A stretch of DNA of 64,000 nt from the NCBI RefSeq assembly GCF_009192745.1, contig NZ_VTFV01000002.1, forward strand, positions 186,001 through 250,000, read 5' to 3'. Of the stretch, positions 1-64,000 are shown piece after piece. Below the pieces are notes generated by a model. That model made no database searches. It had not been told where the DNA came from and saw only the letters and a list, made by a program, of their open reading frames with translations. The stretch is from Arthrobacter citreus. Lineage in GTDB: Bacteria > Actinomycetota > Actinomycetes > Actinomycetales > Micrococcaceae. The first letter of the stretch is position 1. Each line of letters starts with the position of its first letter. The position numbers and the translations under genes are program-made.

Positions 1-1
1 C

Positions 2-868
2 GGACCCTTCGCCAACATTGCCCACGGCTGCAACTCGGTGATTGCCACGTCCCTGGGCCGCGACCTTGCCGAGGTGGTGGTTACCGAGGCGGGCTTCGGC
101 GCTGACCTCGGTGCTGAAAAATACATGGACATCACCTCCCGGGTGGCAGACGTGGCTCCCGACGCCGTCGTAGTGGTGGCCACCATCCGTGCACTGAAGA
201 TGCACGGAGGAGTGCCCCGGGAACGGTTGGATGAACCCAACCCTGCGGGACTGGAAGCCGGCACCGCAAACCTGCGCAGGCATGTGCGGAACCTTGGCAA
301 GTTCGGATTCTCTCCGGTGGTGGCCATCAACCGCTTCACCACCGACTCCGCGGAGGAGATCGAATGGCTCCTGCAGTGGTGCTCGCAGGAGGGAGTCGAT
401 GCCGCCGTGGCCGATGTCTGGGCGCAGGGCGGCGGCGGTCCCGGCGGGGACGACCTCGCAGCCAAGGTGCTGGCCGCGCTGAAACGGAATGTGGATTTCC
501 GTCCGCTGTATCCGCTGCAGATGGGCGTTGCGGAGAAGATCCGAACGGTGGTGCGGGAGATCTACGGAGCAGACGACGTCGAGTTCTCCGTTCCGGCTCT
601 GCGCCGGCTGGAAGAAATTGAAGCCAACGGCTGGGAGAACGTTCCGGTCTGTATGGCGAAGACCCAGTACTCGTTCTCCGACGACGCTGCCAAGCTTGGT
701 GCACCCCAGGGGTTCACCGTCCATGTCCGGGACCTGGTGCCCAAGACCGGGGCAGGGTTCATCGTGGCACTGACTGGTGCGGTCATGACCATGCCCGGGC
801 TGCCCAAGCAGCCCGCCGCGCTGCGAATGGGGGTGGCCGGCGACGGCACGCCGTCGGGCCTCTTCTAG
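2..868 (+). CDS. fhs: Formate--tetrahydrofolate ligase, C-terminal part (5' end outside window)
   Basis: Open from the first base; 288 residues are visible, starting GPFANIAHGCNS and ending in TPSGLF. The enzyme makes 10-formyl-tetrahydrofolate from formate, ATP and THF in the cytoplasm, feeding one-carbon metabolism. Recognisable family segments are the GPFANIAHG block, the EAGFGADLGAEK stretch and the C-terminal KTGAGF...TMPGLPKQPAA tail. About half of the roughly 550-residue family length lies upstream of the window. It converges on ino1, and a perfect palindrome lies between the two stops. Identity is secure; the missing N-terminus holds the ATP-binding site, so activity cannot be judged here. 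Confidence 0.95.
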   Translation, partial: GPFANIAHGCNSVIATSLGRDLAEVVVTEAGFGADLGAEKYMDITSRVADVAPDAVVVVATIRALKMHGGVPRERLDEPNPAGLEAGTANLRRHVRNLGKFGFSPVVAINRFTTDSAEEIEWLLQWCSQEGVDAAVADVWAQGGGGPGGDDLAAKVLAALKRNVDFRPLYPLQMGVAEKIRTVVREIYGADDVEFSVPALRRLEEIEANGWENVPVCMAKTQYSFSDDAAKLGAPQGFTVHVRDLVPKTGAGFIVALTGAVMTMPGLPKQPAALRMGVAGDGTPSGLF

Positions 869-899
869 CCTGCCTACCCGCCTAGCCTGCCTACCCCAA

Positions 900-955
900 C
901 GAGATAGCAGAAAGTGCACGTCCCAGCGCTGGGACGTGCACTTTCTGCTATCTCG
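900..955. repeat. Perfect 56-bp palindrome between convergent genes
   Basis: Two 28-base arms, starting CGAGATAGCAGAAAGTGCAC on one strand, are exact reverse complements with no spacer. It lies 31 bp after the fhs stop and 22 bp before the ino1 stop. It could act as a bidirectional terminator, but there is no T-tract and the perfection is unusual. Its outermost bases, CGAGA and TCTCG, also end the hairpin at 51923-51978. Confidence 0.9.
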
Positions 956-977
956 ATTCTTGGGAGAAAGGGAGAGC

Positions 978-2063
978 CTAGCGCTCGATTTCTCCGCGGA
1001 TGAACTGCTCCACCTTTTCGTGGGCGATGTCATCGTTGAACTGCTCCGGCGGGGACTTCATGAAGTAGCTGGAAGCCGAGAGGATGGGGCCGCCGATGCC
1101 GCGGTCCAGGGCGATCTTCGCCGCACGAACGGCATCGATGATCACGCCGGCAGAGTTGGGGGAGTCCCAGACCTCGAGCTTGTATTCCAGGGACACCGGG
1201 GCGTCGCCGAAGTTGCGGCCTTCCAGGCGGACGAACGCCCACTTGCGGTCATCAAGCCAGGCCACGAAGTCGGACGGGCCGATGTGGACGTCGTTGGCGG
1301 CCAGTTCGGCAGAAACGTTGGACGTGACCGCCTGGGTCTTGGAGATCTTCTTGGATTCGAGCCGCTCGCGCTCAAGCATGTTCTTGAAGTCCATGTTCCC
1401 GCCCACGTTGAGCTGGTACGTGCGGTCCAGCGTGACGCCGCGGTCTTCGAAGAGCTTTGCCATCACGCGGTGCGTGATGGTGGCACCGATCTGGCTCTTG
1501 ATGTCGTCGCCCACAATCGGGACACCGGCAGCGGTGAACTTGTCAGCCCACTCCTTGGTGCCGGCAATGAAGACCGGGAGGGCATTGACGAAGGCCACGC
1601 CGGCGTCGATTGCGCACTGGGCGTAGAACTTCGCTGCCTGCTCGGAACCCACGGGCAGGTAGCAGACCATGACGTCGACGTTCGCGGCCTTGAGCTCGGC
1701 GACGATGTCTACCGGATCCTCCTCGGACTCGCTGATCGTCTCGCGGTAGTACTTGCCCAGGCCGTCCAGGGTGTGGCCGCGCTGCACCTTCACGCCGGTC
1801 TGCGGAACGTCGGCGATCTTGATGGTGTTGTTTTCGCTGGCGCCGATTGCGTCAGCCAGGTCCAGTCCGACCTTCTTCGCGTCGACGTCGAAAGCTGCCG
1901 CGAACTGCACGTCGTTGACGTGGTAGTCGCCGAACTGGACGTGCATCAGGCCTGGGACGGTTGCTGAAGGGTCGGCGTCGCGGTAGTACTGGACGCCCTG
2001 CACCAGCGATGCAGCGCAGTTACCAACACCAACGATTGCCACCCGGATCGGGTTATTTGCCAC
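978..2063 (-). CDS. ino1: Inositol-3-phosphate synthase
   Basis: 361 residues. It converts glucose-6-phosphate to inositol-1-phosphate using NAD; in Actinobacteria this feeds phosphatidylinositol and mycothiol synthesis. The N-terminal Rossmann motif [13 protein letters not shown] binds NAD, and the family blocks [27 protein letters not shown] and the lysine-rich [12 protein letters not shown] are present. I chose the GTG at 2063 because AAAGGAG sits four bases upstream; a longer reading to 2135 would add 24 residues without homology to the family. In mycobacteria ino1 is followed by padR and ponA before the GT87 gene; here those genes are absent. Confidence 0.95.
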
Positions 2064-2418
2064 GGTTCTCCTTTGAAGACATTCCTGTGCCGCCGCCCGC
2101 CGCTGACTCGCGGATGTGCCGCAGCAGGCGGCCAAGGCAACTGCCCCAGTCTACTTCTTCCAGCAAACAGTCCACCGAGTTGTAGGCAGGGACTACTTTC
2201 CGGCTCCCGGGCCTCATTGAAGGGCAGAGGGATAGCGCCGGGCACCAACGCCGCTGACGCGCTGCTTCACCAGCTCAAAACCGAGTCGGGTGCCGTGCAG
2301 ACCCAGACCCGGCTCGCCCTTCGCTAACCGCATTTGGCCCGCGGCCGGTGGCAGGGCCAACCGGTGAGCCTACGCTGGAAGAACAGTGCCGGAGCCCTTC
2401 CTCCGCTAGGAGTGCACC
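2064..2418. other. Intergenic region between divergent ino1 and lipoprotein gene
   Basis: 355 bp with no convincing gene; short readings here are rich in Arg/Pro and lack ribosome sites. It must contain the ino1 promoter on the minus strand and that of the lipoprotein gene on the plus strand, but I see no clear -35/-10 pair. CTAGGAG at 2407-2413 is the likely ribosome site of the next gene. Confidence 0.5.
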
Positions 2419-3720
2419 ATGAATGACATTCCAGCCGCCTTCCGCACCCGCGCCGCCGTCGTACTGGCAGCCGCCGGCCTCCTGGCCGGAGGCGGGCTCA
2501 CCGCCTGCACCCAGAACGGCGGCGAGTCCACGCAGAGCCCGACGGCGGAATCCCCCTCCTCCCCGCAGCTGGCCGATGAGTGTGAACTGCCCGAGCCGTC
2601 GGCGACACCCAGCCCGGAGGACAAGGACTTTGCGGCATCGGACGCGGACAGCTCCGCCCTTGAGGTGGGCAGCGGGGAACAGAAGGCCGTGGGCAGCTCC
2701 ACCATCCGCAAGTCCGGAGACACTTCCAACACTGATTCATCCAGTTTCACCGGACTCAATGCTGCCGTGCTGATTTCCGGAGGCGGCTCCCTGGCGATGA
2801 ACGGGACCACCGTTGAAACCTCGGGCGCCGGCGCCAACGGGGTGTTTGCTACCGGCACGGGTTCATCGGCGTCCCTGCAGGATGTGAGCGTAAAGACCGA
2901 GGGCAGCTTCTCCCACGCCCTGGACGTCACGGATGGTGGCAGCATCACGGCCGTGAGCCCCCAGCTCTCCACGGCGAGCGACCATTCCAGCGTGATCGCC
3001 ACGGACCGCGGCGGGGGAGACGTCCAGGTCAGCGGCGGGAACGCCACTGCCGGCGGAGAACTGTCCGCCGTCATCTACTCCACCGGGACTATTTCCGTGT
3101 GCGGCCTTACCGGAACATCGGCGCTGGCGGAGGCTGCCGTCGTCGAGGGCGCCAACTCGGTGAGCGCCACCAGTTCCGAACTGACCGGCGGCACCCACGG
3201 TGCCTATATGTACTCAAGCACGCCGGGCAACACCGGAGGCGGAACCTTCAGCATGTCCGGCGGAACGCTGACGGCCAAGGACGGAAACGCCGTTTTCGTG
3301 GACGGCGTCAGTGCCGCGATCAACCTCAGCAACGCGGCAAAACTGGACCCGGGGGCGGGCGCGCTGATCAGCGTTTCCAACAACGGCAGCGCGTCGGCGT
3401 CGCTGCAGGAAACGGTACTGGAAGGACAGCTGACCGCCGACGCCGGAAGCACGCTTTCGGTGTCCCTGACCGCCAACAGCAGGATCACGGGCACCCTGAG
3501 CAACGTAGGGCTGGAGCTGGACAACACCAGCACAGTGGACCTCACGGCGGACAGCTCCGCTACCTCCGTGGCCGGAGCACTGGTCAGCGGCTCGGAGATC
3601 ACCAACATCACCGGCAATGGGCACACCCTCACCTACGATCCGGGGGCCGAGGGCAACGGCTACCTCAACGGACAGGACTACCAGCTGGCTGGCGGCGGGA
3701 CCCTGCAGGCCGCTCCCTGA
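2419..3720 (+). CDS. Lipoprotein with beta-helix-like repeats
   Basis: 433 residues. A signal peptide with a lipobox LTAC puts the lipidated cysteine at residue 30, so the protein should be anchored on the outer face of the membrane. Residues 30-65 are a Ser/Pro/Glu-rich linker. The rest (about 80-430) is built of imperfect Gly/Ser/Thr/Asn repeats such as ISGGGSLAMNGTTVETSGAGAN and LTGGTHGAYMYSS, the pattern of a right-handed beta-helix as in polymorphic outer-membrane or pectin-lyase-like proteins. No catalytic motif was recognised. It stands where mycobacteria carry the penicillin-binding protein gene ponA. Function unknown; adhesion or polysaccharide contact is a guess. Confidence 0.75.
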   Translation: MNDIPAAFRTRAAVVLAAAGLLAGGGLTACTQNGGESTQSPTAESPSSPQLADECELPEPSATPSPEDKDFAASDADSSALEVGSGEQKAVGSSTIRKSGDTSNTDSSSFTGLNAAVLISGGGSLAMNGTTVETSGAGANGVFATGTGSSASLQDVSVKTEGSFSHALDVTDGGSITAVSPQLSTASDHSSVIATDRGGGDVQVSGGNATAGGELSAVIYSTGTISVCGLTGTSALAEAAVVEGANSVSATSSELTGGTHGAYMYSSTPGNTGGGTFSMSGGTLTAKDGNAVFVDGVSAAINLSNAAKLDPGAGALISVSNNGSASASLQETVLEGQLTADAGSTLSVSLTANSRITGTLSNVGLELDNTSTVDLTADSSATSVAGALVSGSEITNITGNGHTLTYDPGAEGNGYLNGQDYQLAGGGTLQAAP

Positions 3721-3816
3721 TCCCTTTGACCCAGGCTATTCCGGCAGCGGTGAAGGCCCGGGCCATTTGGGCCGTTCCGCCAAGCCGGCGGCTGGTACGC
3801 CTGCATACTGGTAGGC

Positions 3817-5262
3817 ATGGATTCAACTCCCCGCCGCCGGCCGATGCGGATCGTGGTGCCCAGCCGGAATGACCGGCTGCTGAGCCGCTTCACCGAGGTG
3901 CTGGGCGGCCCCCTGGGGCGCTACACGGCCCCGGGAATTGTTTCCCCGGGATTCTTTACCATCCCGCGGGTGCTGATTCTGCTGACCACCGGTGCGGCCC
4001 TGCTGGCTCTGCTGGCGAAGACCCCCTGCCGCCTCAACGGCTGGTCCGACCAGTTCTACCAGGCGTGTTACTCGGACTGGCCTGCGCTGTTTGGCGCCCG
4101 CGGACTGGGGGCCGGCAGCTATCCCTTCATCAGCCCCGGATCCGAGTTTGAGTACCCCGTGCTGCTGGGACTGCTGGCCGGGTTTGTGGCCTGGCTTGTG
4201 CCCGCCGGCGCGGAATCGCGCGGACTGGTCTACTTCGACCTGAATGCGGTGTTTGCCACGGCGGCCTGGATCGTGACAGTGATCGCCACCATGCGGATGG
4301 CCAACCGCCGTCCCTGGGACGCTGCCATGGTGGCCGTCGCCCCGGCAATGATCCTGTCCATGTTCATCAACTGGGATATCTGGGCCGTGATGCTGGCGGC
4401 CCTGGGCATGCTGGCTTTCGCCCGCAGCAAGCCGCTCCTGGCCGGTGTCCTGCTGGGGCTTGGAACCGCACTGAAGCTCTATCCGGTGCTTATCCTCGGA
4501 GCCGTCCTCGTACTGGCACTGCGAACCTTGAAGCTGCGGGCCGCCGCAGTCACCTTTGCGGCCACGGCCCTGACCTGGCTGGCGGTCAACGTCCCCTTCA
4601 TGCTCCGCGACTTCCAGGGCTGGAAATACTTCTACGAATTCTCCCGCGACCGCGGGGCCGGTAATTCCAGCGTCTGGCAGGCATGGAACATCACCTTCCC
4701 CGAATTTACGGTGGACGCCGCGTTCATCAGCTTCTGGGCCTACTTCCTGTTCGCCCTGGCCTGTGCAGGAATCGCCGTCCTGGGCCTTGCAGCCGAGCAG
4801 CGGCCACGCATCGCGCAGCTGGCTTTCCTGATCGTGGCGGCGTTCATCCTCACCAACAAGGTCTACTCGCCCCAGTTCGTGTTGTGGCTCGTGCCGCTGC
4901 TGGCACTGGCGAGGCCGCGCTGGCGCGATTTCCTGATCTGGCAGTTCTTCGAGGTAATGCACTGGTGGGCCATCTGGCTCTACCTCGCCGCCCTGATTGG
5001 CGGGGGAGCCCCGGAGAACAACCTTGATTCCGGCTGGTTCGTGCTTTCGGTAGTGGGGCACATGGGAGCCACCATGTACCTGATGTTCAGGGTGGCGATG
5101 GACATCTGGGACCCGCGGACCGATCCGGTGCGCCGCATGGGCATCGACGATCCGCAGGGCGGGCCGTTCAACCAGGCTCCGGACCGCTGGCGGCTCAGGC
5201 TGCCCCGCCGCCCTCGGGTACCCTTGGAGACGGACGCAGCCCCGGCGAAAGAAGCAATGTGA
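3817..5262 (+). CDS. GT87-family (DUF2029) polyprenyl-phosphate-sugar dependent mannosyltransferase-like membrane protein
   Basis: 481 residues with about ten hydrophobic segments from residue 50 to 435. GT87 enzymes transfer mannose or arabinose from a polyprenyl-phosphate donor at the outer face of the membrane. Family features are an early extracytoplasmic loop with acidic and aromatic residues (DQFYQACYSDWPALFG, GSEFEYPV), the FINWDIWAV segment and LGTALKLYPV. The homologue in Mycobacterium tuberculosis (Rv0051) also sits just before rpsF. The stop overlaps the next gene by 4 bp. The start at 3817 has only a weak GGTAGG upstream; ATG 3844 is an alternative. Confidence 0.8.
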   Translation: MDSTPRRRPMRIVVPSRNDRLLSRFTEVLGGPLGRYTAPGIVSPGFFTIPRVLILLTTGAALLALLAKTPCRLNGWSDQFYQACYSDWPALFGARGLGAGSYPFISPGSEFEYPVLLGLLAGFVAWLVPAGAESRGLVYFDLNAVFATAAWIVTVIATMRMANRRPWDAAMVAVAPAMILSMFINWDIWAVMLAALGMLAFARSKPLLAGVLLGLGTALKLYPVLILGAVLVLALRTLKLRAAAVTFAATALTWLAVNVPFMLRDFQGWKYFYEFSRDRGAGNSSVWQAWNITFPEFTVDAAFISFWAYFLFALACAGIAVLGLAAEQRPRIAQLAFLIVAAFILTNKVYSPQFVLWLVPLLALARPRWRDFLIWQFFEVMHWWAIWLYLAALIGGGAPENNLDSGWFVLSVVGHMGATMYLMFRVAMDIWDPRTDPVRRMGIDDPQGGPFNQAPDRWRLRLPRRPRVPLETDAAPAKEAM

Positions 5263-6332
5263 CCCCCGCTCCCTACCGTTTCCAGCAGCTGTCCCGCGAG
5301 GACTTCGAGTCCCTGGCGGCCCGGCACCCCGGTGTTGTCATCCCGCTGGAGCAGACTCCCTACTGGGCGGACTTCGAAACCCGCCTGGGCCGCGAACCCT
5401 ACGGCGTGTGGGCCTATTACGACGGCGGGAAGCTGGTTGCCACCGCCAGTTACCTGCGCTCCCGCCGGCGCCTGCGGCCCTCCCTGGTGGTAGTCAACGG
5501 CCCAACCTGGTTCACCGAGCGGACCCCCGACGCCGAGGCACGGCTGGTCGCCACTGTGCAGGAGCAGTTCCGCGCGGATCCCGCCGTGGACCCCTTGTAT
5601 GTGCGGATGCAGGTGGAGCATGTGAGCCCGCCGGTCACCGGACCGCTGGAGCACGGCTGGTACGAACGCGAAATCGTGGTGGACCTGACCCCGGACACCG
5701 AGAAGATCTTCGCGGCCTTCCGTCCCAACGCCCGAAACCTGATCCGCAAGGCGGAGAAGCTTGGGGTGGAGGTCCGCACCGTGGAACGGGAACGGTGGGC
5801 CGAGGTCTTCCGCACGGAGCTGTTTCCGATTATGCAGGAAACCGCTGCCCGTGACGGGTTCTCCAGCTTCGATTCAGCCTTTTACGAGACTCTGCTCACC
5901 GAACTGGGCGACCACCTGCGCCTCATGGTGGCCTACGTCGAGGGCAAGCCCGTTTCCTGGCTGATCACCACCGAATACCGCGGTTACGCGGTGTACTACT
6001 TCGCCGCCAGCTCCCGGGACGCCAGGAAAACGAACGCCCCGTACCTGCTGCTCTGGGAAGCGTTCAAGGTCCTCAAGGCCGCCGGCAACACGGCCTGCGG
6101 ACTGACCGGGATCGAGAGCGAGAACTACCCGTCCCTCGCCAACGTCACCACGTTCAAACGCAACTTCTCAAAAACCGTGGTCACCGTTCCGACCACGTAC
6201 GATATTCCGCTTTCTCCGCTGCGCTACCGCGCCCTGGCAGCCGCACTGCGGCTGCGCCGGGAAGCTCCGGGACTGCTGCGCAGCGCCCGTTCCCGTCTGA
6301 AGCGCGGCCGTCCCGGGGCCGGCGGTGACTGA
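5259..6332 (+). CDS. FemAB-like peptidyl/aminoacyl transferase
   Basis: 357 residues, GTG start overlapping the previous stop (GTGA), so probably translationally coupled. The fold signature is two GNAT-like halves: LEQTPYWADFETRLGREPYG near the N-terminus and SWLITTEYRGYAVYYFAASS followed by APYLLLWEAFKVLKAAG later. FemA/B/X proteins add amino acids from aminoacyl-tRNA to the peptidoglycan stem peptide. The segment FRPNARNLIRKAEKLGVEVR is typical. The gene overlaps both neighbours, which suggests that the GT87 enzyme and this one act together on the envelope. Which amino acid is added cannot be read from the sequence. Confidence 0.85.
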   Translation: MTPAPYRFQQLSREDFESLAARHPGVVIPLEQTPYWADFETRLGREPYGVWAYYDGGKLVATASYLRSRRRLRPSLVVVNGPTWFTERTPDAEARLVATVQEQFRADPAVDPLYVRMQVEHVSPPVTGPLEHGWYEREIVVDLTPDTEKIFAAFRPNARNLIRKAEKLGVEVRTVERERWAEVFRTELFPIMQETAARDGFSSFDSAFYETLLTELGDHLRLMVAYVEGKPVSWLITTEYRGYAVYYFAASSRDARKTNAPYLLLWEAFKVLKAAGNTACGLTGIESENYPSLANVTTFKRNFSKTVVTVPTTYDIPLSPLRYRALAAALRLRREAPGLLRSARSRLKRGRPGAGGD

Positions 6333-7767
6333 CGTAACCGTGGTGGGAGCCGGGCCCAACGGCCTGGCCGCAGCGGTCACCATGGCCCGCGCAGGTTTGG
6401 CCGTGCGTGTCCTGGAAGCTGCTCCCACCGCAGGCGGAGGAACGCGCACCAGCGAGCTCATCCGGCCCGGCCATCGGCACGACGTCTGTTCTGCCGTGCA
6501 CCCCATGGCACTGGCCGCTCCCTTTTTCCGGGATTTCGCCCTGTCCGAGCGGATTCGGCTGGAAGTGCCCGAGGTTTCCTACGCCCAGCCGCTGGACGGA
6601 GGCCGCGCCGCAGTGGCCTACCGCAGCCTGGAGCGCACCGTCCAGGGACTCGGGGCGGACGGAAAAGCCTGGGCCGCGCTCATGAGCCCCCTGGTGCAGC
6701 ACAGCGAAGCCATCACGCGCACGCTGATGGACCCGCTGCTGAAGATTCCCCGCGAGCCGCTGGCCGCCCTGCGATTTGGGCTGGCAGCCCTGGACCAGGG
6801 GACCGGGGCGTGGAACCGCCGCTTCGCCGAAGACGCGGCTCCTGCCCTGCTGACCGGCGTGATGGCCCACCCCGTTGGACGGCTGCCCTCCCTGCCCTCG
6901 GCCGGCGGCGGCCTGCTGCTTGCCCTGCTGGCCCACACCGTCGGCTGGCCCGTGCCCGTGGGCGGCTCCCAGGCCATCACCGACGCCATGGTGGAGGACC
7001 TCCGTGCCCACGGCGGGGAACTGGAGACCGGACACCGGGTGGACTCGCTCCGCGAACTCTCCGGCTCGCGCGCAGTCATCCTCGATACTGCTCCGGCAGG
7101 ACTGCTGCGGCTGGCCGAGGGTCAGCTGCCCGCACGCTATGAACGCGCGCTGCGGCAGTTCCGCTACGGCAACGCCGCCTGCAAGGTGGACTTCATTCTC
7201 TCCGGGCCGGTGCCCTGGGCGAACCCGGCCCTCGCCGGTGCGGGAACCGTGCACCTGGGCGGAACCCGCGCTGAAACCGCTGCCGCCGAGGCCGCCGTCG
7301 CCGCCGGACGGCATCCGGCGAGGCCCTACGTGCTGCTCTCCCAGCCCAGCACTTTCGACCCCACCCGCGCACCTGCGGGCCGGCACATCCTGTGGACCTA
7401 CTGCCATGTGCCGGCCGGATCGGACCAGGACATGGCTGCTGCGGTGACGGCACAGATTGAACGCTTCGCACCCGGCTTCCGGGACGTTGTCCTCGAAACA
7501 CGGACGACGACGGCGCGCGGCCTGGCTGCGTATAACGAGAACTATGTGGGCGGTGACTTCGGTGCCGGCGCGGTGACCCTGGGACAGATGATCCGCCGTC
7601 CGGTGCTGTCCCCGGTTCCGTGGAAGACGCCGCTGCAGGGTGTTTTCCTGTGCTCCGCCTCGACCCCGCCCGGTCCCGGCGTGCACGGAATGGGCGGCTA
7701 CCATGCTGCGGGCCAGGCCCTTCGGAAGGTATTTGGGCTCCCCCTGCCGTCCCTCTCACCGAGGTAG
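6325..7767 (+). CDS. FAD-dependent phytoene-desaturase-like oxidoreductase
   Basis: 480 residues. GTG start inside the preceding gene (8-bp overlap). The N-terminus has the dinucleotide motif VVGAGPNGLAAAVTMARAG followed by an acidic residue (VLEAA), the classic FAD fold, and the C-terminus carries the second FAD signature (FLCSASTPPGPGVHGMGGYHAA). This is the broad phytoene desaturase / amine oxidase superfamily; no carotenoid genes are nearby, so the substrate is unknown. It is the third gene of an overlapping trio with the GT87 and FemAB genes. The stop codon lies in the left arm of an imperfect hairpin. Confidence 0.8.
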   Translation: MTDVTVVGAGPNGLAAAVTMARAGLAVRVLEAAPTAGGGTRTSELIRPGHRHDVCSAVHPMALAAPFFRDFALSERIRLEVPEVSYAQPLDGGRAAVAYRSLERTVQGLGADGKAWAALMSPLVQHSEAITRTLMDPLLKIPREPLAALRFGLAALDQGTGAWNRRFAEDAAPALLTGVMAHPVGRLPSLPSAGGGLLLALLAHTVGWPVPVGGSQAITDAMVEDLRAHGGELETGHRVDSLRELSGSRAVILDTAPAGLLRLAEGQLPARYERALRQFRYGNAACKVDFILSGPVPWANPALAGAGTVHLGGTRAETAAAEAAVAAGRHPARPYVLLSQPSTFDPTRAPAGRHILWTYCHVPAGSDQDMAAAVTAQIERFAPGFRDVVLETRTTTARGLAAYNENYVGGDFGAGAVTLGQMIRRPVLSPVPWKTPLQGVFLCSASTPPGPGVHGMGGYHAAGQALRKVFGLPLPSLSPR

Positions 7768-7791
7768 CAGCCGGCGTGTTCCGGGCCTACC
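7763..7791. repeat. Imperfect hairpin with close copy 360 bp downstream
   Basis: GGTAG...CTACC outer arms enclose CCGG...CCGG and GTTCC. A sequence closely related in its central part, CCGGCGCGTTCCGG, recurs at about 8126-8152 after the next gene. The two copies bracket the 91-aa gene; the first contains the stop codon of the preceding gene. Confidence 0.5.
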
Positions 7792-7839
7792 CCTTGCACT
7801 GAGGTGCACGGCGTGGGGAACTTGAACGAGGAGGTTCCC

Positions 7840-8115
7840 ATGACGGATACACCCGAACACCTGAACAACCACCACCGGGACACGCTGAACGAGATCCTGC
7901 GCCACCCCGTGTCCCACAACATCGAGTGGAAGCGCGTGAGGTCGCTGCTCGAGGCCGTTGCGGACACCACGCGCGAGCACAACGGCAAATACGAGGTCAC
8001 GCTGGCCGGGCACACCGACTACCTGACCCCGCCCAAGGGCAAGGACATCGACGAACAGACGGTGGTGGACCTGCGGGAGATGCTGGAGCGCGCCGGCTTC
8101 TCTCTGCAGGAGTAG
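7840..8115 (+). CDS. Small HicA-like protein
   Basis: 91 residues, ATG preceded by GAGGAGG. The central and C-terminal part (HNIEWKRVRSLLEAV, YEVTLAGHTDYLTPPKGKDI, VVDLREMLERAGF) resembles the HicA toxin pattern: an alpha-beta double-stranded-RNA-binding-like fold with a WK.V..LLE opening and a basic, proline-containing turn. HicA toxins need a conserved histidine in the second strand; the His in LAGHTD is a possible counterpart. No HicB antitoxin gene lies beside it, so this may be a domesticated housekeeping relative rather than a toxin. The 3' end carries a short duplication: GCAGGAGTAGCC occurs twice around the stop. Confidence 0.6.
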   Translation: MTDTPEHLNNHHRDTLNEILRHPVSHNIEWKRVRSLLEAVADTTREHNGKYEVTLAGHTDYLTPPKGKDIDEQTVVDLREMLERAGFSLQE

Positions 8116-8148
8116 CCCGTGCAGGAGTAGCCGGCGCGTTCCGGAGCC

Positions 8149-8469
8149 CTACTTAACCTCGAGTTCGCCCATCCGGGACCATTCCTGGCCGTCGATCAGC
8201 GTGTTGATGATCTTCGGAGTCTCAACCAGTGCCGGGAGCATGTCCTTCATGGCCTGCTGGAAGTGGTCGCTGTTCACGTGGGCGGCAGCGGCGTCGTCCT
8301 TGAATGCCTCAACCAGCACGAATTCGTTCGGGTCCTCAAGGCTGCGGGACCAGTCGAACCAGAGGTTGCCCTCCTCGCCGCGGGTGGCAGCGGTGAAGTC
8401 GGCCGTGAGCTGCGGCCACCGCTCGGTCCATTCCGGCTTGACCTTGAACTTGACGACGATGAAGATCAT
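8149..8469 (-). CDS. Putative quinol monooxygenase (ABM domain)
   Basis: 106 residues, one antibiotic-biosynthesis-monooxygenase domain of dimeric ferredoxin-like fold. Typical features are the opening beta strand IFIVVKFKVKPEW, the central NLWFDWSRSLEDPNEFVLVEAF block and the helix HVNSDHFQQAM, whose histidine is conserved in YgiN-type enzymes. Such proteins oxidise quinols or aromatic compounds without a bound cofactor. The start at 8469 is chosen because AGGAG lies eight bases upstream; a longer version would add 12 residues. It stands alone, divergent from the ABC-F gene. Confidence 0.85.
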   Translation of the reverse strand: MIFIVVKFKVKPEWTERWPQLTADFTAATRGEEGNLWFDWSRSLEDPNEFVLVEAFKDDAAAAHVNSDHFQQAMKDMLPALVETPKIINTLIDGQEWSRMGELEVK

Positions 8470-8576
8470 CTTTTTCTCCTGGTTTTCTGCGGTAATTGCC
8501 AACACAAGAGCCTATGCCCGCGGCCGTCCGCCGTCACGCTGGCGGAAGCCCATCCCCGCGATGGGAGGATGGAAGC

Positions 8577-10259
8577 GTGGCTCATCTCGACGTATCCGGC
8601 ATTGACTACTTCCTCTCCGACGGCAGGCAGCTGCTCAGCGGCGTCAGCTTCAAGGTCGGAGAGGGACACAAGACTGCGCTGATTGGACCCAACGGCACGG
8701 GCAAGACCACCCTGCTGCGGATCATCGCCGAAGACATCAAACCCGACGAAGGCACTGTGTCCCGCTCCGGAAACATGGGCATCATGCGGCAGTTCGTAGG
8801 GCAGGTGCGCGACGGCAGCACCGTCCGGGACCTGCTCGTCTCCGCCGCCCCGCCCGCCATCGCGGCCGCTGCACGGGCCGTCGACGAGGCTGAAGAAGCC
8901 ATGATGGAGAACGACGGCGAACCCACCCAGATGCGCTACGCCCAGGCGATCGCAGACTGGGGAGACGTTGGCGGGTACGAACAGGAAACCGTCTGGGATG
9001 AAGTCACGACCGCCGCCCTGGGCATGCCCTTTGATACGGCCCAGTACCGCCAGGCAAGCACCCTCTCCGGGGGTGAGCAGAAGCGCCTGGTCCTTGAGGC
9101 ACTGTTCTCCGGCCCGGATGAACTGCTGCTGCTTGATGAGCCGGACAACTACCTGGACGTGCCGGGCAAACGCTGGCTGGAGGCCAAGCTTGCGGAGTCG
9201 AAGAAGTCCGTCCTGTTTGTCTCACACGACCGCGAGCTGCTCGCCAACGCCGCCACGCGCATCGTGACGCTTGAGCCGGGCATCAACGGTGCCTCGGCCT
9301 GGATCCACGGTGGAGGCTTCGGCAGTTACATCAAGGCCCGCGAAGACCGCAATGCCCGCTTCGAGGAGCTGCGCCGGCGCTGGGACGAGGAGCACGTGAA
9401 GCTCAAGGAACTCGTCAACATGTACAAGAACAAGGCCGCGTTCCGCTCGGACATGGCCAACCGGTACCACGCCGCGCAGACCCGCCTGGCAAAGTTCCTG
9501 GAAGCAGGGCCGCCCGAAGCGCTGCCGATCGAGCAGAACGTCAAGATGCGGCTGCGCGGCGGCCGTACCGCCAAGCGCGCAGTGGTGGCACAGAAGCTGG
9601 AACTGACCGGACTGATGAAGCCGTTCAGCACCGAAATCTGGTTTGGCGACCGGGTTGGCGTGCTGGGGTCCAACGGTTCGGGAAAGTCCCACTTCCTGCG
9701 CCTGCTGGCCCTGGGCGGCAGCGATCCGGACAAGGAACACGAACCGGTTTCCGAGGTGGAGATCGCCCCGGTTCCGCATGAGGGTTCGGTCAAGCTGGGC
9801 GCCCGGATCCGGCCGGGTTTCTTCGCGCAGACCATGCTGCGCCCGGATCTGCTGGGCAAGACCCTGCTGGACATCCTGCACCGCGGGGACGAGCACCGCT
9901 CCGGCCTGGGCCGGGAGGCCGCGGCCGGCGCCCTGGACCGCTACGGCTTGGCTTCCTCCGGCGAACAGAAGTACGACTCGCTTTCGGGAGGGCAGCAGGC
10001 GCGCCTCCAGATCCTGCTGCTTGAACTTTCCGGTGCCACCCTGCTGCTGCTGGACGAGCCAACGGACAACCTGGACCTGCACTCCGCCGAGGCCCTGGAG
10101 AAGGCCATCGAAGCCTTCGAAGGAACAGTCCTGGCGGTGACGCACGACCGCTGGTTCGCCCGCAGCTTTGACCGCTTCCTCGTCTTCGGCTCGGACGGAC
10201 GGGTCTATGAATCCGAAGAGCCGGTCTGGGACGAAAAGCGCGTCGAGCGCGCCCGCTGA
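8577..10259 (+). CDS. ABC-F family ATPase
   Basis: 560 residues with two ABC ATPase domains and no membrane segment. Domain 1 has GPNGTGKT at 37-44, an LSGGEQ signature and the Walker B block LLLLDEPDNYLD; domain 2 has GSNGSGKS, LSGGQQARL and LLLLDEPTDNLD. The charged linker between them (RRRWDEEHVKLKELVNMYKNK) is the ABC-F P-site tRNA-interacting arm. Family members act on the ribosome, either in translation quality control or in antibiotic protection. GTG 8577 with GGGAGG upstream is the chosen start; the frame stays open further up but has no ribosome site. I cannot say whether it confers resistance. Confidence 0.9.
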   Translation: MAHLDVSGIDYFLSDGRQLLSGVSFKVGEGHKTALIGPNGTGKTTLLRIIAEDIKPDEGTVSRSGNMGIMRQFVGQVRDGSTVRDLLVSAAPPAIAAAARAVDEAEEAMMENDGEPTQMRYAQAIADWGDVGGYEQETVWDEVTTAALGMPFDTAQYRQASTLSGGEQKRLVLEALFSGPDELLLLDEPDNYLDVPGKRWLEAKLAESKKSVLFVSHDRELLANAATRIVTLEPGINGASAWIHGGGFGSYIKAREDRNARFEELRRRWDEEHVKLKELVNMYKNKAAFRSDMANRYHAAQTRLAKFLEAGPPEALPIEQNVKMRLRGGRTAKRAVVAQKLELTGLMKPFSTEIWFGDRVGVLGSNGSGKSHFLRLLALGGSDPDKEHEPVSEVEIAPVPHEGSVKLGARIRPGFFAQTMLRPDLLGKTLLDILHRGDEHRSGLGREAAAGALDRYGLASSGEQKYDSLSGGQQARLQILLLELSGATLLLLDEPTDNLDLHSAEALEKAIEAFEGTVLAVTHDRWFARSFDRFLVFGSDGRVYESEEPVWDEKRVERAR

Positions 10260-10314
10260 CAGAGCCCGAAGGGCACATTTCCCTCCGGCGGGGTCCGGGT
10301 TCCAGAATGAAGGT

Positions 10315-11520
10315 GTGAATACCAAATCCCTGGACCGGGCCCTCCTGGCTGTCTTCGCAGTTTTCGCCCTCAACGGCCTGATCTTCGCCAGCTGGGCAGC
10401 GCGGATTCCCGCTGCGGCCCAGGCCCTGGACATCGGTTCCGCCGGCGTGGGGCTGCTGCTGCTCTTCTCCGCGGTGGGCTCCGTTGGAGCGCTGCCCCTG
10501 GCCGGTGCCTTGGCCCAGCGGGTAGGCACCGCCAACGCGGTCCGGACCGGCGGGCTGCTCGCATCCGCGGCTGCACTGGTCATAGCGGCAGGACTGTCCG
10601 CGGGATCGATTCCCCTGACGGCAGCCGGGCTGCTGATCTTCGGTTCCGGCATTGGCCTCTGGGATGTCGCCATGAACCTGGAAGGCACGGAAGTTGAACG
10701 AGGCCTGCGCAAAACGCTGATGCCCAAGTTCCACGGTGCCTTCAGCGGCGGCGCCTTCCTGGGCGCGATGATCGGCGCCGGACTGTCCGCCCTGAACGTC
10801 AGCCTGCCGGTGCACCTGATCGGGATCGTGGTGATCGCCGTCGTGCTGGTCACCCTGGTTCCCAGGGCCTTCCTGCCGGATTCCCCGGAGATGCTTCATC
10901 CGCACGATGGCGGCGCCTCCAAGCCTTCCAGCTTCGGCGCGTGGAAAGAAGGCCGCACCCTGCTGATCGGCGTCGTCGTCCTGGGTGCGGCACTGACCGA
11001 AGGTGCCGCCAATGACTGGGTGGCCAAGGCCACCGTTGACGGGCTCGACGCGTCAGAAACAGCAGGCGCGGTGATGTTCGGCGTGTTCGTCGCAGCCATG
11101 ACCGCCACCCGCTGGTTCGGTGCCCGCCTGATTGACCGCATGGGCCGGGTCCGGGCGCTGCGGCTGTGCATGGGCGCCTCGCTCGCGGGCCTGATCCTGT
11201 TCGTGTTTGCCCCCAGCTTGTGGCTGGCCGGAGCCGGTGTCGTTTTGTGGGGCATTGGTGCAGCACTGGGCTTCCCCATGGGGATGTCCGCTGCCGGGGA
11301 CGATCCTGCCCATGCTGCCGGACGCGTCTCGGTGGTTTCCACCCTCGGCTACACGGCCTTCTTCGTCGGACCGCCGCTGCTCGGCTTCCTCGGCGAGCTT
11401 TGGGGGCTGCGCAACGCCCTGCTCGTCGTCGGGGCGGCAATGCTGATATCCATTGTCTTTGCGCCGGTTGCGGCCGAGCGCAAACCCGAGGAACTCGATG
11501 CAGGAAAACCTGCCTCCTAG
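10315..11520 (+). CDS. MFS transporter
   Basis: 401 residues, about twelve hydrophobic segments. The first half carries SWAARIPAAAQALDI and a conserved GLWDVAMNLEGTEVER block typical of the YbjJ/fucose-permease-like branch of the major facilitator superfamily; the loop RLIDRMGRVRALRL between segments is the usual MFS A-motif. The likely job is export or uptake of a small molecule, not predictable further. GTG 10315 follows GAAGG. It lies 55 bp after the ABC-F gene on the same strand. Confidence 0.85.
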   Translation: MNTKSLDRALLAVFAVFALNGLIFASWAARIPAAAQALDIGSAGVGLLLLFSAVGSVGALPLAGALAQRVGTANAVRTGGLLASAAALVIAAGLSAGSIPLTAAGLLIFGSGIGLWDVAMNLEGTEVERGLRKTLMPKFHGAFSGGAFLGAMIGAGLSALNVSLPVHLIGIVVIAVVLVTLVPRAFLPDSPEMLHPHDGGASKPSSFGAWKEGRTLLIGVVVLGAALTEGAANDWVAKATVDGLDASETAGAVMFGVFVAAMTATRWFGARLIDRMGRVRALRLCMGASLAGLILFVFAPSLWLAGAGVVLWGIGAALGFPMGMSAAGDDPAHAAGRVSVVSTLGYTAFFVGPPLLGFLGELWGLRNALLVVGAAMLISIVFAPVAAERKPEELDAGKPAS

Positions 11521-11619
11521 GGTGCATTTCCAGCCAACGTTCCGGCTCTCTTGCCTTCCGGACTGAACCTGTCCGGATAACCCCTATCCAGCGGGTGCGG
11601 GCAGTCCTAACCTGTTCGC

Positions 11620-12666
11620 ATGTCCCTTCCCCCCAACCCCAACCACCAAGTGCGCCCGGTCTCGGAGGGCCGCCGCGATCCGCTCATCCAGGCCCGCGGC
11701 CTGACGAAGGTCTACAAGTCCAAGTCAGGCCCGGTATTCGCCCTCGACGGACTGGATATTGGCGTACCCCAGGGCACCGTCACGGCGCTCCTCGGCCCGA
11801 ACGGGGCCGGAAAAACGACGGCGGTCAAGGTCCTCACCACCCTGATCAAGGCCAACGCTGGAACTGCGTCCATCGACGGGATCGACGTCTCGGCGCGGCC
11901 CAAGGACGTTCGGCGCATCATTGGCGTGTCCGGCCAGTACGCAGCGGTGGACGAAAATCTCACCGGCATCGAGAACCTGCGAATGGTCGGCAAGCTCTAC
12001 CACCTGCCCACGGCCCAGGCGCGGCAGCGTGCCGCTGAACTCATCGAGCAGTTCGACCTGGCGGACGCCGGCAACCGGCCGGTGAAAGGTTATTCCGGGG
12101 GCATGCGCCGCCGGCTGGACCTGGCCGGGGCGCTGGTGAACAATCCCCGGGTCCTGTTCCTCGACGAGCCCACCACCGGCCTGGACCCGCGCAGCCGCCT
12201 GGCACTCTGGGACGTGATCAAGTCCCTGGTCGCCGCCGGGACAACACTGCTGCTGACCACCCAGTACCTGGAGGAGGCAGACCAGCTGGCGGACACGGTG
12301 GCCGTGATCGACGGCGGCAAGGTGATCGCCGAAGGCACCTCGGACCAGCTCAAGGCCAGGATTGGCGGACACCGGGTAGCCGTTGCGCTGGTTGAAGGCT
12401 TCGACTCGGGCACCGCGCGGCAGATCCTGGCCCGTTACGGCAGCGGAGAGGTCCATACCGCCAGCGACGGACGCGCCCTGGAAGTGGCAGTGACCGAGGG
12501 CCCCGCCGCGCTCCAGCGGGTCCTGCGTGACCTGGAAGCCGCAGGAATTGAACTGCACGACGCCGGCATCCGTCGCCCCACCCTCGACGACGTGTTCCTG
12601 AAGCTCACCGGACACACCACCGAGGAAGAGAAGGAAGACGCCAGGAAAGCGAAGGCAGCACGATGA
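11620..12666 (+). CDS. ABC-2 exporter ATP-binding protein, DrrA type
   Basis: 348 residues: one ABC domain with GPNGAGKTT, YSGGMRRRLDLAGAL signature and VLFLDEPTTGLDPRSR Walker B, then a C-terminal extension (about 230-348) as in daunorubicin-resistance DrrA proteins, including the RRPTLDDVFLKLTGH end motif. It should pair with the permease encoded immediately downstream (ATGA overlap). Substrates of this family are drugs or lipids. The sequence differs clearly from the two BcrA-like ATPases that follow, so it belongs to a separate exporter. Confidence 0.9.
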   Translation: MSLPPNPNHQVRPVSEGRRDPLIQARGLTKVYKSKSGPVFALDGLDIGVPQGTVTALLGPNGAGKTTAVKVLTTLIKANAGTASIDGIDVSARPKDVRRIIGVSGQYAAVDENLTGIENLRMVGKLYHLPTAQARQRAAELIEQFDLADAGNRPVKGYSGGMRRRLDLAGALVNNPRVLFLDEPTTGLDPRSRLALWDVIKSLVAAGTTLLLTTQYLEEADQLADTVAVIDGGKVIAEGTSDQLKARIGGHRVAVALVEGFDSGTARQILARYGSGEVHTASDGRALEVAVTEGPAALQRVLRDLEAAGIELHDAGIRRPTLDDVFLKLTGHTTEEEKEDARKAKAAR

Positions 12667-13505
12667 GCGCCGCAACAGCAGCGGTCCGGTTCCGCCCGGG
12701 GGCGGGGACCACGGCCGGCAGCTGGGCATCCGACGGCTGGACCGTCACCAAACGCAACCTGATCAAGATCCGCCGCACACCGGACATGATCGTGTTCGCC
12801 GTGCTGCAGCCAATCATGTTCGTGCTGCTGTTCAGCCAGGTCTACGGCGGCTCCATCCAGGTGGCGGGCACCAACTACACGCAGTACCTGATGGCGGGCA
12901 TCTTCGCGCAGACAGTGGTTTTCGGTTCCACGTTTTCCGGATCGGCCATGGCCCAGGACCTGAAGGAAGGGATCATCGACCGGTTCCGCACGCTGCCCAT
13001 GAGCCCTTCGGCGGTGCTGATCGGACGGACCAACTCCGACCTGGTGCTGAACGGTATTTCAGTGATCATCATGATGGGCACCGGCCTCCTGGTGGGCTGG
13101 CGCGTCAACACGTCCTTCTGGTCCTTCCTCGGCGGGGTGGGGCTGCTGCTGCTGTTCTCCTATGCCTTCAGCTGGGTGATGGCCCTGCTGGGCATGTCCG
13201 TGCGGTCCCCGGAGGCGATCAACAACGCCTCCTTCATCATCCTGTTCCCGATCACGTTCATTTCCAACGCGTTTGTGCAGAGCTCCACGCTGCCCGAACC
13301 CCTGCGCACCATCGCTGACTGGAACCCGGTCTCCGCGCTGGTCCAGGCGGTCCGGCAGCTGTTCGGAAACCTGGGATCGACACCGGTGCCGGATACCTGG
13401 CCCATGCAGAATCCCGTCACCACGGTGCTGATCGGTTCCGCCATCATGCTTGTGGTGTTCGTCCCCCTGGCCGTACGCAAGTTCGAGGCGGTGAGTTCGC
13501 GCTAG
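12663..13505 (+). CDS. ABC-2 exporter permease, DrrB type
   Basis: 280 residues with six hydrophobic segments; family block LKEGIIDRFRTLPMSPSAVLIGR follows the second segment, and SFIILFPITFISNAFV and a DWNPVSALVQAVRQLFG loop follow later, all typical of ABC2_membrane proteins. It forms the membrane half of an exporter with the ATPase whose stop it overlaps by 4 bp. Thirty bases separate it from the next ATPase gene, so the three exporter modules may be cotranscribed. Confidence 0.9.
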   Translation: MSAATAAVRFRPGAGTTAGSWASDGWTVTKRNLIKIRRTPDMIVFAVLQPIMFVLLFSQVYGGSIQVAGTNYTQYLMAGIFAQTVVFGSTFSGSAMAQDLKEGIIDRFRTLPMSPSAVLIGRTNSDLVLNGISVIIMMGTGLLVGWRVNTSFWSFLGGVGLLLLFSYAFSWVMALLGMSVRSPEAINNASFIILFPITFISNAFVQSSTLPEPLRTIADWNPVSALVQAVRQLFGNLGSTPVPDTWPMQNPVTTVLIGSAIMLVVFVPLAVRKFEAVSSR

Positions 13506-13535
13506 GCCCCGTTCCTCCGAACCAAAGGACTGAGC

Positions 13536-14483
13536 ATGATCGAGGCACATGAACTCACCAAGCGTTTTGGCGGCAAGACCGCCGTCGACGGCATCACCTT
13601 CAACGTCCAGCCCGGCAAGGTCACCGGGTTCCTGGGCCCGAACGGGGCCGGCAAGTCCACCACCATGCGGCTGATTGTCGGCCTGGACCATCCCACGGCG
13701 GGGAACGTGCGCGTCAACGGGAAACCGTACGCCAGGCACAGGATGCCGCTGCATGAGGTTGGTGCGCTCCTCGAGGCCAAGGCCGTGCACCCGAGGCGGT
13801 CCGCCTACAACCATCTGCGGGCCCTGGCCGCGACCGAAGGCATACCCGCCGCACGCGTCAACGAGGTCATCGACCTCACCGGGCTGGGTCCGGTGGCCAG
13901 GAAACGGGTCGGCGGCTTCTCCCTTGGCATGGGCCAGCGCCTCGGCATTGCCGCAGCGCTGCTGGGGGACCCGCAGACGCTGATCCTGGACGAGCCGGTT
14001 AACGGGCTGGACCCCGAAGGCGTGAAATGGGTGCGCTATCTGGTCAAGGGCCTCGCGGCCGAAGGCCGTACCGTGTTCATCTCCTCCCACCTGATGAGCG
14101 AGATGGCTGTTACCGCGGACCACCTGATCGTCATCGGCCGCGGCCGCATCCTGGCTGATGCCCCCATCGAGACGGTCCTCACCGGCGGTCAGGCCGAACG
14201 CGTCCTGGTTCGGACGGACGACGCCGAAGCGCTGGCGGCCGCTGTAGCCGGCGACGGGGTGCAGATCCGCAGGGAGGCTGCGGATGAGCTGACTGTCCTC
14301 GGGCTGCCCGCACGCCGCATCGCGGAGGCGGCCTTCAGCCGGGGCATCCTCATCACCGGACTGATACCGCAGCAGGAAACCCTCGAAGACGCCTACATGG
14401 AACTGACCGGCGGAGAGGTCGAATACCAGTCGCAGCAGATCGGCGCGCAGCCGCTCCCCGCCAGTGAAGGACAGACCCAATGA
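13536..14483 (+). CDS. ABC-2 exporter ATP-binding protein, BcrA type (copy 1)
   Basis: 315 residues with GPNGAGKST, the signature FSLGMGQRLGIAAAL (the LSGGQ motif is replaced by SLGMGQ, as usual in BcrA/YxlF proteins) and LILDEPVNGLDPEG. The C-terminal 80 residues include LEDAYMELTGG. BcrA-type exporters give bacitracin or lantibiotic self-protection in other bacteria; no peptide synthesis genes occur here. The gene encodes a protein closely similar to that at 15496-16452. ATG overlap with the permease gene suggests coupling. Confidence 0.9.
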   Translation: MIEAHELTKRFGGKTAVDGITFNVQPGKVTGFLGPNGAGKSTTMRLIVGLDHPTAGNVRVNGKPYARHRMPLHEVGALLEAKAVHPRRSAYNHLRALAATEGIPAARVNEVIDLTGLGPVARKRVGGFSLGMGQRLGIAAALLGDPQTLILDEPVNGLDPEGVKWVRYLVKGLAAEGRTVFISSHLMSEMAVTADHLIVIGRGRILADAPIETVLTGGQAERVLVRTDDAEALAAAVAGDGVQIRREAADELTVLGLPARRIAEAAFSRGILITGLIPQQETLEDAYMELTGGEVEYQSQQIGAQPLPASEGQTQ

Positions 14484-15331
14484 GCACAGCCGCAGCCCCC
14501 CGGTCCCGGTCGCAGCGATCCTGGGGAGGTCCGGTCACCTTCGGCCGCGTGCTGCGCTCTGAATGGATCAAGACGGCCACGGTCCCGTCAACAGTCATCC
14601 TCCTGGCCGTGAGTTTCGCAGTGATGATCGGCCTGGGCGCACTTGTCGCCTGGGGGCTGGTCCAGCTGGCCAATGAACCCGAGTCCGGCCCGCCCGAGGG
14701 AATCGGGCAGTCCCTGCAAAGCGCGGCGTATGACATCCCGTCCTCCGGCCTGCCGTTCGGGCAGCTGCTGATCGCCGCCCTGGCGGTAGTGGTCATCGGC
14801 TCCGAATACACCACCGGTATGATCCGCTCCACCATGGTGGCCGTGCCCACCCGCGTCCCGGCGCTGCTGGCCAAGACGCTGGTAATCGCCGTCATCTCTT
14901 TCCTGGTGGGCGTCCTTTCGGCCTTCGCAACGTATCTGCTGGCGCAGCCGATCCTGTCCGGTTCGGACCTGGACTTCGGACTGGACGCGGAGTGGGTGCT
15001 GCCCTCCATCATCAACACCGGCACCGTCCTGGCACTGATCGCCGTCATGGGCGTGGCCATCGGTGCCCTGCTGCGCAGTACGGCCGGAGGAGTGGTGACC
15101 CTGGTGGGTGCCCTCTTCGTGCTGCCGATCATCGCGGGACTGCTTACCGGCCTGGCGGACTGGGTGGAAGATGCCGCCCGTTTCCTGCCCAGCAGTGCGG
15201 CGGCGCAGCTGGTAGCCACCCGAATCCAGCCCGACGCCTTCAACCAGGTGGAAGGCGGCCTGATCCTCGCGGGATGGGCGGCGGTGCTGCTGGCGGCTGC
15301 GGTGGTGGTCATCAAAAAGCGTGACGTCTGA
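14480..15331 (+). CDS. ABC-2 exporter permease (copy 1)
   Basis: 283 residues, six hydrophobic segments. It shares with the protein at 16449-17324 the blocks RVLRSEWIKTATVPSTVI, PFGQLLIAALAVVVIGSEYTTGMIRSTMVAVPTR (first 18 residues of the latter also match), and the ending ILAGWAAVLLAAAVVVIKKRDV-like tail, so it is the paralogue in a tandem duplication. Membrane partner of the preceding ATPase (4-bp overlap). Confidence 0.88.
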   Translation: MSTAAAPRSRSQRSWGGPVTFGRVLRSEWIKTATVPSTVILLAVSFAVMIGLGALVAWGLVQLANEPESGPPEGIGQSLQSAAYDIPSSGLPFGQLLIAALAVVVIGSEYTTGMIRSTMVAVPTRVPALLAKTLVIAVISFLVGVLSAFATYLLAQPILSGSDLDFGLDAEWVLPSIINTGTVLALIAVMGVAIGALLRSTAGGVVTLVGALFVLPIIAGLLTGLADWVEDAARFLPSSAAAQLVATRIQPDAFNQVEGGLILAGWAAVLLAAAVVVIKKRDV

Positions 15332-15350
15332 AACCGTCCCCGGCCATACT

Positions 15351-15378
15351 GATGACTCAGGGTCCTCCCTGAGTCATC
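15351..15378 (+). terminator. Hairpin between the two duplicated ABC modules
   Basis: Twelve-base arms GATGACTCAGGG and CCCTGAGTCATC around a TCCT loop, 19 bp after the permease stop. No T-tract follows, so it may be a weak or Rho-independent I-shaped terminator, or an operator. The half-site TCATCCCTA recurs at about 15408. Confidence 0.55.
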
Positions 15379-15453
15379 CCTAAGGGGGACGCCTGATTTC
15401 CCCCGTTTCATCCCTAGGAACGGTCCGCAGCGGACGGCGGACGCATAGTGTGG

Positions 15454-15471
15454 AAGTACACCCCCGTACTT
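15454..15471. promoter_or_regulatory. Dyad upstream of third ABC module
   Basis: AAGTAC and GTACTT, separated by six bases, lie 24 bp before the start codon of the second BcrA-like ATPase. It is a candidate operator; no regulator gene is nearby and no such site precedes the first copy. Confidence 0.35.
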
Positions 15472-15495
15472 GTACGCTCCTAGATGAGGATCACC

Positions 15496-16452
15496 ATGAT
15501 CGAGGCACACGGCCTCTCCAAGCGCTACGGCAGCAAGACCGCCGTCGACAATGTTTCCTTCACCGTCGAACCAGGGAAAGTAACCGGCTTCCTGGGCCCG
15601 AATGGTGCCGGCAAGTCGACGACCATGCGGATGATCGTGGGACTGGACCGTCCCACCTCCGGAAACGTGACCATCAACGGCCAGCCCTACGCCCGCCACA
15701 AGGCTCCGCTCCATGAGGTGGGCGCCCTGCTTGATGCGAAGGCGGTGCACACCCGCCGGTCGGCCTACAACCACCTTCGCGCGATGGCCGCCACGCACGG
15801 CATCTCCAACAAGCGCGTCAACGAAGTCATCGAGCTCACCGGACTGGGCCCGGTAGCTAAGAAGCGCGTCGGCGGATTCTCGCTCGGCATGGGCCAGCGC
15901 CTCGGCATAGCCGTCGCCATGCTCGGGGACCCCAACACCCTGATCCTGGACGAGCCGGTCAACGGCCTCGATCCCGAAGGCGTGCTTTGGGTCCGCAACC
16001 TTGCCCGGGGCCTGGCCGCCGAAGGCCGCACCGTCTTCCTCTCCTCCCACCTGATGAGTGAAATGGCCGTCACGGCAGACCACCTCATTGTGATTGGGCG
16101 CGGACGCATCATCGCCAACGCGCCCATCCAGGAGATCATCGACGGCGGCGGACGCCAGCGCACGCGGGTGCGCACCGACAACGCTGCCGATCTCCTGCCG
16201 GTCCTGGAGAACCAGGGTGCTGAAATCAACCGCATTGAAGACGGACTGTTCGAGGTCAGCGGCGCCGATTCACGCTCCATCGCAGAGATCGCCCTGGACC
16301 GCCGGATCCTGCTCACCGAGCTGACCCCGATCCAGGTTTCCCTCGAGGACGCCTACATGGAACTCACCCGGGACGACGTCGAATACAAGTCCCACGCATT
16401 TAGCCAGGAACCGGCTGCTGCCGAGCCTGTTGTGGAAGGAACCCGAGCATGA
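15496..16452 (+). CDS. ABC-2 exporter ATP-binding protein, BcrA type (copy 2)
   Basis: 318 residues. Same architecture as the protein at 13536-14483: GPNGAGKST, FSLGMGQRLGIAVAM, LILDEPVNGLDPEG and the HLMSEMAVTADHLIVIGRG block are nearly unchanged between the two, while the C-terminal 100 residues have diverged. I prefer ATG 15496, preceded by GAGGA at five bases and aligned with the start of copy 1, over the ATG 12 bases upstream. Unlike copy 1 it has its own 164-bp upstream region with a hairpin and a dyad, so expression may be separate. Confidence 0.9.
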   Translation: MIEAHGLSKRYGSKTAVDNVSFTVEPGKVTGFLGPNGAGKSTTMRMIVGLDRPTSGNVTINGQPYARHKAPLHEVGALLDAKAVHTRRSAYNHLRAMAATHGISNKRVNEVIELTGLGPVAKKRVGGFSLGMGQRLGIAVAMLGDPNTLILDEPVNGLDPEGVLWVRNLARGLAAEGRTVFLSSHLMSEMAVTADHLIVIGRGRIIANAPIQEIIDGGGRQRTRVRTDNAADLLPVLENQGAEINRIEDGLFEVSGADSRSIAEIALDRRILLTELTPIQVSLEDAYMELTRDDVEYKSHAFSQEPAAAEPVVEGTRA

Positions 16453-17324
16453 GCACCACAACCGCACCCGCGCCGTCCCGCCGGACGGCCCGCACGGACG
16501 GCAGCGGCGTCAACTTTGCCAGGGTCATGCGCTCAGAGTGGATCAAGGTAACCACCCTGCCCTCCACCGTGATCCTGCTCTCCGTCACCCTCGTGGTCAT
16601 GGTGGGCCTGGCTGCACTCGTTGCCTGGAGCTGGGCAATGACTGCTGAAATGCTGGCGGACGATCCCAGCATGGGACCGGCCATGGGCGTTGGGAACGGC
16701 ATGGACCTGCAGGCCATGGTTTATGACACCCCGGCCTCCGGCGTACTGTTTGGCCAGCTTCTCATCGCCGCCCTGGCCGTGGTCCTGGTTGCCTCCGAGT
16801 ACAGCACCGGCATGATCCGCTCCACGATGGTGGCGGTTCCCACCCGGACGCCGGCAATGCTGGGCAAGGCCATCATCATCGGCGTCGTAGCCTTCGTTAT
16901 CGGCGTAGTCGGTGCCTTCGCAAGCTACCTCATCAGCCAGCCCCTGCTGGCTCCGGAGAACCTTGAATTCGGCCTGGACGCACCCTGGGTCCTTCCCAGC
17001 ATCATCAACACGGGCACCCTGCTGGCGGCCATCGCCGTGATGGGCGTGGCCACCGGATCCCTGCTTCGCAGCACCGCCGGCGGCGTCGTGACCATCATCG
17101 GCGTCCTGTTCGTCCTGCCTGTGATCGTGCAGCTGATTTCAGGTCTTGCGGACTGGATTCCTGACGCCGCACGCTTCCTGCCCAGCAACGCCGGTACCCA
17201 GCTGGTGGCCACCAATATTGCCGACGGTGCGCTGAACCAGCTCGAAGGCGGACTGGTCCTGGGCGGCTGGGCGGTTCTCCTGCTGATCGTCGCACTGATC
17301 GTGAACAAGCGCCGCGACGTCTAG
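16449..17324 (+). CDS. ABC-2 exporter permease (copy 2)
   Basis: 291 residues, six hydrophobic segments, paralogue of the permease at 14480-15331. It differs in an insertion rich in methionine in the first extracytoplasmic loop (MTAEMLADDPSMGPAMGVG). ATGA overlap with its ATPase. The run of exporters ends here at a strong terminator. Confidence 0.88.
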   Translation: MSTTTAPAPSRRTARTDGSGVNFARVMRSEWIKVTTLPSTVILLSVTLVVMVGLAALVAWSWAMTAEMLADDPSMGPAMGVGNGMDLQAMVYDTPASGVLFGQLLIAALAVVLVASEYSTGMIRSTMVAVPTRTPAMLGKAIIIGVVAFVIGVVGAFASYLISQPLLAPENLEFGLDAPWVLPSIINTGTLLAAIAVMGVATGSLLRSTAGGVVTIIGVLFVLPVIVQLISGLADWIPDAARFLPSNAGTQLVATNIADGALNQLEGGLVLGGWAVLLLIVALIVNKRRDV

Positions 17325-17392
17325 CACCCCACACTTCGGTGAAGGCGGAAGCGGAAGAACGGCCGCAGACGCCTTCACCGGACATCTCCCAC

Positions 17393-17430
17393 GGATCCCC
17401 CGGGCAGCAATGCCCGGGGGATCCTTTCTT
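17393..17430 (+). terminator. Rho-independent terminator after ABC cluster
   Basis: Fourteen-base perfect arms (GGATCCCCCGGGCA and its complement) around a GCAA loop, followed by TTTCTT. It lies 69 bp after the last permease gene and ends the exporter cluster. Confidence 0.9.
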
Positions 17431-17479
17431 CGTGGGGCGGCGGTTACGTGCCCGCCGCCGGCTCTGGTTGAATCGGAGC

Positions 17480-18754
17480 ATGTCTGACGCACTGGCTCAC
17501 GTAAACGACCTCGGCGAATACGTCGCCGCCTCGCCCTCCAGCTTCCACGCCGCCCGCGCTGCCGCGGACCGTCTCGCGGCGGCCGGATTCACTGAAGTTG
17601 CTGAGGACCAGGACTGGCCCGCAGCGCCCGGCCGGTATGTGGTGGTGCGCGACGGCGCCTTCATCGCCTGGATCGTCCCTGAGGGCGCAGAACCGGGGAC
17701 CGGATTCAATATCTTCGGGACCCACACCGACTCACCGACCTTCAAGCTCAAGCCTTCGCCGACTACCGGGAAGTTCGGCTGGCTGCAGGCCGGCGTGGAG
17801 GTCTACGGCGGGCCGCTGCTGAACTCCTGGCTGGACCGTGAACTGGAGCTCGCCGGACGGCTGGTGACCCTCGACGGCGTCGAGCACCTGGTTGCCACGG
17901 GTCCGCTGCTGCGTTTCCCGCAGCTGGCCATCCACCTGGACCGCGCCGTGAACGAAGGCCTGAAGCTGGACAAGCAGCAGCACATGAACCCGGTGTGGGG
18001 GCTCGGTGATCCGTCAACCGCCGATCTCCTGGGGCTTCTGGCAGCCAAAGCGGGCGTGGACCGCGAAGAGATCGGCGGGTACGACGTCGTCGCCGCCGAC
18101 ACCCAGCCGGCCCGCGTCTTTGGTGCCGACGGGGAATTCTTCGCCTCAGGCAGGCTGGACAACCTTTCTTCGGTGCACGCCGGCCTGCGTGCCCTGGAAG
18201 CTGCCGCCGAATCCAAGACCGGCGGAGCAATTGCTGTCCTGGCGGCGTTCGACCATGAAGAAGTTGGCAGCGGATCGCGCTCCGGCGCGGCCGGCCCGTT
18301 CCTCGAGGACGTGCTTGCCCGGATCAGTGCAGGACTCGGAGCCGATGCCATGCAGGCGCAGCGTGCATTTGCTGCGTCGTTCTGCATCTCTGCCGACGCG
18401 GGCCACGCAGTGCATCCCAACTATGCCGAACGGCACGACCCGGCCAACCGGCCGGTCCTCAACGGCGGTCCGCTGCTGAAGATCAACGCCAACCAGCGCT
18501 ACACCACCGACGCACCCGGTGCGGCGTACTGGGCGGGACTGTGCCGCAGGGCCGGTGTGCCCTACCAGGAGTTCGTGTCCAACAACTCCATTCCGTGCGG
18601 CTCCACCATTGGCCCGCTGACCGCGACCCGCCTGGGAATCCGCACCATCGACGTCGGCATTCCGCTCCTGTCCATGCACTCGGCCCGGGAGATGGCCGGA
18701 GTCAACGACCCGTTCCAGCTTTCCCGCGCAGCAGAGGCCTTCTTTGCCCGGTAA
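17480..18754 (+). CDS. M18-family zinc aminopeptidase
   Basis: 424 residues. M18 enzymes remove N-terminal, often acidic, residues from peptides in the cytoplasm using two zinc ions. Metal-site motifs are visible: HTDSP (His82, Asp84), the FDHEEVGSGS block near residue 255 with the catalytic and metal acidic residues, and MHSAREM near the C-terminus with the last histidine. Length fits the bacterial M18 family. ATG 17480 is used; the frame is open further upstream, through the terminator, which is not plausible coding. Convincing housekeeping gene. Confidence 0.92.
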   Translation: MSDALAHVNDLGEYVAASPSSFHAARAAADRLAAAGFTEVAEDQDWPAAPGRYVVVRDGAFIAWIVPEGAEPGTGFNIFGTHTDSPTFKLKPSPTTGKFGWLQAGVEVYGGPLLNSWLDRELELAGRLVTLDGVEHLVATGPLLRFPQLAIHLDRAVNEGLKLDKQQHMNPVWGLGDPSTADLLGLLAAKAGVDREEIGGYDVVAADTQPARVFGADGEFFASGRLDNLSSVHAGLRALEAAAESKTGGAIAVLAAFDHEEVGSGSRSGAAGPFLEDVLARISAGLGADAMQAQRAFAASFCISADAGHAVHPNYAERHDPANRPVLNGGPLLKINANQRYTTDAPGAAYWAGLCRRAGVPYQEFVSNNSIPCGSTIGPLTATRLGIRTIDVGIPLLSMHSAREMAGVNDPFQLSRAAEAFFAR

Positions 18755-18791
18755 CCGGCGCGGCGGGGGACGGAGCGCTGTCCACAGGTGA

Positions 18792-18820
18792 ACTTTGGAG
18801 TCGGGAAAATCCGATAGGAT
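18792..18820 (+). promoter_or_regulatory. Possible promoter of rpsF operon
   Basis: ACTTTG at 18792 and TAGGAT at 18815 are spaced by 17 bp and lie about 145 bp upstream of rpsF. The -10 fits the TANNNT pattern; the -35 is weak. Prediction only. Confidence 0.35.
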
Positions 18821-18910
18821 AGGGAAGTCTGTGCTGTCGGCTTCGGCTGGCAGGCTTCCGGGCATAACGCGGGTTCACCGCCGGCCCGGACGCAAAGACA
18901 ACGCTAAAGA

Positions 18911-18955
18911 ACCTCCTGTTACGGAAAGACCGTGACCGTATAGCCCAAAGGAGGT
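18911..18955 (+). promoter_or_regulatory. rpsF leader able to sequester the Shine-Dalgarno sequence
   Basis: ACCTCC at 18911-18916 is exactly complementary to GGAGGT at 18950-18955, which is the rpsF ribosome site. Between them TACGG (18920-18924) can pair with CCGTA (18936-18940), leaving an AAAGACCGTGA loop region with a CCG. Known S6:S18 autoregulatory leaders also expose a conserved CCG in a structured element before rpsF, so this hairpin is a likely feedback site for S6:S18. The exact match to the published consensus was not computed. Confidence 0.6.
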
Positions 18956-18965
18956 GGGTTCACAA

Positions 18966-19271
18966 ATGCGTGCTTATGAACTGATGGTAATCATCGACCC
19001 CGAGGTCGAAGAGCGTACCGTGGAGCCTTCGCTCGACAAGTTCCTCAACGTTGTCCGCAACGAGGGTGGAACCGTCGACAAGGTGGACATCTGGGGTCGA
19101 CGCCGCCTGGCCTACGACATCAAGAAGAAGTCCGAAGGCATCTACGCGGTGGTTAACTTCACCGCCAGCCCTGCAGCTGCTGCTGAGCTTGACCGCCAGC
19201 TTGGCCTCAACGAGACCATCCTGCGTACCAAGATCATCCGCCCCGAAGACCAGAAGGTTGTTGCCGAGTAA
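18966..19271 (+). CDS. rpsF: 30S ribosomal protein S6
   Basis: 101 residues; the opening [16 protein letters not shown], the [18 protein letters not shown] block and the short acidic tail are diagnostic. S6 binds S18 on the small-subunit platform. ATG 18966 is preceded by AAAGGAGG, eleven bases away. First gene of rpsF-ssb-rpsR-rplI, the usual actinobacterial order. Confidence 0.98.
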
Positions 19272-19339
19272 TTTCGGTCCAACCTTTATTCGTCAACGAA
19301 AGGCCCGGGTACTCCGGGCCGAGACACCAGGAGGCATAA

Positions 19340-19891
19340 ATGGCAGGCGAGACAACGATCACCGTGGTCGGCAACCTGACGAACGATCCGGAACTCCGGT
19401 TCACCCCGTCCGGTTCAGCAGTGGCGAACTTCACCATTGCCTCGACGCCGCGCACCTTCGACCGGCAGTCCAACGAATGGAAGGACGGCGAAACGCTGTT
19501 CCTCCGTGCGTCGGTCTGGCGTGAAGCTGCGGAAAACGTCGCCGAGTCCCTGACCAAGGGAACCCGCGTCGTCTGCCAGGGCCGCCTGAAGTCACGTTCG
19601 TACGAGACCAAAGAGGGCGAAAAGCGTACCGTCATGGAACTTGAGGTCGACGAAATCGGCCCCTCGCTTCGTTACGCGTCCGCGAAGGTCACCCGCACCC
19701 AGCGCTCCGGCGGTGGCGGCGGTGGCTTCGGCGGTAACGCCGGCGGCGGCTTCGGCGGCAACTCCAACTCCGGTTGGGGCGGCCAGCAGCAGCAGCAGTC
19801 CGCACCTGCGGACGATCCCTGGGGTGCCCCTGCAGGCGGCAACTCAGGCGGCTGGGGAGCCGGCCCGGATTCCAACGATCCGCCCTTCTAA
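19340..19891 (+). CDS. ssb: Single-stranded DNA-binding protein
   Basis: 183 residues. The OB-fold occupies 1-115 ([38 protein letters not shown]). A Gly/Asn/Gln-rich linker with GGFGGN repeats and a QQQQQ run follows. The acidic tip DSNDPPF matches the conserved partner-binding end of SSB, which recruits repair and replication proteins. CACCAGGAGG precedes ATG 19340. It coats single-stranded DNA during replication and repair; dnaB lies just downstream of the operon. Confidence 0.98.
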
Positions 19892-19923
19892 GCAATACCT
19901 CTGTGCCGCAAGGCACAACCTCT

Positions 19924-19968
19924 GACGGCAACCGCCGTCGAGCCCATCCCGTGGAATTGATCCACGGG
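19924..19968 (+). other. Two hairpins in the ssb-rpsR spacer
   Basis: GACGGC/GCCGTC around AACC at 19924-19939, and CCCGTGGA/TCCACGGG around ATTGA at 19948-19968. They may slow RNase decay or attenuate transcription between ssb and rpsR; neither has a T-tract. Confidence 0.5.
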
Positions 19969-19994
19969 CTCCACCAGACATAAGGAGCTCCACG

Positions 19995-20234
19995 ATGGCT
20001 AAGGCTGAACTTCGCAAGCCCAAACCAAAGTCCAATCCCTTGAAGGCCGCTGACATCACTGTCATCGACTACAAGGACGTAGCATTGCTGCGCAAGTTCA
20101 TTTCCGACCGCGGAAAGATCCGCGCTCGTCGCGTAACTGGCGTAACCGTGCAGGAACAGCGCAAGATCGCACAGGCAATCAAGAATGCCCGTGAAGTTGC
20201 ACTCCTGCCTTACTCCGGCGCTGGCCGCGGCTAA
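19995..20234 (+). CDS. rpsR: 30S ribosomal protein S18 (zinc-free form)
   Basis: 79 residues. [19 protein letters not shown] and [22 protein letters not shown] are diagnostic. The N-terminus, [14 protein letters not shown], has no cysteine, so this is the C-minus form that does not bind zinc, in contrast to Cys-containing S18. GGAG precedes the ATG. Forms the S6:S18 dimer that may control the operon through the leader. Confidence 0.97.
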
Positions 20235-20252
20235 AGGAAAGGAACCTAACTC

Positions 20253-20702
20253 ATGGCAAAGCTCATTCTGACCCACGAAGTCACCGGTCTCGGTGCTGCA
20301 GGCGATGTTGTTGAGGTGAAGGACGGTTACGCACGTAACTACCTGGTGCCCCGCGGCTTCGCTCTCACCTGGACCAAGGGTGGCGAGAAGCAGGTTGAGT
20401 CCATCAAGGCTGCCCGCGCTGCGCGCGAGCACGCTTCGCTGGAAGATGCCCAGAAGCAGGCTGCTGCACTCTCCGCCAAGCCGGTCAAGCTGACCGTCAA
20501 GGCCGGCGAGTCCGGACGCCTCTTCGGCACGGTCAAGCCTGCTGACGTTGCTGCTGCCGTTGAAGCTGCCGGCCTCGGCAGCATCGACAAGCGCAAGGTT
20601 GAACTGCCGACTCACATCAAGTCGGTTGGTTCCTTCCAGGCCAACGTCCGCCTGCACGACGACGTTGCTGCTGTCATCGACCTCGAGGTCGTTGCCAGCT
20701 AG
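20253..20702 (+). CDS. rplI: 50S ribosomal protein L9
   Basis: 149 residues. N-terminal [29 protein letters not shown]-type domain (first 18 residues as listed), the long connecting helix rich in Ala/Lys/Glu and the C-terminal rRNA-binding domain ([15 protein letters not shown]) are all present. AAAGGAACC precedes the ATG, which is 18 bp after rpsR. Last gene of the operon, ended by a strong terminator. Confidence 0.98.
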
Positions 20703-20730
20703 CACCGCTTCAACGCACACTGCGTGATGT

Positions 20731-20772
20731 GCAGCGCCCCCGCCTCCTGTGAGGCGGGGGCGCTGCTGTGTT
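20731..20772 (+). terminator. Terminator of the ribosomal/SSB operon
   Basis: Sixteen-base perfect arms starting GCAGCGCCCCCGCCTC around a CTGT loop, followed by TGTGTTGT. It lies 29 bp after rplI. Confidence 0.9.
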
Positions 20773-20833
20773 GTCCGTGCCCCGGCATAGCAAGCAGGCT
20801 TAGCGGCACGAGTAATTCCAAGTAGCGCACAGG

Positions 20834-21071
20834 TATGTGGATATCTGCTGTGGATAACGCCCGCCGTATGCCCCATCCGGGAATCTGTCAACCTGAAGGT
20901 TGAGCCTGAATGTTGACCAAAATTGATGGCTTTGCACAGGTGTGGAGAAGTGTTTTGCCTAGTCAGAGCCATATTTGGCCTGAAACTAATTTCTTATCCA
21001 CAGCCTTATGCCCAACCTGTGCACAAGACACGCCCAGTTATGAACAGGCTATCCACAACTCCTGTGGATAA
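20834..21071. promoter_or_regulatory. Cluster of DnaA boxes upstream of dnaB
   Basis: Three exact TTATCCACA boxes (minus strand at 20849-20857, plus at 20994-21002, minus at 21063-21071) are accompanied by one-mismatch copies: TGTGGAGAA at 20941-20949 and CTATCCACA at 21049-21057, and a weaker ATGTGGATA near 20835. The region around 20925-21000 is AT-richer than its surroundings. It is the 500-bp gene-free stretch between rplI and dnaB. This density is far above chance and points to DnaA binding, for dnaB regulation, DnaA titration or an accessory initiation site. Confidence 0.85.
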
Positions 21072-21270
21072 CTCGTTTGTTGAGGGGGCCTTACGGGGCT
21101 ACGGTTGCGGTGGACTCCCTCATCGGCGCACCCGGAAGTATCGGCGAGGGCACGGCGGGCCGCTCGGCCCAATGTCAGTGCCGTCGGCTAGAAATACAGC
21201 CAGCCTTACACATCTTTTGGGTCTGCCTGACGGGACCCTTGGATAGAACATTCTTGGAAAGGGTGGCCTC
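21072..21270. other. Remainder of the rplI-dnaB intergenic region
   Basis: About 200 bp with no gene. It should hold the dnaB promoter; TTGGATAGAACATTC near 21239 is AT-rich and close to the start, but I cannot assign -35 and -10 with confidence. GAAAGGGTGG at 21257 is the likely ribosome site for the GTG start. Confidence 0.4.
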
Positions 21271-22650
21271 GTGTCGCTTGCACATGCGGATTCCGCTGAA
21301 TCAACCCGTACTCCCGATTTCGGCCGGACTCCGCCCCAGGACCTGGTAGCGGAGCAGTCGGTGCTTGGCGGCATGATGCTCTCCAAGGACGCGATCGCCG
21401 ACTGCGTTGAGGTGCTTCGGGGCGTGGACTTCTACCGCCCCGCGCACGAGGCCATTTACGAGGCCATCATCGACCTGTACGGACGCGGCGAGCCCGCGGA
21501 TGCCGTCACCGTTTCCGATGAGCTGACCAAGCGGGGGGAAATCACCCGCATTGGCGGACCTGCCTACCTGCACACGCTCATCCAGTCCGTCCCCACCGCG
21601 GCCAACGCCGGCTTCTACGCCGAGATTGTCCGTGAGCGCGCGGTCCTGCGCCGTCTGGTGGATGCCGGTACCAAGATTGTCCAGCTGGGCTACTCCAATG
21701 ACGGGGAAGTCGACGACCTGGTCAATGCTGCGCAGGCCGAGGTCTACGCCGTCGCGGAACGCCGCACCGCGGAAGACTATGTCCCGCTGAAAGACATCAT
21801 TGAAGGCACGGTGGATGAAATCGAGTCCGCCGGCCACCGCGGCGAGGGAATGACCGGTGTTCCCACCGGTTTCTACGAACTCGACGAACTGACCCAGGGC
21901 CTGCACGGCGGCCAGATGATCGTCATTGCCGCCCGTCCCGCCGTCGGCAAGTCAACTTTCGCGCTGGACTTCGCCCGCTCGGCGGCCATCAAGCACAACA
22001 TGACCACCGTGTTCTTCTCCCTGGAAATGGGCCGGAACGAGATAGCCATGCGCCTGCTCTCTGCCGAGGCCACCATCGGGCTGCAGGACCTGCGCAAGGG
22101 CACCATCAAGGACGAGCAGTGGGGCAAGATCGCCACCACCATGGGCAGGATGAATGACGCACCGCTGTTCATCGATGACAGCCCCAACATGTCCCTGATG
22201 GAAATCAGGGCCAAGTGCCGCCGCCTGAAGCAGCGGCACGACCTGAAGCTCGTGGTGCTGGACTACCTGCAGCTGATGTCCTCCGGCAAGCGCGTTGAAT
22301 CCCGCCAGCAGGAAGTTTCGGAGTTCTCCCGTGCGCTGAAACTGCTGGCCAAGGAACTTGAAGTGCCGGTGATCGCCCTCTCGCAGCTGAACCGTGGTTC
22401 CGAGCAGCGCACCGACAAGAAGCCGATGGTCTCCGACCTGCGTGAATCCGGCTCGATCGAGCAGGACGCGGACATGGTGATCCTGCTTCACCGCGAGGAC
22501 ATCTATGACAAGGAGTCTCCGCGCGCCGGTGAGGCCGACGTGATTGTGGCCAAGCACCGCAACGGTCCCACAAAAACCATCGTGGTTGGATTCCAGGGCC
22601 ACTACTCGCGCTTCTCCAACATGGCCGTAGAAGGCGGCTCCGGCTTCTAG
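21271..22650 (+). CDS. dnaB: Replicative DNA helicase DnaB
   Basis: 459 residues, GTG start. N-terminal domain PQDLVAEQSVLGGMMLS and the RecA-like core with ARPAVGKST (about 218-226), VFFSLEMGRNEIAMRLLS, LVVLDYLQLMSSG and the DLRESGSIEQDADMVILLHR block are all diagnostic. It unwinds the fork as a hexamer. No intein interrupts it, unlike mycobacterial dnaB. It is preceded by the DnaA-box cluster and followed after 45 bp by a hypothetical gene on the same strand. Confidence 0.98.
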   Translation: MSLAHADSAESTRTPDFGRTPPQDLVAEQSVLGGMMLSKDAIADCVEVLRGVDFYRPAHEAIYEAIIDLYGRGEPADAVTVSDELTKRGEITRIGGPAYLHTLIQSVPTAANAGFYAEIVRERAVLRRLVDAGTKIVQLGYSNDGEVDDLVNAAQAEVYAVAERRTAEDYVPLKDIIEGTVDEIESAGHRGEGMTGVPTGFYELDELTQGLHGGQMIVIAARPAVGKSTFALDFARSAAIKHNMTTVFFSLEMGRNEIAMRLLSAEATIGLQDLRKGTIKDEQWGKIATTMGRMNDAPLFIDDSPNMSLMEIRAKCRRLKQRHDLKLVVLDYLQLMSSGKRVESRQQEVSEFSRALKLLAKELEVPVIALSQLNRGSEQRTDKKPMVSDLRESGSIEQDADMVILLHREDIYDKESPRAGEADVIVAKHRNGPTKTIVVGFQGHYSRFSNMAVEGGSGF

Positions 22651-22695
22651 CCGCAGCCAACAGCAGTTTCCACCCCCACCCCAAGGAGATCCGCC

Positions 22696-23319
22696 GTGCC
22701 CAAATCCAAGCCACGCAAGAAGGCCGTCCATAAGAAGAAGCAGGCCCGCCGTGCAGAGCACGAAGTCAACGCGATGCTGCGCGGGGAAACTGCCTACTTC
22801 AGCGACGACGCCGAGGCGCTGCTGACAGCCCGGGGCTGGATCAGCGAGCGGGACCAGCCGGGCGGCGCCGACCAAGGGGATGCCTGGTACTGGATGCCCT
22901 CGCAGCTGCCTGCATACCTGGAGGAGGGTGAACCGGTACCGACCTCGATCTACCCGTCATCGGAGACCACCTTCGTTGCCCAGCTGGCGACGCCGGACGG
23001 TTCCGTGCCGTCCGAGGCGCAGACCGAATATGATTCCCTGGCCGGTCTGGAGGCAGACCTGGAGCGCCTGGAGGCCTACCGCGTCCCCGCCGGCCGCTGG
23101 ACCGTCCTGCCCGGCGTGCAAGAGGAGACTCCGGCGACTCTCATCGACTCGATCTCCGAGGAATGGGAGCTGATCGCCGAACTGATCCACTACCCCTACA
23201 GGGACGGCGATGAGTCCCGTTCCTTCGCCGTCGTCGAGCAGGCCGTGCAGGACGGACGGCTCACCGGCTATGCGTACCGGTCAATTCTTGCCGGACGCGG
23301 AACAGCCTCCCGGGACTAG
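22696..23319 (+). CDS. Conserved-looking hypothetical protein
   Basis: 207 residues, GTG start after AAGGAGATCC. The first 20 residues are extremely basic (KSKPRKKAVHKKKQARRAEH), suggesting nucleic-acid contact, and the rest is acidic with several aromatic residues (YYMPSQLP-like DAWYWMPSQLP, IYPSSETTFVAQL). No signal peptide or membrane segment. I do not recognise a family. It follows dnaB closely and converges on the cupin regulator gene, 15 bp apart. Confidence 0.75.
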   Translation: MPKSKPRKKAVHKKKQARRAEHEVNAMLRGETAYFSDDAEALLTARGWISERDQPGGADQGDAWYWMPSQLPAYLEEGEPVPTSIYPSSETTFVAQLATPDGSVPSEAQTEYDSLAGLEADLERLEAYRVPAGRWTVLPGVQEETPATLIDSISEEWELIAELIHYPYRDGDESRSFAVVEQAVQDGRLTGYAYRSILAGRGTASRD

Positions 23320-23334
23320 GGTTCCAGGGCGGGG

Positions 23335-23931
23335 TCAGGACCGCTTCCGGGGATCCGCAGGCCTTGCCCGCAGGTGTGCCTTCTCTCCCTGCGGGCCGAA
23401 GAGGGCGAGGAACTCCACTGCCTCCCGGTCGGCGTTCCCCATCCAGTGCGGCACCCGGGTTTCGAACTCGGCAGCCTCTCCGGCACCGAGGATGAGTTCG
23501 GTACTTCCCAGCAGCAGCCGCAGCCGGCCGCTGAGCACGTACAGCCATTCATAGCCGTCGTGGGTCTTGGGGTCCGGGACGGCCGGCTCCTTCGGTGCCG
23601 GAAGAATGTACTTGAAGGCACCGATCCCGCTGGCCTTCTCTGTCAGGGCAATGATGGTTGCCCCCTGGCGCCGGACTGAACGCATGTGTACGCGCGGATC
23701 TCCGGTCCTGGGGCTTCCCGCCAGTTCATCCAGGGTTACGGAGTAGGTCCGGGCCAGGGGCAGCAGCATTTCCAGGGTGGGCCGGCGCAGGCCGCTCTCC
23801 AGCCGGGACAGGGTGCTGAGGGAGATCCCGGTGGCGCCGGCTACTTCCGTGAGGGTTTTTCCACGGGAAATGCGCAGCGAACGCAGCCGGGACCCGATCC
23901 CGGCCACAATGGCTCTGTCCTCTTCGGTCAT
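23335..23931 (-). CDS. XRE-type regulator with cupin domain
   Basis: 198 residues. The N-terminal helix-turn-helix (LRSLRISRGKTLTEVAGATG, ISLSTLSRLESGLRRPTLEML) is followed by a C-terminal cupin (about 105-190; HDGYEWLYVLSGRLRLLLG, the usual effector pocket). Proteins of this build repress or activate neighbouring catabolic genes. It is divergent from the thioredoxin-reductase-like gene; a dyad lies in the 110-bp space between them, the natural place for its operator. ATG at 23931 has no strong ribosome site. Confidence 0.88.
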   Translation of the reverse strand: MTEEDRAIVAGIGSRLRSLRISRGKTLTEVAGATGISLSTLSRLESGLRRPTLEMLLPLARTYSVTLDELAGSPRTGDPRVHMRSVRRQGATIIALTEKASGIGAFKYILPAPKEPAVPDPKTHDGYEWLYVLSGRLRLLLGSTELILGAGEAAEFETRVPHWMGNADREAVEFLALFGPQGEKAHLRARPADPRKRS

Positions 23932-23949
23932 GATGCCGATCTTGCCATA

Positions 23950-23966
23950 ACAGCAAAAGTTGTTGT
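23950..23966. promoter_or_regulatory. Candidate operator between divergent regulator and reductase
   Basis: ACAGCAA-AAG-TTGTTGT: seven-base arms with one mismatch and a three-base centre, 19 bp before the regulator start and 76 bp before the reductase start. Likely binding site of the XRE-cupin protein, by position only. Confidence 0.45.
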
Positions 23967-24041
23967 GCGTCCGTACGGCGCGGGAAAGACTGGCACGCAG
24001 AATGCCGGTACAGATGCCGGACGAACGGCCGAAGGAGTTTC

Positions 24042-25046
24042 ATGACTACGCAGAACTCAGACCAGGAAGCCACAAAAGCCGCGGACTACGACGTCGTCAT
24101 AGTGGGAGGTGCCGCAGCGGGGCTCAGTGCCGGGCTGGCACTTTCCAGGGCGCGGCGGAAGGTGGCAGTGGTTGATTCGGACGAACCGCGCAACGCTGCC
24201 GCCGAACATGTCCACAACTACCTGGGCCGCGAGGGCGCTGCACCCGGCGAGCTCTATGCTACAGGCCGGGAGGAAGTCCGCAGCTACGGCGGAACGATCG
24301 TATCTGGGCGGGTGGAGAACGTGGAGCGTGCCGGTGACGGCAGATTTCGGGTCTTCCTGCAGGACGGGAGGGCGCTGGCCTGCCGCAGGGTTCTTGCCGC
24401 CAGTGGAGCCCTGGATGAACTCCCGGCGATTCCGGGGCTGTCGGCGTACTGGGGCACGGATGTGCTGCATTGCCCGTACTGCCACGGCTGGGAGGCAGGA
24501 GGGAAGGCCCTTGGCGTGCTGGCCTCGGATCTGGACACCGCCGTGCACCAGGCCCTGATGTGGCGGCAGTGGTGTGATGACATCGTGCTTTTCCTGAACG
24601 GTACGGGGGAGCCCGGCGAAGAGCAGGGCCGGGACCTGGCTGCCCGCCGAATTCGGGTAGTGCCGGGGCAGGTGTCCGCGGTGGAGGGCGACGACGCCGG
24701 CCTGGCCGGGGTACGCCTGGCCTCCGGGGAGTTTGTGCCCCGTCAGGCACTGGTGGTGTTGACGCGGCTGCGTGCCCGGGCCGGCTACCTTGCGGGCGTG
24801 GGACTGGCAGCTGAGGAACAGCACTTTGGCGACTTGGCCGTTGGCACTGCCGTGCCCGTGGACTCCAGCGGTGCGACGTCCGTCGCAGGGGTGTTTGCCG
24901 CAGGTAACCTGACATCCCCTATGACGCAGGTCATCGGGTCGGCCTCCGCGGGACTCGCAGCGGCGACCGCGATCAACGCCGAACTGATCGCGGAAGACAC
25001 CGCTGCCGCCGTGGCTGCCGCCCGCGGGGGAGTGCTGCAGGGGTAA
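24042..25046 (+). CDS. FAD-dependent thioredoxin-reductase-like oxidoreductase
   Basis: 334 residues. FAD motif VVIVGGAAAGLSAG (18-31), the redox pair Cys144-Pro-Tyr-Cys147 in LHCPYCHGWE, and the closing FAD block GVFAAGNLTSPMTQVIGSA are present. The NADPH domain lacks a clear GxGxxA/G motif (LGVLASDLDTAV), so it may not be a true thioredoxin reductase; relatives with this pattern are found with natural-product disulfide formation or as ferredoxin-dependent enzymes. Divergent from the XRE-cupin regulator. ATG after GAAGGAGTTTC. Confidence 0.8.
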   Translation: MTTQNSDQEATKAADYDVVIVGGAAAGLSAGLALSRARRKVAVVDSDEPRNAAAEHVHNYLGREGAAPGELYATGREEVRSYGGTIVSGRVENVERAGDGRFRVFLQDGRALACRRVLAASGALDELPAIPGLSAYWGTDVLHCPYCHGWEAGGKALGVLASDLDTAVHQALMWRQWCDDIVLFLNGTGEPGEEQGRDLAARRIRVVPGQVSAVEGDDAGLAGVRLASGEFVPRQALVVLTRLRARAGYLAGVGLAAEEQHFGDLAVGTAVPVDSSGATSVAGVFAAGNLTSPMTQVIGSASAGLAAATAINAELIAEDTAAAVAAARGGVLQG

Positions 25047-25075
25047 TGCCTGGCACGGGCGCCGCCCGGTTGCTG

Positions 25076-27112
25076 CTAGGTTCCCGGGGTGGTGGCGTCC
25101 GGGTCCGGCTGCACGTCCGGTGCCGGCTGGGCATCCTGGCCGGCCTGCCGTGACGCTGCGGCAGCTTCACGGCTGGACGCCAGCTGCCACGGAACACTGG
25201 CAACCATAATGCCCGGTTCAAAGTGCAGGCGGGCCTTGATCCGCAGTGCCGTCTGGTTGTGCACGAGCTGCTCCCACCAGCGCCCGACGACGTACTCGGG
25301 AATGTAGACCACAAACAGTTCCCGCGGCGAGGCGCGGCGGGCCTCGCGCAGGTACGCCAGGACGGGCGAAACGGTTTCCCGGTAGGGGGACGAGAGGACC
25401 GTCAGGGGTACCGGGATGCGCAGCCGCTCCCACTCGCGGACGGTCTTCTCCGTCTCATCCGGATCCAGGTCCACAATGATCGCGTTCAGGCTCGACGGAC
25501 GCGATGCACGGGCGTAGGCCAGGGCCCTCAGGACAGGCTTGTGCACCTTGGATACCAGGATCACTGCGTTGACCCGGCTGGGCAGTGCCAGGACAGAGGG
25601 GTCTTCCTCAACCCGCAGTTCCTCGGCGACCGCCGCGTAGTGCCGGCGAATGCTGTCCATCACTGCGTAGAGGAATGCCATGGCTAACAGTGCGATCCAG
25701 GCACCGTGCTCAAACTTGGTCACCACTACGATCACCAGCACCAGGGCCGTCATGCCGAAACCACAGGAGTTGATCAGCCTGGAGCGGAGCATCCGACGCC
25801 GGTCTTCCGGTTTGCGTTCAGTGCGCAGCTTGGCGCTCCAGTGCCGGATCATGCCCAGCTGGCTCGCCGTGAAGGAGACAAAGACGCCGACGATGTAGAG
25901 CTGGATCAGCCGGGTCACATCGGCGTTGAAAATGAGGATCAGGACAAGTGCCGCCAGTCCGAGGACAATGATTCCGTTGCTGAAGGCCAGCCGGTCACCG
26001 CGGGTGCGCATTTGCCGGGGAAGGTAGCCGTCCTTCGCCAGCACGGAAGCCAGGATCGGGAAACCGTTGAAGGCGGTGTTCGAAGCGAACACCAGGATCA
26101 GTCCGGTGGACGCGACCACGACGTAGAAAAGCAGCGACCCGTCCCCGAACACGGTCTCCGCCAGCTGGCTGATCACCGGATGCTGGATGTAGTCCCGTAC
26201 CGGCGAGCCGTTTTGCAGCAGCTGCGTGGCAGGATCCTGCACAAAGTGGACTTTGGTGAGGTTCGCCAGGGCGAGGATGCCGGCCAGCATGGCGGCTGCC
26301 AGGCCCCCCAGCAGCAGCAGGGTGGTGGCGGCATTGCGGCTCTTGGGCTTGCGGAACGTGGGTACCCCGTTGCTGATGGCTTCCACACCGGTGAGCGCAG
26401 CGGCACCGGAGGAGAAAGCACGCAGCAGCAGGAAGGCGCCTGCCAGGCCCGTGAGTCCGGCGTCAAGCCCGGCCTCGGGGAGCAGGTCAAACCCGGCCGA
26501 CGGCGCCTGTTGCAAGGTGCCTGTGGCCGCCTGGAAAAGTCCAATGGCGCACATGCCGAGCACTGAGGCGAGGAAAAGGTACGTCGGCACCGCGAACACG
26601 GAGCCCGCTTCCTTGACTCCGCGGAGGTTGATGAGCATGAGGATCACCACTCCGGCCGCGGCAAGCAGCCCCTGCCGCCCGTGCAGTGCCGGCACGGCCG
26701 TGACGAGGTACTGGGCTGCTGAGGACATTGAGACCGCAACAGTGAGGACGTAGTCCACCAGCAGGGCGGATCCGACCGTCAGCCCGGCCCGGCGGCCCAG
26801 GTTCTCGCTGGCGATTTCGTAGTCGCCGCCGCCGGAAGGATAAGCGTGGACGTTCTGGCGGTACGAGGCAACCACGGTCAGCAGCACGACTATGACGGCC
26901 AGTCCCACCCAGGGGGAGAGGGTCACTGCGGCAACGCCGGCCAGCGCCAGCGTGAGAAGGATTTCATCCGGAGCATACGCCGCTGAGGACAGTGCGTCCG
27001 AGGCGTAAACGGGCAGGGCCACGCGCTTGCGCAGCAGTGTGCGGGAGAGCTGCTCGTTGCCGTACGGACGCCCCACCAGAATGCGCTTGAGCGCATTGAA
27101 GAATGTGAGCAC
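25076..27112 (-). CDS. KimA-like potassium permease (APC superfamily)
   Basis: 678 residues from GTG 27112. It opens LTFFNALKRILVGRP and continues ASDALSSAAYAPDEILL, SYRQNVHAYPSGGGDYEIA and AFSSGAAALTGVEAISNGVP, closely following Bacillus KimA (YdaO), a high-affinity proton-potassium importer controlled by c-di-AMP. Twelve membrane segments to about residue 510, then a cytoplasmic C-terminal domain of about 160 residues. An upstream ATG at 27220 would add 36 residues but sits inside a long dyad, so I prefer 27112. Converges on the reductase gene. Potassium as substrate is inferred from similarity. Confidence 0.8.
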   Translation of the reverse strand: MLTFFNALKRILVGRPYGNEQLSRTLLRKRVALPVYASDALSSAAYAPDEILLTLALAGVAAVTLSPWVGLAVIVVLLTVVASYRQNVHAYPSGGGDYEIASENLGRRAGLTVGSALLVDYVLTVAVSMSSAAQYLVTAVPALHGRQGLLAAAGVVILMLINLRGVKEAGSVFAVPTYLFLASVLGMCAIGLFQAATGTLQQAPSAGFDLLPEAGLDAGLTGLAGAFLLLRAFSSGAAALTGVEAISNGVPTFRKPKSRNAATTLLLLGGLAAAMLAGILALANLTKVHFVQDPATQLLQNGSPVRDYIQHPVISQLAETVFGDGSLLFYVVVASTGLILVFASNTAFNGFPILASVLAKDGYLPRQMRTRGDRLAFSNGIIVLGLAALVLILIFNADVTRLIQLYIVGVFVSFTASQLGMIRHWSAKLRTERKPEDRRRMLRSRLINSCGFGMTALVLVIVVVTKFEHGAWIALLAMAFLYAVMDSIRRHYAAVAEELRVEEDPSVLALPSRVNAVILVSKVHKPVLRALAYARASRPSSLNAIIVDLDPDETEKTVREWERLRIPVPLTVLSSPYRETVSPVLAYLREARRASPRELFVVYIPEYVVGRWWEQLVHNQTALRIKARLHFEPGIMVASVPWQLASSREAAAASRQAGQDAQPAPDVQPDPDATTPGT

Positions 27113-27523
27113 GAGGACAAACCCTAGACCGGTTGCAGGACCAAGTCCAGACAGTCGGAAACCCGCCTTTTCACACCCTGTGGCCAAGTCCACAAAGCCC
27201 CGCCCGATCGGCATGAGCATGCGGATCGGGGCAATGGTTACGGCTCCTGCCGGAAGGTCTCGGTTTGATATCGATTTGAGTCTTCCTTACCTTGGATGAG
27301 TGCCCGATACACGGGCGGTAGCCGGGTCCCGAAGAGCTGAACCTGATCCGGCCGGCAGCACCCCATCTGACGGTGCAGCCGAATGCACAGGTGCCCCTCG
27401 CCACCCCACGTCGCTGCTGAGGGAGCATCCAGACCAGACCTCTATTTAGTCGGGGCAGGCGACGGCGTTATGAAGCCCGGGGACGGGCGGAGCGTAGGTG
27501 GGTCCTAGGAGCAGATACAGCTA
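27113..27523. other. Structured divergent intergenic region (KimA-like / Rpf)
   Basis: 411 bp without a gene. It holds a long dyad (27203-27230), a hairpin GCCCG-TGTAT-CGGGC seen on the minus strand near 27301-27315, and GGGGCACC...GGGGTGC and TGCA-TTCGGC-TGCA pairings at about 27360-27400. Both neighbouring families are c-di-AMP-riboswitch targets in other bacteria, but I could not fit the known consensus on either strand. TAGGAGCAG before ATG 27524 is the Rpf ribosome site. Confidence 0.55.
27203..27230. promoter_or_regulatory. Near-perfect 28-bp dyad
   Basis: CCCGATCGGCATG and CATGCGGATCGGG flank a central AG; one mismatch in 13 pairs. It lies about 90 bp upstream of the KimA-like start. 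Candidate operator or RNA stem. Confidence 0.55.
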
Positions 27524-28237
27524 ATGAAGAACTCGAAGATCACCCGTTACGTCCGTCGTGGACTCGCCGCCGCAGCCATCACCGGCGCCGGCGCAGCCGG
27601 CCTTGCCGGCATGGCCGCTCCGGCCAACGCAGCCTCAATGGACTGGGATGCCCTCGCACAGTGCGAAAGCGGCGGTAACTGGGGCATCAACACCGGTAAC
27701 GGATTCTCCGGAGGCCTGCAGTTCACACCCAGCACCTGGGCTGCCTTCGGCGGCACCGGCGACCCCGCCAACGCCAGCCGTGAGCAGCAGATTGCCGTAG
27801 CCGAGCGCGTCCTGGCCGAACAGGGCCCCGGCGCCTGGCCTGCCTGCACTGCCAAGCTGGGCATGACCGGCGCAACCGCCAACCCGCAGGCTGCGGCTCC
27901 GGTGCAGCAGGCACCCGTAGCCGAAGCCCCGGTTCAGACCTACTCCGTTCCGGCGGAGGCCCCGGCCGCACCGGTTGAAACCTACGTTGCACCGGCCCAG
28001 CCTGAAGCCGTTGCACCCGTAGAGGTCCCGGCCACGTCGCAGGGCCCTGCCGCTGCGGTTCCGGCTCCCGCTGTGAGCGGTGAGACCTACACCGTCCAGG
28101 CCGGCGACACCCTGTCCACCATCGCTGAAAAGCTTGGTATCGAAGGCGGCTGGCAGGCTCTGTACGCAGCCAACACCGGCACCGTGATCCACCCTGACCT
28201 GATCCTCACCGGACAGGCCCTGCAGCTCCCGGCCTAA
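27524..28237 (+). CDS. Resuscitation-promoting factor with LysM domain
   Basis: 237 residues. A signal peptide ends near APANA (residue 36). The Rpf/transglycosylase-like domain follows directly ([20 protein letters not shown]), with catalytic Glu48 in CESGGNW, then a Pro/Ala/Val-rich linker and a LysM domain ([17 protein letters not shown]) at the C-terminus that binds peptidoglycan. Rpf enzymes cleave peptidoglycan and stimulate regrowth of dormant actinobacterial cells. TAGGAG precedes the ATG. Ends at a strong terminator. Divergent from the KimA-like permease. Confidence 0.95.
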
Positions 28238-28254
28238 CCGGTACCTGAAGCGAA

Positions 28255-28292
28255 AACGGCCGGACACCCCCAAGGGTGTCCGGCCGTTCTTC
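28255..28292 (+). terminator. Terminator after rpf
   Basis: Fifteen-base perfect arms AACGGCCGGACACCC and complement around CCAA, followed by CTTCC. Eighteen bases after the stop codon. Confidence 0.88.
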
Positions 28293-28334
28293 CGTTAACT
28301 CCCGAGAACATCCCACCTGCCGGCAGGAAGATCC

Positions 28335-28628
28335 TTAGCCGCCGGCGATGGACTGCAGGATCAGCACTTCGGCCCCGGGACTGACCTCGCTGTGCTGGCG
28401 GTCCAGCCCGCGGATGTCCTCGCCGTCCACATATATATTGACGAACCGCCGAACAGTTCCCCGCTCATCGCGGATACGCCGTTCCAGGATGGGGAAGCGG
28501 GAACCCAGTCCGTCCAGCAGTGTGCCCACCGTCAGGCCTGCCGTTCCGGGAACGCTGAGTTCCCGGGTTCCGCCTGCGGCAGCCGCCAGGACATCCGGAA
28601 GCAGGATCCGCACTTCGGTGCCGGTCAC
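28335..28628 (-). CDS. MoaD/ThiS-like ubiquitin-fold protein
   Basis: 97 residues ending in SIAGG, the C-terminal Gly-Gly that MoaD/ThiS proteins use as thiocarboxylate. Other family features: VRILLPDVLAAAAGG opening, LTVGTLLDGLGSRFP, and RFVNIYVDGEDIR. GTG 28628 overlaps the TGA of the upstream gene (GTGA), so it is coupled to the BNR-repeat protein. No molybdopterin or thiamine genes are nearby, so the usual sulfur-carrier pathway is not evident here. Confidence 0.85.
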   Translation of the reverse strand: MTGTEVRILLPDVLAAAAGGTRELSVPGTAGLTVGTLLDGLGSRFPILERRIRDERGTVRRFVNIYVDGEDIRGLDRQHSEVSPGAEVLILQSIAGG

Positions 28629-29728
28629 GGAGCTGAACTTCCGACGGCGGCGGCCCGGACGCAGAGGACATCCGGCAGATTGGACGTGACGAGGGCAAAG
28701 GTTCCGCCCTCATCGGCACTGGCATACACATCGCCGGCCCGGGTCCCGAAGTAGACTCCGGCTGGCTCAGCCGTGTCCACCGCTGCGGCATCGCGCAGGA
28801 CTGCGTTGTATTCGGCCGTGGGCAGCCCGCTGTCCTGCCTGGTCCAGGATTGTCCGGCATCCGTGCTTCGGTAGACGGCCAGCTCGCCGCCGGGCGGAAT
28901 GCGCTCGCCGTCGGCAACCAGCGGAATGGTCCAGAGGGTGCCGCCGGTGTGCGGATGCGCCAGCATCACGAATCCGAAGTCCGCCGGGAGGCCGCCGGCA
29001 ATCGACACCCACGTGTCTCCGGCATCGTCACTGCGGTAGACCCCGTGGTGGTTTTGCGCGTACAGCCGGTTCGTATCTGCCGCGTCCCGCGCCACCTTGT
29101 GTACGCACTGGCCGAATTCCGGGTTCGGATCGGGCAGGAAATAGGCGGAAATCCCCTGGTTGCGGGCCGTCCAGGACGTTCCGCCGTCATCGGAGCGGTA
29201 GACCCCGCCGGAACTGATCGCCACATGCACGCTCTCGTCCGCCGGGCTCGGAAGCACCGTGTGTGCCGCCGCTCCGCCGTAACCCTCGCCCCACTCCGGA
29301 CGGTGGGGATGGTTCCACAGTGCCTCATTCAGTTCGAAGCTGGTGCCGCCGTCGGTGGACTTCCAGACCGAGATCGGTTCACAGCCGGCCCAGATGACCC
29401 CCGGGCGTTCTGCCGAGTCCGGCTGCAACTGCCAGATGCGTCCCAGTGCCTCCCCGGTTTCGGGCGGAAACGCGATGGCCCCCGCCTCGGGCTCCGTCCA
29501 GCTTTCACCCAGGTCTTCAGAGATCACGACGGTGGGCCCCCAGTGCGGGGAGAGCAGCCCGGCCAGGATGCGCGGCGGCGAATGCCTGGTGTCCAGGGCG
29601 ACGCTGGCTACCTCATTCATAAGGAAAAAGGGCCCGCTGAGCTTCCAGTCTGTACGGTCGCTGCTTTGGGCAAGCCACAGGCCCTTGCGGGTGCCAATGG
29701 CAAGGAGGGTGTCCCCGGTCTGCGTCAT
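28625..29728 (-). CDS. BNR/WD40-repeat sialidase-like beta-propeller protein
   Basis: 367 residues, no signal peptide. Repeated Asp-box-like motifs (SEDLGESW, STDGGTSF, SDDGGTSW, SDDAGDTW, STDAGQSW, SADEGGTF) mark the blades of a six- or seven-bladed propeller, as in glycoside hydrolase and VPS10-like proteins. The catalytic Arg triad of true sialidases was not found. Start at 29728 gives the family-like opening DTLLAIGTRKGLW; an upstream ATG at 29764 is possible. Coupled to the downstream MoaD-like gene. Function unknown. Confidence 0.75.
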   Translation of the reverse strand: MTQTGDTLLAIGTRKGLWLAQSSDRTDWKLSGPFFLMNEVASVALDTRHSPPRILAGLLSPHWGPTVVISEDLGESWTEPEAGAIAFPPETGEALGRIWQLQPDSAERPGVIWAGCEPISVWKSTDGGTSFELNEALWNHPHRPEWGEGYGGAAAHTVLPSPADESVHVAISSGGVYRSDDGGTSWTARNQGISAYFLPDPNPEFGQCVHKVARDAADTNRLYAQNHHGVYRSDDAGDTWVSIAGGLPADFGFVMLAHPHTGGTLWTIPLVADGERIPPGGELAVYRSTDAGQSWTRQDSGLPTAEYNAVLRDAAAVDTAEPAGVYFGTRAGDVYASADEGGTFALVTSNLPDVLCVRAAAVGSSAP

Positions 29729-29873
29729 GGCAGATATTGGACCACCCGGAGGGCGGCTGGACAAGGGAGTTCCGAAGCCGGATGGCGCGCCGGTTAAGGG
29801 CCGGATGGAAAATGCGCAGCCGGTGGGCTAAGGATGGAGGAATGGTTCCTGCAAATTCCCTGGACGTGCGCGC

Positions 29874-30794
29874 TTGATCTACATCGATCCGCCGCTCTGG
29901 CCGGCTCACGGGACGTACTTCTCCCACCTGGTTTCCGACTCCTCGCTGGAAGAGCTTCACGCCTTCGCCGACGCAGCGGGGATTCCCCGCCGTGCCTTCG
30001 ACCGGGACCACTACGACGTGCCGCAGCAGCGCCATGCGGACCTGGTGGCCGCCGGAGCCACCCCGGTTGACGGCGCCACCCTGGTCCGTGCGCTGATTGC
30101 CGGTGGACTGCGCATCCCGGCACGCGAACGGGCAGCATCGCTGGTGCATCCGCTGCGCAGGCGCTGGGACTCCCTTGTCCCCGGCGCGGAGGACCTGGGT
30201 GCCGAGCTGCTGAACCGCTGGGGTGAGCCCCACCGGCACTATCACGACCGGCGGCACCTTTTGCAGGTGCTCGAAGCGCTGCACCGGCTGGGTTGTTCAG
30301 ACCGTCCGGTGCTCCTGGCCGCCTGGTTCCACGACGCCGTGTACGACGGCGTGCCGGGGGCTGATGAGGACGCCTCGGCAGTACTGGCCGAGGAGCTTCT
30401 GCCGCCCGCCGGGATCCCTGCAGCGGAGTCCGCCGAGGCCGCACGGCTGGTCCGCCTTACGGCGGCCCATGACCCCACACCGGATGACGAACGCGGGAAA
30501 ATGCTTTGTGATGCGGACCTGGCAGTGCTGGGCAGGGCACCGGCGGACTATGACCGCTACGCGGCCGACGTCCGGCGGGAATACCGCCATGTGGAGGATC
30601 CTGCCTTCGCTGCCGGCCGGAGACGAGTGCTGGAAGCACTGCTCGCCCGGGAGGGCGGACTGTACCGAACCCGCCGCGCAGAAGATCTCTGGGGAACCGC
30701 AGCGCGGGCCAACCTGGCCCGTGAACTGGCTTCCCTGGCGCGGAGCAGCTCCCCAGCCGGGACCAGCAGCGAATCCGGTGCGGGCCGTGGCTGA
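29874..30794 (+). CDS. DUF4031-HD domain fusion protein
   Basis: 306 residues. Residues 1-80 match DUF4031 (IYIDPPLWPAHGTYFSHLVS, FDRDHYDVPQQRHADL). Residues 110-250 look like an HD hydrolase: HYHDRRHLLQVLEAL, AAWFHDAVYDG (the HD pair) and LCDADLAVLG. DUF4031 alone is usually about 90 residues, so this is a fusion with a putative phosphohydrolase of nucleotides. The start is a TTG without a good ribosome site; the true start may lie slightly elsewhere. Overlaps the following MFS gene by 8 bp. Confidence 0.7.
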   Translation: MIYIDPPLWPAHGTYFSHLVSDSSLEELHAFADAAGIPRRAFDRDHYDVPQQRHADLVAAGATPVDGATLVRALIAGGLRIPARERAASLVHPLRRRWDSLVPGAEDLGAELLNRWGEPHRHYHDRRHLLQVLEALHRLGCSDRPVLLAAWFHDAVYDGVPGADEDASAVLAEELLPPAGIPAAESAEAARLVRLTAAHDPTPDDERGKMLCDADLAVLGRAPADYDRYAADVRREYRHVEDPAFAAGRRRVLEALLAREGGLYRTRRAEDLWGTAARANLARELASLARSSSPAGTSSESGAGRG

Positions 30795-32037
30795 AACTGC
30801 CGGTTTCGCCGGCCACACCCGGGGCAGCTCCGGATACCGCAGGGTGCTGGTGGGCCTGGCCGCCGCGGGAGTGGCAACCTTCGCGCAGCTCTACTCGGTG
30901 CAGGGCCTTTTGCCCCAGCTCGCCGCAGACTTTGACATCAGCGCAGCCACGGCGGCGCTCAGCGTATCGGCGGCAACACTGGGCCTGGCCGCCGCGGTCA
31001 TCCCGTGGTCAGCTGCGGCGGACCGCTTTGGCCGCCTGCCGGTCATGCGCGCAGCGATCATCACAGCCGTTGTCCTTGGGCTGATGGTTCCGCTGTCCAC
31101 TGACTTTTCCGTGCTGCTGGTCCTGAGGTTCGCGGAGGGTGCGGCGCTGGGAGGGATTCCTGCCGTAGCACTCGCCTACCTGAGCGAGGAGGTCAGTCCG
31201 GTCCACGCAGCAGTGGCCGCCGGAACATATGTTTCGGGAACCACTGTTGGAGGTCTTGCAGGACGCATCCTCGCTGCGCCTGTAGGAGAATATTCCTCCT
31301 GGCGCATAGGTGTGGCGGCGGTGAGCCTGCTCGCTGCTGCCGCCGCCGTCGTATTTATGCTCGCCGCGCCGCGGCAGCGCGGCTACGTTCCGCAGCGCAG
31401 GGCCCGCGGCGGGGGTTCGCTGGCTTTCCGCCTGGCCGTAAACCTCCGTTCGGGGCGCCAGCTGGTGCTGTACGCGCAGGCCTTCCTGCTCATGGGCGGG
31501 TTCGTGGCCGTATACAACTACCTGGGATTCCGGCTCGAGCTTGCTCCGTTCAATTTGCCCCAGTCCCTCGCCAGTTCCCTTTTCCTGGCCTATCTGGCCG
31601 GAACCTGGTCCTCGCGCTTCGCCGGCAAGGCGTCAGGACGGGTGGGCGGCGGACGCCGGACCGTGCTGCTGGCGTGCACGGCAGTAATGGCCGGCGGTCT
31701 GGTTCTGACCGTGCTGCAGTCCCTGGCGGCCGTGATTGCGGGCCTGGTGATCTTCACCGCCGGTTTCTTCGGAGCCCACGCGGTGGCCTCCGGCTGGGTG
31801 CCGGTCCTGGCATCGGACGGCCGGGCCCAGGCATCCTCCCTCTACAATCTCGCCTATTACACCGGTTCCAGCCTGGTGGGCTGGGCAGCGGGACTGTTCT
31901 TCCAGGGCGCAGGCTGGAACGGACTGGCCGCATTTGTGCTCGCCCTCATGGGTGTTGCCGCGGCCCTGGCAGCAACCCTGCCCAGAGAGCAGAAGCAGCC
32001 GGGAAGCGCCCGTGCCGGCCGTAGGCTTAAAACGTGA
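30787..32037 (+). CDS. MFS transporter
   Basis: 416 residues, twelve membrane segments. It opens VGLAAAGVATFAQLYSVQGLLPQLAADF and has SAAADRFGRLPVMRAA, the MFS A-motif, like the YnfM/arabinose-efflux branch. GTG 30787 overlaps the DUF4031-HD gene, and the stop overlaps the GTG of the MATE gene by 4 bp. Drug or metabolite exporter by family. A longer reading frame starts at 30223 but overlaps the DUF4031-HD gene and is not plausible. Confidence 0.82.
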   Translation: MAETAGFAGHTRGSSGYRRVLVGLAAAGVATFAQLYSVQGLLPQLAADFDISAATAALSVSAATLGLAAAVIPWSAAADRFGRLPVMRAAIITAVVLGLMVPLSTDFSVLLVLRFAEGAALGGIPAVALAYLSEEVSPVHAAVAAGTYVSGTTVGGLAGRILAAPVGEYSSWRIGVAAVSLLAAAAAVVFMLAAPRQRGYVPQRRARGGGSLAFRLAVNLRSGRQLVLYAQAFLLMGGFVAVYNYLGFRLELAPFNLPQSLASSLFLAYLAGTWSSRFAGKASGRVGGGRRTVLLACTAVMAGGLVLTVLQSLAAVIAGLVIFTAGFFGAHAVASGWVPVLASDGRAQASSLYNLAYYTGSSLVGWAAGLFFQGAGWNGLAAFVLALMGVAAALAATLPREQKQPGSARAGRRLKT

Positions 32038-33392
32038 AAACCCGGACCCCTGCCTCGAACCGGACGCTCGGCCGGCAGATCCTTGCCCTGGCCCTCCCGG
32101 CTCTGGGCGCACTTATCGCCGAGCCGCTGTTCCTGCTCGCCGACGCCGCCATTGTTGGCCATCTTGGCGTCAACCAGCTCGCCGGCGTCGGGCTTGCTTC
32201 CACCGTGCTCCAGACCGCCGTCGGACTGATGGTTTTCCTGGCCTACTCGACCACCGGAACCGTGGCCCGGTTCCTCGGCGGGAACCGGCGCCGCGAGGCC
32301 ATTGCCGCAGGCAGGGACGGTATCGCCTTGGCAGTCCTGCTGGGCGTGGCGCTCTCCACCGCCGGCATCCTGCTCGCACCCTGGCTGACCGGAGCACTCG
32401 GAGCGCAAGGGGAAGTACAGCAGTTCGCGGTGGACTACCTGCGCTGGTCGATGCCCGGCCTGACAGCGATGCTTGTCGTTCTGGCCGCCACCGGCGTCCT
32501 GCGCGGCCTTCAGGACACCAAGACGCCGCTGGTCGTTGCAGTTGCCGGGTTCAGCGTGAACATTGGACTGAATTTCCTGCTGGTCTACGGATTCGACCTG
32601 TCCGTCACCGGCGCTGCGCTGGGCACCAGCATCAGCCAGTGGGGCATGGCTGCGGCCTACCTCGTCATGGTGGCGCGGATGGCCCGGCGACAGGGCGTGT
32701 CCCTGCGGCCAACTGCTGCAGGCATCACCGCCGGCGTGCAGGTTGGTTCCTGGCTCATGCTGCGCACGGCGAGCCTGCGCATTGCGGTGCTTGCCGCCGT
32801 CGTGGTTGCCACCGCCCAGGGGCCGGTCTCCCTCGCTGCGCACCAGCTGGTCATGACGTTCTTCACTTTCCTTGCCTTCGCGCTGGATGCCCTGGCGATT
32901 GCAGCCCAGGCCATGATCGGCAAGGAACTGGGCGCCGGGAACCGGGCGGCGGCCAGGGAGCTGACCCGAAAGATGTCAGTGTGGGGAGTGGGTTTCGGCA
33001 TCATCACCGGTGTGCTGCTGGCTGCAGCGGCACCGTTCGCCGGCTGGATTTTTACCACCGATCCCTCGGTGGTCCACGCTCTGACCGCAGGCCTGTGGGT
33101 GCTGGCTGCGGCGCAGCCTGTCTGCGGCCTGGTCTTCGTCCTGGACGGAGTTCTGATCGGAGCCGGAGATGCCAAATACCTGGCCGTGACCGGCGTGCTT
33201 AACCTGCTGGCCTACCTTCCACTGCTCTGGTGGGTCCATGTCTCGGGCCTGGAAGGGGGCTCGGGAATCGCCTGGCTGTGGGCGGCCTTTGGGCTGGGGT
33301 ATATGACAGCGCGTGCGGTGACGCTTTACTGGCGGGCCCGCTCGGATGCCTGGATGGTGACCGGTGCGGCATCCGGCAAAACGAACGACTAA
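32034..33392 (+). CDS. MATE family efflux transporter, DinF-like
   Basis: 452 residues, twelve hydrophobic segments. ALPALGALIAEPLFLLADAAIVGHLG and the repeat in the second half (AAHQLVMTFFTFLAFALDALAIAAQAM; LDGVLIGAGDAKYLAVTG) are typical of MATE/DinF antiporters, which expel cationic drugs by exchange with sodium or protons. GTG start overlaps the preceding stop (GTGA), so it shares an operon with the MFS gene. Confidence 0.9.
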   Translation: MKTRTPASNRTLGRQILALALPALGALIAEPLFLLADAAIVGHLGVNQLAGVGLASTVLQTAVGLMVFLAYSTTGTVARFLGGNRRREAIAAGRDGIALAVLLGVALSTAGILLAPWLTGALGAQGEVQQFAVDYLRWSMPGLTAMLVVLAATGVLRGLQDTKTPLVVAVAGFSVNIGLNFLLVYGFDLSVTGAALGTSISQWGMAAAYLVMVARMARRQGVSLRPTAAGITAGVQVGSWLMLRTASLRIAVLAAVVVATAQGPVSLAAHQLVMTFFTFLAFALDALAIAAQAMIGKELGAGNRAAARELTRKMSVWGVGFGIITGVLLAAAAPFAGWIFTTDPSVVHALTAGLWVLAAAQPVCGLVFVLDGVLIGAGDAKYLAVTGVLNLLAYLPLLWWVHVSGLEGGSGIAWLWAAFGLGYMTARAVTLYWRARSDAWMVTGAASGKTND

Positions 33393-33444
33393 GCTAAGAA
33401 CCGGCCGGACCGGCCGTCAAGCAACCTGAAAGCGGAGGCTCGCC

Positions 33445-34035
33445 GTGGGCGCACCCCACCCCAAAGCACCCTGGGTTCCGATTCTTCTCCGTTCCGCGAT
33501 CGCCGCGGTCTACGGCGGAGTGACCATCTTCTGGCAGGAACCCACACTTTCCGTGCTCGCATTCGCGGGCGGACTGTACTTCGTCCTGACGGGCGTAAGC
33601 CTGTGGCGCATGTCCGCGCTGGCCCGTTCCTGCCAGGTCCCGCAGGTTCCGGGAGCCCTGCTGGTGTCGGCCGCGCTGTACACCGTGGCCGGCGTCGTTG
33701 TTGCGCTGGCCCAGTCCACAACCGTCTTTGCCTACGTGGGCGGAGCCGCCCTGCTGGTGGGCGGCCTCATTGAGTTCGCCTTCTGGTTCCGGGTCCGCAG
33801 GGACTTCACTCCCGCACGTGACTGGCTGATTACCGGTGCCGCCGCGATCGGCGCCGCAGCCCTGATGCCGGCGTTCCTGGCACTGGCGGAAAGCAGCCAT
33901 GTACGTGCGCTGCTGGGCGTCAGCGGAGGTTCCGCCGTCATCATTGCCGTGGTTCTGGCGATCTCCGGCCTGGGGCTGCGCCATGACGCGAGCCTGGCAC
34001 CGGAGAGCAGCGAAGCGTCGAAGGCCGTAAACTAG
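33445..34035 (+). CDS. Multi-pass membrane protein (unknown)
   Basis: 196 residues with about six hydrophobic segments (e.g. VYGGVTIFWQEP, LSVLAFAGGLYFVLTGV, LIEFAFWFRVRRDF). The pattern is like DUF308/HdeD acid-resistance membrane proteins but I am not certain. GTG start 52 bp after the MATE gene; AAAGCGGAGG is the ribosome site. A perfect hairpin follows its stop. Confidence 0.7.
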   Translation: MGAPHPKAPWVPILLRSAIAAVYGGVTIFWQEPTLSVLAFAGGLYFVLTGVSLWRMSALARSCQVPQVPGALLVSAALYTVAGVVVALAQSTTVFAYVGGAALLVGGLIEFAFWFRVRRDFTPARDWLITGAAAIGAAALMPAFLALAESSHVRALLGVSGGSAVIIAVVLAISGLGLRHDASLAPESSEASKAVN

Positions 34036-34043
34036 TACCATCC

Positions 34044-34072
34044 GCGGTCTTCTACCAAAGGTAGAAGACCGC
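34044..34072 (+). terminator. Perfect hairpin between two membrane-protein genes
   Basis: Thirteen-base arms GCGGTCTTCTACC and complement around AAA, 8 bp after the stop. No T-tract, so an I-shaped terminator or RNA stabiliser. Confidence 0.65.
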
Positions 34073-34099
34073 CCAGCCGACAACGCAGGAGGACAAATA

Positions 34100-34492
34100 G
34101 TGGCGAAGAGCCAGCCCGGCGGGACGCAGAAACGGAACTCCGTGAAGGCCCCGCTGGTTTTCTCCGCAGTCCTGGCCGTCATTGCCGGCATCACCACCAT
34201 GATCTTCGCCACCGGCGGAGCCACCAAGGAACTGCGCCTCGACCTTGGCCTGACGGCCGCCGGGATCGCATTCATCGCCTCCCTGCTGATTTCCTCGCTG
34301 CTCCTGATGACGGAGAAGCCGAACCCGGACCACCTCAGCGAAGGGTCCGGCGTCAACCGGACCTCCGCCAAGATCCCGGGCGGCGCCGGCAGCGTCGGTG
34401 CACCCGCCCCGCGCAATGACAAGGCGCCTGCTGAAGGCACCGCTTCTGCCGACCCGGAGCCCAAGAACGCAAAGGGCGGCAGCGAACAGTAG
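34100..34492 (+). CDS. Small two-segment membrane protein
   Basis: 130 residues, GTG after AGGAGGACAAATA. Two hydrophobic helices (LVFSAVLAVIAGITTMIFATGG and IAFIASLLISSLLLM, first given to 20 residues would be LVFSAVLAVIAGITTMIFAT) are followed by a disordered Pro/Ala/Lys/Glu tail of about 60 residues. Family not recognised. Converges on the next gene. Confidence 0.75.
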   Translation: MAKSQPGGTQKRNSVKAPLVFSAVLAVIAGITTMIFATGGATKELRLDLGLTAAGIAFIASLLISSLLLMTEKPNPDHLSEGSGVNRTSAKIPGGAGSVGAPAPRNDKAPAEGTASADPEPKNAKGGSEQ

Positions 34493-34519
34493 GCGGGAAG
34501 CTGGTTCGCAGACTGCGGT

Positions 34520-34915
34520 TCAGCTTTTCCGGCGCTTCCTGGGCCGGTTTCTTTTGGCCGGGACCGTTCCGGCGGCGGCCGGCTCGGGAGCCAACGGCCC
34601 GTTCAGCAGCTGGTCAAGACCCGTTTCCTCGGCCTGGTCCAGGTGCGATTCCGGCTCCGGTGAGTCATCCTGCTCTTCCAGCGGCCTGCTTTTGCGGCGG
34701 TGCAGCAGCAGGGCTGCGACTGCGGCGGCAGCGGCCACCGCGCTGGCAAGGGCCGCCAAGGCATTGAGGTACAGCCACAGGAACATCAGTACCGGAGGTA
34801 CTGACGAGGGCAGCTGCAGCAGTCCAAGGGCTGAAAGCAGCCAGAAAAACGCACAGATTCCAAGGACGGCCCATGCCGTCCGTGCGGGCAGGGCAGAAAG
34901 CAGCTTTTGCTCCAT
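34520..34915 (-). CDS. Small two-segment membrane protein
   Basis: 131 residues, ATG 34915. Two hydrophobic segments (TAWAVLGICAFFWLLSALGL, and ALAALASAVAAAAAVAALLL) with a basic/acidic cytoplasmic tail ending in KRNRPRKRRKS. No family recognised. AGGAG is seven bases upstream of the start. Confidence 0.7.
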   Translation of the reverse strand: MEQKLLSALPARTAWAVLGICAFFWLLSALGLLQLPSSVPPVLMFLWLYLNALAALASAVAAAAAVAALLLHRRKSRPLEEQDDSPEPESHLDQAEETGLDQLLNGPLAPEPAAAGTVPAKRNRPRKRRKS

Positions 34916-35053
34916 AAATGGCTCCAGGAGGCTTGGGGTGCCGTACTGCTCGACCCGGCAAGTCTAATTTTCCCCACTGCGCGCCGGACCCCCCTGTGCC
35001 CGAAAGCGCCGGCTCGAAGCAAACATTTCCTGCCCCGCGCATACAAGGCCCCG

Positions 35054-35095
35054 GCGGTCCGGGGGCCTGCACCGATGCACAGGCCCCCGGGCCGC
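35054..35095 (-). terminator. Terminator downstream of the secreted protease gene
   Basis: Sixteen-base arms with one G-T pair (GCGGTCCGGGGGCCTG with CAGGCCCCCGGGCCGC) lie 6 bp after the protease stop on the minus strand. No T-tract. Confidence 0.75.
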
Positions 35096-35100
35096 ACTGT

Positions 35101-37644
35101 TTACCGGAGAGCCGCCGCTTCCCCGCGGGTACGCCGGCGGCTGAGGCCGATGCCGGCGGCACCACCCGCCAGCAGCACCCCGGCGGCGGAGAGCAACGCC
35201 GTGAGGGATCCTCCGTCAGCACCGGTTGAGGCCAGGCCGCCCGGAGTCCGGGTCACGGCTGCGGCTTGGAGAGCCGTCACCGAGAAGGTGGCTGAGGCCG
35301 GGGCCGAGCCCACGCCGTCGAGTTCCTGAACGGCTGTGACGGTGAACTCCCCGGGCACCCAGGCGCCTGCCTCCACGCTCCAGGTCCCGTCCGCGGCGAC
35401 CACGGCGTTGAGGGGTTCACTGCCGGCACTGAGAGTAAGCACTGCTCCGGCAATTCCGGTGCCGGAGATGCTCCTGGGTGCAGAAGCCTCAGTAAAGACC
35501 TCACCGTTGCGCAGCGAGGTAATGGCCGGTGCGGGGTGCAGCACCGAGAAGGCTGCTGCGGCGGCGGGGGAAACCGTCTTTCCGCCCACGCCGTCCTGGG
35601 TTGCGGCCAGGACGTAGTAGCCGGGGGTAAGCGGTTCGTCCAGTGTTGCGGCGAATGTGCCTGAGCTGTCCGCCGTGACAGTCACTGCCGCGGGCACCGC
35701 CAGGGCGCGGGCGCCGTCCTCTGCCGGGGTTCGGGCAGTTCCCAGCGCAATCTCCACCGTGGCGCCGGGCTCGGCGAGCCCTTCAACGGTGCTCAGCGCG
35801 CCAACCGCTGAAGAACCGTCAACGGGAGAGAGCAGAACCGGAGCATCCAGGGCGGAGTGCGCGGTTACCAGGTTGTACACGGCAGTTTCTGACGTGTTGA
35901 AACCGTTGACGGCGGTCAGACTGAACCGGGCGGACTCGCCGTCCTGGACGGTCCGGGGAACCAGCATGGACCAGCTGCCGTCCGCTGCCACCGGGATCTC
36001 GCCGCCGACTCCGGCGACGGTGACCCGGACAACCGCACCGGCCGGGGCGGTCCCCGAGAGCACCTGGTCGGTGTACACGGTGTCACCGTCTTTCACGTTC
36101 AGCGCGGGCGCTTCCAGGTGCACAGCGACGGAATAGCCGGGAACGTAGGCCAGGGCGGTTGCCAGGTCTGCAGATCCAACCTTGTCGATCGCGCCGTCCT
36201 TGTCGGTGTCAAAGCCGGCGCTGACCAGGCCCAGGGCAGTGCTGCCGCTGATTACGGGTCCGCCGGAGTCGCCGGGAGCGCCCTGGAAGTCCGAGATGAA
36301 CCCGGTCACCGCGCGGATATCCGCCGGGTCGGTTCCGTTGTTGTGGCCCGGGACGGTGAAGATGGCCAGTTCCTGGACGAAACCGCAGGTCCAGCCGGTG
36401 GTCAGCCCGGAGCGGCACACCGGCGCCCCCACGACGGGCGTGCCCACGCCGGTGATCCGGGTTGTGGTTTCGGACAGATCTTCACTGGCCCAGTGGGTCA
36501 CCTCCGGCACCAGCTCGAGGTCCGGGTTGATTGAATCGATGACGGCCACGTCGGTGCCGAAGGTTGCCGGGTCCGGGTTGTCGGGATTGACTGTTGCGTT
36601 TCCCGGACCGCCGAAGACCGAAGCGCCGAAGGTTCCCAGGGCAGTAGTGACCGGATCCTGCTGGGTTTCCGGTGCCAGCAGCGTGTTTTGAACCGTTCCG
36701 TCGAGCGTGCAGTGGCCCGCGGTAATGACGGCCGGGTTTCCGGAGGGATCCCAGCCGTTGAAGCCGATGGAGCAGGCTGCATATCCGCCCCCGGCATCGC
36801 CGAGGAAGCCCTGCCCGCCGAATACCTCCTGGGCCAGCGGCGTTCCGGTGCCGGCAGCGTCCTGGATGGTGACGTTCGTGAAGCCCGCCGCGTAGTCAGC
36901 CGGGGACGGGGATGACGCGGTGGCCATGCGGGCATTGTTTGGTGTCCGGGACACTTCGGGATCGGCAACCCGGATCGTAAAGCCGTCAGCACCCAGCCCC
37001 ACGGACTGCAGCCCCTGGACACCGAAGGCGGCGATGTAGTCACGGGCCAGTTCGGCGAGGTCGGATGCCGTGCGCTTGGGTTTTTCCGCTTCATCTGCCA
37101 CAGGAACCTCTTCCGGAGTGGCGGGGGCCGGTTCCTGGTTCTCCTCCTCCAGGACCTGTTCGCCGGACTGTCCTTCGGTCTCCGGCGCGGCAGGCTCCGT
37201 CCCAGTGGCGACGGCGACGGCGTCCGTGGCAGGTGCCGGGTCCGCAACGGGCGCGTGAAGGGTGGCGCCCAGGGCATCGGCCTGCGCCTGCAGCGCGGCG
37301 CCGGTTCCGTAAACCAGGATTTCGCCGTCCCGAAGTTCGAGTCCGGAGAAGCCTTCCGTTGCCTGGAGAGCCGGCAGGGCCGCGGCAGCGCGCTGTCCGG
37401 CCTCTCCTGCGGCCTGGAATGCCTCCTCGGTGATGCCGAGATCCCGCAGCAGTGCTTCCGCCAGTCCCGGGGGAAGCACAGAATCGTAGGCGGCGGCCAG
37501 TTGTTCCGGCGCGGCGTCGGCGCTGACGTCCGAACCGGGTGCAGCCTGGGCCGGCACTCCTATTAGAAAACCTCCCGCGGCCAGTGCAGCGGCTGCTGCC
37601 ATGGCCCGTGCCGGTGCGGGTGTGGCCCGCGTTGCTCTTTTCAT
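35101..37644 (-). CDS. Secreted trypsin-like serine protease with LAxTG cell-wall sorting signal
   Basis: 847 residues. A signal peptide ends near AQA (residue 34). An N-terminal pro-region (40-245) with an alpha-lytic/streptogrisin-like prodomain look is followed by an S1 protease domain: His311 in ITAGHC, Asp365 in FGTDVAVID, Ser460 in GAPGDSGGPV. Residues 510-790 form three Ig-like repeats (e.g. SGTAPAGAVVRVTV, EGLAEPGATVEIAL, SGTGIAGAVLTLS). The C-terminus has LASTG at 804-808, a hydrophobic helix and a basic tail: a sorting signal of the LAxTG class used by actinobacterial sortase E. So the protease is probably displayed on the wall. Sortase is not in this window. Confidence 0.88.
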   Translation of the reverse strand: MKRATRATPAPARAMAAAAALAAGGFLIGVPAQAAPGSDVSADAAPEQLAAAYDSVLPPGLAEALLRDLGITEEAFQAAGEAGQRAAAALPALQATEGFSGLELRDGEILVYGTGAALQAQADALGATLHAPVADPAPATDAVAVATGTEPAAPETEGQSGEQVLEEENQEPAPATPEEVPVADEAEKPKRTASDLAELARDYIAAFGVQGLQSVGLGADGFTIRVADPEVSRTPNNARMATASSPSPADYAAGFTNVTIQDAAGTGTPLAQEVFGGQGFLGDAGGGYAACSIGFNGWDPSGNPAVITAGHCTLDGTVQNTLLAPETQQDPVTTALGTFGASVFGGPGNATVNPDNPDPATFGTDVAVIDSINPDLELVPEVTHWASEDLSETTTRITGVGTPVVGAPVCRSGLTTGWTCGFVQELAIFTVPGHNNGTDPADIRAVTGFISDFQGAPGDSGGPVISGSTALGLVSAGFDTDKDGAIDKVGSADLATALAYVPGYSVAVHLEAPALNVKDGDTVYTDQVLSGTAPAGAVVRVTVAGVGGEIPVAADGSWSMLVPRTVQDGESARFSLTAVNGFNTSETAVYNLVTAHSALDAPVLLSPVDGSSAVGALSTVEGLAEPGATVEIALGTARTPAEDGARALAVPAAVTVTADSSGTFAATLDEPLTPGYYVLAATQDGVGGKTVSPAAAAAFSVLHPAPAITSLRNGEVFTEASAPRSISGTGIAGAVLTLSAGSEPLNAVVAADGTWSVEAGAWVPGEFTVTAVQELDGVGSAPASATFSVTALQAAAVTRTPGGLASTGADGGSLTALLSAAGVLLAGGAAGIGLSRRRTRGEAAALR

Positions 37645-37805
37645 CTTCCAAAACCCCCATTAGGCGCTGACCAGCCCCGGTTAGGCCGGGCACGCCACAG
37701 AGGTTTTGTGAACCGGAGCTTCGAGACTGGAAGTTGAGCCGGCCATGGGCGATGGCCGGTCTGCCGGAGGCTAACGGCCAGCAACCGGGAGGACAATTCG
37801 AAAGG

Positions 37806-38375
37806 CTACTTGTTTTTCTGCTCAGGTACGGGCCCCGCGGAGGCGAGCCTGCGCCGATACGCGCGGACGTGCTCCCGGTTGCCGCAGTTGCCGGTGTCGC
37901 AGTAGCGGCGGGACCGGTTGCGGGACAGATCGAGGACAGCGTTGCTGCAGTCCGGTGCCGCACAGGTTCTCAGTCTGGCCAGCTCGCCGGCCCGGACGAC
38001 GTCGGCCAGCGCCATTGCTGCCTCAGTGGCCATCCTGTCCGCCAGCTCGGCTTCCGGTGGAGTGCAATGGAGGTGCCAGTCCCAGCCGTCATGCCGGACA
38101 AGTTGGGGGAGCGCTTTGGCCCCGAGGAGGAGGCGGTTGATTCCCTCCACCAGGTCTTCCTCGCCGGCAGTCCACATGGCTGCGAGATCCGTCCTCAGGC
38201 GGTGAACCGCTCGCAGCTCCGAAGGGGTGTGGCTGCGGGATCCGGAGAAACGTTCCTGGGCCAGGAAGCGGGTCAGCCCGGCGTCGTCTGCCAGTGGGTC
38301 GGGCTCCTGGGAGCCGGTGTTGACCAGCGCCGCAGCAGTGGCCAGCGCCAGTTCGGTGTCATAAGTGAAAACCAT
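37806..38375 (-). CDS. CGNR zinc-finger transcriptional regulator
   Basis: 189 residues. N-terminal ABATE-type stress-sensing domain (FTYDTELALATAAALVNT), C-terminal CGNR zinc finger: CAAPDCSNAVLDLSRNRSRRYC then CGNREHVRAYRRR (first part shown to 20 residues: CAAPDCSNAVLDLSRNRSRR). The four cysteines and the basic tail are complete. Such proteins regulate neighbouring transporter or stress genes. I use ATG 38375, five bases after AGGAG, rather than upstream ATGs at 38390 or 38414. Divergent from the EamA gene with a dyad between. Confidence 0.85.
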   Translation of the reverse strand: MVFTYDTELALATAAALVNTGSQEPDPLADDAGLTRFLAQERFSGSRSHTPSELRAVHRLRTDLAAMWTAGEEDLVEGINRLLLGAKALPQLVRHDGWDWHLHCTPPEAELADRMATEAAMALADVVRAGELARLRTCAAPDCSNAVLDLSRNRSRRYCDTGNCGNREHVRAYRRRLASAGPVPEQKNK

Positions 38376-38399
38376 CTTGACTCCTGACATTGGCGACCT

Positions 38400-38410
38400 T
38401 AGTGTCACTA
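38400..38410. promoter_or_regulatory. Dyad between CGNR regulator and EamA transporter
   Basis: TAGTG-T-CACTA, exact arms, 25 bp before the regulator start and 65 bp before the transporter start. Candidate operator for the CGNR protein. Confidence 0.4.
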
Positions 38411-38474
38411 GCATAGGCCCTTATAGCTCGTGACATGCCAGCGGGGAGCGGGCCCGTCTCCTGAAAGGTCCACC

Positions 38475-39536
38475 ATGGCAAAGCCCATCTCCGCAGTTGC
38501 TGCACGGACTCCGCGCATACGTTCCGCAGGGGCCTCGGGCCTGCTGATCGCACTGCTCTCATCTTCGGTCTTTGGCCTTTCGGGTTCATTCGCCAAATCC
38601 CTCATGGAGGCGGGCTGGACGCCTGCCACTGCAGTCGCCGTCAGGATGGGGGGAGCCGCAGCGGTCCTGCTCATCCCCGCCCTCATTGCGCTGCACGGGC
38701 GGTGGTACCAGGTAAGGCAGAACTGGAAGACCATCGGGCTCTTCGGCCTGGTGGGTGTGGCAGGTTGCCAGTTCTTCTACTTCAACGCCGTGGAGCGGCT
38801 CTCGGTGGGTGTGGCCCTGCTGCTGGAGTTCCTGGCTCCGGTGCTGATGGTGCTGTGGATCTGGCTGCGGACGCGGCGCCGTCCCGGGGCGGCCACCATT
38901 GCAGGTGCCGCCGCCGCAGTGGTGGGCCTGATCCTGGTGCTGGACCTTGGCGGCGACCTGCGTGTGGATCCCCTCGGGATCATGTGGGGCCTGGCTGCGG
39001 CTGTCTGCCTCGCCATGTACTTCTTCATTACGGCCAAGCAGAACGACACCCTTCCTCCGCTGGTCCTGACCACGGGAGGGCTGCTCGTGGGTGCAGCGAC
39101 CATGGTCCTCCTGGGCCTCACCGGGCTGCTGCCCGTTGGATTCAGCACCGACGACGTCGAACTGGCCGGCTGGGTCACGCGGTGGTGGGTCCCGCTGGTG
39201 GGCCTGGTGCTGCTCTCCACCGTCCTGGCCTATGTCACCGGCATCATCGCGGCCCGGGCCCTTGGTCCGCGGGTGGCATCCTTCATCTCCCTGACCGAAG
39301 TCCTGTTTGCAGTGCTCTGGGCCTGGCTGCTGCTCGCGGAACTGCCGCGTGCCGTGCAGCTGGCAGGCGGCGCGCTGATCGTCGCAGGCCTTGTGCTGGT
39401 GCGTCTGGACCGGAAAACCGATCTGCCGGACGTATCCGGTGAAGCGGTTCCGGCTGAGTCCCCTGAACCGATTGCCGGCAGCCGGAATGACCAGCGGCTG
39501 ATTCAGGGTAGGCTCACCGGCAGAGACAGGCACTAG
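38475..39536 (+). CDS. EamA/RhaT-family exporter
   Basis: 353 residues, ten hydrophobic segments, two EamA halves (SSSVFGLSGSFAKSLMEAGW; IAARALGPRVASFISLTEVL). EamA proteins export amino acids and other metabolites; several are linked to homoserine or threonine efflux. The start ATG 38475 follows AAAGG. Divergent from a CGNR regulator gene, probably its controller. The 3' tail of 40 residues is charged and poorly conserved. Confidence 0.87.
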   Translation: MAKPISAVAARTPRIRSAGASGLLIALLSSSVFGLSGSFAKSLMEAGWTPATAVAVRMGGAAAVLLIPALIALHGRWYQVRQNWKTIGLFGLVGVAGCQFFYFNAVERLSVGVALLLEFLAPVLMVLWIWLRTRRRPGAATIAGAAAAVVGLILVLDLGGDLRVDPLGIMWGLAAAVCLAMYFFITAKQNDTLPPLVLTTGGLLVGAATMVLLGLTGLLPVGFSTDDVELAGWVTRWWVPLVGLVLLSTVLAYVTGIIAARALGPRVASFISLTEVLFAVLWAWLLLAELPRAVQLAGGALIVAGLVLVRLDRKTDLPDVSGEAVPAESPEPIAGSRNDQRLIQGRLTGRDRH

Positions 39537-39559
39537 GACAAAACGGGAGAGCCACAACG

Positions 39560-39634
39560 ATGTACCCCTCCACTTCGCATCCTCTCAGGAGACCCTGCCG
39601 GACCGGCAGCGGAGCGGCGGAGGCAGCGAAATGA
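39560..39634 (+). CDS. 24-codon leader ORF coupled to the cytochrome b-like gene
   Basis: 24 residues, starting MYPSTSHPLRR and ending AAEAAK, with GGGAG ten bases upstream. Its TGA overlaps the ATG of the following gene (ATGA), the arrangement used for translational coupling. The peptide contains one cysteine and is rich in Arg/Pro; no function is recognised. It may be a leader peptide or may simply exploit the only free start. Not large enough to judge by composition. Confidence 0.4.
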   Translation: MYPSTSHPLRRPCRTGSGAAEAAK

Positions 39635-40560
39635 GCCGCAGCGCCGTTAAACCGGCGGTACGCTCCCGCTGGACGAAGCTGATATGGCTGATTCCGGCGT
39701 CGCTCGCCGCGCTTGCCTTGATAGTGCTGGCAGCCCGGTGGCTGCGCGAAACCCCCGGTGGCCAGGAGTTCCTCAGTATGTATCCCGGGCACACCGACCT
39801 GCCTGCCGGCGCTCCGGTAGGCCTGCCCGCCTGGGTGGGATGGCAGCACTTCCTGAATTCACTGCTCCTGCTGCTCATTGTCCGCTCGGGCTGGCTTATC
39901 CGTACCCGGCAGCGGCCGGTGGGATCGTGGACCCGCAACAACAAGGGGCTCATCCGCACCAGGAACCAGCCCAAGAGGATCAGCCTGGATCTGTGGTTCC
40001 ACCTCAGCCTGGACGTGCTGTGGGTGCTCAACGGCCTTCTCTTCTACATCCTGCTCTTCGCGACCGGGCAGTGGATGCGGCTGGTTCCCACCAGCTGGGG
40101 CGTTTTTCCCAACGCGGCCTCCACGGCCCTTCAGTACGCCTCGCTGGACTGGCCCATGGAAAACGGCTGGGTGAACTACAACAGCCTGCAGGTCCTCTCC
40201 TACTTCTCCATCGTTTTCATCGCCGCTCCGCTGGCCATCCTCACCGGCCTGCGGATGTCTCCGTCGTGGCCCTCGAAGGCCAAGCGGCTAAACCGCGTTT
40301 TCCCCATCGAAACTGCCCGGGCCCTGCACTTCCCGGTGATGGTCTACTTCGTGCTGTTCATCATTGTCCACGTGACCCTTGTCCTGACTACGGGTGCACT
40401 GCGGAACCTGAACCATATGTACGCTGCCTCGGACGGCACCGGCTGGACCGGATTCTGGTTCTTTGCCGCGTCACTGGCTGTGATGGTGGCGGCCTGGGTG
40501 GCTGCCCGCCCCCTGTTCCTGCGGCCGGTGGCTGCGCTGACCGGCAAGGTTTCCCGGTAG
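39631..40560 (+). CDS. Cytochrome b/b561-like membrane protein
   Basis: 309 residues. Several hydrophobic segments with histidines near their ends (WVGWQHFLNSLLLLLIVRSG, WFHLSLDVLWVLNGLLFY, ALHFPVMVYFVLFIIVHVTL), the arrangement of a di-heme b-type cytochrome of the Ni-Fe-hydrogenase cytochrome b / formate dehydrogenase gamma group. Such proteins pass electrons to quinone. A molybdopterin oxidoreductase partner is often adjacent in relatives; none is visible here. GGAGG lies 10-14 bases before the start. Confidence 0.75.
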   Translation: MSRSAVKPAVRSRWTKLIWLIPASLAALALIVLAARWLRETPGGQEFLSMYPGHTDLPAGAPVGLPAWVGWQHFLNSLLLLLIVRSGWLIRTRQRPVGSWTRNNKGLIRTRNQPKRISLDLWFHLSLDVLWVLNGLLFYILLFATGQWMRLVPTSWGVFPNAASTALQYASLDWPMENGWVNYNSLQVLSYFSIVFIAAPLAILTGLRMSPSWPSKAKRLNRVFPIETARALHFPVMVYFVLFIIVHVTLVLTTGALRNLNHMYAASDGTGWTGFWFFAASLAVMVAAWVAARPLFLRPVAALTGKVSR

Positions 40561-40588
40561 GAAACCCTGCCGGCCAGCCCAGGGCGGG

Positions 40589-42133
40589 CTAGGCCTCTGC
40601 GGCCGTGGCCGGCACACCTGACTGCTCGTCGCGGATTTGGCGCTTGAGGATCTTGCCGGTGGGACCCTTGGGCAGCTCGTCGGTGAAGATCACCCGGCGC
40701 GGATACTTGTACGCAGCCAGCCGGTCCTTGGCGAACTGCTGGATCTCGGCAGCCAGGGCCTGCCGTCCATCATCCCCGGCGGGTACGGCATCGGGTTTCA
40801 GGCCGATGACTGCGGCCACTTCCTCGCCGTTGAGCTGGTCCGGAACACCAATGACGGCAGCCTCGGAGACTGCCGGGTGTTCATACAGCACTTCCTCGAC
40901 CTCCCGCGGGTACACGTTGTAGCCGCCGCGCAGGATCATGTCCTTCTTGCGGTCCACTATGTAGATGTTTCCCTCGTCGTCGAAGCGGGCCAGGTCGCCG
41001 GTGCGGAACCAGCCGTCCGGGATTGCTGCTTCGGTCGCCTCCGGGTTGTTCCAGTACCCCTTCATCACGCCCAGGCCGCGGACGGAAAGCTCCCCGATCT
41101 CTCCGATCGGCACGTCGTGGCCCTCGCCGTCGAGCATTCGCACCTCCATGCCGTAGACGGGCTTGCCGATTGAGCCGGGCCGGCGGCCTCCGCCGGGGAG
41201 ATTGAACGACACGATCGGGGAGGTTTCGGACAGGCCGTACCCCTCAAGCAGGTCGATGCCAAAAACCTCCTCGAACTCCCGCAGGACTTCAAGCGGCATG
41301 GGTGCCCCGCCCGTGATCGCACCCCGCAGCGATGATGTGTCTGTCTGCGCGAGGTCAGGGTGGCGCAGCATCGCGATGTACATGGCCGGCACGCCCTGGA
41401 AGATGGTCACCTTGTCCCGTCCGATGATCCTGAGCGCTTCACCGGCATCGAAACGCGCCAGCAGGCTGATCATGGCGCCGGTCAGCACTGCTGCGTTCAG
41501 CGCAGAGGTCTGGCCGAACACATGGAAAAAGGGCAGTCCGCCAAAGATCACGTCGTTTTCCTGCGTGTCCAGGAGGTTCCGTGCCACTTCGGCATTGCTG
41601 AGGAGGTTGTCATGGCTGAGGGCGGCACCCTTTGGCCGGCCCGTGGTTCCGGAGGTGTAGAGGATGACGGCGATGTCCCCGCCGTCCACTTCCGCTACCG
41701 AATCGTCCGCATCGCTGTCCGCCAGGAGCTGCCGGAAGCTGCCGGTATTGACGGGAATGACGTCGACGCCGCCGGCTTCCTGGGCGCCGGCTGTTGCTTC
41801 CGGGAGCATCAGTTCGAACGCAAACAACAGCCCGGCACCTGAATCCTGCAGGGTATGGGCCACTTCGCGGCTTTTCAGCAGCGGGTTCATGGGCACCACC
41901 ACCGCCCCGTACCGCAGCACTCCGTAGTACACCGAGGCCATGGGCGGGATGTTCGGCATCATGAGGGCCACTCGGTCTCCGCGCTGCACCCCACGGGCGC
42001 GGAGCAGTCCCGCCACCTTTGCGCTCATCGCGTTCAGCATTGAATAGCTGATGACCGTGTCATTGATCCGCAGGGCAGGACGGTTGGGCACCCGCGCAGC
42101 GGTTTCGGTCAGGATTCCAGCGAGGTTGGGCAT
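40589..42133 (-). CDS. Long-chain fatty-acid--CoA ligase (AMP-binding)
   Basis: 514 residues. ATP/AMP-binding motif YTSGTTGRPKGAALSH near 165, the GYGLSETSP block near 295, FRTGDLARFDDEGN near 395, and the catalytic lysine at GPTGKILKRQIR close to the C-terminus. It activates fatty acids for degradation or lipid synthesis. ATG at 42133 is preceded by AAAGGAGA. Divergent from the AztD-like gene and convergent with the cytochrome b gene. Chain-length preference cannot be told from sequence. Confidence 0.9.
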   Translation of the reverse strand: MPNLAGILTETAARVPNRPALRINDTVISYSMLNAMSAKVAGLLRARGVQRGDRVALMMPNIPPMASVYYGVLRYGAVVVPMNPLLKSREVAHTLQDSGAGLLFAFELMLPEATAGAQEAGGVDVIPVNTGSFRQLLADSDADDSVAEVDGGDIAVILYTSGTTGRPKGAALSHDNLLSNAEVARNLLDTQENDVIFGGLPFFHVFGQTSALNAAVLTGAMISLLARFDAGEALRIIGRDKVTIFQGVPAMYIAMLRHPDLAQTDTSSLRGAITGGAPMPLEVLREFEEVFGIDLLEGYGLSETSPIVSFNLPGGGRRPGSIGKPVYGMEVRMLDGEGHDVPIGEIGELSVRGLGVMKGYWNNPEATEAAIPDGWFRTGDLARFDDEGNIYIVDRKKDMILRGGYNVYPREVEEVLYEHPAVSEAAVIGVPDQLNGEEVAAVIGLKPDAVPAGDDGRQALAAEIQQFAKDRLAAYKYPRRVIFTDELPKGPTGKILKRQIRDEQSGVPATAAEA

Positions 42134-42234
42134 GGACGATCTCCTTTGATCGGGCCCGGGGCGAGCCGCAGTGCTGCGAGGCTACCAACCTGCCGCCGCC
42201 GGGGGAATGCCTGACGCACCATTCCGTAACTTAA

Positions 42235-42249
42235 CGATAATGATTCTCA
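42235..42249. promoter_or_regulatory. Zur/Fur-like box upstream of aztD
   Basis: CGATAATGATTCTCA closely matches the actinobacterial Zur pattern TGAnAATGATTnTCA (dyad centred on AATGATT), 19 bp before the aztD start. Expected to repress under zinc sufficiency, which fits the predicted zinc role of the gene. Confidence 0.6.
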
Positions 42250-42267
42250 TTAAGTTATGGTTTCTGT

Positions 42268-43494
42268 ATGAAGACTTCGAGCCTCCCAGTTACCGCACTC
42301 ACTCTTTCCGTCCTGCTGCTCTCGGCGTGTGCTTCACCGTCCGGTTCTCCGGCGGCCTCTCCTGATCCGGAACCCGATCCGCGGCCCGCCGTGCAGGAGC
42401 AGCCCTCTGCCTCGCCGCGCCTCGTCGTGACCCATGAGGGCGGGCTCACCGTGCTGGACACTGAATCCCTTGAATCCGTTGCCGAAATACCCCTTGAGGG
42501 ATTCCTCCGCCTCTCAGATGCCGGAGACGGCCGCCACCTTGCCGTCTCGGCTGCCGGCGGTTTCCACCTGCTGGACACCGGAAGCTGGTCGGAAGCGCAC
42601 GGGGACCATGCCCACCACTACACGGCGGAGCCGGCTCTGACCGGAGGGCTTCTGCAGGCGGACAAGCCGGGGCATGTTGTTGCGGGTGCCGGCCGCACGG
42701 CTTTCTTTGACGATGCCTCAGGAGAGGTGACCCTCGTTAACACCGGCCAGCTGGCTGGTTCCGTGCTCGACGCCGAGCAGATTCAGCTGCCGGCGGCGCA
42801 CCACGGAGTGGCGGTTCCGCTTGGCGGGGACAGCTTGATTGTCTCCCGAGGCTCCGATGAGGGCCGGACGGGTGCGGCAGTGCTGGACAGGGACGGAGCG
42901 GAGATCCTGCGCAGTGATGAATGCCCTGGCCTCCATGGAGAGGCAGGGGCCGCCGGGGCCATAGTGTTCGGCTGTGACGACGGCATGCTGGTCTACCGGG
43001 AAGGGGCGTTCAGCAAGGTGGCGAGTCCGGACGGCTATGGCCGGATGGGGAACCAGGCGGGCTCACCGAAATCGCCGGTTATCCTGGCCGATTACAAGAC
43101 GGATCCCGGTGCGGACCTTGAGCGTCCGGAAACGGTGGCACTCGTGGACACGGCTTCCGGCGGGCTCCGGCTGGTGGATCTGGGCACCAGTTACACATTC
43201 CGCTCGCTGGGGCGGGGTGACGCAGGAGAGGCTGTGGTGCTGGGAACGGATGGGGCACTGCATGTGATTGACCCAGGAAGCGGCGCCGTCGTTTCCAGGA
43301 TCCAGGTTATTGACCCCTGGGAAGAACCCGTTGACTGGCAGGAGCCCCGTCCCGCCCTGCAGATGGCCGGCGGAACGGCGTATGTCACGGATCCGGTAGG
43401 CTCGCGGGTGCTGGCGGTGGATTTGGAGTCCGGGGCGGTGCTCCACAGTGCTGCCCTGCCTGCGGCGCCCAATGAGATCCTGGCCGCGCAGTAA
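42268..43494 (+). CDS. aztD: AztD-like zinc metallochaperone lipoprotein
   Basis: 408 residues. A signal peptide with lipobox LSAC (Cys21) should anchor it outside the membrane. The body is a beta-propeller (LVVTHEGGLTVLDTES, GDGRHLAVSAAGGFHLLDTG) with a His-rich stretch (EAHGDHAHHYT) at the expected metal site, as in AztD, which hands zinc to the AztABC transporter. A Zur-like box sits just upstream, and no ribosome site is obvious, so the mRNA may be leaderless. The AztABC genes are not in this window, so the partner transporter must lie elsewhere. Name inferred from motifs. Confidence 0.72.
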   Translation: MKTSSLPVTALTLSVLLLSACASPSGSPAASPDPEPDPRPAVQEQPSASPRLVVTHEGGLTVLDTESLESVAEIPLEGFLRLSDAGDGRHLAVSAAGGFHLLDTGSWSEAHGDHAHHYTAEPALTGGLLQADKPGHVVAGAGRTAFFDDASGEVTLVNTGQLAGSVLDAEQIQLPAAHHGVAVPLGGDSLIVSRGSDEGRTGAAVLDRDGAEILRSDECPGLHGEAGAAGAIVFGCDDGMLVYREGAFSKVASPDGYGRMGNQAGSPKSPVILADYKTDPGADLERPETVALVDTASGGLRLVDLGTSYTFRSLGRGDAGEAVVLGTDGALHVIDPGSGAVVSRIQVIDPWEEPVDWQEPRPALQMAGGTAYVTDPVGSRVLAVDLESGAVLHSAALPAAPNEILAAQ

Positions 43495-43555
43495 GTTCAG
43501 CCGGGGCCGGCGAACCACCGTAACCCTTTTCCATCTCGATTGATTTGCATCTAAC

Positions 43556-44233
43556 TTGGAGTGGGGGCACTGCCGAGCGGAGGACCGTACCATCAGAGAT
43601 TTGCAGGACAGGGCGAAAGCCACGCGCGATGCCATCCTCGCCGGAGCGGCGTCTGTTTTTGAAGAGATGGGCTACGGCCGGGCCTCGCTGAGCCAGGTGG
43701 CGGAAAGGGCCGGGGTCACCAAAGGGGCCCTCTACTTCCACTTTCCGTCCAAAGAGGACCTGGCTAGGGCGGTTATTTCTGAACAGCACGGGTATATCAC
43801 CGCGGACAACACTGCTGTGCTCAACCGGGGTCTGCCTCCGCTGGAATCCATGATCGTGCTGTGCCGGAGGTTCGCCTGGAATCTGCTGCAGGAGCCCATC
43901 GTCAGGGCGGGGACCCGGCTGACCCTGGAGGCATCAATTTTCCATGAGGATGTCCGCCAGCCGTACGACGACTGGGTGGATGTCATGGCGAGCCTTGCCT
44001 GCCAGGCACAGGAGCAGGGCCAAATTCGAAAAGAAGTGGATGGTCCAGCCTTTGGCCGCCTGGTCGTTTCCGCCCTGATAGGTGTGCAGATTACCTCGGC
44101 AGTGCTGACTGCCCGCGCGGACCTGTTGGAGCGGGTGGAGCAGATGTGGGCGCTGATGCTTCCCGGCGTCGTGGCTCCTTCACTGCTTGATAGAACAGGC
44201 GAACTGGCCCGGTATTCACTGGACAGGGATTAG
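43556..44233 (+). CDS. ScbR-type TetR family regulator
   Basis: About 210 residues of convincing protein. Helix-turn-helix AKATRDAILAGAASVFEEMG, SLSQVAERAGVTKGALYFHF marks the gamma-butyrolactone-receptor-like branch of TetR, and the ligand domain follows. The start is unclear: the first TTG (43556) reads into a stretch (EWGHCRAED) unlike the family, and the next TTG (43601) lies after the expected Met; GCGGAGGA at 43577-43584 is well placed for a start around 43592, where the codon is ATC. Neighbours: AztD-like gene upstream, same strand. Confidence 0.8.
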   Translation: MEWGHCRAEDRTIRDLQDRAKATRDAILAGAASVFEEMGYGRASLSQVAERAGVTKGALYFHFPSKEDLARAVISEQHGYITADNTAVLNRGLPPLESMIVLCRRFAWNLLQEPIVRAGTRLTLEASIFHEDVRQPYDDWVDVMASLACQAQEQGQIRKEVDGPAFGRLVVSALIGVQITSAVLTARADLLERVEQMWALMLPGVVAPSLLDRTGELARYSLDRD

Positions 44234-44340
44234 TTACTGATGCAAAACCGGTCAACCGCCTTGTTTTAATCGGGTAAACAATTTAGGCTCATGGGCTGTG
44301 GGGGGTACTGGGAGAAAAAAGCCGGTTGTCCGCTGCCCGC

Positions 44341-45591
44341 CTATCGGGCACGCTGTGTGGACGCAGCGGGTTCTGAACCAGACCGGGGCGGGTATTGGCT
44401 TTCCGGTCTCGCAGTAGGGGAGGGCGGGTGGAGGCTTGGGCCGCCACCCGCCTGTACTGTCCTGGCCGCCGGGGCGGTGCTTACTCCTTCTTCAGTTTGT
44501 CCTGAACGGACCCGGCAATTTTCTCCACGGTGTTCGGCAGCTCGGTGGTGCCGTAGAACCGCGAATCCGGGTGGGTGGGCGGAGGCATCGGCGCCGAAGT
44601 GGTGGGCCCGTCGTGATACGTGAACTCCCCCTTCCCGTCCGGTTTCGTTGTGGGTATAGCCAAAGACAGGGCCCTGGTCAGCATAGAAGCCGCAGTCCGG
44701 TGCTGCGACTGCCGTGCCGAGGTCGCGGCAGGCTTCCAGCCAGCCCGAATGGGTACCGAAACGGTAGGGCAGCACTGAGAGGTCGAGGCTGGCCAGGTAC
44801 TCCCAGAGCTGGTCATCCGGCAGGAAGTCATGGATGCGCACATCCAGCCCCCCGCCTGCCGACTCCTTTTCGAGGAATGCGGCCAGGGCGGCGTCGTACC
44901 GTGCGCCGCCGGGCTCCAGGACGTCGCAGTGGCCGTTGACCTGGACCACCATTCCGCCGTCCTCCCGTGCCACCTCCAGAAGTGTCTGGATGACCGGCAG
45001 CGGGTCCATGCTGGCGCGAAGGCTCTTGACGTGGACGCCGGCCCGGAAGGGAGCTCCGGCGGTACGCGGCCGGCTCGCGTAGTCCGCCATGGTGTCGAGT
45101 TCGACGACGTGCGGGTGGGGGATGACTTCGGCCCTCCGGTCCCAGCGGCGCTCGATTTCCGCTGCCGCGCCCTTCGTGAGGGTGATCAGGGCATCAGCGG
45201 CGGGGATGAGCACATCCAGGTGCGCGTCATGGGCAGCAGGGGATTGGTGGTGGGGATTGCGCAGGTCGTGAACGGTGTAGATCAGGGGTTTGCCGTGCCG
45301 GCGGAGTGCGGTGACGGCCTCCTGCAGGGCGGCCGGGTCCTGGGCATCGAAGCCGAAGTGAATGTGGAACACATCGAACGAGCCCGCGTTCGCGTCGATC
45401 CAGCCGGCGTTCAGCATGACCGGCGGCCACCACTTGCCCGTTGCCGGATTGTCCGGGGATTCCGGATCCGGGTCAGGGAGGCGGAGAACCTCGGGCAGCC
45501 CCGGAAGGTTTCCCTCCACCGGACCAAGGTGGTGGATGTAGACGTGTCCTGCGGGGACACTGGCGACCCGAATGCGGTTTTGCGGCGGCAA
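44341..45591 (-). CDS. GT4-type glycosyltransferase with apparent C-terminal frameshift
   Basis: 416 residues as read, TTG start after AAGGGG. The first 320 residues are a good glycosyltransferase: FDVFHIHFGFDAQDP, LIYTVHDLRNPHHQ, the acceptor-domain segment, and FLPDDQLWEYLASLDLSVLPYRFG with the catalytic-side EACRDLGTAVAAPDCG. After about GYTHNE the reading is Arg/His/Ser-rich with AT-rich third codon positions, whereas the -2 frame (ending at 44481) is GC-rich in the third position. So the ancestral gene probably continues in another frame, or a small gene overlaps. Sugar substrate unknown. Confidence 0.75.
   Translation of the reverse strand: MPPQNRIRVASVPAGHVYIHHLGPVEGNLPGLPEVLRLPDPDPESPDNPATGKWWPPVMLNAGWIDANAGSFDVFHIHFGFDAQDPAALQEAVTALRRHGKPLIYTVHDLRNPHHQSPAAHDAHLDVLIPAADALITLTKGAAAEIERRWDRRAEVIPHPHVVELDTMADYASRPRTAGAPFRAGVHVKSLRASMDPLPVIQTLLEVAREDGGMVVQVNGHCDVLEPGGARYDAALAAFLEKESAGGGLDVRIHDFLPDDQLWEYLASLDLSVLPYRFGTHSGWLEACRDLGTAVAAPDCGFYADQGPVFGYTHNETGREGGVHVSRRAHHFGADASAHPPGFAVLRHHRAAEHRGENCRVRSGQTEEGVSTAPAARTVQAGGGPSLHPPSPTARPESQYPPRSGSEPAASTQRAR
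44481..44650 (-). other. Coding-like tail in another frame overlapping the glycosyltransferase 3' end
   Basis: Reading KPDGKGEFTYHDGPTTS... ending KIAGSVQDKLKKE shows strong GC bias in third positions and few Arg/Ser, unlike the glycosyltransferase frame over the same bases. It either completes the glycosyltransferase after a frameshift near 44650 or is a small separate gene lacking an obvious start. Confidence 0.5.
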
Positions 45592-45662
45592 TCTGGGACC
45601 CCTTTTTCGGTTGTGGCAGCGGCCCTGGGTGAGGGTGCTGCCGTGCGAGTGGGCCGGGTTCC

Positions 45663-45836
45663 TTGGAAGGACAGCCCGCAGGAACGGTGTTTATCGGATG
45701 GAGCCTGCACGGCGAAACAGGCTCCACCGGGTACTCCTTCGACGGGGATCCGGCGGAAGTGCTGAAGAAGACGGAGGCCGCGGCGCTGCAGAAACTGTAC
45801 GACCTGGCCCGGAAGGTTACCGCTTCCCGAGACTAG
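45663..45836 (+). CDS. Small coding-like ORF between glycosyltransferase and RecQ genes
   Basis: About 57 residues from TTG 45663 (or 49 from GTG 45687). The peptide [20 protein letters not shown] followed by [20 protein letters not shown] has balanced composition and GC-rich third positions, unlike a shadow frame. CAGGAAC precedes the GTG. Its TAG overlaps the RecQ stop region. No family recognised. It is too short to be certain. Confidence 0.5.
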
Positions 45837-47482
45837 GGCTCCTGCAGCAGTCCCTTTTCCAGCACCAGTTCCACGGAGAGTGTCTTATAGCCCGCGGATT
45901 CAAAGAGCACCGTGACGGTCTCGTCCTCATAGCTCATGACAGTCCCAAGCCCCCACTCGGAGTGGATGACTTCAGACTGCAGGGGGAACGGCTGGGCCGT
46001 GTCGGATTCCTTCGGTCCCAGCTCTTCGCCTTCTGCTTCCGCGCGCTCGCAGTTGTCGCAGTAGCCGCACATGTCCGGGGCGTCTTCACCGAAATAGTTC
46101 AGCAGGAAGCGGCGCCGGCATTCGGTGGTTTCGGCGTACTGCCGCATCATCTCCAGCCGTGATTCTTCAATGTTCCGGCGCTGTTCGGAGAACTCGAGGG
46201 CTGCCTTCACTGCGGTCTTGGCGCCCACGCCGCTCCTGGCGGAGTATCCGTCGTCGGCGGCGGTGACGGAACCGGACTGCTCCAGCAGCCCCAGGAGCGA
46301 TGAGAAGCGGCGCGGGTTCAGGTCCAGCTCCTCCCTCAGGCCGGCCTGGGGTACCGGTTCAGTGTGTTTCTTGACCGCTTTGAACAGCTTCGCCAGTGCC
46401 TCCTCATCCGGTGCCTTGGCGGCAAAGAACCGCCGGATCCCCAAATCTTCGGGACGGTAGTGCAGGAAGATTTCAGTAGGTTCACCGTCGCGTCCCCCGC
46501 GGCCGATCTCCTGGTAGTAGCTGTCCACGGAATCCGGAATGTCCGCATGGACGACGAAGCGCACGTTGGGTTTGTCGATGCCCATGCCGAAGGCGGTAGT
46601 CGCCACCACGATGTCTACCTCATCCTGGAGGAACTCTTCGTGGATGCGGTGCCGGTCTTCGTGGCTGCGGCCCGCATGGTAGGCGTCCGCACGCAGTCCG
46701 GACTCCTGCAGTGCAGCAGCATACTCTTCGGTTTCCGCGCGGGTGGCTACGTAGACAAGGCCCGGAACGTCCAGCTTGCCCGCCTGTTCCAGCACCGCGC
46801 GCCGCTTGTCTTCGGCGTCCTCGTACCGGGCAGCCGCCAGATGGAGGTTGGGCCGGTCGAACCCCAGGGAGATCTCCCGCGGGCTGCGCATGCCCAGCTG
46901 CTCGGCAATTTCTGCGCGTACGGGCGGTGCGGCCGTGGCTGTCAGTGCCACTACGGGTTTGTCCAAGGCGCGGACCAGCTGGTCCAGCTGGAGGTAGTCG
47001 GGACGAAAGTCATGCCCCCAGGCGGAAACACAGTGCGCCTCGTCGATCACCAGGAGTGACACGTCCAGTGCCTGCAGCAGCTCCAGCACTTCCTCCCGCG
47101 CTGCCTGCTCCGGGCCGAGGAAAAGGAACTTCGCTTTTCCCGGCCCATCGTCCTTTCCGGCAGCAGCCCAGGCTTCATCCCAGTAACCCTGCGGCTGCGC
47201 GGAGTTCAGGACATAGGCGCGGGTGGCGCCGGCGGCTTCATTGATGGCCTCCGTCTGGTCGCGCTGAAGCGCAATCAGCGGCGAAATCACGACGGCGGTA
47301 CCCGGCAGCGTCATGGCCGGCACCTGGTAGACGGCGGATTTTCCGGCGCCTGTGGGCATCACGCAGATGACGTCCTGCCCGTTGACAGCCGCTTCCATCG
47401 CCTCGAGCTGGCCAGGGCGGAAGTCCTCCCAGCCAAAGACCTCCGAAGCGGTGCGCTGCAGGTCGGCGCGGGACGGTGACAT
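45833..47482 (-). CDS. RecQ-family DNA helicase with DUF3553-like tail
   Basis: 549 residues. DEXH motifs: [13 protein letters not shown] (Walker A), [25 protein letters not shown], and [19 protein letters not shown]-like motif V; then the zinc site [13 protein letters not shown] plus CGYCDNC. Instead of an HRDC domain it ends with [19 protein letters not shown], the DUF3553 pattern also fused to UvrD-like proteins. RecQ helicases resolve recombination intermediates. Start at 47482, six bases after AGGAGGA, rather than the ATG touching that site. Confidence 0.9.
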
Positions 47483-47553
47483 GGGCATTCCTCCTGGGGA
47501 TTTCGCGGATTATCAGCTTACTGATGACCCCCTCCCCGTGTCGCATCGGAGGC

Positions 47554-48438
47554 CTACCCCAGGCCAAGCTCCTCAACGACGCCGGCAACCCGCAGGCGGT
47601 CCCGGGCACCGAGCCCCCGCACCGGCAGCGGCAGGCAGTTCCGCTGGACCAGGCCCAGCTCCTCAGCGACCGCGGCAATGACACGCACACTGCCGTGTTC
47701 GGCGAAGAGCTCCCAGAGCGGGGCAAGCCGCGCAGACTCTGCCGCTGCGTCGTCGTACCGCCCTTCGGTGACAGCCCGCACGATCCGAACCGCAGGCTCC
47801 GGCAGGGTGCCCGCCACCGCGGAGTACCAGGCATCGCAGCCGGCGTTCAGGCCGTCGCATGCGGCAGCATCACCGGAGATTCCAAGGGTCACATGTTCCG
47901 GAATGACCGCCCGGACTGCTTGGACTCGGGCAGCAGCCGCGGCGGGGGAAACCGGAGGAATCTTGATGGAGGCTATGCCGGGAAGCTCGGCGATCCTTCC
48001 GTAGAGCGCGGTGCTGAAGGTGAAATGGGTCGTGCCGGGGTTGTCGTAAACAATGACAGGTAAATCCGTGGCGTCGGTGACATCGCGGAAGAGGCCGTAC
48101 ACGTCCTCGTCCGTCAGCACCTGGTAGCTCACCGGGGCCAGCAGGATTCCGGCGGCGCCGGCCTCCTCCGCAGACCGGACATTCGCCAGGACCTCGGAAG
48201 TGCGCAGTGCGCCGACGCCGGCGATCAACGGCTTCGATCCCTTGTGAGCGGCAGCCAGCTGCACCACGCGCCCGCGTTCTTCCGGGCTCAGGTAGGCGTA
48301 GGAACCAGTGGAGCCCAGCACTGCGATCGAATCGACCTCCGACTCTGCCAGCCGGCTCACCAGGGCGGAGAAGGAAGCCTCATCCACGGCGTCGTTCTGC
48401 AGCGGGGTCAGTGGGAAAGCGCTCAGGCCGGTAAACAA
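47554..48438 (-). CDS. DapA-family (dihydrodipicolinate synthase-like) aldolase
   Basis: 294 residues of TIM barrel. The Schiff-base lysine is Lys159 in GIASIKIPP, and Tyr131 is in VIVYDNPGTT, matching the family. LGSTGSYAYLSPEERGRVV is the substrate-binding loop, shorter in acidic residues than true DapA. More likely a sugar-acid or keto-acid aldolase than lysine synthesis. TTG start after GGAAGGAAG. Divergent from the serine-hydrolase gene. Confidence 0.85.
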   Translation of the reverse strand: MFTGLSAFPLTPLQNDAVDEASFSALVSRLAESEVDSIAVLGSTGSYAYLSPEERGRVVQLAAAHKGSKPLIAGVGALRTSEVLANVRSAEEAGAAGILLAPVSYQVLTDEDVYGLFRDVTDATDLPVIVYDNPGTTHFTFSTALYGRIAELPGIASIKIPPVSPAAAAARVQAVRAVIPEHVTLGISGDAAACDGLNAGCDAWYSAVAGTLPEPAVRIVRAVTEGRYDDAAAESARLAPLWELFAEHGSVRVIAAVAEELGLVQRNCLPLPVRGLGARDRLRVAGVVEELGLG

Positions 48439-48502
48439 AATGCGACTTCCTTCCGGTACCGGCAGCGAAGAGGCATCCTCCGCTGCACATTAGTATTCGG
48501 TT

Positions 48503-49570
48503 ATGTTCCCAGACATCGACGCCGAAGCCGTGGACCGCATCCTTCATGACGCCGCCTCCCGTCATGAGTTCTCCGGAGCTGTCCAGCTGTCCCGCGGCGG
48601 CAGGGTCCTGCACGAAGGCGCCTACGGTGTGGCCTCCCGCCGCTGGAATGTGCCGGTCTCGACGGGCACGCGGTTCGACGTCGCTTCCATCACCAAGCTG
48701 TTCACCTCCGTCGCGGTGCTGCAGCAGGTGGACGCCGGGACACTGGCGCTGGACTCGCGGATTGGGCGGTTCGTTGAGCTGGAGGGAACCCGGATAGACC
48801 CGAGCGTTACTATTGGCCAGCTCCTGACCCACACCTCCGGCATCGGCGACGACGCCGACGAGGAAGCCGGCGAATCCTACGAAGACCTCTGGGTAGACAA
48901 GCCCACCTACTCGGTCACAACGACCGCGGACTTCCTGCCGCAGTTCGTGCACAAGGAGCCAAACTTCGCTCCGGGAACCGGTTGCCGCTACTGCAACTGC
49001 GGCTACATCCTCGCCGGTCTGGCGCTGGAAGCCGTTACCGGTACGAGCTACCGGGACTACGTCCGGGAACATGTCTTCGGTGCGGCGGGCATGCAGGACT
49101 CCGGGTTCTTTTCAATGCGCGACGCCGCCCCTCATGTCGCCGAGGGATGGGACCCTGTACAAGACGAGGCCGGGACAGTGATCTCCTGGCGGCAGAACAT
49201 TTTCAGCTACCCGCCGATCGGATCGCCCGACGGGGGTGCGCACGCAACGGCGGCGGACCTTGTCCGGTTCCTCGACGCCGTCCGGGACGGAAAGCTGCTC
49301 TCCGCCGAATCCACTGCCGCGTTCCTGAGTCCGCAGGTCAAGCACTCGGACCTGGACGCCGGCGAGCTGCACTACGGCTACGGACTGGAGTTCCGGCTGG
49401 GTCCCACAGGCGAGGTCCGCTCGCTGTACAAGGACGGCATCAACGCCGGGGTCAGCGCGTTCCTGGGGCATTACCCGCCGGCGGATGTGACCCTCGCATT
49501 GGTATCCAACTCGGAGGACGGGGCGTGGGTGCCGCTGAAGGACATCACTGCCCTGCTGCAGGCTGGCTGA
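48503..49570 (+). CDS. Serine hydrolase, class C beta-lactamase / esterase family
   Basis: 355 residues, no clear signal peptide. Catalytic serine Ser62 in the SITK motif (Ser-Ile-Thr-Lys, 62-65), the YxN counterpart Tyr164-Cys-Asn166, and HTSGIGDDA after LLTH. The third (KTG-like) motif appears as a His/Gly segment later. The class includes D-aminopeptidases and esterases; real beta-lactam hydrolysis is not implied. ATG 48503. The gene overlaps nothing and converges on the next gene. Confidence 0.85.
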   Translation: MFPDIDAEAVDRILHDAASRHEFSGAVQLSRGGRVLHEGAYGVASRRWNVPVSTGTRFDVASITKLFTSVAVLQQVDAGTLALDSRIGRFVELEGTRIDPSVTIGQLLTHTSGIGDDADEEAGESYEDLWVDKPTYSVTTTADFLPQFVHKEPNFAPGTGCRYCNCGYILAGLALEAVTGTSYRDYVREHVFGAAGMQDSGFFSMRDAAPHVAEGWDPVQDEAGTVISWRQNIFSYPPIGSPDGGAHATAADLVRFLDAVRDGKLLSAESTAAFLSPQVKHSDLDAGELHYGYGLEFRLGPTGEVRSLYKDGINAGVSAFLGHYPPADVTLALVSNSEDGAWVPLKDITALLQAG

Positions 49571-49603
49571 CTTCGGCGTCGATTCCAACGGATGGATCCA
49601 GGG

Positions 49604-50116
49604 CTAAAAATGCTCGGTCTCGCTCTGGATACCGGAGACCCGGTCCGCGGGGATCCAGCCAAAAACACTCTGGTGTGAGAGCGGTTCGCTGGCATAGATC
49701 GGGGAAAAGTCCCAATAAGCGATGACCCGGCGCTGATCCGACTCGTCCCAGTGGTTCGACTGGATGACAGCCAGCCTCCCTTCCGCGTCTTCAGCGAGTA
49801 TTTCCACCTTCCGGTTTCTGCCCAGGTCTCCTGTGGCGGTAACCCGGACGATGCCCGATACCTCAGCAACGGGAACACCGAGCACGTGCTCCACCGGGGT
49901 TGCAGCGAAGTTGTTGGGGTGGCGGCGGATGGTCTTCCACTCGGGCCCGGGGGCGTCATCAGACCGGCTGACCAGCACCAGCTCCCCCTCCTGGGACGGT
50001 CGGACACCCCTGAGCTCGTACTCCCGCCCCCGCCACATTCCAAAGGATGCGGTGAGCCTGGTTCCGTCAGCGCGCCATCTGCTGACGCCGGGTACAAATG
50101 AGTGTTCCTCGTTCAA
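49604..50116 (-). CDS. Hypothetical protein
   Basis: 170 residues, TTG start five bases after AAAGGAGG, so well supported as a gene. Sequence has alternating charged and hydrophobic strands (TGDLGRNRKVEILAEDAEG, LVSRSDDAPGPEW) and several Trp, with no membrane segment or signal peptide. No family recognised. Confidence 0.75.
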   Translation of the reverse strand: MNEEHSFVPGVSRWRADGTRLTASFGMWRGREYELRGVRPSQEGELVLVSRSDDAPGPEWKTIRRHPNNFAATPVEHVLGVPVAEVSGIVRVTATGDLGRNRKVEILAEDAEGRLAVIQSNHWDESDQRRVIAYWDFSPIYASEPLSHQSVFGWIPADRVSGIQSETEHF

Positions 50117-50376
50117 GGTTCCTCCTTTCGTTTTTGGTGTGCCCAGTCTGCAGCATGCTCCGGCGTCCGCAGCGCCGTATAAACCTGCATGTCCCGCCGC
50201 TCTCCGCCGGCCAGGGGCTGCTCCCGGCGCATGCCGGACCCATTATTGCCGGACGCGCCCGCTGCCGCGGGGATTCGGGGCGGTGGCTGCGGCGGTAATC
50301 TGGAACCGGATCCGATGAACGGCCCCGGCAATCCGCCCCGGCCGCCGGATTTCCCCGCACTCGAAATGGAACCGCC

Positions 50377-51903
50377 TTGTCCCTTCCTGGTCCCGTCCCC
50401 GCACCGGGCGCAGTCCCCGCACCGGACACCGCCACTGCACCCCGGCAGACCGTCCTGCGCACCCTGCGCTCGCCGCGCCTGCTGAAGACAGAGATCCTGG
50501 CCGGACTCGTCGTCGCGCTGGCGCTCATCCCGGAGGCGATCGCGTTCTCGGTGATTGCCGGCGTTGATCCGCGCATGGGCCTGTTCGCCTCCTTCACCAT
50601 GGCCGTCACCATTGCCTTCGTCGGCGGCCGGCCGGCGATGATTTCCGCGGCTACCGGCGCAGTCGCCCTGGTGATCGCGCCCGTGGTGGCCACCTACGGC
50701 GTGGAATACCTGGTGCCAACGGTGATCCTGGCCGGGGTCCTGCAGATCCTGCTGGCCGCAGCGGGCGTTGCGAAGCTGATGCGCTTCATTCCCCGTTCAG
50801 TGATGGTTGGCTTCGTCAACGCGCTCGCGATCCTGGTGTTTTCCTCCCAGCTTCCTGAACTCATCGGGGTGCCGTGGCTGGTGTACCCGGTTGTCGCCGT
50901 CGGGCTCCTGATTGTGTTCCTGCTGCCGCGGCTGACGACGGCGGTTCCCGCCCCGCTCGTGGCGATTGTCCTGCTCACGGTCGCGGCGGTTGCCGCCGGC
51001 TGGAACATTCCCACGGTGGGGGACAAAGGCGAGCTGCCGGAGTCCCTTCCGTCGCTGCTGTTCCCGGACGTGCCGCTGACCCTCGAAACCCTGGAGCGGA
51101 TCCTGCCCTACGCCGTGGCCATGGCGTTCGTCGGACTGCTCGAATCCCTGCTGACCGCCAAACTGGTGGATGACATCACCGACACTCGCTCCTCCAAACC
51201 CCGCGAGGCGGCCGGCCAGGGCATCGCCAACATTGTCACCGGGTTCTTCGGCGGCATGGGCGGCTGCGCCGTCGTCGGCCAGACCATGATGAACGTGAAG
51301 GCTTCCGGCGCCCGCACCCGGATTTCCACGTTCCTGGCCGGAGTTTTCCTGCTGGTCCTGGTGGTGGTGCTTGGCGACGTGGTGGCCCTGATCCCCATGG
51401 CTGCGCTGGTCGCCGTAATGATTTTCGTGGCCTGGGCCGCGTTCGACTGGCACAGCATCCGCCCCTCCACCCTGCGCCGCATGCCCAAGTCGGAGACAGC
51501 AGTCATGCTGATTACCGTGCTGGCCACAGTGATCACGCACAACCTGGCGATCGGCGTCGGGGCCGGCGTGCTGACCGCCATGGTGCTGTTCGCCCGGCGG
51601 GTGGCCCACTTTGTGACCGTGCAGCGCACGCTGGCGGACGACGGCGGCGAGGTCACCTACCTGGTGCACGGTGAGCTGTTCTTCGCCTCCTCCAACGACC
51701 TCTACACGCAGTTCGAGTACGCCTCGGATCCCGGGCGGGTGGTGATCGATCTCAGCGGCTCGCACCTCTGGGATGCCTCGACGGTGGCGGCATTGGATTC
51801 GATCACCGAGAAGTACCGGTCCCGCGGAAAAACCGTTGAGGTCACCGGGCTGAACCAGGCGTCGGCCTCCATTCGGGACAGACTGACGGGGAACCTGCCC
51901 TAG
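50377..51903 (+). CDS. SulP-family anion transporter with STAS domain
   Basis: 508 residues: a Pro/Ala-rich N-terminus, then a membrane region of ten or more segments (about 45-430) and a cytoplasmic STAS domain at the C-terminus (DPGRVVIDLSGSHLWDASTV). SulP blocks are present: LKTEILAGLVVALALIPEAI, GRPAMISAATGAVALV and NIVTGFFGGMGGCAVVGQTM. Substrate in bacteria is often sulfate, bicarbonate or dicarboxylate; not decidable here. The start is a TTG with a weak ribosome site. Confidence 0.85.
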   Translation: MSLPGPVPAPGAVPAPDTATAPRQTVLRTLRSPRLLKTEILAGLVVALALIPEAIAFSVIAGVDPRMGLFASFTMAVTIAFVGGRPAMISAATGAVALVIAPVVATYGVEYLVPTVILAGVLQILLAAAGVAKLMRFIPRSVMVGFVNALAILVFSSQLPELIGVPWLVYPVVAVGLLIVFLLPRLTTAVPAPLVAIVLLTVAAVAAGWNIPTVGDKGELPESLPSLLFPDVPLTLETLERILPYAVAMAFVGLLESLLTAKLVDDITDTRSSKPREAAGQGIANIVTGFFGGMGGCAVVGQTMMNVKASGARTRISTFLAGVFLLVLVVVLGDVVALIPMAALVAVMIFVAWAAFDWHSIRPSTLRRMPKSETAVMLITVLATVITHNLAIGVGAGVLTAMVLFARRVAHFVTVQRTLADDGGEVTYLVHGELFFASSNDLYTQFEYASDPGRVVIDLSGSHLWDASTVAALDSITEKYRSRGKTVEVTGLNQASASIRDRLTGNLP

Positions 51904-51922
51904 CGGGGCCCGGAAGCACCAT

Positions 51923-51978
51923 CGAGAGGCCAGTTACGGCTCTTTTGAGCGTCCATACGAGCCGTAACTGGCCTCTCG
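51923..51978. repeat. Hairpin with 20-bp perfect arms, resembling the 900-955 palindrome
   Basis: CGAGAGGCCAGTTACGGCTC and its complement flank a 16-base spacer. It follows the SulP gene by 19 bp and lies about 90 bp before the amidohydrolase gene. Ends in CGAGA/TCTCG, as the 900-955 palindrome does. No T-tract. Confidence 0.85.
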
Positions 51979-52065
51979 CGGGAGGGAAAACCGTTGACTT
52001 TCTCAACTATTGTCGACAGGATGAGGTAAATCCGCTGGTCAGCTACAACAGGAAGTACCCCACTC

Positions 52066-52950
52066 ATGGTTTACACACTCGGCCTCGACGTCGCGGCCCT
52101 GGATGCCATTGACACCCACGTCCACATTGAAGTGGATGATCACGGGCACAACGCCCTGCCCCAGCCGCTGGTTGACGCCGCGTCCAAGCATTTCAAGACG
52201 GACGGGCCGCGTCCCGGCCTGGACGAGATCGCGGCCTATTACCGGGAGCGGAAGACCGCGGCCGTTGTCTTCACCGTGGATGCTTCCAAGTCCCTGGGAC
52301 ACCCGCCGAACTCCAGCGAGGACATCGCCGAAGGTGCAGCCCGCAACAACGACGTCCTGATTCCGTTCGGCTCCGTGGACCCCACCTCCGGTACGGACGC
52401 ACTTGCCCGCGCCAAGGTGCTGGCCGGGGACTACGGGGTCCGCGGCTTCAAATTCCACCCCACGGTGCAGAACTTCGACCCGAGCGACCGCGCTTTCTAC
52501 CCCCTCTGGTCCCTGATCCAGGATCTGGGTGTTCCGGCCCTTTTCCATACCGGCCAGACCGGCATCGGCTCCGGTCTTCCCGGTGGTTTCGGGCTGAAGC
52601 TTGGCTTGTCCAACCCCATCCTGCTCGACTCCGTGGCCGCTGACTTCCCGGAGCTTCAAATCATCATGGCGCACCCCTCGGTCCCGTGGCAGGACGAGGC
52701 GATTGCCGTGGCCACGCACAAGGCCAACGTCTGGATCGACCTCTCCGGCTGGTCGCCCAAGTACTTCCCCGCGAACCTGGTGCGGCACGCCAACTCGCTG
52801 CTGCAGGACAAGATCCTCTTCGGCTCGGATTATCCGCTGATCACCCCCGATCGGTGGCGCCGGGACTTCGACGCCCTGGAAATGAAGGATGAGGTCCGGC
52901 CCAAGATCCTCAAGGAGAACGCCGTCCGGCTGCTCGGGCTGGACTCATGA
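52066..52950 (+). CDS. Amidohydrolase-family metal-dependent hydrolase
   Basis: 294 residues, TIM-barrel fold. IDTHVHIEVDD is the first metal-binding HxH pair (His18, His20), VRGFKFHPTVQNF, ALFHTGQTGIG and IIMAHPSVPWQDE supply later metal ligands and FGSDYPLITPDR the catalytic Asp. Family of ACMSD and aromatic-acid decarboxylase-like enzymes. AGGAAG precedes ATG 52066. First gene of a seven-gene run; it overlaps the acyl-CoA dehydrogenase (ATGA). The pairing suggests a shared CoA-ester pathway. Confidence 0.85.
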   Translation: MVYTLGLDVAALDAIDTHVHIEVDDHGHNALPQPLVDAASKHFKTDGPRPGLDEIAAYYRERKTAAVVFTVDASKSLGHPPNSSEDIAEGAARNNDVLIPFGSVDPTSGTDALARAKVLAGDYGVRGFKFHPTVQNFDPSDRAFYPLWSLIQDLGVPALFHTGQTGIGSGLPGGFGLKLGLSNPILLDSVAADFPELQIIMAHPSVPWQDEAIAVATHKANVWIDLSGWSPKYFPANLVRHANSLLQDKILFGSDYPLITPDRWRRDFDALEMKDEVRPKILKENAVRLLGLDS

Positions 52951-54122
52951 GCGGGCTGTATTCCTCGGACCGGTACGGGTATTCCGAACTGCTGACCGGC
53001 CCCGAGCAGGAAGCGCTCGGCAAGCTCCGCGCCGTCCTGGACGAACAGGTCTCCCCGCTGCTGGCCGACTACTGGGAAGCGGGTGAATTCCCCGAACAGA
53101 TCCGCCAGCCCCTGGTGGACCTGAACCTGATGGCCCCGGACGGCGCCAGTGACGGCCAGGGCCGCACCTCCGGGCTCTACGGCGGATTCCGCAACTTCGA
53201 ACTGGCCCGCACGGATGCCTCCGTGGCCACCTACTACAACGCACAGTCCGGGCTGTTCCGCTCCACGGTGCTCCACGGCGGCAGTGCCGAACAGGCCGCC
53301 GACCTGGATCCCAAAATCCGCGCCTTCGAGTACACGGGTGTTTTCGCACTGACTGAACCGGAGCACGGATCGGACATCGCCGGCGGACTGGCGACGACGG
53401 CACGGCGCGACGGCGACAGCTGGATCATCAACGGAGCCAAGCGCTGGATTGGCGGAGCCGGAACCGCCGACGTGCTGGCGGTCTTCGCCCGCGATGAAGC
53501 CGACGGGCAGGTCAAGGCGTTCCTGGTTCCCAGGGACGCCCCGGGTGTCACGCTGACCAAGATCCTGCGCAAGACCTCGCTGCGGATGATGCAGAACTTC
53601 GACATTGAACTCCACGGCGTACGGGTTCCAGGTTCCGCCCGGCTGGAGAACATCAACTCCTTCAAGGATGTTGCGGCGTTGATGCGCCGGCTGCGCTCCG
53701 ACGTGGCCTGGATCGCCGCCGGCATGCAGGCCGGTGCCTACGAGGCCGCCGTCCGGTACACCCTGGCCCGGGAACAGTTCGGCCGCCCGCTGGCATCCTT
53801 CCAGCTGACCCAGCAGAAACTCGCCACGATGCTGGCCAACCTAACGGCGTCCCTGGGGATGGTCGTGCGCCTGACCCAGCGCCAGGAAGAGGGGATCTTC
53901 CGGGACGAAGATTCAGCCATGGCGAAAATGTTCACGTGCACCTCCCTCCGGGAGACCGTCGCGCTGGCTCGCGAAGTCGTTGGCGGCAACGGGATCACGC
54001 TGGATACCGGCGTCGCACGTTTCCACGCGGACGCTGAGGCCGTCTACTCCTACGAAGGCACGCATGACATCAACGCCCTGATCCTGGGCCGCTCAATCGC
54101 CGGGGTGGGCGCCTTCCGCTGA
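52947..54122 (+). CDS. Acyl-CoA dehydrogenase
   Basis: 391 residues. FAD contacts in FALTEPEHGSDIAGGLATTA and in the C-terminal EVVGGNGITLD; catalytic Glu in YSYEGTHDINALILGRSI, the position used by glutaryl- and isobutyryl-type dehydrogenases. Oxidises an acyl-CoA thioester to the enoyl form, passing electrons to ETF. Overlaps the amidohydrolase gene by 4 bp, so an operon. Substrate not identifiable. Confidence 0.9.
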   Translation: MSGLYSSDRYGYSELLTGPEQEALGKLRAVLDEQVSPLLADYWEAGEFPEQIRQPLVDLNLMAPDGASDGQGRTSGLYGGFRNFELARTDASVATYYNAQSGLFRSTVLHGGSAEQAADLDPKIRAFEYTGVFALTEPEHGSDIAGGLATTARRDGDSWIINGAKRWIGGAGTADVLAVFARDEADGQVKAFLVPRDAPGVTLTKILRKTSLRMMQNFDIELHGVRVPGSARLENINSFKDVAALMRRLRSDVAWIAAGMQAGAYEAAVRYTLAREQFGRPLASFQLTQQKLATMLANLTASLGMVVRLTQRQEEGIFRDEDSAMAKMFTCTSLRETVALAREVVGGNGITLDTGVARFHADAEAVYSYEGTHDINALILGRSIAGVGAFR

Positions 54123-54136
54123 TAGGGTCTGCGGCC

Positions 54137-55603
54137 ATGGAGAAAAACCTCGCCGCCTTCCTGGCCAGCTTCAACACCGCCGTCGAACTGGCCCAGCAGC
54201 AGCGTGCCGCGTCCTCGGACCGGCAGCGCCTTCGGGATGCCCTCAGCGAGCACCTCGGGCTGCCTGCCCAGGACGTGCCGATCGTGGTGGAATCGATTCC
54301 GTTCCACCGCTTTGCCGACGTGGACATTGCCATGGAACAGATAGCTGCCCAGGACCCGGAGAGTACGCTGATCGGCCTCGGCGGGGGACAGCAGCGCCAG
54401 CACCTCGGTCTGTCCGACATTGTGCAGGAGGAAGGCTACGGGTATATCCCGGTGGGCCAGCCGGACTTCGTCAACATTGCAGTCGGACCCGACAGCAGCC
54501 GGGAAGCGGTAGGCCTCGGTGTGCGGCTCTTCTCGCACGGCGGGGTCCCGGTAGCCGTCCTGCAGAGAAAGGGTGATCCGCAGACCGGCAGTCCCGACGT
54601 GCAGCTGGCCGTCATGGCGGCCGAGCGTCCCGCCGCGGCTGCTGTCCTGGCAGCCGTCCAGGAGCACCTGAGGGTCCACAGCATCCTGCGGGGCCAGGTT
54701 ATCTCGCTTGGCTTCGATCCCTACGGGCCCGGCGGTGCAGGCGTGAATTTCCTGCAGCGACCCTCGCTCCCGAGGGACAAGGTGATCCTGCCCGACGGCG
54801 TCCTCGAGAGGGTCCGCAGCCACGTCCTGGGTATCGCCGGGCACCGGGGACGCCTGCAGGCCGCCGGCCAGCACCTCAAACGCGGAGTCCTGCTCTACGG
54901 CCCGCCCGGGACAGGGAAAACGCACACCGTCCGGCACCTGCTCAGTGAGAGTCCGGGCACGACGGCGGTCCTGCTCACCGGCGCTGCGCTCGGCGCCATC
55001 TCGCAGGCGGCGAGCCTCGCCCGCGCCATGGCTCCGTCCCTGGTGGTCCTGGAGGACATCGACCTTGTTGCCGAAGACCGGAGCATGGGCCACGGTCCAC
55101 AGCCCCTGCTTTTCCAGGTGCTCGATGCCCTGGACGGTCTCGATGCCGACGCAGACATTGCGTTCATCATGACCACCAACCGGGTGGACATCCTGGAGCC
55201 CGCCCTGGCCCAGCGCCCCGGACGCGTGGACCTCGCCGTCGAAATCCCGCTGCCCGGTTCGGCGGACCGCGTCCGGCTCATGGAGCTCTACGCTCCCGCC
55301 GGCGTGTTCTCCCCGGGCGCCCTCGCTGCGGTGGCGGAACAGGCGGACGGGGCGACGGCGTCGTTCGCCCGGGAACTGGTGCGCCGTGCCATCCTCGCGG
55401 CAGCCGAAGCCGGAGAGGGTCCGGCCGACGGGCACCTTCTCGCGGCCGCGGCGGACCTGTCCGGGCAGCGCGAAGCCATGACCCGCTCACTGCTGGGCGG
55501 AACGGACCCATCCGCCGGTTTCACTGCGAACGGTGCGGGGCCTTCGCACGGCGTGCCCGCGCCCGGGCCCGGGATCGGCTGGGAGTACGGCCCGCTGAGA
55601 TGA
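54137..55603 (+). CDS. AAA+ ATPase
   Basis: 488 residues. Residues 1-200 are a unique N-terminal domain. A single AAA module follows: Walker A YGPPGTGKT (254-262), Walker B LVVLEDIDLV (302-311), sensor 1 MTTN and an arginine-finger region ALAQRPGRVD, with ATPase C-domain beyond. It resembles a CDC48/FtsH-type AAA without the protease. Fourteen bases after the acyl-CoA dehydrogenase gene and one base before the reading frame of the sigma-factor gene, so likely cotranscribed. Function unknown. Confidence 0.85.
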   Translation: MEKNLAAFLASFNTAVELAQQQRAASSDRQRLRDALSEHLGLPAQDVPIVVESIPFHRFADVDIAMEQIAAQDPESTLIGLGGGQQRQHLGLSDIVQEEGYGYIPVGQPDFVNIAVGPDSSREAVGLGVRLFSHGGVPVAVLQRKGDPQTGSPDVQLAVMAAERPAAAAVLAAVQEHLRVHSILRGQVISLGFDPYGPGGAGVNFLQRPSLPRDKVILPDGVLERVRSHVLGIAGHRGRLQAAGQHLKRGVLLYGPPGTGKTHTVRHLLSESPGTTAVLLTGAALGAISQAASLARAMAPSLVVLEDIDLVAEDRSMGHGPQPLLFQVLDALDGLDADADIAFIMTTNRVDILEPALAQRPGRVDLAVEIPLPGSADRVRLMELYAPAGVFSPGALAAVAEQADGATASFARELVRRAILAAAEAGEGPADGHLLAAAADLSGQREAMTRSLLGGTDPSAGFTANGAGPSHGVPAPGPGIGWEYGPLR

Positions 55604-55604
55604 C

Positions 55605-56144
55605 GTGATGGCGACGGCGGGGGTGCCCACCTCACAAAACACCGCTGCCGCGCGTTTACAGTATGTGGAAGTGAAACCGTTCGAAGCGATCGTCAGGGAA
55701 CACGGAGCTGTGGTGCTGCGCGTCTGCCGCGCTGTCCTGGGACCGGACGACGCCGAGGACGCGTGGTCGGAGACGTTCCTCGCGGCGCTGCGCGCGTACC
55801 CCTCGCTGCCCCCGGGCGCGAACGTGCAGGCCTGGCTGGTGACGATCGCCAAACGCAAAGCGATTGACGTGCACCGGGCGGCTGCGCGCCGTCCGGTCCT
55901 GGTGCCCGAGCTGCCCGACCAGGCCGGCGCCGAGACGGCCGGCCCCGGGCAGCATGATGGGTTGTGGGCGGCACTCCGGACCCTGCCGCAGCGCCAGCGC
56001 GAAACCCTGGCCTACCATCACTTGGCCGGACTGCCCTTCGCGGAAGTCGCCGTCCTCCTGGACAGCACGGAAGCTGCGTGCCGGCGGGCAGCAGCAGACG
56101 GCATAAAGAAACTTCGAACCCTGGAAACGGAGGAACTGCGATGA
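55605..56144 (+). CDS. ECF-type RNA polymerase sigma factor
   Basis: Up to 179 residues. Sigma region 2 covers 25-95 (CRAVLGPDDAEDAWSETFLA, and the -10-contact helix WLVTIAKRKAIDVHRAAARR); region 4 covers 118-172 (LRTLPQRQRETLAYHHLAGL, ACRRAAADGIKKLR). No region 1 or 3, as in ECF factors. The start is uncertain: GTG 55605 or a later GTG 55665, which would begin just before region 2. Its TGA overlaps the ATG of ogt (ATGA); alkB and alkA follow in the same way. A classical zinc anti-sigma gene is not present. Confidence 0.88.
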   Translation: MMATAGVPTSQNTAAARLQYVEVKPFEAIVREHGAVVLRVCRAVLGPDDAEDAWSETFLAALRAYPSLPPGANVQAWLVTIAKRKAIDVHRAAARRPVLVPELPDQAGAETAGPGQHDGLWAALRTLPQRQRETLAYHHLAGLPFAEVAVLLDSTEAACRRAAADGIKKLRTLETEELR

Positions 56145-56740
56145 CGCCGGACACCCTGGCCGGACTCAGCACCGGTGAAGACGCAGCCCTTGCCCGCCTG
56201 CACACCCGGCTCACAAGTGCAGCGCAGGAGCAGGACCTGCTGGACGTCGCCTACACCGTGATGCCCTCACCGGTGGGTGAGCTGCTGCTCGCCGCGACCC
56301 CGGCCGGCCTGGTGCGGGTCGGGTTTGGAATTGAAGGGCACGACGCCGTGCTGGCGCAGCTGGCGCTGCGGGTGAGCCCGCGGATCCTGGAAGCGCCGGA
56401 ACGCCTGGCCGAACCGGTCCGGCAGCTGGAGGAGTATTTCGCCGGGACGCGCAAGGTGTTCGACCTGGCGCTCGACTTCCGGCTGGCCACCGGGTTCCGG
56501 CGCACCGTCGTCGAGCATCTGCCGGATATAGGTTACGGTTCCACCGCCAGCTATGCGGCCCTCGCTGCCCTTGCCGGGAGCCCCGGGGCCGTCCGCGCGG
56601 CCGGCACGGCATGCGCCCGGAATCCGCTTCCGGTGGTGGTGCCCTGCCACCGCGTAGTCCGCTCGGACGGGAAGATCGGCAACTACCTGGGCGGCACCCA
56701 AGCCAAAGCCGCCCTTCTGGCGATGGAGGCTGCAGCATGA
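56141..56740 (+). CDS. ogt: Methylated-DNA--protein-cysteine methyltransferase with N-terminal extension
   Basis: 199 residues. Active-site PCHRVV with Cys169 (takes the methyl group from O6-methylguanine), the DNA-binding helix YGSTASYAALAALAGSPGAV and GTACARNPLPVVVP before it. The first 37 residues (to the VAYTVMPSPVGELLLAAT opening of the domain) have no counterpart in E. coli Ogt. GGAGG precedes the ATG. It overlaps the sigma-factor stop by 4 bp and alkB by 4 bp. The extension might serve regulation; that is a guess. Confidence 0.93.
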   Translation: MTPDTLAGLSTGEDAALARLHTRLTSAAQEQDLLDVAYTVMPSPVGELLLAATPAGLVRVGFGIEGHDAVLAQLALRVSPRILEAPERLAEPVRQLEEYFAGTRKVFDLALDFRLATGFRRTVVEHLPDIGYGSTASYAALAALAGSPGAVRAAGTACARNPLPVVVPCHRVVRSDGKIGNYLGGTQAKAALLAMEAAA

Positions 56741-57423
56741 CCGGAGCGCTGTTCCCCCGCGAACGCTCCGCACCCTCAGCAGGGGCTGTGCACGTACCCG
56801 GCTGGCTGGAACCGTCCCGCCAGCGCGAGATCGTCGAAGCGTGCCGGGCCTGGGCCGTGGGGCCGGTCCCCATGCGCTCCGCGGTGCTGCCCGGCGGGCA
56901 CAGGATGTCCGTGCAGACGGTCTGCCTCGGCTGGCACTGGCAGCCCTACAAATACACGCGAACAGCCAACGACGCCGGCGGCGGCCGGGTCGCCGACGTC
57001 CCCGGCTGGCTGATCGAACTGGGCCGTGATGCCGTCCGCGCCGCGTACTTCGCAGAAGGGGAAGCAGGCTACGCGCCGGACATCATCGCCCCGGAGGATT
57101 ACACCCCCGACACTGCGCTGATCAACTTCTACGCCCACGGCGCCCACATGGGGATGCACCAGGACAAGGATGAACGCTCCAGTGCTCCGGTAGTGTCCTT
57201 CAGCATTGGCGACACCTGCATATTCCGTTTCGGGAATACACAGACGCGCACCAAGCCCTACACCGATCTTGAGCTTGTATCGGGTGACCTGTTCGTCTTT
57301 GGCGGCCACTCCCGATTCGCCTACCACGGCGTACCCAAGACCCTTCCCGGCACGGCCGATCCGGAGACCGGCCTCGAATCGGGGCGGATCAACATCACCC
57401 TGCGGATGACCGGGCTCGAGTGA
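56737..57423 (+). CDS. alkB: AlkB-type alkylated-DNA dioxygenase
   Basis: 228 residues. The Fe(II)/2-oxoglutarate enzyme removes methyl groups from 1-methyladenine and 3-methylcytosine. Iron ligands His141 and Asp143 in HQDKDE and His197 in AYHG; the 2-oxoglutarate-binding arginines are in SGRINITLRMTG (Arg217, Arg223). INFYAHGAHMGM is the usual family block. ATG overlaps the ogt stop. Third member of the alkylation-repair operon. Confidence 0.93.
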   Translation: MTGALFPRERSAPSAGAVHVPGWLEPSRQREIVEACRAWAVGPVPMRSAVLPGGHRMSVQTVCLGWHWQPYKYTRTANDAGGGRVADVPGWLIELGRDAVRAAYFAEGEAGYAPDIIAPEDYTPDTALINFYAHGAHMGMHQDKDERSSAPVVSFSIGDTCIFRFGNTQTRTKPYTDLELVSGDLFVFGGHSRFAYHGVPKTLPGTADPETGLESGRINITLRMTGLE

Positions 57424-58337
57424 CCGGGAAACCCGCGGAGCCAGCAGTGTCGAGGACCCACCTTGTGCCCGTGGCGGAGCCGTTTCCCTGGATTCCGCTG
57501 GTCCGCAGCCTCGCTGCCCATGCGGTCCCCGGGCTCGAATCCGTGCAGTTCGGCGGTACGGCCGCCTCGGTCTCCCGCCTGCTTCCGGCGCCAGGGGGCA
57601 CGATGCTGGGAAGCCCGGTGCTGGTGGAGGTCGCCTTTGGCGCGCCGGGCAGTGTGACGGTCCGGTTTGCCGGCGGGGAGCCGGCGGACGACGATGCGGT
57701 GCTGGCCCGGCTGCGCAGGTGGCTGGACCTGGATGCCCCGGCCGCCGCCGTCGACAGCTTCCTCTCGGGGTTTCCTCTCCTGGCTCCGCTGGTGTCGGCG
57801 CGGCCGGGACTTCGGATCCCCGGAACCGTGGACGCGTGGGAAACGGCCGTGCTGACCGTGCTGGGACAGCAGGTTTCGCTGGCTGCGGCACGGACCTTCG
57901 GCTCCCGGCTGGTTGCGGAATTTGGCACACCCGGGCCTGGGGGTTTCCGGCTCTTTCCGTCGCCGCAGCGCCTGGCCGGGACCGGGGCGGACGAACTGCA
58001 GTCCGCCGTGCGGATCACCGGTTCCCGGGCAAGGACCATCCAGGCATTGGCAGCAGCAGTGGACGGCGGGCTCGAACTGGCAGGGACCGGTGCCGGTACC
58101 CGTGCCGACCTCCTCGCCCTGCCGGGAATAGGCCCGTGGACGGTGGATTACCTGGCGGTGCGGGCCGCCGGGGACCGGGACGCGTTCGTTCCCGGCGACC
58201 TGGTGCTGCGTCGGGCACTCGGCGTCGGAACCCCGCGTCAGGCCGCTGAACTCTCGGAACCGTGGCGGCCCTGGCGTGCCTACGCGCTATTTCATCTCTG
58301 GACCGCTGCGGCCTACGACGCCCCCGCACCCGCATAG
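57420..58337 (+). CDS. alkA: DNA-3-methyladenine glycosylase II, AlkA-like
   Basis: 305 residues. HhH motif LLALPGIGPWTVDYLAVRAA with the likely catalytic Asp260 in FVPGDL, the order seen in AlkA. An N-terminal AlkA_N-type domain (about 20-120) precedes it, as in Ada-AlkA proteins but without Ada. GTG overlaps the alkB stop (GTGA). The GC-rich tail continues to a stop at 58337. It removes 3-methyladenine and related bases. Last gene of the operon. Confidence 0.92.
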   Translation: MTGKPAEPAVSRTHLVPVAEPFPWIPLVRSLAAHAVPGLESVQFGGTAASVSRLLPAPGGTMLGSPVLVEVAFGAPGSVTVRFAGGEPADDDAVLARLRRWLDLDAPAAAVDSFLSGFPLLAPLVSARPGLRIPGTVDAWETAVLTVLGQQVSLAAARTFGSRLVAEFGTPGPGGFRLFPSPQRLAGTGADELQSAVRITGSRARTIQALAAAVDGGLELAGTGAGTRADLLALPGIGPWTVDYLAVRAAGDRDAFVPGDLVLRRALGVGTPRQAAELSEPWRPWRAYALFHLWTAAAYDAPAPA

Positions 58338-58366
58338 CGAACGCCCTCCGGGCAACCGCTGGGGGC

Positions 58367-58750
58367 TCAGGAACCCATAAGGGCCAGCACCAGTGCAAAG
58401 AGTGCCGGAATGCCCCGGATCATCGCGATCCGTGCCAGCGGCCACCTGCTGGCCAGCAGCACCACGGAGGCCAGCACCATGCACGCTGTGGAAAAGCTGA
58501 TGAGCGTCATGCCGGCCACGGGGTTGCCTACCCCCACGAGCAGCACTCCCAGCACTGCCCCGACGCCGAGGAACAGGTTGTAGAAGCCCTGTGTGTAGGC
58601 CAGCGGCTGGGTGGTCTGCGCATCATCGGAGGATGTGATTCCGTACACGCCCATGGTCTCCGGGACATTCCAGCGCAGGGACTCCAGCACAAAGAAATAG
58701 AAGTGGACGGCGGCGGAAACCAGGGTAAAAATAGCGGCAGCGACCAGCAC
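58367..58750 (-). CDS. DUF1304 membrane protein
   Basis: 127 residues with four hydrophobic segments, matching DUF1304 (LVSAAVHFYFFVLESLRW, TQGFYNLFLGVGAVLGVLLV). Proteins of this domain are small bacterial membrane proteins of unknown role. GTG 58750 follows AGGGGG. Converges on the alkA end. Confidence 0.85.
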   Translation of the reverse strand: MLVAAAIFTLVSAAVHFYFFVLESLRWNVPETMGVYGITSSDDAQTTQPLAYTQGFYNLFLGVGAVLGVLLVGVGNPVAGMTLISFSTACMVLASVVLLASRWPLARIAMIRGIPALFALVLALMGS

Positions 58751-59011
58751 GGAACCCCCTCGGGGCAGGGACCGCGCTGCCGTGCGCCTTTTCGGCGGGA
58801 CGGTCCGCAGCGGTCCGCGGTCCGGCCAATCTTTGCACCTGGGCGTTGCCCGGCCAAGGGTGGGAGGCGCTCCCAGTTGGCGGTGGAGACTAATCGGCGG
58901 CTAGCCTTGAACTGGCGGCAGCACCGCTGTGCCCCTGGGCATGCCCAGCTGCCCGCCAAAACGCCGTTAACGCCGGTTGGCCCCAAGAACAGCCCCTAAA
59001 GGAGCACCTTC

Positions 59012-60127
59012 GTGCGCACTTCCCGTTCACTCCGCGCCCTGGCAGTTGCCGCCGCCGCTGCGCTGGCGCTAACCGCCTGCGGATCTGACTATCCCTTGGG
59101 TGAGGAGCAGCGCGAAGCGGCCGAGAACAGCACATCCACGCTGTCCGGCATCATCTCCGGCTCGGGCTCCACTGCCCAGGGCCCGGCCATGGATGCCTGG
59201 ATTGGCGGCTTCCGGGTGCTGCACCCCAAGGTGCAGGTCCAGTACTCCCCGGACGGCTCGGGCGCGGGCCGCAACGCCCTGCTGGCGGGCGCGGTGCAGT
59301 TCGCCGGCTCGGACGCCTACCTGCAGGACGAAGAGCTGGGGGAAGCGCGTGAGGTCTGCGGGCCCGACGGCGCACTGGACATCCCGGCCTACATCTCCCC
59401 GATCGCCGTTGCCTTCAACCTGCCCGGAATCGAGTCGCTGAACATGGATGCGGACACGATCGCCAGGATCTTCCGCGGCGACATCGAATTCTGGAATGAT
59501 CCGGCAATCGCAGCCCAGAACCCCGGTGTGAAACTGCCGGAAACCCGGGTCACGCCCGTCAGCCGCGCCGACGATTCCGGCACCACGGAGAACTTCACCG
59601 AATACCTGCACGAAGCCGCTCCCGAAGCCTGGCCGAATGACCCCTCCGGCTCATGGCCCGGAGGCCTTGGCGGCGAAAACGCGCAGGGCAGCGCCGGCGT
59701 GATCAGCACCGTCACCCGCACCGAAGGCTCCGTTGCCTACTCGGATGACTCTGTGGTGGATGACTCGCTGGGCACCGTGAACCTCAAGGTGGGAGAGCAG
59801 TACGTTCCGATCAGCGCCGAAGCCGCCTCGATCGCCGTCGAGCAGGCCACACGGGTCCCTGGGCGAAGCGACCATGACATTGCCCTGCACCTTGACCGCA
59901 CCACCACTGCTCCCGGAGCGTATCCGCTGGTGCTGATCTCCTACCAGATCTTCTGCAGCGGCTATGAGGATGCCGACACCGTGGAGCTGGTGAAGACCTT
60001 CGGGCAGTACGTCATCAGCCCGGAAGGCCAGGAAGCCTCCGCCGAAGCGGCCAAGTCGGCGCCGATCCCGCAGGGCCTTGCAGAAGATGCCAAGGCGGCG
60101 ATCGAGAGCATCACCACGCTTCCGTAG
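59012..60127 (+). CDS. pstS: Phosphate-binding lipoprotein PstS
   Basis: 371 residues. Lipobox LTAC (Cys23) follows a signal peptide. Phosphate-site blocks GSGSTAQGPAMDAWIGGF, SPDGSGAGRNALLAGAVQFA-like and VSRADDSGTTENFTEYLHEA are intact. It binds phosphate outside the cell for the PstCAB transporter. No pstC, pstA or pstB follows; the next gene encodes a 66-aa protein. AAAGGAG precedes the GTG. So this PstS is either separated from its transporter genes or an extra copy. Confidence 0.93.
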   Translation: MRTSRSLRALAVAAAAALALTACGSDYPLGEEQREAAENSTSTLSGIISGSGSTAQGPAMDAWIGGFRVLHPKVQVQYSPDGSGAGRNALLAGAVQFAGSDAYLQDEELGEAREVCGPDGALDIPAYISPIAVAFNLPGIESLNMDADTIARIFRGDIEFWNDPAIAAQNPGVKLPETRVTPVSRADDSGTTENFTEYLHEAAPEAWPNDPSGSWPGGLGGENAQGSAGVISTVTRTEGSVAYSDDSVVDDSLGTVNLKVGEQYVPISAEAASIAVEQATRVPGRSDHDIALHLDRTTTAPGAYPLVLISYQIFCSGYEDADTVELVKTFGQYVISPEGQEASAEAAKSAPIPQGLAEDAKAAIESITTLP

Positions 60128-60293
60128 CTGCGGCGGACACCCCCCGCGAAGCTGAATACGGCCGCTGAGAAGGCGGTTTATCCCCCCGGCGAATATTCCC
60201 TGCCTGCCATCCTCGGCGGTCTTCGCTGGACCCCTTGCGCCCCTTTGTGGCCGGTGGCACCGTGGACTCACCGCGACGGAAAGGGGGCAAACC

Positions 60294-60494
60294 ATGCAAC
60301 CCATCAGGATCGAAAGATGGTGGCCGTATCTCGACACCACCGCCAAGCAGTGGCTGCGGGAGAACCTGCGGCAGGACGGGATTCCGCCCAAGGTTCAGGA
60401 CCGGATTGCCGAAGCGGGAGGCCCCGTCATAGACCCCATTCTGGGTGTTCAGGACTGGGACTTCATCGAAACACAGTCTGAGCTGGTGGATTAG
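60294..60494 (+). CDS. Small acidic protein (unknown)
   Basis: 66 residues: MQPIRIERWWPYLDTTAKQW near the start, then a helix and acidic C-terminus (ETQSELVD). No membrane segment. AAAGGGGGC precedes the ATG. Composition suits a real, well-translated small protein. I do not recognise a family. Confidence 0.75.
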   Translation: MQPIRIERWWPYLDTTAKQWLRENLRQDGIPPKVQDRIAEAGGPVIDPILGVQDWDFIETQSELVD

Positions 60495-60514
60495 CCCCGC
60501 GCTCCGGCCATGTT

Positions 60515-60558
60515 TGCTCATTTGAGTGGAACTGTGATGCTCACATGATAAATTGAGC
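60515..60558. promoter_or_regulatory. Direct repeat / operator-like region before mannitol dehydrogenase
   Basis: TGCTCATTTGA (60515-60525) and TGCTCACATGA (60538-60548) are spaced 23 bp start to start, close to two helical turns. CTCATTTGAG is itself a dyad and GCTCA...TGAGC spans 60539-60558. TGATAAATTG at 60546 could be the -10 region. Likely binding site of a sugar-responsive regulator. Confidence 0.45.
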
Positions 60559-60591
60559 CGCACCTATCCGCTCGTCCCACAGGTGTGACCC

Positions 60592-62084
<1,493 letters not shown>

Positions 62085-62088
<4 letters not shown>

Positions 62089-63488
62089 CGCCGGGAAGCG
62101 TCCGCCGGTTCCTGGGCGTCAGCCGGCGCCGGGCGGGTGCTGGCCGGCAGGGCGGCGGCCACCGCAAACACGATCACCAGGGCTGCGCCCCAGATGATGG
62201 CAGCGAGGTTGCCGCCCACCAGGAACGGGAAGTTCCAGAGGGAGAGTGCCAGCACGCCGAGCAGGCCGATTCCGCCGGCCACAGCCGCGGCCCGCACCAT
62301 GCCGGGAGCGGAGACTCCGCCGCCGCGCGTACCGAAGCCTACGATCGCGAAGCTGGTCAGGGTCATCATGACGATCACGCCGATGGCCCCTGCGCCGGAG
62401 TACCAGGTGTAAATCTCCAGTACCGGATCCAGCTGGGCCACGGCGGAGACCAGCACGACGGCGGCGGTCACGCCGGTAACCCAGAAGGAGGCACGCGAGG
62501 GTGCGCCGTGGGCGGGGTGGACGGCGGCCAGGCCGGCGGGCAGCACCCCGCGCTGGCCCAGGGTGAAGAGGTAGCGCGAGACGATGTTGTGGAAGGCCAG
62601 CATGCAGGCGAACATGCTGGTCACCACCAGCACCTGGACGATGTCCGTCATGATCGGGGCGAGGATTTCCCCGGCAAAGCCGACAACCACGCTGTCCGGG
62701 CTGTCCGTGGCCAGGGCCACGGCGTTGCCGGCCCCGAGGCCGCTGATGATCAGCCAGGAAGAGAGGATGTACAGCGCGCCGATGGACAGCACGGCGATGT
62801 AGGTGGCCCGGGGGATGGTGCGCTCCGGATCCTTGGCCTCGTTGCGGAACACCGCCGTCGCCTCGAAGCCGAAGAAGCCAAGGAAGGCGAACAGCAGGCC
62901 CAGGCCGGGTGCACCGGACATGGCTTCGGCCGGGCTGAACGGGAGGGCGGTGAGTTCCCGGCCGGAGAAGAGCACACCGAGGTCGATGGCCAGGACAGCA
63001 GCAACTTCCAGGACCAGGACGGCGCCCAGCACCTTGGCGGAAAGGTTGATGTCCCGGTAGCCCAGGAAGCCGACGACGGCGATCATGGCAGCAGAGATTG
63101 CCCACCAGGGGACCAGCACCCCGGTCCAGAGCTCAATCAGGTTTCCTGCCTGCACGCCCAGGTAGCAGGTCATCGAGACCGTCAGCAGGACGTAGGCGAA
63201 GAGCGCCAGTCCTGCGGTGCCGAGCCCGGCCCGGCGGCCGAACCCGCGGTCGACGTAGGAGTAGAAGGCGCCGGCATCCGGCACGTGGGGGGTCATCCAG
63301 GCGTAGCCGACCGAGAACAGCAGCAGGATGGCCGTGGCGGCCAGCACCATCAGGGGCATGCCGACTGATTCGGAGACGGTGAGGATGAGGGGGAAGTTGG
63401 CCGCGACAACGGTGATGGGGGCCGCAGCGGCGACCACCATCAGGACGATGCCGGGCACCCCCAGCCTGCGGGTCAGAGCGGTTTGCAC
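62085..63488 (-). CDS. APC-family amino-acid permease
   Basis: 467 residues, twelve hydrophobic segments. Opens LGVPGIVLMVVAAAAPITVV; VPDAGAFYSYVDRGFGRRAG and FLGFFGFEATAVFRNEAKDP are the APC-family blocks that bind amino acids, and GTRGGGVSAPG lies in a late loop. Imports or exchanges amino acids. GTG 63488 after AGGAAG. Its stop overlaps the mannitol dehydrogenase stop by 4 bp; the genes converge. Confidence 0.88.
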
Positions 63489-63720
63489 AAGTTCTTCCTA
63501 ACTATGGAATGTGGTGAAAAGAACCACGTGCATGTAGGAAGTACTCCTGCACCGCTGGGCTGCCGCATGGACAGGCGAGCCGTGGCTTCAGCCAACGTTC
63601 CCGATATTAGCCAAGGGAAGAATCCGGCTATCAATGCCGGCGAATATCCGCGTCACATCGCGTCAGCGATGAGTCCCAGATCACGTCCGCTTCTTTGGGT
63701 GGACGCAGAAGGCGGAGATG

Positions 63721-63762
63721 CAAAAATGGCCCTGATCCGGCGAACCGGTTCAGGACCATTTT
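63721..63762 (-). terminator. Terminator downstream of the initiator tRNA
   Basis: On the minus strand a 16-base stem with one mismatch and one G-T pair (AATGGTCCTGAACCGG with CCGGATCAGGGCCATT), a TTCG tetraloop and TTTTTG follow the tRNA closely. Confidence 0.9.
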
Positions 63763-63765
63763 CTT

Positions 63766-63842
63766 TGGTTGCGGGGGCAAGATTTGAACTTGCGACCTCT
63801 GGGTTATGAGCCCAGCGAGCTACCGAACTGCTCCACCCCGCG
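63766..63842 (-). tRNA. Initiator tRNA-fMet (anticodon CAT)
   Basis: 77 nt with an encoded CCA end. Anticodon loop CTCATAA sits on a stem with three consecutive G-C pairs (GGG and CCC), and the acceptor opens C1-A72 unpaired (CGCGGGG against CCCCGCA), both hallmarks of the initiator. D-arm AGCTCGCT-like and T-arm GGTTCAAATC-like (here AAGTTCAAATCTT) are normal. TAGAGT lies about 12 bp upstream as a possible -10. Confidence 0.93.
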
Positions 63843-63922
63843 GCGTGCTTAGAACTCTACCGTACGCCTGCCGGAGGGACTAATCGCGTGGTCCGGGTCA
63901 CTGGTTTGTGCGCGGGAACAGC

Positions 63923-64000
63923 TCACCGGCCGGAGAGGGCGACGGCCAGATCCTCATCGATGAGCAGCGTGGTCACAAACCCGGCGGCAAGCACCGCACG
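63923..64000 (-). CDS. C-terminal end of a gene cut off by the window
   Basis: 25 residues are visible, AVLAAGFVTTLLIDEDLAVA then LSGR and a TGA stop. Third positions are GC-rich, consistent with coding. It reads away from the window edge, so the gene begins beyond 64000. Too short to identify. Confidence 0.55.
   Translation of the reverse strand, partial: RAVLAAGFVTTLLIDEDLAVALSGR

Follow-up and report, generated by a model that had tools for sequence, protein, structure and literature searches.

A conserved ECF sigma factor-OgtX gene pair in Actinobacteria as a candidate Ada-independent regulator of alkylation repair

Gene order, promoter-like element and sigma start

The window, meaning the whole 64,000-nucleotide stretch of DNA that was analysed, comes from a soil bacterium with an Arthrobacter-like genome. 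The following features lie on its forward strand.

55631..55659, + strand: promoter-like element CTCAC-N17-CGTTTAC, which the sigma factor itself is proposed to recognise
55665..56144, + strand: ECF sigma factor (PF04542 and PF08281), with a proposed leaderless GTG start
56141..56740, + strand: ogtX, O6-alkylguanine-DNA alkyltransferase with an N-terminal extension (PF02870 and PF01035), suggested to act as sensor and as regulator of the sigma factor
56141..56248, + strand: OgtX N-terminal extension, residues 1-36, with conserved RLxxRLxxxA...LLD, running into VAY at 36-38
56645..56647, + strand: codon of the acceptor Cys169 (PCHR), invariant in linked Ogts
56737..57423, + strand: alkB, 2-oxoglutarate/Fe(II) DNA dealkylase (PF13532)
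57420..58337, + strand: alkA, 3-methyladenine DNA glycosylase II (PF06029, AlkA_N, and PF00730, HhH-GPD)

An earlier note on this DNA had described a stop-to-start operon of sigma, Ogt, AlkB and AlkA, and this description held: the genes share one strand and 4-nt overlaps, and their identities were supported by Pfam and NCBIfam. The sigma stop codon (56142-56144) overlaps the ogtX ATG at 56141, the ogtX stop (56738-56740) the alkB ATG at 56737, and the alkB stop (57421-57423) the alkA GTG at 57420. In the 179-aa reading frame from 55605, Pfam placed PF04542 at residues 29-96 and PF08281 at 120-170; the sigma factor consists of regions 2 and 4 only, which is the ECF architecture. In OgtX, Methyltransf_1N begins at residue 37 and is followed by DNA_binding_1, and TIGR00589 also matches. 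OgtX is not the sole Ogt of the window genome, which carries a second, short ogt (G000:C4:56456-56917). The AAA ATPase gene upstream (54137-55603) was set outside the system, because no match to it was found beside the sigma gene in locus L007 or in the 29 phylum loci L036-L064.

The sigma gene had been taken to start at 55605. This start was not upheld, as the conserved promoter-like element at 55631-55659 falls within that reading frame, and in alignments with distant relatives the conservation of the protein starts near 55665. The sigma factor probably starts at a leaderless GTG at 55665, 5 nt past the -10-like heptamer. The element lies within 110 nt in 108 loci; in 106 of them an in-frame ATG or GTG follows the heptamer after 3-8 nt, and in 81 of these 106 the distance is exactly 5 nt. 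With a spacer of 17, the element was found upstream of the sigma gene in 128 of 139 loci, a count that includes duplicates, while each of the other spacer lengths between 8 and 30 gave 0-3; removal of duplicate upstream regions left 124 of 134 loci. The window genome contains 49 matches to CTCACN{8,28}CGTYTWC over all spacers, and spacer 17 occurs only at the operon, where one promoter-like element precedes ogtX, alkB and alkA. At loci where a short ogt abuts the sigma gene, the motif stands before that ogt instead. As judged by alignment, the sigma factor retains the DAED motif for core binding. EcfP differs in this and, according to an excerpt of PMC8999054, requires phosphorylation for RNA polymerase binding.

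Linkage of sigma and OgtX, and the OgtX extension

A survey of actinobacterial genomes for sigma-ogt adjacency, proposed in the earlier note, bore the pairing out. The linkage set comprised all loci with a sigma match over 60 bits, that is, 261 loci with 228 distinct sigmas, including same-species copies from two collections and the window's own genome. An Ogt gene was found downstream of sigma, on the same strand and within 700 nt, in 259 of the 261 loci, and directly downstream of 226 of the 228 distinct sigmas. Of the two loci lacking it, L088 lies at a contig end and L210 holds a different sigma; genome G033, whose sigma match of 83 bits has no ogt, was likewise rejected as a member, its sigma being a different one. 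The 259 ogt-bearing loci gave 258 pairs (in one the script found no start codon) and 230 distinct pairs, 183 of which showed the 4-nt sigma/ogt overlap, a genetic coupling as found for anti-sigma factors. No natural sigma-OgtX gene fusion was found in 137 loci; L082 and L090 alone are in frame, both with a stop between the genes. Among 79 named loci, alkB lies downstream of ogtX in 25 and alkA in 18; in 49, neither an alkB nor an alkA like those of the window was found over a downstream stretch of 3 kb or more. This suggests that the core is sigma-ogtX, to which varying repair genes are added as cargo.

The N-terminal extension reported earlier for the operon Ogt is indeed present, with about 36 residues, and is nearly confined to sigma-linked Ogts. 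Over 137 linked Ogts, A28 and D35 are each conserved at 99% and L24 at 92%. A profile of the extension matched 213 of 226 sigma-linked Ogts, as compared with 0 of 63 further Ogts at these loci and 1 of 32 Ogts from sigma-less loci, the single match being a sigma-deletion relic. The 13 unmatched linked Ogts comprise 12 divergent sequences and that of L124, whose frame is apparently scrambled. Solved alkyltransferases outside fusion constructs leave the extension uncovered, with the best matching stretches beginning at profile position 29 or later. In G030, the only family genome in which a natural loss of sigma by deletion was seen, ogtX is joined to the opening residues of the sigma factor (MRKPFEA), and its extension has decayed in the helix-like part; the locus still has alkB and a tag-like gene, and the promoter element was not found there. 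Since the extension is nearly restricted to sigma-linked Ogts and has partly decayed after the sigma deletion in G030, a partnership between sigma and Ogt is the best reading. Cys169 in PCHR, to which the earlier note had pointed, is present and invariant in all 137 aligned sigma-linked Ogts (132 distinct). The conserved acceptor cysteine and PCHR core indicate that OgtX is probably an active transferase.

The absence of Ada, also claimed earlier, was confirmed for the window genome, in which no Ada_Zn_binding (PF02805) match was found; the control search was positive in 6 of 14 reference genomes. The Ada domain is also carried by 7 of 60 sigma-positive family genomes, suggesting that the system is no simple Ada replacement. 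Among 120 family genomes, 7 have both, 53 sigma only, 35 Ada only and 25 neither (p 1e-7 at species level), whereas for 32 genera, counted by hand, the corresponding numbers are 6, 14, 7 and 5 (p 0.15). Because the genus-level anticorrelation is not significant and some genomes have both, we rejected Ada replacement as a rule and state the absence of Ada for the window genome only.

Motif copies elsewhere and the role of OgtX

Copies of the motif outside the operon stand before alkylation-repair genes at 9 of 55 sites in sigma-bearing genomes, whereas none of the 20 sites in sigma-less genomes precedes such a gene (p = 0.05, one-sided). The motif precedes a short ogt in G028, G069, G045 and G484, and in G214 and G557 it does so next to the operon, in divergent orientation; in G192, G576 and G662 it precedes a PF09859 oxygenase gene. 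The other 46 sites do not precede any repair gene searched for, and many lie inside long open frames. The first set consisted of 19 of 23 sites, excluding the G071 cluster, whose motif sites were read in L209, and G214 (G058:C6, G078:C105, G023:C12 and G051:C18 were left out). The second comprised all 35 non-operon sites plus the divergent G214 site, and the sigma-less control 20 of 24 sites from 61 genomes. In the window genome there is no second exact-spacer site, and the short ogt has no motif upstream. Given the motif at the sigma gene and its copies before repair genes, it is very probable that the sigma factor drives transcription of its own gene and of an alkylation-repair regulon. That the operon is a common constitutive one, with sigma merely a neighbour having other targets, is hardly credible: 226 of the 228 distinct sigmas show the linkage, and the motif stands before sigma with one exact spacer and recurs before other alkylation genes in relatives.

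The operon, the linkage, the extension specificity, the promoter motif and the regulon sites are read directly from the sequences. From them we infer an Ada-independent alkylation response run by the ECF sigma factor. Sigma would recognise CTCAC-N17-CGTYTWC and use a leaderless promoter to transcribe the operon in which it lies; additional alkylation-repair genes would be under its control in various relatives. Its cognate regulator would be OgtX, whose translation is coupled to that of sigma; when unmethylated, OgtX would keep sigma inactive by way of the sigma-linked N-terminal extension. In the Ogt enzyme family, methyl transfer to the acceptor cysteine is irreversible. Alkylation would act as the inducer: methyl transfer to Cys169 would alter OgtX and free sigma, and the response would amplify itself and end once new, unmethylated OgtX titrates sigma again. 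Binding of the estrogen receptor by human AGT in its alkylated form, described in an excerpt of PMC10779285, is a precedent for an alkylated transferase contacting a transcription protein; a title cited in PMC4437013, according to which Ada contacts RNA polymerase sigma, provides a second.

We assign the whole explanation, a sigma-run response with OgtX as the methyl-released regulator, a probability of about one half. That OgtX regulates sigma at all is rather likely, while the anti-sigma polarity, with unmethylated OgtX inhibiting and methylation freeing sigma, is proposed tentatively. With still more reserve we suggest that Ogt may be a single-use anti-sigma factor, its suicide methylation serving as both repair and signal, and that Actinobacteria may thereby possess an additional adaptive response, independent of Ada, whose promoter code and regulon are its own. 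Counted against the main explanation were the covariation analysis described below, which lent no support to a direct contact of sigma and OgtX, the 13 unmatched linked Ogts, the co-occurrence with Ada, the lack of a second site and of a motif before the short ogt in the window genome, the 46 motif sites away from repair genes and the p value of 0.05 in the regulon test.

One possible alternative is that OgtX is a repair enzyme only and that the regulon-driving sigma is controlled by transcription, by proteolysis or by no specific inducer, with the extension serving folding, DNA binding or another partner. The probable transferase activity fits this alternative, as do the several anti-sigma-free control modes of ECF sigmas described in an excerpt of PMC8999054. 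In a mean-field covariation analysis of the 230 pairs (Meff 165), the extension was not clearly enriched, taking part in 9 of the top 30 inter-protein pairs (19% expected), and the top ten inter-protein scores (1.44-1.21) fell within the range of the maxima of five shuffles (1.07-1.47); the absence of a contact signal above noise would likewise fit an enzyme without a regulatory role. We nevertheless regard it as unlikely, as it leaves unexplained why the extension is restricted to sigma-linked Ogts, with none among the 63 others in the same loci, and why sigma-ogtX persists in the 49 named loci without nearby alkB or alkA.

Alternatively, OgtX may be a positive regulator in the manner of Ada, such that only methylated OgtX binds and activates the sigma holoenzyme and the unmethylated form is inert towards sigma. 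The linkage, coupling and extension evidence would fit equally, and methylated Ada is itself a positive regulator, as stated in an excerpt of PMC4437013. Among full-length models, the OgtX core reached 89 bits with that of Ada (PRK15435), as against 70.4 bits with PRK10286. Stoichiometric coupling, however, is the usual gene layout of sigma/anti-sigma pairs, and an intact core-binding motif together with an autoregulatory promoter would call for a brake rather than an activator, so that we consider this polarity improbable. Direct sensing of alkylation by Cys41 of sigma (55605 numbering, region 2) appears very improbable: the residue is Cys in 180 of 230 sigmas, whereas the other 50, with L (37), A (9), V (3) or a gap (one), have the same ogtX linkage, and we rejected it as a general mode.

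To our knowledge, the induction of alkylation repair in Ada-less bacteria is largely open. If the transferase is the switch, as in our preferred explanation, the anti-sigma factor would be consumed by the very DNA lesion that is repaired, and the sigma/promoter pair could be used as an alkylation sensor.

Comparison with known systems

The grouping of such sigmas as ECF122 reportedly stems from the classification of Casas-Pastor et al. An excerpt of PMC8999054 describes ECF122 as having no cognate anti-sigma factor, a conserved 6-O-methylguanine DNA methyltransferase nearby and an uncharacterised mechanism. The window sigma resembles this description in having regions 2 and 4 only and, across the 228 distinct sigmas of the linkage set, a methyltransferase neighbour in 226. 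The likeness was judged by architecture and neighbourhood; for the group itself a profile and the reference WP_057211282.1 are published. The ECF122 example sequence in that source is from Cellulomonas, and our set includes a member of this genus (L136). The sigma-Ogt association is already in print as ECF122. Neither a promoter nor a regulon, extension or leaderless start is given in the excerpt of PMC8999054 on ECF122, and the ECF review PMC8103513 does not mention ECF122, methylguanine, methyltransferase, alkyl or DNA damage. In the reviews and excerpts compared, we did not find the promoter, regulon, leaderless start or extension specificity. Peroxide data on M. smegmatis, as excerpted from PMC4520597, were uninformative on the sigma-ogt system. 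With a definite promoter, a start codon, a regulon and a partner domain now proposed for Actinobacteria, regulation of the ECF122 type becomes testable.

Promoters of the Ada response use the Ada box. As in the Ada response (ada-alkB, alkA, aidB), the cargo consists of an O6-alkylguanine transferase, AlkB and AlkA, and a transferase methylated at cysteine is the likely sensor. In contrast to it, the window genome has no Ada metal-binding domain and the operon no DNA-binding regulator; the specificity factor would be the sigma, with CTCAC-N17-CGTYTWC in place of the Ada box. With ECF sigma/anti-sigma pairs, such as SigH-RshA and SigE-RseA, the system shares a coupled downstream partner gene and a putatively autoregulated sigma, whereas its partner is a soluble DNA repair enzyme and not a zinc anti-sigma factor or a membrane protein. 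OgtX shares the catalytic core and the PCHR acceptor cysteine with the Ogt/MGMT family (PDB 4bhb/4bhc, methylated-DNA--protein-cysteine methyltransferase), and differs from it in its N-terminal extension of about 36 residues.

Conservation of the sigma-ogtX operon

The forward strand carries an ECF sigma gene followed by an ogt with an N-terminal extension (ogtX), alkB and alkA, and three 4-nt stop/start overlaps join the genes. The gene identities, proposed earlier from the sequence alone, matched the results of domain searches. The absence of Ada, also claimed by the earlier note, was borne out by a domain search of the host genome, which returned no match to the Ada metal-binding domain. 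A further ogt, a short one, lies on a different contig, and the sigma has no close paralogue in the genome (runner-up match, 38.9 bits). Named relatives place the source near Arthrobacter, with A. koreensis at 87% over the sigma.

The survey of actinobacterial genomes that the earlier note had suggested was carried out on a family sample (120 genomes, 60 sigma-positive at E 1e-12), a phylum sample (296 genomes, 53 homologue-positive at 1e-25), a class sample (394 genomes, 52 homologue-positive at 1e-30) and named-genome loci (the 80 best among at least 492 confirmed). One of the 60 positive family genomes, G033, was set aside, as its match was a different sigma. A profile search of all fetched loci found 261 with a sigma above 60 bits, and 259 of these had an Ogt on the same strand within 700 nt downstream; the two others were a locus at a contig end (L088) and one with a different sigma (L210). 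Counted as distinct sigma sequences, 226 of 228 had a downstream Ogt, and an ATGA-type 4-nt overlap was present in 183 of 230 distinct sigma-Ogt pairs. The arrangement is real and conserved. Sigma relatives (E up to 1e-15) were also found on three of 72,556 actinobacterial plasmid records (NZ_CP110616.1, NZ_LR134464.1 and NZ_AP024649.1).

The cargo varied: among the 79 ogt-bearing loci of the 80 named ones, alkB lay downstream in 25, alkA downstream in 18 and a short ogt ahead in 32; neither alkB nor alkA similar to those of the window was found in 49, despite at least 3 kb of downstream sequence. By eye, the following long ORF was apparently not repair-related in L092, L100 and L112. The richest operon read, in genome G071, comprises a short ogt, the sigma, ogtX, an oxygenase of family PF09859 (described as 'oxidative methylation of damaged DNA'), a small protein in which part of the Ada metal-binding domain is recognised (PF02805; L209 3854-4363, minus strand), a 175-aa protein, alkB (assigned by similarity), tag and alkA. 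A weak match resembling this PF02805 protein was found downstream of ogtX in G557 (L381), and such a stand-alone Ada-like domain could be a second methyl sensor.

Sigma start, promoter-like element and putative regulon

Across relatives, the region before about codon 20 of the ORF beginning at 55605 appeared conserved at the DNA rather than the protein level. A DNA element, CTCAC-N17-CGTYTAC, sits there and accounts for strings like TSQ...RLQ in the translations of some relatives. Over about 700 nt upstream of the sigma, 128 of 139 loci (the window and 138 fetched ones) had the element with spacer 17, and any other spacer between 8 and 30 accounted for 0 to 3 loci; removal of duplicate upstream regions left 124 of 134. 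Eleven loci had no exact spacer-17 match over this distance: one had spacer 18, two (L013 and L098) carried the spacer-17 element at 702 nt, ahead of a short ogt, and eight had one-mismatch versions, some plausible (CGAC or TTCAC next to the start) and others chance-like. Where a short ogt abuts the sigma, the element was found ahead of the short ogt instead. An in-frame ATG or GTG followed the heptamer by 3-8 nt in 106 of the 108 loci with the element at most 110 nt away, and by exactly 5 nt in 81. The window conforms to its relatives:

55631-55659, + strand: promoter-like element, spacer-17 motif
55665, + strand: candidate sigma start GTG, positioned relative to the heptamer as in relatives

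The sigma start placed at 55605 by the earlier note is wrong; the element lies inside that ORF, and the GTG matches the relatives' geometry. Judged from sequence, the element-to-start spacing matches the geometry of a leaderless promoter, a type common in actinobacteria. In Streptosporangium subroseum (L090), a short stop-ended copy of the sigma's first codons directly precedes the element.

The search pattern CTCACR-N16-CGTYTWC was matched in 37 of 38 sigma-positive genomes, in 28 of 34 further sigma-positive class genomes and in 16 of 61 family genomes counted as sigma-negative (24 sites); the host genome gave the operon site only. Non-operon sites in sigma-positive genomes lay just before an alkylation-repair gene in 4 of 19 and 5 of 36 sites read, in contrast to 0 of 20 sites read in sigma-negative genomes (p = 0.05, one-sided). 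Nine in 55 is far above the chance expectation, roughly put at about 1e-4 for each site with assumed gene numbers. The motif preceded a short ogt in G028, G069, G045 and G484 (also in G214 and G557, divergent beside the operon) and a PF09859 oxygenase in G192, G576 and G662. The other 46 sites preceded none of the repair genes searched for, and many of them fall within long open frames, so most are probably noise.

In three genomes the motif also precedes a short-chain dehydrogenase gene (L361, L365 and L366; Pfam on L365 only); two of these sites are close to the sigma-ogtX operon and the third is not. A similar gene lies downstream of ogtX in L091 and L138; this enzyme is a possible detoxification member of the regulon. 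SnoaL-like small proteins follow the motif in two distant genomes, G071 (L209 618-1064, minus strand) and G767 (L385 332-754).

The OgtX extension and a possible methyl switch

The acceptor Cys169 was conserved in all of 137 linked Ogts, and within the extension A28 and D35 reached 99%, L24 92%, L20 85% and R23 82%. A profile of residues 12-40 matched 213 of 226 linked Ogts, a partly circular count as the profile was built from linked Ogts; in the controls, both free of this circularity, it matched 0 of 63 other Ogts encoded in the loci of the linked ones and 1 of 32 Ogts of sigma-less loci. The sole match came from G030 (L176 and L206, G030:C10), in which the sigma was lost by deletion: its first residues, MRKPFEA, are fused to the ogtX frame, the fetched locus yielded no CTCAC-N17-CGT, and the extension is partly decayed, its conserved helix-like RLxxRL part now reading LHAPLE, with alkB and a tag-like gene kept after ogtX. 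Among the 47 solved-structure sequences matched, stretches beginning before position 29 occurred only in fusion constructs. Three divergent linked Ogts (L333, L334 and L359) carry a PPxLxxxDVSYVxEDTAxG-like N-terminal block where the RLxxRL helix would be; this block may be another kind of partner domain.

The sigma has an intact DAED motif and, with a predicted promoter of its own upstream, would be expected to run away unless braked. Because a brake would be expected, and because OgtX is a near-invariant coupled partner with a sigma-linked domain and a cysteine of the kind irreversibly methylated, in this enzyme family, by the lesion under repair, the most economical model is that unmethylated OgtX would act as an anti-sigma and methylation would release the sigma. 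The main rival is the opposite polarity, in which methylated OgtX would be a co-activator of the sigma; it rests on the same evidence. Covariation analysis of 230 distinct pairs detected no sigma-OgtX interface, and we infer the contact itself. We regard the methyl switch of the earlier note, preferably with OgtX as the brake, as the best available hypothesis, one that has the predicted promoter, the putative regulon and the sigma-linked domain behind it.

Among titles and abstract openings of the literature matches listed for sigma or anti-sigma with methyltransferase or alkylation, no study of such a switch was found, and an earlier prediction of the motif is possible; the word 'sigma' does not occur in an alkyltransferase review (PMC10779285). 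The term ECF122 occurred in the literature searched only in PMC8999054, a review that describes this sigma group, its mechanism as yet uncharacterised, as having 6-O-methylguanine DNA methyltransferases in its neighbourhood.
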